A DNA stretch of 13,811 nt from an archaeon (GTDB lineage Archaea > Hydrothermarchaeota > Hydrothermarchaeia > JALTZZ01 > JALUTC01), in the NCBI GenBank assembly GCA_027051265.1, contig JALTZH010000134.1, forward strand, positions 1 through 13,811, in the 5' to 3' direction. The notes under the pieces are model-generated. The model searched no databases. It worked only from the letters and a program-made list of their open reading frames with translations, and was not told where the DNA came from. A program made the translations under genes and the position numbers. This document shows positions 1 to 13,811 of this stretch, piece after piece (position 1 is the first letter of the stretch; every line of letters begins with the position of its first letter).

Positions 1-297
1 GAAAGGATTCAAACCTGCCTCTTTTAAAACAGTTCTAAACGTTTCCTGATGTAGTGTAGGTGTACAATGTGATGTAACAACTCTGTTAAGCTTATGTTTT
101 TTGATAGCTTCTTTTATTTGATTCCTCCCTGGATCTGAGCATAAAAACATGTTCTCTTCTGAAACAATAACGTTTGGTAATTTTTTCGCATATTCTACAA
201 TTTCCTTTATGTTTAAAACGCCACCAATATTTTTACCACAATGACATTGGAAAAAACCTATTCTTAATTCTTTATCATTCTTATCTTTTTGACTCAT
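1..297 (-). CDS. hdrA: HdrA-like protein, N-terminal domain (gene cut by window edge)
   Basis: Only the first 99 codons are inside the window; the gene runs off the left edge. The residues match the N-terminal Fe-S domain of heterodisulfide reductase subunit A: a CHCG motif at residues 18-21, a cysteine at 53 in FLCSDPG and one at 78 in SHCTPTLHQETFR, the position where HdrA usually has CSP. In HdrA this domain carries a [4Fe-4S] cluster in front of the FAD domain. The ATG overlaps the TGA of the upstream hdrA-mvhD gene as ATGA, and a GGAGGT ribosome-binding site lies just upstream inside that gene, so translation is probably coupled. It is the third HdrA-like gene in the operon. Whether it is a full HdrA with FAD and ferredoxin domains cannot be seen here. 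Confidence 0.85.
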   Translation of the reverse strand, partial: MSQKDKNDKELRIGFFQCHCGKNIGGVLNIKEIVEYAKKLPNVIVSEENMFLCSDPGRNQIKEAIKKHKLNRVVTSHCTPTLHQETFRTVLKEAGLNPF

Positions 298-2342
298 TTA
301 CCAACCTCCAATTTAGGAAGAGATATTATCTTCTTATGAAATTCAACAAGTTTCTCATAGAGTTTATAATAATCAGCATTAGTTACCTTTATAATATCTA
401 TACGTTCCTTTTCAACACCAATTGCATCTAGTATATCTTTACATATTCCTACTAGATACGTTGCGTATTCGTTTCCTTTTAGATAATGACATCCGTTTTC
501 AAGACATCCTATAAGAAGAACACCATCAGCTCCTGAGCTCAAGGCTTTAAATATATCCAACATTCCCACCCTGGCTAAACATGGTACTGGAATGATAAGG
601 TAACTCTCTGAATATTTTAATCTTTTGATTCCAATCATATCTAACGCAGCATAACCGCATTCATAACATACAAAAGTTGCAATCTTTTTATCCATTTTTG
701 CTTCCTTAATTAACGTTTCAATGTATTGTAACATCTGTTCCGTTGTATAACCTTCAAGTTGAGCTGCTCCGGTTGGACAATTTGCAACGCATGCTCCACA
801 CGATTTACAATTCTCTACCAATACTCTAGCTTTCTCACCATCTCCCGTTATAATCATTTCAATAGCTCTATGGGGACATACTTTATAACATATTTGACAA
901 CCTATACATAATTTCTCATCAATAACACTAGGGGCTCTTGGTCTTAATCTAGGCAGAAATACTTCTGTTGCAATCTTTTTGGCAGTAGCTTTCGCTTCTA
1001 TTATACAATCTTCGATACTTTTAGGACCTGTTGAGCTTCCTATAACGTATATACCTCTTTTTCTTGTTTCAATTTCTCTTAACTTATAATAGAGTTTTTT
1101 GAAAAAGTTATGTTCGTCCAATTCAACATCTAATATTTGTGATAAATCTTTATTAGTATCTGGAGCTTTTAGAGCAGATGAGAGTACAAGAAGATCTACT
1201 TCAATATCTTCAACAACGTTTTCCAAGGTATTTTCTACCGATAATTTTAGTACTCCATTTTTCTCGGTAACGTTTGCAACCTTTCCTCGTATAAATTTTA
1301 TACCCAATTTTCTAGCTTCATTGAACAACTCCTCAGCCTTCCATATTGTTCTTATATCCATATATCCTATAAAAACTTCTTTCCCTCTCTTTCTAAGTTC
1401 TATAGCATTCTCAAGTGTATAGATACAACACATTTTTGAACAGTAATTGTAAAATTTTTCATCTCTTGATCCTACGCATAGTTGCATGAAGATTCTATTC
1501 GCTTTTATATCTTCGTTTCTCATCAATTTTTCGGATAATTCAAGTTGTGTTATAACATTTGGTACTCTTCCATATTTGAGATATGTGATATCAAACGGTT
1601 TCCATTCTTCAATACCTGTCGCAATTATTATACATGGGACTCTAAAATTCATTATTTCAATAGTATTATTCTCTCGTCTAATTACAGTTACGGAATAATT
1701 TCCAAATTTTCCCAATACACTTGATACCTCAGCGTTTGTTATTATTTTAGTTTTTCTTAAATTTTTTATAATATTATTCAGAAACTCTTTACCAGAAACA
1801 TTATACGGATAAATCTTTGGTAATCGTTCTATAATTCCTCCTATTCTTTCATTCTTTTCTATTATAATAGGTTCAAATCCCAATCTTTCAAGACATTCAG
1901 CAACTTTTAATCCTGAAACTCCTGCCCCTATAATTAAAACGTTCTTGTTTGGCTTAATCTCTTCTACTATGGTTTCTTCTTTAATGTTCTTCATCTTTTC
2001 GATAGTAGCTTTTATCATAGCTTTGGATTTCTCATATGAAAGTTTTTTATCACGATGAACAAAAGCAACATGCTCTTTCAAATTTACTATAGAGAATGGA
2101 ACCGATAAAGTAACGTTTTTCAACATGTTTCTAAACGTTCTTTCATGGAACTGTGGTGAACATGCGGCAATAACTAATTTGCTTATATTATTCTTTTTTA
2201 ATTCGCTCCATGGCTCTTTATCAATGCATATTGCATTTCTAACAAATACCTTTACATCATTGTCAGAGATTTCATCCCTAAGCTTATCAAAGTCTAAATC
2301 AATTACACCGTTACATCTACATATTATTACACCAATTGACAT
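294..2342 (-). CDS. hdrA: HdrA fused to an MvhD-like domain (682 aa)
   Basis: Electron-transfer flavoprotein of a cytoplasmic heterodisulfide reductase-type complex. Domains in order: N-terminal Fe-S domain (C8, C10, C39, C61 in AACSP); FAD domain starting with GAGVSG at 139-144; the HdrA-specific cysteine cluster (QLCVGSRD, then YCSKMCC) around 290-310; two ferredoxin [4Fe-4S] motifs, CIGCQICYKVCP near 478 and CKSCGACVANCP near 511; and a C-terminal MvhD/FlpD-type domain from about 550 (CYECGYAALD, then PVPCLARVG and LIGCLENGCHY). The MvhD-like part suggests electrons enter from a hydrogenase, F420 or formate-type donor module, as in HdrA2-type fusions, or that the protein resembles QmoB of sulfate reducers. 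An AGGTGA site four bases before the ATG overlaps the stop of the preceding gene. The product assignment is firm; the electron donor and acceptor are not known. Confidence 0.93.
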   Translation of the reverse strand: MSIGVIICRCNGVIDLDFDKLRDEISDNDVKVFVRNAICIDKEPWSELKKNNISKLVIAACSPQFHERTFRNMLKNVTLSVPFSIVNLKEHVAFVHRDKKLSYEKSKAMIKATIEKMKNIKEETIVEEIKPNKNVLIIGAGVSGLKVAECLERLGFEPIIIEKNERIGGIIERLPKIYPYNVSGKEFLNNIIKNLRKTKIITNAEVSSVLGKFGNYSVTVIRRENNTIEIMNFRVPCIIIATGIEEWKPFDITYLKYGRVPNVITQLELSEKLMRNEDIKANRIFMQLCVGSRDEKFYNYCSKMCCIYTLENAIELRKRGKEVFIGYMDIRTIWKAEELFNEARKLGIKFIRGKVANVTEKNGVLKLSVENTLENVVEDIEVDLLVLSSALKAPDTNKDLSQILDVELDEHNFFKKLYYKLREIETRKRGIYVIGSSTGPKSIEDCIIEAKATAKKIATEVFLPRLRPRAPSVIDEKLCIGCQICYKVCPHRAIEMIITGDGEKARVLVENCKSCGACVANCPTGAAQLEGYTTEQMLQYIETLIKEAKMDKKIATFVCYECGYAALDMIGIKRLKYSESYLIIPVPCLARVGMLDIFKALSSGADGVLLIGCLENGCHYLKGNEYATYLVGICKDILDAIGVEKERIDIIKVTNADYYKLYEKLVEFHKKIISLPKLEVGK

Positions 2343-2346
2343 AAAT

Positions 2347-2353
2347 TCACCTC
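2347..2353 (-). promoter_or_regulatory. Shine-Dalgarno site of hdrA-mvhD
   Basis: GAGGTGA on the minus strand lies four bases before the ATG and overlaps the TGA of the preceding HdrA-like gene. It fixes the start of the 682-residue protein. The same AGGTGA type of site precedes hdrC, the lipoyl-carrier gene (GGTGA) and the DUF169 gene. Confidence 0.75.
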
Positions 2354-3647
2354 AACAGGTAAACGTTTTATACATCATCATTACAGCCTCTTCACGCCTC
2401 TTTTTAATCTCTTCTGTTATTATTGGATCCAGAAACTTTAAAGTTGAAGAAATTGAAGATTTAATAGTTTCTGGTACATCTCTGATTTGTGAGGCTGTTC
2501 CTGAAATCGATACAATTTTTGAATCCTCATACGCAAATCCGTACTCATCAGTTTCTATACCTAATAATTTAAAAATTTTTAAGCTGGATTTATTTGGAAC
2601 TAATGCAGATGATAAAACAACGAGATCAACATCAATCTCCTGAAGTTTTTGCTCCAATGTATTTTCAACGTAAACTTTTAAATGTTTCTCATGTTCTTCG
2701 ATACTACCTGGTCTTCCTCTTATAAATTTAACACCAAGCTCTCTTGCCTTGGAATACCAAAACTCATATAATCCATAGCTACGAATATCCATAAAAGCTA
2801 TGTAGATATCAATTTCGTTATCTAGTTCTTTTAACATTATCGCATGCTTTAATGCATATAAGCAACATATTTTCGAACAGTATTTGAATCTCCTTACATC
2901 TCTTGAAGCAACACATTGTATCATTAATACTCTGTTTATTTTTCTACCATTTACTATCAAACCTTTTTTCTGCTGAGATAAAATCTTAGCCAATTCGAAT
3001 TGTGTTATTACAAATGAAGACTTGCCATATTTATATTCTATAATATCATAAGGTTTGTATTCTTCAAAACCTGTAGCAACTATTATTCTATCAACAATTT
3101 CTTCAAATATTTTTTCGTTATCGTCAAGGTTTATTGCGTTTGTTTGACAAACTTCTAAACACTTTCCACATTTTTTACAAGATTTTATATCGATAGTATA
3201 TACTGGAGGAATACCTTGATCATTAATATAGATTGCTTTTCTTTTACTATAATTATCTTGAATAGTTACTGGACAAACATCTTCGCATCTTTTACAATTC
3301 ACGCATCTGTTTTCATCTACATATCTTGGTCTCTTGATTATTTCAATTTTAAAACGACCGTTTTCTTCTTTTATATCTTTAATCTCAGATAATGTATAAA
3401 TCTTTATATTTTCTATCGAATGTATTCCAGATCTATAAAAGCATTTCCTTATACCAGTTGAATCTCTACAGGATTGTATACAGTAGGAACAATCTAACGG
3501 ATAACTTGGAAAATATTTATGTAAGTATAAAGCATTTCCTCCAAGATATGGTTCCTTCTCAACTATTATCACATCGTAACCATGATCAGCTAATTCTATT
3601 GATGCCTGTAAACCGGAGAGTCCACCACCTATTACAACAATTTTCAT
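2352..3647 (-). CDS. Short HdrA-like flavoprotein with two inserted ferredoxin motifs (431 aa)
   Basis: An HdrA/QmoA-related FAD protein that lacks the usual HdrA N-terminal Fe-S domain. It starts directly with the FAD motif GGGLSG (residues 7-12). A cysteine-rich stretch follows (CSYCIQSC and a later Cys, about 52-69). Two [4Fe-4S] ferredoxin motifs, CVNCKRCEDVCP near 115 and CKKCGKCLEVCQ near 157, sit inside the flavin domain rather than at the C-terminus. After a second flavin half (IIVATGFEEYKP) comes the HdrA signature QCVASRD then YCSKICC near 246-264. No MvhD domain is present. The start is fixed by a four-base ATGA overlap with the hdrB stop. The length fits QmoA better than full HdrA, and the next gene resembles QmoB, but no qmoC-like membrane subunit is seen. 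It is probably a second flavin site of the same complex. Confidence 0.85.
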   Translation of the reverse strand: MKIVVIGGGLSGLQASIELADHGYDVIIVEKEPYLGGNALYLHKYFPSYPLDCSYCIQSCRDSTGIRKCFYRSGIHSIENIKIYTLSEIKDIKEENGRFKIEIIKRPRYVDENRCVNCKRCEDVCPVTIQDNYSKRKAIYINDQGIPPVYTIDIKSCKKCGKCLEVCQTNAINLDDNEKIFEEIVDRIIVATGFEEYKPYDIIEYKYGKSSFVITQFELAKILSQQKKGLIVNGRKINRVLMIQCVASRDVRRFKYCSKICCLYALKHAIMLKELDNEIDIYIAFMDIRSYGLYEFWYSKARELGVKFIRGRPGSIEEHEKHLKVYVENTLEQKLQEIDVDLVVLSSALVPNKSSLKIFKLLGIETDEYGFAYEDSKIVSISGTASQIRDVPETIKSSISSTLKFLDPIITEEIKKRREEAVMMMYKTFTC

Positions 3648-4501
3648 AACTTTATCATCTCGTACGTTAGATTTTTATCCAATGCCAAATCCTTTTCGTT
3701 CAATCCTAACGAAAGACCTAACAATTGCGTAAAGTATAAGACAGGAATTTTTATGTCTTCGTTGAACGTTTTTACAACTATTTCCTGTTGCATATCTAAA
3801 TTTGAATGACATAAGGGACAAGAGGTAACGATTAGTTCTGCTCCGTTATCCTTACATGATTTTAGTATATTTCTTATAAGTTTTAATGCAGCATCGCTTC
3901 TTGTAATTATTATAGAGGCACCGCAGCATTTTGTTTTGAATCCATAATTTACAGGTTTTCCTCCTATTGCTTCAACTATTTGATCCATTGTTCTAGGATT
4001 TTCTGCAGATTCTATAGAAATCTCACGTGGTCTAACAAATAAGCATCCGTAATACGATGCAACCCTTTTATTTATAGGTTTTTTTACTTTTTGTTTAATT
4101 TTATCGATACCAAAACTTTTTACAAGAAAATCTACCGGATGTTTAACCTCAACGTTTCCATCATATCTAAGACCGATTTCTTTCAAATAATTGTTTATTC
4201 TATTTTTGAACGCTTCATCGTTCTTTATTTTGTAGTTGACGTATGCCAATCTATTATAACATTCACTGCATGGTGTTATAACAATATTCAAGCCACTATT
4301 TTCTGCGAGAGCTAGATTTCTAGCTACTAATAAATATGAGAACTCTACATTTATAGATGGTATTGCTGTTGCTCCACAACAATTCCAATCCTTAATTTCT
4401 TCTAGATTTATACCTAGAGCTTCAAAACTTTTAACCAAACTCACTAGATATGAATTTTCCAAACCTTCTAGCGAGCATCCGGGATATAATCCAAGTTTCA
4501 T
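3644..4501 (-). CDS. hdrB: Heterodisulfide reductase subunit B (HdrB, CCG protein)
   Basis: HdrB is the catalytic disulfide-handling subunit of Hdr complexes. Each of its two CCG domains can hold a noncubane [4Fe-4S] cluster, and both ligand sets are complete: C9, C41-C42, C78-x-x-C81, and C153, C192-C193, C228-x-x-C231. The length (285 aa) is normal for HdrB. The protein begins MKLGLYPGCS, typical of the family, and has no membrane segment, so it should be cytoplasmic. It overlaps hdrC upstream and the short hdrA-like gene downstream, both as ATGA. With both clusters intact it could reduce a heterodisulfide, another disulfide or persulfide, or a lipoyl disulfide; the sequence does not say which. 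Confidence 0.93.
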   Translation of the reverse strand: MKLGLYPGCSLEGLENSYLVSLVKSFEALGINLEEIKDWNCCGATAIPSINVEFSYLLVARNLALAENSGLNIVITPCSECYNRLAYVNYKIKNDEAFKNRINNYLKEIGLRYDGNVEVKHPVDFLVKSFGIDKIKQKVKKPINKRVASYYGCLFVRPREISIESAENPRTMDQIVEAIGGKPVNYGFKTKCCGASIIITRSDAALKLIRNILKSCKDNGAELIVTSCPLCHSNLDMQQEIVVKTFNEDIKIPVLYFTQLLGLSLGLNEKDLALDKNLTYEMIKL

Positions 4502-5028
4502 TTAATCACATCCTTTGTTAAATTATAAAGTTTAACGATATCTTTAACACCATCAATCTTAGATATTTTCATCTTAAGTTTTCCTTTTCTCCAAAGTTTT
4601 ATTCCAAGATTTATATCTCTAACAATTTCTGAAAAATCTTTTCCTCCTTTTAATACAAGCTCGTTTATAAATAGACTTTCGTTTAATCTACCATAGTTAA
4701 GTACATGTTTAAGAAATGTTTCATAGAATGCTTTACATTTTTTAGGTATAATATTTTTTTTCATAGCAATATTTTTTAATGCAAAAGCCATTCTTGTAAA
4801 ACTTATTTTTCTTGGACATCTGTAGGTACAATTGTAACAAGATGCGCAGATCCATATTGTATTAGATTTTAAAACTTCATCATCATATCCTATTTGTAAG
4901 AGATGTATCAATCTTCTTGGACCATAATCCATAACGAATTCCATTGGACAACTACCAGTACAATTACCACATTGATAACATGCGAGTGGATTTTCTCCTG
5001 ATATTTTTTGGACTTGACTTGCTAACAT
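4498..5028 (-). CDS. hdrC: Heterodisulfide reductase subunit C (HdrC)
   Basis: A small ferredoxin-like subunit that passes electrons between HdrA and HdrB. Two [4Fe-4S] motifs are complete: C17, C20, C23, C27 (CYQCGNCTGSCP) and C61, C64, C67, C71 (CASCYNCTYRCP). The rest is helical and polar, with no transmembrane helix and no HdrE/QmoC-type membrane part, so the complex should be soluble. The start is supported by AGGTGAT five bases upstream of the ATG. It is the first gene of the overlapping hdrC-hdrB-hdrA-hdrA-hdrA run; the spacer before it is AT-rich and may hold its own promoter as well as the upstream gene's terminator. Confidence 0.93.
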   Translation of the reverse strand: MLASQVQKISGENPLACYQCGNCTGSCPMEFVMDYGPRRLIHLLQIGYDDEVLKSNTIWICASCYNCTYRCPRKISFTRMAFALKNIAMKKNIIPKKCKAFYETFLKHVLNYGRLNESLFINELVLKGGKDFSEIVRDINLGIKLWRKGKLKMKISKIDGVKDIVKLYNLTKDVIK

Positions 5029-5060
5029 TATATCACCTTAAATAATTAAAAGATTATTAA

Positions 5061-5092
5061 AAATTAAAAAATTATTAATAAAAAATAAAAAA
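5061..5092 (-). terminator. T-rich tract after the lipoyl-carrier gene
   Basis: Read on the minus strand, the 76-base spacer between the lipoyl-carrier stop and hdrC is a run of T tracts (TTTTTT, TTTTTTA, TTTTTTAA) without a clear hairpin. Archaeal RNA polymerase terminates at such tracts. Termination here may be partial, letting some transcript continue into hdrC. Confidence 0.5.
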
Positions 5093-5104
5093 GTCGCGGA
5101 AAGT

Positions 5105-5539
5105 TTACTTTATAACACCTTCCTTTTTTGCTTTTTCAAGTTCTTGTTTATAATATTCAATAGCTTGTTTTATATCCATAAGGTTCTTTAATTCTTCTTG
5201 TAAATTACTGGGTTTAATTGCTATTAACCAATTCTTACCTTTTTCCTTTAATATGTTAGGATTACTTAACGCTTCGTCGTTAACTTCAACAACTTCTCCA
5301 CTTATAGGAGAATACAATTCACCGGTTGCTTTTACAGTTTCCATACTACCAAAAGGTTCACCTTGCTTAACTTCATCTCCAACGTTTGGTAATTCGATAT
5401 AAACAACATCTGCCAAAACTTTTGCTCCAAAATCTGTTATATAAACCCTAGCTTTATCGTCCTCCAATCTTATCATTAAGTAGCTACCGTACTTCTCGTA
5501 GTAGGCATCGTCTGGAAACTCCATATCTTCTAACTTCAT
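5105..5539 (-). CDS. GcvH-like lipoyl carrier protein
   Basis: A 144-residue protein of the glycine cleavage H / lipoate-binding family. The lipoylation site is intact: K70 in METVKATGELYSP, followed by ISGEVVEVN and the conserved NPNILKEKG stretch. The N-terminal half (residues 18-50) matches the H-protein hammerhead fold. A charged helical tail runs from about 118. No glycine cleavage P, T or L genes are nearby. The gene lies between DUF169 and an Hdr operon, the same type of neighbourhood as the LbpA carriers of sulfur-oxidising sHdr clusters. I therefore infer a dedicated lipoyl carrier for this Hdr complex rather than a glycine-cleavage part, though the latter cannot be excluded. GGTGA upstream of the ATG supports the start. 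Confidence 0.85.
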   Translation of the reverse strand: MKLEDMEFPDDAYYEKYGSYLMIRLEDDKARVYITDFGAKVLADVVYIELPNVGDEVKQGEPFGSMETVKATGELYSPISGEVVEVNDEALSNPNILKEKGKNWLIAIKPSNLQEELKNLMDIKQAIEYYKQELEKAKKEGVIK

Positions 5540-5582
5540 ATAGCTTCACCAATAATATATAATTTATTTATAAATTAAAACA

Positions 5583-5610
5583 AATTAAAATAGAATAAAA
5601 TAAAAAACAA
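5583..5610 (-). terminator. T-rich tract after the DUF169 gene
   Basis: On the minus strand the spacer after the DUF169 stop reads as several T runs (TTTTG, TTTTTT, TTTTA, TTTTAA) with no strong hairpin, typical of archaeal intrinsic termination. The AT-rich sequence between it and the lipoyl-carrier ATG could also carry a TATA box (ATTTATAAAT near 5562-5573). Confidence 0.45.
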
Positions 5611-5612
5611 AA

Positions 5613-6374
5613 TTATTTAAAGACTTCTTTTGGAGCCTTTGGTGGAACTCCTAAATCTGGTAGATGTGGTATATCGATACCTCTCTTTCTAGTTTCTTCT
5701 AAACCTTTTATTACCATCTCGATATCTTCTGGTGGTATGGATATTGTCATATCGATATAATGGAATTTACCGTATTCTATTGCACCTGAACATGGTGGTA
5801 CTATTGTTAATCTCTTCTTAACAGATGTCTTAACATAACCATACATGCATGGAATTGCATTAACGCCGAAGGTCATATCTGCTTCAAGTAGTTTTCCATA
5901 GAAACCGTAAGCATGTAGAACTCTAGTACCAGCCCATGGTTCACCAATGATTACAATTGCATCTGGATCAAATCTCATTTTACTTAGAGGTGCGGCTGCA
6001 AAACCGATAAACGTTTCTGGTGTTAATCCTTCGATTTGTTTCTTTCTTAAATCTACCATTTGCTTTGCAATATCTTCACTTGAAGCATATCTAGCAGCTT
6101 GACTTTTTACACCTTTCTCTTCAGGTGTTATACCTAAGGCTACGTTCTCCGATGTACATGCTAGAGATTCTTTTTTAAGACCAACTGCATATCCATGAAC
6201 TGCCAATCTTATTAACTGGCAAGTGTACATGTCTTTGTTTATTATTCTTACACCTTTAAAATCTGCGTCTGATTTACATACCTTAAAACCTACTGGATAA
6301 TATTTCAATTTTAACAAATCCATCAATTTTCTCTCGACGTCTGTCCAGTTAATTGCTTTTACTTCAGCAGCCAT
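5613..6374 (-). CDS. DUF169 family protein
   Basis: A 253-residue cytoplasmic protein that I assign to the DUF169 family (COG2043-type), whose function is not known to me. Family-like features are a YYPVGFKV segment near the N-terminus, the central PDAIVIIGEP strand, and conserved cysteines: C33, C52 (YTCQLIR), C73 (LACTSENVALG), C176 (IPCMYGY) and C195 (PPCSGAIEYG). The cysteines could bind metal or a cluster or take part in thiol chemistry, but the sequence does not show which. AGGTGAT before the ATG supports the start, and a TATA-like box lies 36-46 bases upstream. It is the first gene upstream of the lipoyl carrier and the Hdr operon, all on the same strand, suggesting a linked role in the same redox pathway. 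Confidence 0.8.
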   Translation of the reverse strand: MAAEVKAINWTDVERKLMDLLKLKYYPVGFKVCKSDADFKGVRIINKDMYTCQLIRLAVHGYAVGLKKESLACTSENVALGITPEEKGVKSQAARYASSEDIAKQMVDLRKKQIEGLTPETFIGFAAAPLSKMRFDPDAIVIIGEPWAGTRVLHAYGFYGKLLEADMTFGVNAIPCMYGYVKTSVKKRLTIVPPCSGAIEYGKFHYIDMTISIPPEDIEMVIKGLEETRKRGIDIPHLPDLGVPPKAPKEVFK

Positions 6375-6410
6375 TCATAATCACCTAGTTTTAATTATAT
6401 GATGAACAAC

Positions 6411-6420
6411 TATTTAAATT
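6411..6420 (-). promoter_or_regulatory. TATA box of the DUF169 gene
   Basis: On the minus strand the sequence reads AATTTAAATA, preceded by A-rich BRE-like sequence. About 25 bases downstream would place the transcription start near 6390, just before the AGGTGAT ribosome-binding site. Sequence pattern only. Confidence 0.45.
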
Positions 6421-6498
6421 TTATGTTGATGTTAAAATATTTTTTATTTCAAATCATTTTAATATTTAATCAAATAATAAAATAGGTAGGAAAATTAG

Positions 6499-6510
6499 AT
6501 ATATTTAATA
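6499..6510 (+). promoter_or_regulatory. TATA box of the H/ACA RNA gene
   Basis: ATATATTTAATA with an A-rich stretch (AAAATTAG) in the BRE position. Its centre is about 27 bases upstream of 6532-6535, where the GC-rich RNA begins, the normal archaeal TATA-to-start spacing. Confidence 0.5.
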
Positions 6511-6534
6511 ATGGTAAAATTTAATATTTTAATA

Positions 6535-6653
6535 GACCCGAGTGAACCGCAGGGTATGATCCAATGAGTACCCTTGGCGCTCGGGTCTCTCAGCCCCCGT
6601 GTCTCGCACGCGCGTGATACGATGATCGCGCGTCGGAAAGCGGGGGCACAACT
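6535..6653 (+). ncRNA. Two-hairpin H/ACA pseudouridylation guide RNA with K-loops
   Basis: An island of high GC in an AT-rich spacer that folds into two hairpins. Hairpin 1: an 8-bp lower stem 6535-6542/6580-6587, a pocket, an upper stem AGGGUA/UACCCU (6551-6556/6569-6574), and a K-loop with UGAU (6557-6560) and UGAG (6565-6568). Hairpin 2: a 7-bp lower stem 6593-6599/6641-6647, an upper stem ACGCGCG/CGCGCGU (6608-6614/6627-6633), and a K-loop UGAU-ACGA-UGAU (6615-6626). The UGA/UGA pairs give the sheared G-A pairs bound by L7Ae. An ACA box follows at 6648-6650, exactly 14 bases after the upper stem and about 3 bases from the likely 3' end. It would guide Cbf5-Nop10-Gar1-L7Ae to two uridines. 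Hairpin 1 has no clear ANA box after it (UCUCAG instead), which is odd. The strand is set by the ACA position. Confidence 0.87.
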
Positions 6654-6721
6654 TGAAAAATAAAATTATGTGATTATGTGAAAAGAATAAAGAATAACGG
6701 TAATTTTTTAAAGAAATTATA

Positions 6722-7408
6722 ATGGTTGAAATTGGAGGTATTGTAAAATTTACTCTAATAGATTATCCAGGACATGCAGCATGTACAATTTTCTTACAGG
6801 GATGTAATTTTAGATGTAGATATTGTCAGAATGTAGATTTAATTGAAAAAAGGAAAGGTAATATGTCGATTGAAACTGTTTTAGAATTTTTAGATAATAG
6901 AAAAGAATATCTTGATGCAGTAGTTATATCTGGTGGCGAACCTTTAATTCACGAGGATCTTCATGATTTTATTAAAGAAATAAAGGTTCGTGGATTTAAA
7001 GTTAAATTGGATACGAATGGTTATCTCTACCAAAGATTAAAAGACGTTTTACCTCATGTAGATTATGTTGCAATGGATATAAAAGCAAAGAAAGAAAAGT
7101 ATTCAGATGTTGTTGGTGTTAATATTAACTTTGAAAATATCTTAAAAAGTATTGAAATTATTAAAACATACGCAAAAGATTACGAGTTTCGAACAACAGT
7201 TGTACCAGGACTTGTTGAAGAGGAAGATGTTGAAGAAATTGCCAAAACAATATCCGGATCAAAGTTATATGTGATACAAAATTTTAATAACAGAAGAACA
7301 TTAGATGAGAAACTGATGAAAAGAAATCCATTTGATTATACTAAAATGAGAAAATTTAAAGAAATCGCTGAAAAATATCTCAGCAACGTTAAATTAAGAA
7401 ATATTTAA
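6722..7408 (+). CDS. nrdG: Radical SAM activating enzyme, anaerobic NTP reductase (NrdG-type)
   Basis: A 228-residue radical SAM protein. The cluster motif is C28, C32, C35 (CNFRCRYC), preceded by TLIDYPG and IFLQGC, the signature of the archaeal/bacterial NrdG2-type anaerobic ribonucleoside-triphosphate reductase activase. SGGEP at 70-74 is the SAM-binding GGE-type motif, and KLDTNG and DYVAMDIKA strands follow as in this family. It would generate a glycyl radical on its partner by reductive cleavage of SAM. No nrdD is in the window, so the partner is inferred only. The ATG has no ribosome-binding site within the usual distance, which fits a leaderless or weakly initiated message. It lies five bases before the thiolase gene, suggesting co-transcription; the subfamily could also include other radical-SAM activases. 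Confidence 0.8.
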   Translation: MVEIGGIVKFTLIDYPGHAACTIFLQGCNFRCRYCQNVDLIEKRKGNMSIETVLEFLDNRKEYLDAVVISGGEPLIHEDLHDFIKEIKVRGFKVKLDTNGYLYQRLKDVLPHVDYVAMDIKAKKEKYSDVVGVNINFENILKSIEIIKTYAKDYEFRTTVVPGLVEEEDVEEIAKTISGSKLYVIQNFNNRRTLDEKLMKRNPFDYTKMRKFKEIAEKYLSNVKLRNI

Positions 7409-7413
7409 TTTCT

Positions 7414-8346
7414 ATGATGAAAAAAGCCGATATCATTCAAATACTTGAAGATCTTAAAATTGATACAAACTACGTAGTTATCAGAAGAGATCGCGTTATT
7501 CCAACTAGTATAAGATTGTCTGGATTAAATTCTACTAAAAGAAAAATTTTAGAACAAGAATATAACATACGTGTATACTTCTCTGAGAATTTTCAAAACG
7601 CTGCTAAGCTGGTAAATAAGGCTATAAGTAAGTATAAACTGTTTAAACCGAAAGAAAAAGTTATTCTAGGGTATAGTGGGGGGAAGGATTCACTCCTTCT
7701 CTTACATCTTCTTGAACCTTATGAAAGAAAGCTTGGATTAAAAATTATAGCTTTAAATATTGATTTAACAATTGAAGGTGAACGACCATGGAAAGATACA
7801 AGGATAATTGAAGAACATTGTAAAATGTTAGAGATAGATTTCGTAAAAATTACACATGATAACGATTTGGTTAATTTAAAAAAAGCTTCCAGCTATTCGA
7901 CATGCTTTATATGTTCAAACATTAGAAGATTGATAATGTTAAGATTTGCATCTAAACATAATATAAATAAATTAGTTCTTGCTCATAACTTAAACGATTG
8001 TGTAAACGTTTTACTCTCAAGTCTAATTTCTGGAAGATTTAGGTTATTAAATTACATTAAAGAATTTCACGATGCGGAAATACCTATCACAAATAATTTA
8101 AAAATTAAGTTGCCAAAATGTATCATCGTTAGACCCATGCTTGATGTTGAAGAAGATACAATTATAAAAGCATTAAACGAAGTTGAACTTGAATATTTTA
8201 GGGATAAATTGTATTGTAGATATAGTAGAGAGCGAGAAAACTTCTATAAAAAAGTTATAAACAATCTTTTCGAAGAATTAAAGAAAAAAAATCCAAACGC
8301 TAGAAAAAATTTAATAATAACTATAAGGAAGATGCTTAACAATTAA
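7414..8346 (+). CDS. TtuA/TtcA-like PP-loop tRNA thiolation enzyme
   Basis: A 310-residue ATP-pyrophosphatase (PP-loop) protein of the tRNA 2-thiolation family. SGGKDS at 88-93 binds ATP and activates the tRNA base by adenylation. C164-x-x-C167 (TCFICSNIRR) and C268 (LYCRYSRE) are placed like the three [4Fe-4S] ligands of TtuA. AHNLND (190-195) and RPMLDVEEDTI (240-250) are further family motifs. Unusually, the zinc-finger cysteines of typical TtuA at both ends are absent: the first 80 residues (RRDRVIPTSIRLS and a helical part) contain no cysteine, and the C-terminus is a basic helix. The next gene, 15 bases downstream, is a ubiquitin-like sulfur carrier, the natural partner of TtuA. The modified base (s2T at position 54, s2C or s2U) cannot be told. 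An alternative start is the next codon (ATG-ATG). Confidence 0.82.
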   Translation: MMKKADIIQILEDLKIDTNYVVIRRDRVIPTSIRLSGLNSTKRKILEQEYNIRVYFSENFQNAAKLVNKAISKYKLFKPKEKVILGYSGGKDSLLLLHLLEPYERKLGLKIIALNIDLTIEGERPWKDTRIIEEHCKMLEIDFVKITHDNDLVNLKKASSYSTCFICSNIRRLIMLRFASKHNINKLVLAHNLNDCVNVLLSSLISGRFRLLNYIKEFHDAEIPITNNLKIKLPKCIIVRPMLDVEEDTIIKALNEVELEYFRDKLYCRYSRERENFYKKVINNLFEELKKKNPNARKNLIITIRKMLNN

Positions 8347-8361
8347 TAATTTAATAATTTT

Positions 8362-8574
8362 ATGATAAGAGTTAAAGTAAAAATCGGTCGAGAAATAAAT
8401 GAAATTGAAATGGAAGAAGATTCAAGTATACTTGATTTGTTAAAAAAATTGGGATATAGTAGAGAAGAGGTTCTTGTTCTTAAAAATAAAGAAGTTGTAA
8501 TAGAAGAGGAAAAACTTAAAGATGGAGATTTTATCGAAATTATTAGAGCAATATCTGGAGGATTTTTTTCATAA
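8362..8574 (+). CDS. MoaD/ThiS/TtuB-like ubiquitin-fold sulfur carrier with C-terminal tail
   Basis: A 70-residue beta-grasp protein (VKVKIGREINEIEM, SILDLLKKLGYSREEVLVL, LKDGDFIEIIRAISGG). In this family the C-terminal Gly-Gly is adenylated by an E1-like enzyme and loaded with sulfur as thiocarboxylate, or conjugated to proteins (SAMP). Here GG is at residues 66-67 and three more residues, FFS, follow before the stop, so the glycine is not terminal. Either a protease trims the tail, or the tail is recent and impairs function. The gene lies 15 bases after the TtuA-like thiolase, which supports a sulfur-donor role in tRNA thiolation. The region immediately after its stop resembles a decayed IS200-type transposase in the same reading frame, so the tail may derive from an insertion. 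Confidence 0.8.
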   Translation: MIRVKVKIGREINEIEMEEDSSILDLLKKLGYSREEVLVLKNKEVVIEEEKLKDGDFIEIIRAISGGFFS

Positions 8575-8697
8575 CTTGCGTTCCAATTTGTGAATTACCC
8601 TGTTCTTACAGACGAGGCTTTGTTGGGGTTTAAACTCTTAATGGATACCTTTACCGTTCTGGCTCTCCACTACTTTTGTATTTTGTTACGTTTGTAG
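8575..8697 (+). pseudogene. Possible tnpA (IS200-type transposase) remnant
   Basis: The frame that continues past the sulfur-carrier stop is open for 40 codons and includes LAFQFV and NYPVLTDEALLGFKLL. These resemble the N-terminal part of IS200/IS605 TnpA (the pattern ...FVxVTKYRxPVLTDE...) with a short internal deletion. The HUH motif and catalytic tyrosine are not present, so no functional transposase is encoded. The call depends on a short match and could be wrong. Confidence 0.33.
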
Positions 8698-8706
8698 TGG
8701 AGAGTC
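8661..8706. other. Perfect long inverted repeat (hairpin)
   Basis: CTCTCCACTAC at 8663-8673 is exactly complementary to GTAGTGGAGAG at 8694-8704, with a 20-base T-rich loop. One G-U and one G-C pair outside extend the stem to 13 bp. The stem is too G+C rich to be chance in this spacer. It could be a transposon-end hairpin, a structured-RNA stem or a terminator-like element; there is no T run directly after it on the plus strand. Confidence 0.7.
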
Positions 8707-8795
8707 TTCCTGTCTCGGGATTCATCGACGAGCTTTCGGGGGGAACGGGACTCCCCACATATGTCTTTAAGAGCTTTCAATCAAGTCACATATAC

Positions 8796-8980
8796 ATTTT
8801 AGTTAGTAGTCTCTGCCCATTCGGGTTTAGTTCGTAGCAACATATCGAATAGAGGCAAGAGGTTTTCATTATTTAATAATTAATAAATAATTTTAAATAT
8901 ATTAAATTATTAAATATCATACATTTATGAGCATGTCAACAAAAGTATTTAAATGTTACGAATATATTATTAATCATTTC
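8796..8980 (+). pseudogene. Possible tnpB remnant (zinc ribbon fragments)
   Basis: Around 8796-8870 one frame reads VSSLCPFGFSS then QHIE and RQEVF, with in-frame stops between. This resembles the first cysteine knuckle of the TnpB zinc ribbon (SSxCPxCG...ENRxEVF). After an AT-rich stretch, 8944-8980 reads VFKCYEYIINH, like the second knuckle (FKCxECGYxxN) with the Cys-Gly lost. No RuvC segment with catalytic acids is recognisable here, so it is a relic. Assignment by pattern only. Confidence 0.38.
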
Positions 8981-8989
8981 TGCCCACGG

Positions 8990-9275
8990 GGTGGTTCACG
9001 CACTTCTACTCCTACTCATCCCGTAGAAAAGGATGGTGAAGCTACTTGCACGATATATATGCCTAGCGGTCAGATTGTTGGAACCGAACCAAGCTCGGCG
9101 ACTGCTATTAAGCTATTAAACTATTCAACGTTAATTAAATATTTCCATATCCCTCGCTTATCTCTCTGCGTATCTCTTCACTTACGGAAGAGATCTTGTA
9201 AGCAACGTAAGAATAAAAAGTATACAAAACATCGCTAAGAAAGCCCCACTTTTAGTATGGGGATGAATTAGAACA
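8990..9275 (+). ncRNA. Structured tnpB-tail / omega-RNA-like segment with right-end hairpin
   Basis: This G+C-rich stretch has several compatible stems: TTCAC/GTGAA (8995-8999/9036-9040) enclosing TTCTAC/GTAGAA (9004-9009/9023-9028); a bulged hairpin GTTG-CCGA/TCGG-CGAC within 9077-9102; and a terminal stem CCCCA/TGGGG (9244-9248/9258-9262) followed by ATGAATT. Translated, it gives PTHPVEKDGEAT and GQIVGTEPSS, resembling the poorly conserved C-terminal tails of archaeal TnpB genes whose 3' ends double as omega RNA. If still transcribed it would be an orphan guide-type RNA whose guide would start near 9263-9275. No nearby protein partner is intact. The open frame at 8927-9238 is probably not a real protein. 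Confidence 0.4.
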
Positions 9276-9371
9276 GTAATATGCAAAAGATTTATATAAT
9301 GAAAATTATATAATTGATAATATAATATATAATATACAAAAAGGTGATCAGCTAAGTTCGTTAAAAAAAGC

Positions 9372-9464
9372 ATGTTGTTTAAATACCTTGCTTACGGTAT
9401 GGAAGTTCATAGAGATGTCGTAGCTACGCTAAATATAGCTCTAGTCCCAATGAAATCTTACTAA
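9372..9464 (+). pseudogene. Second tnpB 3' fragment (RuvC-III segment)
   Basis: A 30-codon frame reads LFKYLAYGMEVHRDVVATLNIA and then stops. It matches the TnpB pattern FKCPxCGxExHRDVVAxLNIA: the second zinc knuckle followed by the RuvC-III motif with its catalytic Asp in RDVV. Both zinc-ribbon cysteines are replaced by tyrosine (TAC for TGC/TGT), and a Pro by Leu. Upstream is AAAGGTGATC and an AT-rich TATA-like run, but nothing else of TnpB. The G+C-rich sequence to about 9505, next to the DUF531 gene, may be the rest of this remnant. It cannot be an active nuclease. Confidence 0.6.
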
Positions 9465-9511
9465 GCTGAACTGGCAGCGAGATAGACTTAGAGGGATCGA
9501 GAGAAGTGGAT

Positions 9512-10054
9512 TTAAAGGGGTACTTTTTTTAAGTATTCAAGAAGAGTCTTAATCTTATAGAAAATAGCGGGTATTATTCCTATTACTGTACAAGTTTCGA
9601 GTTCAACATTTCTTCCAGTTATTTCATAATGATATTTTGCCTTTCTTATTATTTTTTTAGGAAGTCCTTTACGTCCAAGACCTATTAGAATACAAAGGTT
9701 TTTCTTTTTCGAAAGTTTTAATATATCAAGTTCATTCACTCGTTTCTCATCCTCTGGATCTGGAGTTGCTACTATGATTTCACCCATATGTGCTGGAAAC
9801 CAGTTGTTCGGATAATCTACGTGTAGGATTTTATTTCTATTAAGCATTATCCTAATATATTCTCCCTCTTTACCTATTGTTGTTCTAATGTTAACGATTT
9901 CTTCTCTAAAATTTTTAAATGGGAATCCAACCAATATAAGATTAAAATCAAAAGCATAACATACCGCTGCCGCTCTAGCAATTGTTCTTATATGAATTTC
10001 ATGTAGTCTTTTAGGGTCATATGTGTTAAACAAACCAAGACTCATTCTTTTCAT
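9512..10054 (-). CDS. DUF531 family protein, probable SPOUT-like fold
   Basis: A 180-residue archaeal protein that I recognise as DUF531 from its start (LGLFNTYDPKRLHE, then HIRTIARAAAVCYAFDFNL). The C-terminal part, LIGLGRKGLPKKI...YHYEITGRNVELETCTVIGIIPAIFY, has the spacing of a SPOUT methyltransferase knot (G-x-G-x-x-GLP, then a loop and a final helix). I infer a SAM-dependent RNA methyltransferase-like protein, but no substrate is known to me. It is divergent from fen1, with 50 bases between the starts. A second ATG three codons in is possible. Its stop lies next to the transposon-derived sequence, yet the end is not obviously truncated. Confidence 0.72.
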   Translation of the reverse strand: MKRMSLGLFNTYDPKRLHEIHIRTIARAAAVCYAFDFNLILVGFPFKNFREEIVNIRTTIGKEGEYIRIMLNRNKILHVDYPNNWFPAHMGEIIVATPDPEDEKRVNELDILKLSKKKNLCILIGLGRKGLPKKIIRKAKYHYEITGRNVELETCTVIGIIPAIFYKIKTLLEYLKKVPL

Positions 10055-10104
10055 ATTAAAAATTCATGCATCATTATCTCAATTTTATTTATATATTAAA
10101 TTTT

Positions 10105-11133
10105 ATGGGTGTTAATTTATCTGAAATTGTTAAAGGAGAAGAAATCGAATTGAATTTTTTAAAGAATAAGATAATAGCTCTTGATGCTATGAATGCGATG
10201 TATCAATTTTTATCCTCTATAAGACAAAAAGATGGAAAGCCTCTTATAGATAGTAAAGGTAGAATCACAAGTCATCTCTCAGGATTATTTTATAGAAGTA
10301 TAAATTTATTGGAAAATGGAATTAAACCCGTTTATGTCTTTGATGGTAAACCACCAAAACTTAAACAAAGAATCATCGAGGAGAGAAAAAAATTAAGAGA
10401 AGAAGCTGAAAGAGAATGGCTAAAAGCTCTGGAAGAAGGAGATTTAGATAAAGCAAGAAGTTATGCTATGAGAGCAGTTAAAGTTGATAGTGAAATGATA
10501 GAACAAGCAAAGAAACTCTTGGAATATATGGGTATACCTTATGTACAAGCTCCAAGCGAAGGAGAGGCGCAAGCTGCTTATATGGCGAGGAAGGGAGATG
10601 TTTATGCAGCAGCTAGTCAGGATTATGATTCCTTACTCTTTGGAGCTCCTAGATTAATAAGAAATCTCACCATAGTTGGAAGAAGGAAACTTCCGAGAAA
10701 AAACGTATATGTTGAAATAAAACCTGAGATTATTATTCTAGAAAATCTTCTTAAAAAATTAAAAATCAATAGAGAACAACTAATAGATATAGCAATTTTA
10801 ATTGGAACAGATTATAATCCGGAAGGGGTTAGAGGTATTGGTATAAGAAAAGCATTGGAACTTATAAGAAAATACAAAAGTATTGAAGAAATAGTAAGAA
10901 GAAATGTTGTTAGAATAAATTTCCCATACGATGAGATAAAAGAATTATTTTTAAATCCCAATGTTACTGATGATTATAAAATATCGTTTCCGGGATTTGA
11001 TAAGGATAAAATAATTAAACTACTTTGTGAAGAACATGATTTTTCATTAGATAGAGTTGAAAATGCATTAAAAAGATTAGAAGCTTCATATCCTTCAAAA
11101 AAACAAAAAAGTTTAGATTTATGGTTCAAGTGA
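10105..11133 (+). CDS. fen: Flap endonuclease 1 (FEN1)
   Basis: The 5' flap endonuclease of Okazaki-fragment maturation and base-excision repair. I choose the ATG at 10105 because MGVNLSEIV is the universal archaeal FEN1 start with the functional N-terminal Gly; an upstream in-frame ATG would add 13 residues not found in the family. The 342-residue length is normal. Metal ligands are all present: D27, D80 (YVFDGKPP), E152 and E154 ([12 protein letters not shown]), D173 and D175 ([10 protein letters not shown]), D236 ([14 protein letters not shown], with the helix-hairpin-helix DNA-binding motif). The C-terminal PIP box QKSLDLWF (334-341) binds PCNA. No clear ribosome-binding site precedes the ATG. 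It is divergent from the DUF531 gene and convergent with the FtsJ gene. Confidence 0.97.
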
Positions 11134-11155
11134 ATTTTGCAAATAATAGGAAGAT

Positions 11156-11731
11156 TTAAATTCGTTTTCGTTTACATATGATATAGATTTCTCTACTCCT
11201 TTTTACTGATGCTTTAGGTTTATATATTTTACAAAATCTAAATATTTTTTTATATTTTTTATAAACATTATAAAATTCTTTAAACTGTAAAGCTTTAACT
11301 ATAGCACTTCCATCTTTTTTGAGACATATAGTTAATAGTTCAAGCACGTTTATTAACAACTCATACATCCTCATATCATCAATATCTCTTATACCAGTTA
11401 ATTTTGGACAGGCATCTGAGAGGATAACATCAAATTTATAGGATGATAAAGTTTCTCTGATGTTTTTATCGTTTATATCACCCTTTATAAATATATATCT
11501 GTTGTCGTTTATACTTGGTGGAATTAAATCTATACCAACAATTTTAACATTTTTATATTTGTTTAAGATATATTGACTCCAACTACCTGGAGAGGTTCCT
11601 ATATCTAAAACGTAAATGTTCTCCTGAAAAATCTTATATTTCTTATCGATCTCAATCAATTTATAAACAGCTCTAGACTTATATCCTTCTTTCTTAGCTT
11701 TTTTATAATAGTAATCTTTTTTTCTTTTCAT
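11156..11731 (-). CDS. rlmE: RlmE/FtsJ-type rRNA 2'-O-methyltransferase
   Basis: A 191-residue Rossmann-fold SAM methyltransferase of the FtsJ family. It starts with the family basic segment (YKSRAVYKLIEID). The SAM loop is LDIGTSPGSWSQ at 42-53. The K-D-K-E catalytic tetrad is visible as K24, D106 (LSDACP), K146 (VKALQ) and E181 (SREIYI). In bacteria RlmE methylates U2552 in the A-loop of 23S rRNA; an equivalent role is inferred here. The DACPKLTG segment differs from the usual DMAPNxSG, and archaea also have tRNA-modifying FtsJ relatives (Trm7-like), so the exact target is uncertain. It shares a 63-base divergent promoter region with traB. The start is likely leaderless: the TATA box lies 20-30 bases upstream of the ATG. 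Confidence 0.85.
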   Translation of the reverse strand: MKRKKDYYYKKAKKEGYKSRAVYKLIEIDKKYKIFQENIYVLDIGTSPGSWSQYILNKYKNVKIVGIDLIPPSINDNRYIFIKGDINDKNIRETLSSYKFDVILSDACPKLTGIRDIDDMRMYELLINVLELLTICLKKDGSAIVKALQFKEFYNVYKKYKKIFRFCKIYKPKASVKRSREIYIICKRKRI

Positions 11732-11750
11732 TAACCAATTTATCCCATAT

Positions 11751-11762
11751 AGTATATAAAAA
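11751..11762. promoter_or_regulatory. Shared palindromic TATA box for ftsJ and traB
   Basis: AGTATATAAAAA reads as a TATA box in both directions. For the minus strand its centre is about 26 bases before the ftsJ ATG at 11731, fitting a leaderless transcript. For the plus strand the start would fall near 11782, giving a very short leader before the traB ATG at 11795. The two genes may therefore compete for one TBP site. Confidence 0.5.
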
Positions 11763-11794
11763 TTTGCAAACCATGAAAAAATATTTGTACTAAT

Positions 11795-12931
11795 ATGAAT
11801 TCTAACGATTGTTTAGTAGTTAGGTATGAAAACATAATAATAGTAGGAACAGCTCATCTATCGGAAAAAAATGCTCTAAAAGTATTAGAAATTATAAAAG
11901 AAGAGAAACCGGATGTCGTTGCTGTTGAATTGTGTGAGAAAAGACTAAAAAGAGCAAAGATGTTAGACGTTCCTATCTTCGAATTACTACGTAGAGGAGA
12001 GTTTTTTTCAATAGTCTATCAGGTTATTGCATCAGAAGTTCAAAGAGAATTAGGTAAAAAATTTAATATAATCCCAGGAAGTGAAATGCTTAACGCTGTT
12101 GAAATAGCAAAAAAGAATAATATAAAAATAGAACTTATAGATAGGGATATTGATATAACTATTGGAAGATTATCGACGACACTAAATTTCGTTGAAAAAT
12201 TAAAACTCATATTTGATACAATAAGAGGAATAAGTGCTAGTAAGGATGAGCTTAAGAAAATAATGGAAGAAATTGATATAAATAAGTTTATAAACGAAAT
12301 TAAAACTAGTTACCCAAAAATATATAAGATTCTAATAGATGAAAGGGATAGATATATGGCATATAAATTACTTAAGATTAAAGATCATCATAAGAAAGTA
12401 GTTGCTATAGTTGGGAAAGGTCATGTTCCTGGAATTCTTAAGTATTTGAAAAATCCCGATCAAATTGGTGATATCAATAGTCTTCTTGAGTTTAAACGAA
12501 AGAAAGGCTTAAAACTCTTATTTGTTATTATTTTAATATTGATATTATTATTTTTAATATATAAAAACATAGACATTTTATATTATTCAAAAATATGGTT
12601 CATAAACAATTTTGTACCAACATTTATTCTGGTTCTAATAGCTAGAGGACATATACTAACAGCACTACTTGCTTCAAGTTTAGCACCAATAACATCTCTA
12701 TTACCTTTTATCTCCGCAGGTTTAATAGCTTTAATCGTTGAATCTTACTTGAGAAAAATTAGTATAAGAGACATTTTAGAGTTAATTAGAGAAGAGAAGT
12801 TACGAAAGATATTAAAGAACAAAGCTTTTAAGGTTCTACTTGTATCCCTTTTTGCAACGATTGGTTCATTAATAGGAACACTAATCTCTATAGAGAATGT
12901 TATAATACCAATAATTAAAGAATTGTTATAA
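11795..12931 (+). CDS. traB: TraB family membrane protein
   Basis: A 378-residue protein of the TraB/PrgY family. The N-terminal soluble domain has GTAHLS (18-23) and PDVVAVELCEKR (39-50), a DERD motif (182-185) and GKGHVPGI (207-214); these GxxH- and E-containing motifs are the family's conserved, possibly metal-binding set. The C-terminal third is membrane-embedded, with hydrophobic helices near 239-256, 273-292, 297-316 and 345-366, as in other archaeal TraB proteins. The bacterial relative acts on peptide pheromone, and related Tiki-type domains are metalloproteases; the archaeal role is not known. The start is chosen because the next upstream sequence is the ftsJ-traB promoter. No ribosome-binding site is obvious. 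Confidence 0.88.
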   Translation: MNSNDCLVVRYENIIIVGTAHLSEKNALKVLEIIKEEKPDVVAVELCEKRLKRAKMLDVPIFELLRRGEFFSIVYQVIASEVQRELGKKFNIIPGSEMLNAVEIAKKNNIKIELIDRDIDITIGRLSTTLNFVEKLKLIFDTIRGISASKDELKKIMEEIDINKFINEIKTSYPKIYKILIDERDRYMAYKLLKIKDHHKKVVAIVGKGHVPGILKYLKNPDQIGDINSLLEFKRKKGLKLLFVIILILILLFLIYKNIDILYYSKIWFINNFVPTFILVLIARGHILTALLASSLAPITSLLPFISAGLIALIVESYLRKISIRDILELIREEKLRKILKNKAFKVLLVSLFATIGSLIGTLISIENVIIPIIKELL

Positions 12932-12941
12932 ACATAATTTT

Positions 12942-12949
12942 TTTATATA
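12942..12949 (+). promoter_or_regulatory. TATA box of the exported-protein gene
   Basis: TTTATATA is centred 25 bases before the ATG at 12971, so the transcript would start at or next to the start codon (leaderless). The T runs around it (12937-12944 and 12961-12967) may also terminate the traB transcript. Confidence 0.5.
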
Positions 12950-12970
12950 ACTATAAAATAATTTTTTCCT

Positions 12971-13603
12971 ATGGAGTATAAACACTTCTTATATTTAATG
13001 TTATTCTCATTATTTGTATCATCAACAATATTTGCAATCTATGATCAATTTAAAAGTATGAGAAATACTGATATCTATATATCAACAAAATCACCACCTA
13101 AGATTTTAAAAATTTTAAACGAAAGAAATATAGTTGCGGAAAATGTTTCCATAGCGAGTGTGATGTTTAGTGATTGTAACGAAAATTACTGTAATTATTA
13201 TTTGGAAATACCATCAAACATTACATCTATAATTCTTATTGAAATCAAATACGAAAACGAGAACTATACCAATATATTTGCAACGGTTAAAGCACCTGGA
13301 GAATATTCTTCTCTTGGTAATTACATCTATATGGCAATCGGATATGGTAGATCTCTTGGATATGAATGCTATAATGGTTCAGATCTTAACTCAGATTTTA
13401 AAAACAAAGTTGGAATTGAAATAAACGTAACGAAATACGAAAATAAGCTGTACAAAATATGTGTTGTTGATAGTAGATTATGTAAAGGAACGGATGCTTT
13501 TTGTTATGCAAAATCAAACCTTAAAAAGAAGTTTAATTACGTTATCCTTATATTTCCCTCTATACAGATAAAGAAACAATATATTCTTAAAATCTATTAT
13601 TGA
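12971..13603 (+). CDS. Hypothetical membrane-anchored exported protein, cysteine-rich
   Basis: I do not recognise a family. The 210-residue protein starts with a hydrophobic segment (residues 6-24) that could be a signal anchor; the remainder would lie outside the cell. The outer part has six cysteines (C69, C74, C133, C164, C171, C178), an even number that could form three disulfides, and five N-x-S/T sequons (N58, N83, N98, N135, N152), suggesting archaeal N-glycosylation. The mature part is rich in Asn, Tyr and Ile and in predicted beta strands. There is no lipobox and no clear pilin motif. A TATA box 25 bases upstream of the ATG points to its own leaderless transcript. Function unknown. 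Confidence 0.72.
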   Translation: MEYKHFLYLMLFSLFVSSTIFAIYDQFKSMRNTDIYISTKSPPKILKILNERNIVAENVSIASVMFSDCNENYCNYYLEIPSNITSIILIEIKYENENYTNIFATVKAPGEYSSLGNYIYMAIGYGRSLGYECYNGSDLNSDFKNKVGIEINVTKYENKLYKICVVDSRLCKGTDAFCYAKSNLKKKFNYVILIFPSIQIKKQYILKIYY

Positions 13604-13671
13604 AATTAAAAAAACGTTACGAAAAATGAGATAAGAATAAAGATAAAGAAAAACAATTTGTAATAAAGCAA

Positions 13672-13688
13672 TATTTTATTTTTTATTT
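13672..13688 (+). terminator. T-rich terminator after the exported-protein gene
   Basis: TATTTTATTTTTTATTT lies about 70 bases after the stop, without a hairpin. This fits archaeal T-tract termination. The spacer 13604-13671 is A-rich and shows nothing else. Confidence 0.45.
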
Positions 13689-13752
13689 GGTTAAACAGAA
13701 AGTTTATCAACATAAACATAAATAGGGGGGATTAGAAATTCGGTTGTATACG

Positions 13753-13811
13753 ATGTTTAAAGAGTTTAGTGATAAAGTAAAACCATTCGATAAAAAGTGT
13801 TGTCTCTTTTG
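13753..13811 (+). CDS. Start of a possible gene, cut by window edge
   Basis: An ATG at 13753 opens a frame of 19 codons (MFKEFSDKVKPFDKKCCLF) that runs off the window. A GGGGGGATT stretch at 13725-13733 could be a ribosome-binding site but is about 20 bases from the ATG; a TTG at 13744 in the same frame is closer to it. Too short to identify a family. Confidence 0.35.
   Translation, partial: MFKEFSDKVKPFDKKCCLF

Follow-up and report, generated by a model that had tools for sequence, protein, structure and literature searches.

An archaeal hdr operon encodes a GcvH-like lipoyl carrier and a DUF169 protein in a genome with dsrAB

We describe an archaeal hdr operon that includes a gene for a GcvH-like lipoyl carrier, and we propose that the lipoylated carrier supplies HdrB with a protein-bound dithiol/disulfide (or sulfur) substrate within a complex that is anaerobic and linked to Dsr. 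Judged from sequence comparisons, we put the probability of this reading at roughly 55%. Lipoate serves in 2-oxoacid dehydrogenases, in glycine cleavage, and in the sHdr sulfur-oxidation pathway.

Results

The window analyzed is the entire contig G000:C134 (13,811 bases) of a genome, G000, that is 95% complete. Open reading frames and profile matches placed a series of genes on the minus strand of positions 1-6374, in the order DUF169, GcvH-like, HdrC, HdrB, short HdrA, HdrA-MvhD fusion, and the start of a third HdrA (Table 1), which agrees in gene content, position, strand, and order with a preliminary description of this DNA. That description had counted three HdrA-like genes; two are present, and the third is represented by a 99-aa start because the window is the whole contig. 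Overlaps of 4 bases join hdrC to hdrB, hdrB to hdrA1, and hdrA2 to hdrA3, while hdrA1 and hdrA2 are spaced by 9 bases and the upstream genes by 70-80 bases. No tRNA or Rfam RNA was found in the window.

Table 1. Features of the hdr operon in the window.
Feature	Position	Strand	Evidence
DUF169 protein, 253 aa, 5 Cys	5613..6374	-	PF02596 E 1e-31; alignment; model pLDDT 85
GcvH-like lipoyl carrier, 144 aa, lipoyl Lys70, no Cys	5105..5539	-	PF01597 E 9e-29; alignment and tree
HdrC-like, 176 aa, two 4Fe-4S motifs	4498..5028	-	TIGR03290 E 1e-26, under curated cut-off; alignment
HdrB-like, 285 aa, two complete C-CC-CxxC (CCG) motifs	3644..4501	-	PF02754, two stretches; TIGR03288 E 6e-65, under curated cut-off; alignment
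Short HdrA, 431 aa, QmoA-like domain layout	2352..3647	-	HdrA2 model positions 141-514; HdrA of 5odc, E 2e-77
HdrA-FlpD/MvhD fusion, 682 aa, QmoB-like domain layout	294..2342	-	HdrA2 model E 4e-129; FlpD at residues 554-674
Third HdrA, first 99 codons, ends at contig edge	1..297	-	HdrA2 N-terminus E 3e-32

Profile matching indicated that the short HdrA consists of an FAD domain with an inserted ferredoxin and is missing the N- and C-terminal parts. The FlpD/MvhD domain of the fusion (PF02662) is C-terminal, and both CCG motifs are kept in all HdrBs compared from G000, G002, and G044. The complete HdrB and the HdrA-MvhD fusion reported earlier were both confirmed. The third-HdrA fragment aligned with 76% identity to the start of an 819-aa HdrA-FlpD of G002. 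Scores of HdrB and HdrC were well under the curated CoB-CoM cut-offs.

The arrangement recurs in G002, a 100% complete genome of the same order, where the whole operon has ten genes, the last of them for a ferredoxin and a further HdrC-HdrB pair. Between G000 and G002, GcvH was 72% identical and DUF169 49%, while the aligned parts of hdrC, hdrB, and the hdrA genes gave 55-76%. In both genomes the gcvH-like gene lies inside the hdr transcription unit. Conservation of the arrangement in this same-order relative indicates that it is not due to chance. In G044 (92% complete), an archaeon related to G000 at domain level only, the linkage takes the form of a tandem order hdrC-hdrB-gcvH-lipS1-lipS2; on a separate contig, the G044 DUF169 gene adjoins hdrA, hdrBC, dsrAB, and dsrMK. 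No DsrC was detected in G044. In G001, a member of the same genus as G000 (81% complete), the genes next after lipS1-lipS2 are dsrH, dsrE, and one resembling dsrF, and neither GcvH nor DUF169 was found.

At about 40 other archaeal GcvH loci, no Hdr gene was adjacent on the same strand. One of them (L037 in G031) carries an HdrB-like gene on the opposite strand, about 3.4 kb from GcvH. A contig scan with the window GcvH returned bacterial H proteins of the glycine cleavage system (GCS), biotin/lipoyl domains, and a single locus from Woesearchaeota, none of them linked to Hdr, and a plasmid tblastn search with HdrB gave two unrelated records.

Lys70 of the carrier lies within an ETVKA motif and was conserved in all 15 archaeal H-like proteins aligned, in keeping with the intact lipoyl lysine noted previously. 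The window protein has no cysteine and the G044 GcvH has one. In an unrooted tree with weak deep forks, the clade that contains all sampled gcvT/gcvP-adjacent H proteins (38 rows, support 100/95) left out the window protein. An AU test also rejected a single clade of the window protein and the GCS-adjacent rows; this is weak evidence because the row set splits the GCS clade, and the 100/95 branch is the better support. A tree that joined the HdrB-linked GcvHs of G000 and G002 (with that of G014) to the GcvH of G044 had a log-likelihood 8.1 above that of the free search. In G014, the same-clade GcvH adjoins unrelated genes on the visible side, and this genome is without DsrA or this DUF169 type; the GcvH clade is therefore not strictly tied to Hdr/Dsr.

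G000 encodes LipS1, LipS2, LplA, and LplB, a complete archaeal lipoylation kit with a bipartite LplAB ligase, on contigs other than that of the hdr cluster. Searches for GcvH and GcvP detected a single GcvH in G000, the one within the hdr operon, and GcvP (PF02347) had no match in G000 or G002. With a full lipoylation kit in the genome, a lipoyl acceptor is expected, and because the only GcvH detected is in the hdr operon and GcvP was not detected, the carrier probably serves the Hdr complex rather than glycine breakdown.

The preliminary description did not mention a link to Dsr. We found dsrA and dsrB in G000, G001, G002, and G044, and both NCBIfam models scored above cut-off in G000. In G000 and G002, dsrAB is on a different contig from the operon, so the link there is one of co-occurrence only. 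No AprA above cut-off was present in G000, G002, or G044, with G000 and G002 giving just weak SdhA-type matches. McrA (PF02745) had no match in G000, G001, G002, G014, or G044.

The DUF169 protein matched PF02596 with 110.6 bits against a curated cut-off of 27. Its five cysteines, as first described, were confirmed; Cys52, Cys73, and Cys176 are invariant across 11 aligned family members, and Cys195 is present in most. Of 394 archaeal genomes, three encode a protein of this DUF169 type (E of at most 1e-49, against 1e-16 for the match that follows), namely G000, G002, and G044, all of which have an HdrB-linked GcvH and DsrAB. Comparison with the PDB by sequence found no relative, and fold searches with a structural model (pLDDT 85) gave nothing convincing, the best Foldseek E being 0.4 and the best VIA-align Z 4.4, to thiolases. 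A literature search found nothing tying DUF169 to Hdr or lipoate. The delivery of sulfur or a C1 group suggested earlier for this protein is not directly supported; we regard it as a putative dedicated, Cys-containing partner of the Hdr complex.

Discussion

These data lead us to favor a soluble flavin/iron-sulfur Hdr complex that would be built from HdrC-HdrB, the QmoA-like HdrA, the QmoB-like HdrA-MvhD, and the third HdrA, and that may, judging from G002, also include the ferredoxin and the second HdrCB. The lipoyl group, presumably on Lys70, would be made by LipS1/LipS2 with LplA/LplB, whose genes lie on other contigs. The noncubane clusters of HdrB, the likely partner, would act on the lipoyl dithiol/disulfide or persulfide of the carrier in place of CoM-S-S-CoB. 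The complex would pass electrons to or from carriers at the ferredoxin level, with the lipoyl couple at the other end. That couple may in turn trade electrons, or sulfur, with DsrAB/DsrC as part of a putative anaerobic, Dsr-coupled sulfur metabolism.

Partnerships of lipoyl proteins with Hdr are already known or proposed. In sHdr-LbpA, a GcvH-like lipoate-binding protein is encoded together with an Hdr-like complex (Cao et al., 2018, PMC6067878; PLoS Biol 2023, PMC10332631), and the authors who described the Culexarchaeia Ehe proposed a lipoyl disulfide as the partner of HdrB (PMC9723716). The pairing of HdrB with a lipoyl disulfide that the preliminary description suggested is not new (PMC9723716; PMC6067878). 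Ehe resembles our operon in encoding GcvH together with HdrA2B2C2/HdrB and in belonging to an anaerobic archaeon whose CoM/CoB pathway is not complete (PMC9723716). Compared by description, it differs in having a group 4 [NiFe]-hydrogenase, CdhA, and SdhA, none of which were seen in the window or next to the G002 operon, whereas the QmoA-like HdrA and DUF169 are features of the operon described here.

A possible but unlikely alternative is sHdr-type oxidation, in which an Hdr-like complex would convert lipoyl-bound sulfane sulfur to sulfite, as in Hyphomicrobium and other sulfur oxidisers. Both systems encode a lipoyl GcvH-like carrier with an intact lysine inside or beside the hdr cluster and have LipS1/S2 and an Lpl ligase (LplAB here) for its presumed maturation, and the complete G002 operon has two HdrBC sets, as does sHdr. 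The number of HdrB/HdrC sets had previously been held to separate this cluster from sHdr; that contrast fails and was partly a truncation artefact, given the second HdrC-HdrB pair at the end of the full G002 operon. The DsrH, DsrE, and DsrF-like genes beside lipS1S2 in G001 also fit the oxidative reading. However, sHdr has one short sHdrA, whereas there are two HdrAs and the start of a third here, and three in G002, including HdrA-MvhD fusions. Neither TusA nor DsrE is encoded in the window operon or the G002 operon, DUF169 is in the operon, and dsrAB is already in the organism for sulfur/sulfite chemistry. The window carrier is without the two cysteines conserved in bacterial LbpAs, although some archaeal LbpAs are also without them (PMC6067878). 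The position of the lipoylation genes differs as well: the ligase and LipS1/S2 are not beside the hdr cluster in G000, while LipS1/S2 are beside it in G044.

It is quite unlikely that the carrier is a standard H protein of glycine cleavage, or a lipoyl relay of a 2-oxoacid dehydrogenase, that came to lie in the operon by chance. Its score, just short of the cut-off of the GcvH models (112 against 117), and its intact lipoyl lysine would suit such a role. On the other hand, the glycine-cleavage partner searched for, GcvP, is in no genome with the operon, the protein falls outside the clade of GCS-adjacent H proteins, and linkage to HdrB occurs in two distant lineages (G002 and G044).

We consider it very improbable that this is the QmoAB-HdrBC of sulfate respiration, in which APS reductase would receive the electrons and both GcvH and DUF169 would be operon bystanders. 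QmoAB-HdrBC is a known replacement of QmoABC in sulfate reducers (PMC10504309), and as in that system and in type II QmoAB, a short HdrA and an HdrA-MvhD adjoin HdrBC, a likeness judged from domain layout only; DsrAB in the genome is also compatible. However, the operon adds GcvH, DUF169, and a third HdrA, AprA is absent above cut-off from G000, G002, and G044, and the GcvH-HdrB linkage is kept in the distant G044. HdrA, HdrB, and HdrC are homologous to the methanogen enzymes, and HdrB shares its two CCG motifs with methanogen HdrABC. Even so, with completeness at 95-100%, the lack of McrA already largely refutes a methanogen's or alkanotroph's heterodisulfide reductase acting on CoM-S-S-CoB, and the low scores of HdrB and HdrC also speak against it.

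Returning to the lipoyl carrier as substrate of HdrB, a precedent for a small redox-thiol protein as partner of an Hdr complex in an organism with Dsr comes from Desulfovibrio, where, according to work cited in PMC10504309, DsrC interacts with Flx-HdrABC. Unlike that system, the operon has no FlxABCD genes, and the partner would be a lipoyl protein. Tentatively, we extend the comparison: lipoyl-GcvH might act as a DsrC-like co-substrate that links sulfite reduction by DsrAB to a soluble, possibly electron-bifurcating Hdr/Qmo hybrid, and DUF169 might be a factor dedicated to sulfur transfer or to assembly. If so, dissimilatory sulfite metabolism would have a branch that depends on lipoate, and G044, in which DsrC was not detected, would use a lipoyl protein in its place.

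The operon gives DUF169 its first functional context. Together, these findings suggest that lipoate takes part in archaeal energy metabolism that is anaerobic and linked to Dsr, and they make testable a long-standing question, namely which disulfide the many Hdr complexes of non-methanogenic archaea act on.

An hdr operon that includes a lipoyl carrier gene

The genome to which the window belongs (G000) is archaeal, 1.46 Mb in size and 95% complete, and the window is one entire contig of it (G000:C134). The preliminary description placed DUF169, GcvH-like, HdrC, HdrB and HdrA-type genes on one strand, and we found all of them on the minus strand. Neighbouring hdr genes either overlap by 4 bases or stand 9 bases apart, and ggtga-type ribosome sites precede several genes of the set, which is consistent with a single operon. 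Alignment bore out what had been said of two of the proteins, as HdrB carries both CCG motifs and is complete in that respect, and the GcvH-like protein has its lipoyl lysine; the five cysteines attributed to DUF169 were also counted. The divergent neighbours of the operon encode an NrdG2-type radical SAM activase, a TtcA/TtuA-like tRNA thiolation enzyme and a ThiS/SAMP2-like small sulfur carrier.

A longer operon was found in G002, a 100% complete genome of the same order, with the gene order DUF169-GcvH-HdrC-HdrB-HdrA1-HdrA2/MvhD-HdrA3/MvhD-ferredoxin-HdrC2-HdrB2. The hdrA gene cut off by the window aligned to the start of G002 HdrA3 with 76% identity, so that beyond the contig end the window operon very probably follows the G002 order.

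Locations of the operon and of the other loci discussed
Feature	Genome	Location	Strand
DUF169, GcvH-like, HdrC, HdrB, 431-aa HdrA, 682-aa HdrA-FlpD/MvhD, start of third HdrA	G000	window, bases 6374 to 1	minus
Divergent neighbour genes	G000	window, 6722-8574	plus
DsrC/TusE-like protein	G000	L178:3892-4212	
LipS1-like paralogue	G000	L151:3002-3979	
lipS1-lipS2 and sulfur-relay genes	G001	L152:2819-6799	
GcvH of the window clade	G014	L033:8795-9226	
GcvH of a different clade, lipoate-ligase-like and LipS-like genes	G006	L046:7857-11299	
MvhD gene with TGA and SelD-like gene	G044	L107:3075-3476; L034:238-1179	

Distribution of the operon and of DUF169

Among 394 archaeal genomes, window-type DUF169 was confined to three, below which the E-value jumps from 4e-50 to 9e-17, and these three are the genomes with an HdrB-linked GcvH. 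None of the roughly 40 other archaeal GcvH loci examined had an adjacent Hdr gene on the same strand. The adjacency looked for in relatives was seen in part: the whole operon occurs in G002, and HdrCB-GcvH in G044, an archaeon that shares only the domain with G000, but no such arrangement was visible in G001 or G014. G014, another archaeal genome, has a GcvH of the window clade without visible Hdr, DUF169 or DsrA context, and G001, an incomplete genome of the same genus as G000, has neither GcvH nor DUF169; these exceptions weaken the link of GcvH to Hdr, DUF169 and Dsr. The structure model of DUF169 was confident (pLDDT 85), and no recognisable relative of it was found. Four of its cysteines are kept in most family members in the alignment, possibly a hint of a metal site.

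Lipoylation genes and relationships of the GcvH-like protein

G000 encodes LplA and LplB side by side (C252) and LipS1 and LipS2 side by side (C208); with NCBIfam models LipS2 and LplB scored over the cut-off and LipS1 just under it. With these genes present, a lipoyl acceptor is expected in the genome, and the window protein, its single GcvH, was the only one detected by the GcvH model. In addition to the LipS1/LipS2 pair, G000 has a further LipS1-like radical SAM paralogue; it is also found in G002, and in G014 it adjoins a LipS2-like gene.

The preliminary description had named the presence of gcvP/gcvT as evidence against a distinct Hdr-lipoate pathway, and our search for GcvP found none in G000, G001, G002, G014 or G044. 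In a 63-row tree, the window GcvH grouped with those of G002 and G014 (support 100/99), outside a 38-row clade containing every H protein found adjoining gcvT or gcvP. In the tree of highest likelihood obtained, the HdrB-linked GcvH of G044 fell within the window clade; this tree had a log-likelihood 8.1 higher than the alternative, which was not rejected. The proposal of a lipoyl carrier working with Hdr is partly supported, by the absence of GcvP, the tree and the lipoylation genes; as a concept it is not new, a lipoyl-GcvH/HdrB partnership having already been proposed for Culexarchaeia (PMC9723716).

The G014 gene adjoins unrelated genes on its visible side, in a genome lacking DsrA and window-type DUF169, and is possibly a second context for the window-clade carrier. 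Relatives at class level, such as G006, have a GcvH of a different clade that is flanked by a lipoate-ligase-like gene on one side and LipS-like radical SAM genes on the other, with no Hdr nearby; no GcvP scored over the cut-off in these class relatives, whose GcvH proteins are other orphan lipoyl carriers.

Co-occurrence with Dsr genes

Both dsrA and dsrB were present in G000 (confirmed with both models), G001, G002 and G044; in the same four genomes no AprA scored over the cut-off and no McrA was found. DsrC with both C-terminal cysteines was found twice in G002 and once in G001, while G000 has only a divergent DsrC/TusE-like protein (ending IPKCGCL versus PKPTGCV) and a search of G044 found no DsrC. 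One G044 contig carries dsrK-dsrM-dsrH, dsrAB, hdrB-hdrC, hdrA genes and DUF169, and a separate one carries hdrC-hdrB-gcvH-lipS1-lipS2.

In G001 a row of genes runs from the lipS1-lipS2 pair through a ThiF-like gene, dsrH and dsrE to a dsrF-like gene, placing lipoyl synthase genes next to sulfur-relay genes within the genus of G000. In the MvhD gene of G044, the codon for the second cysteine of the first motif is replaced by a TGA in frame (ACMK*GYAAADLAG), as is typical of a selenocysteine MvhD/VhuD. The same genome has a SelD-like gene of the AIRS family 1.2 kb upstream of hdrC-hdrB-gcvH.

A possible role in sulfur metabolism

In methanogens, the noncubane clusters of HdrB cleave disulfides. 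Protein partners of Hdr complexes have precedents: DsrC in Desulfovibrio, as cited in PMC10504309, and the lipoyl protein LbpA in sHdr, where lipoyl-Hdr sulfur oxidation is already established (PMC6067878). As far as the literature was searched, an operon of the form DUF169-GcvH-HdrCB-HdrA-HdrA-HdrA is new. So is the finding that its parts occur again alongside DsrAB in two archaeal lineages that are far apart, and that these genomes lack GcvP, McrA and AprA. The simplest account would make lipoyl-GcvH the disulfide/dithiol or sulfur-bearing substrate of HdrB; the HdrA/Qmo-like flavoproteins would couple it to ferredoxin-level electrons, and it would serve in Dsr sulfur metabolism.
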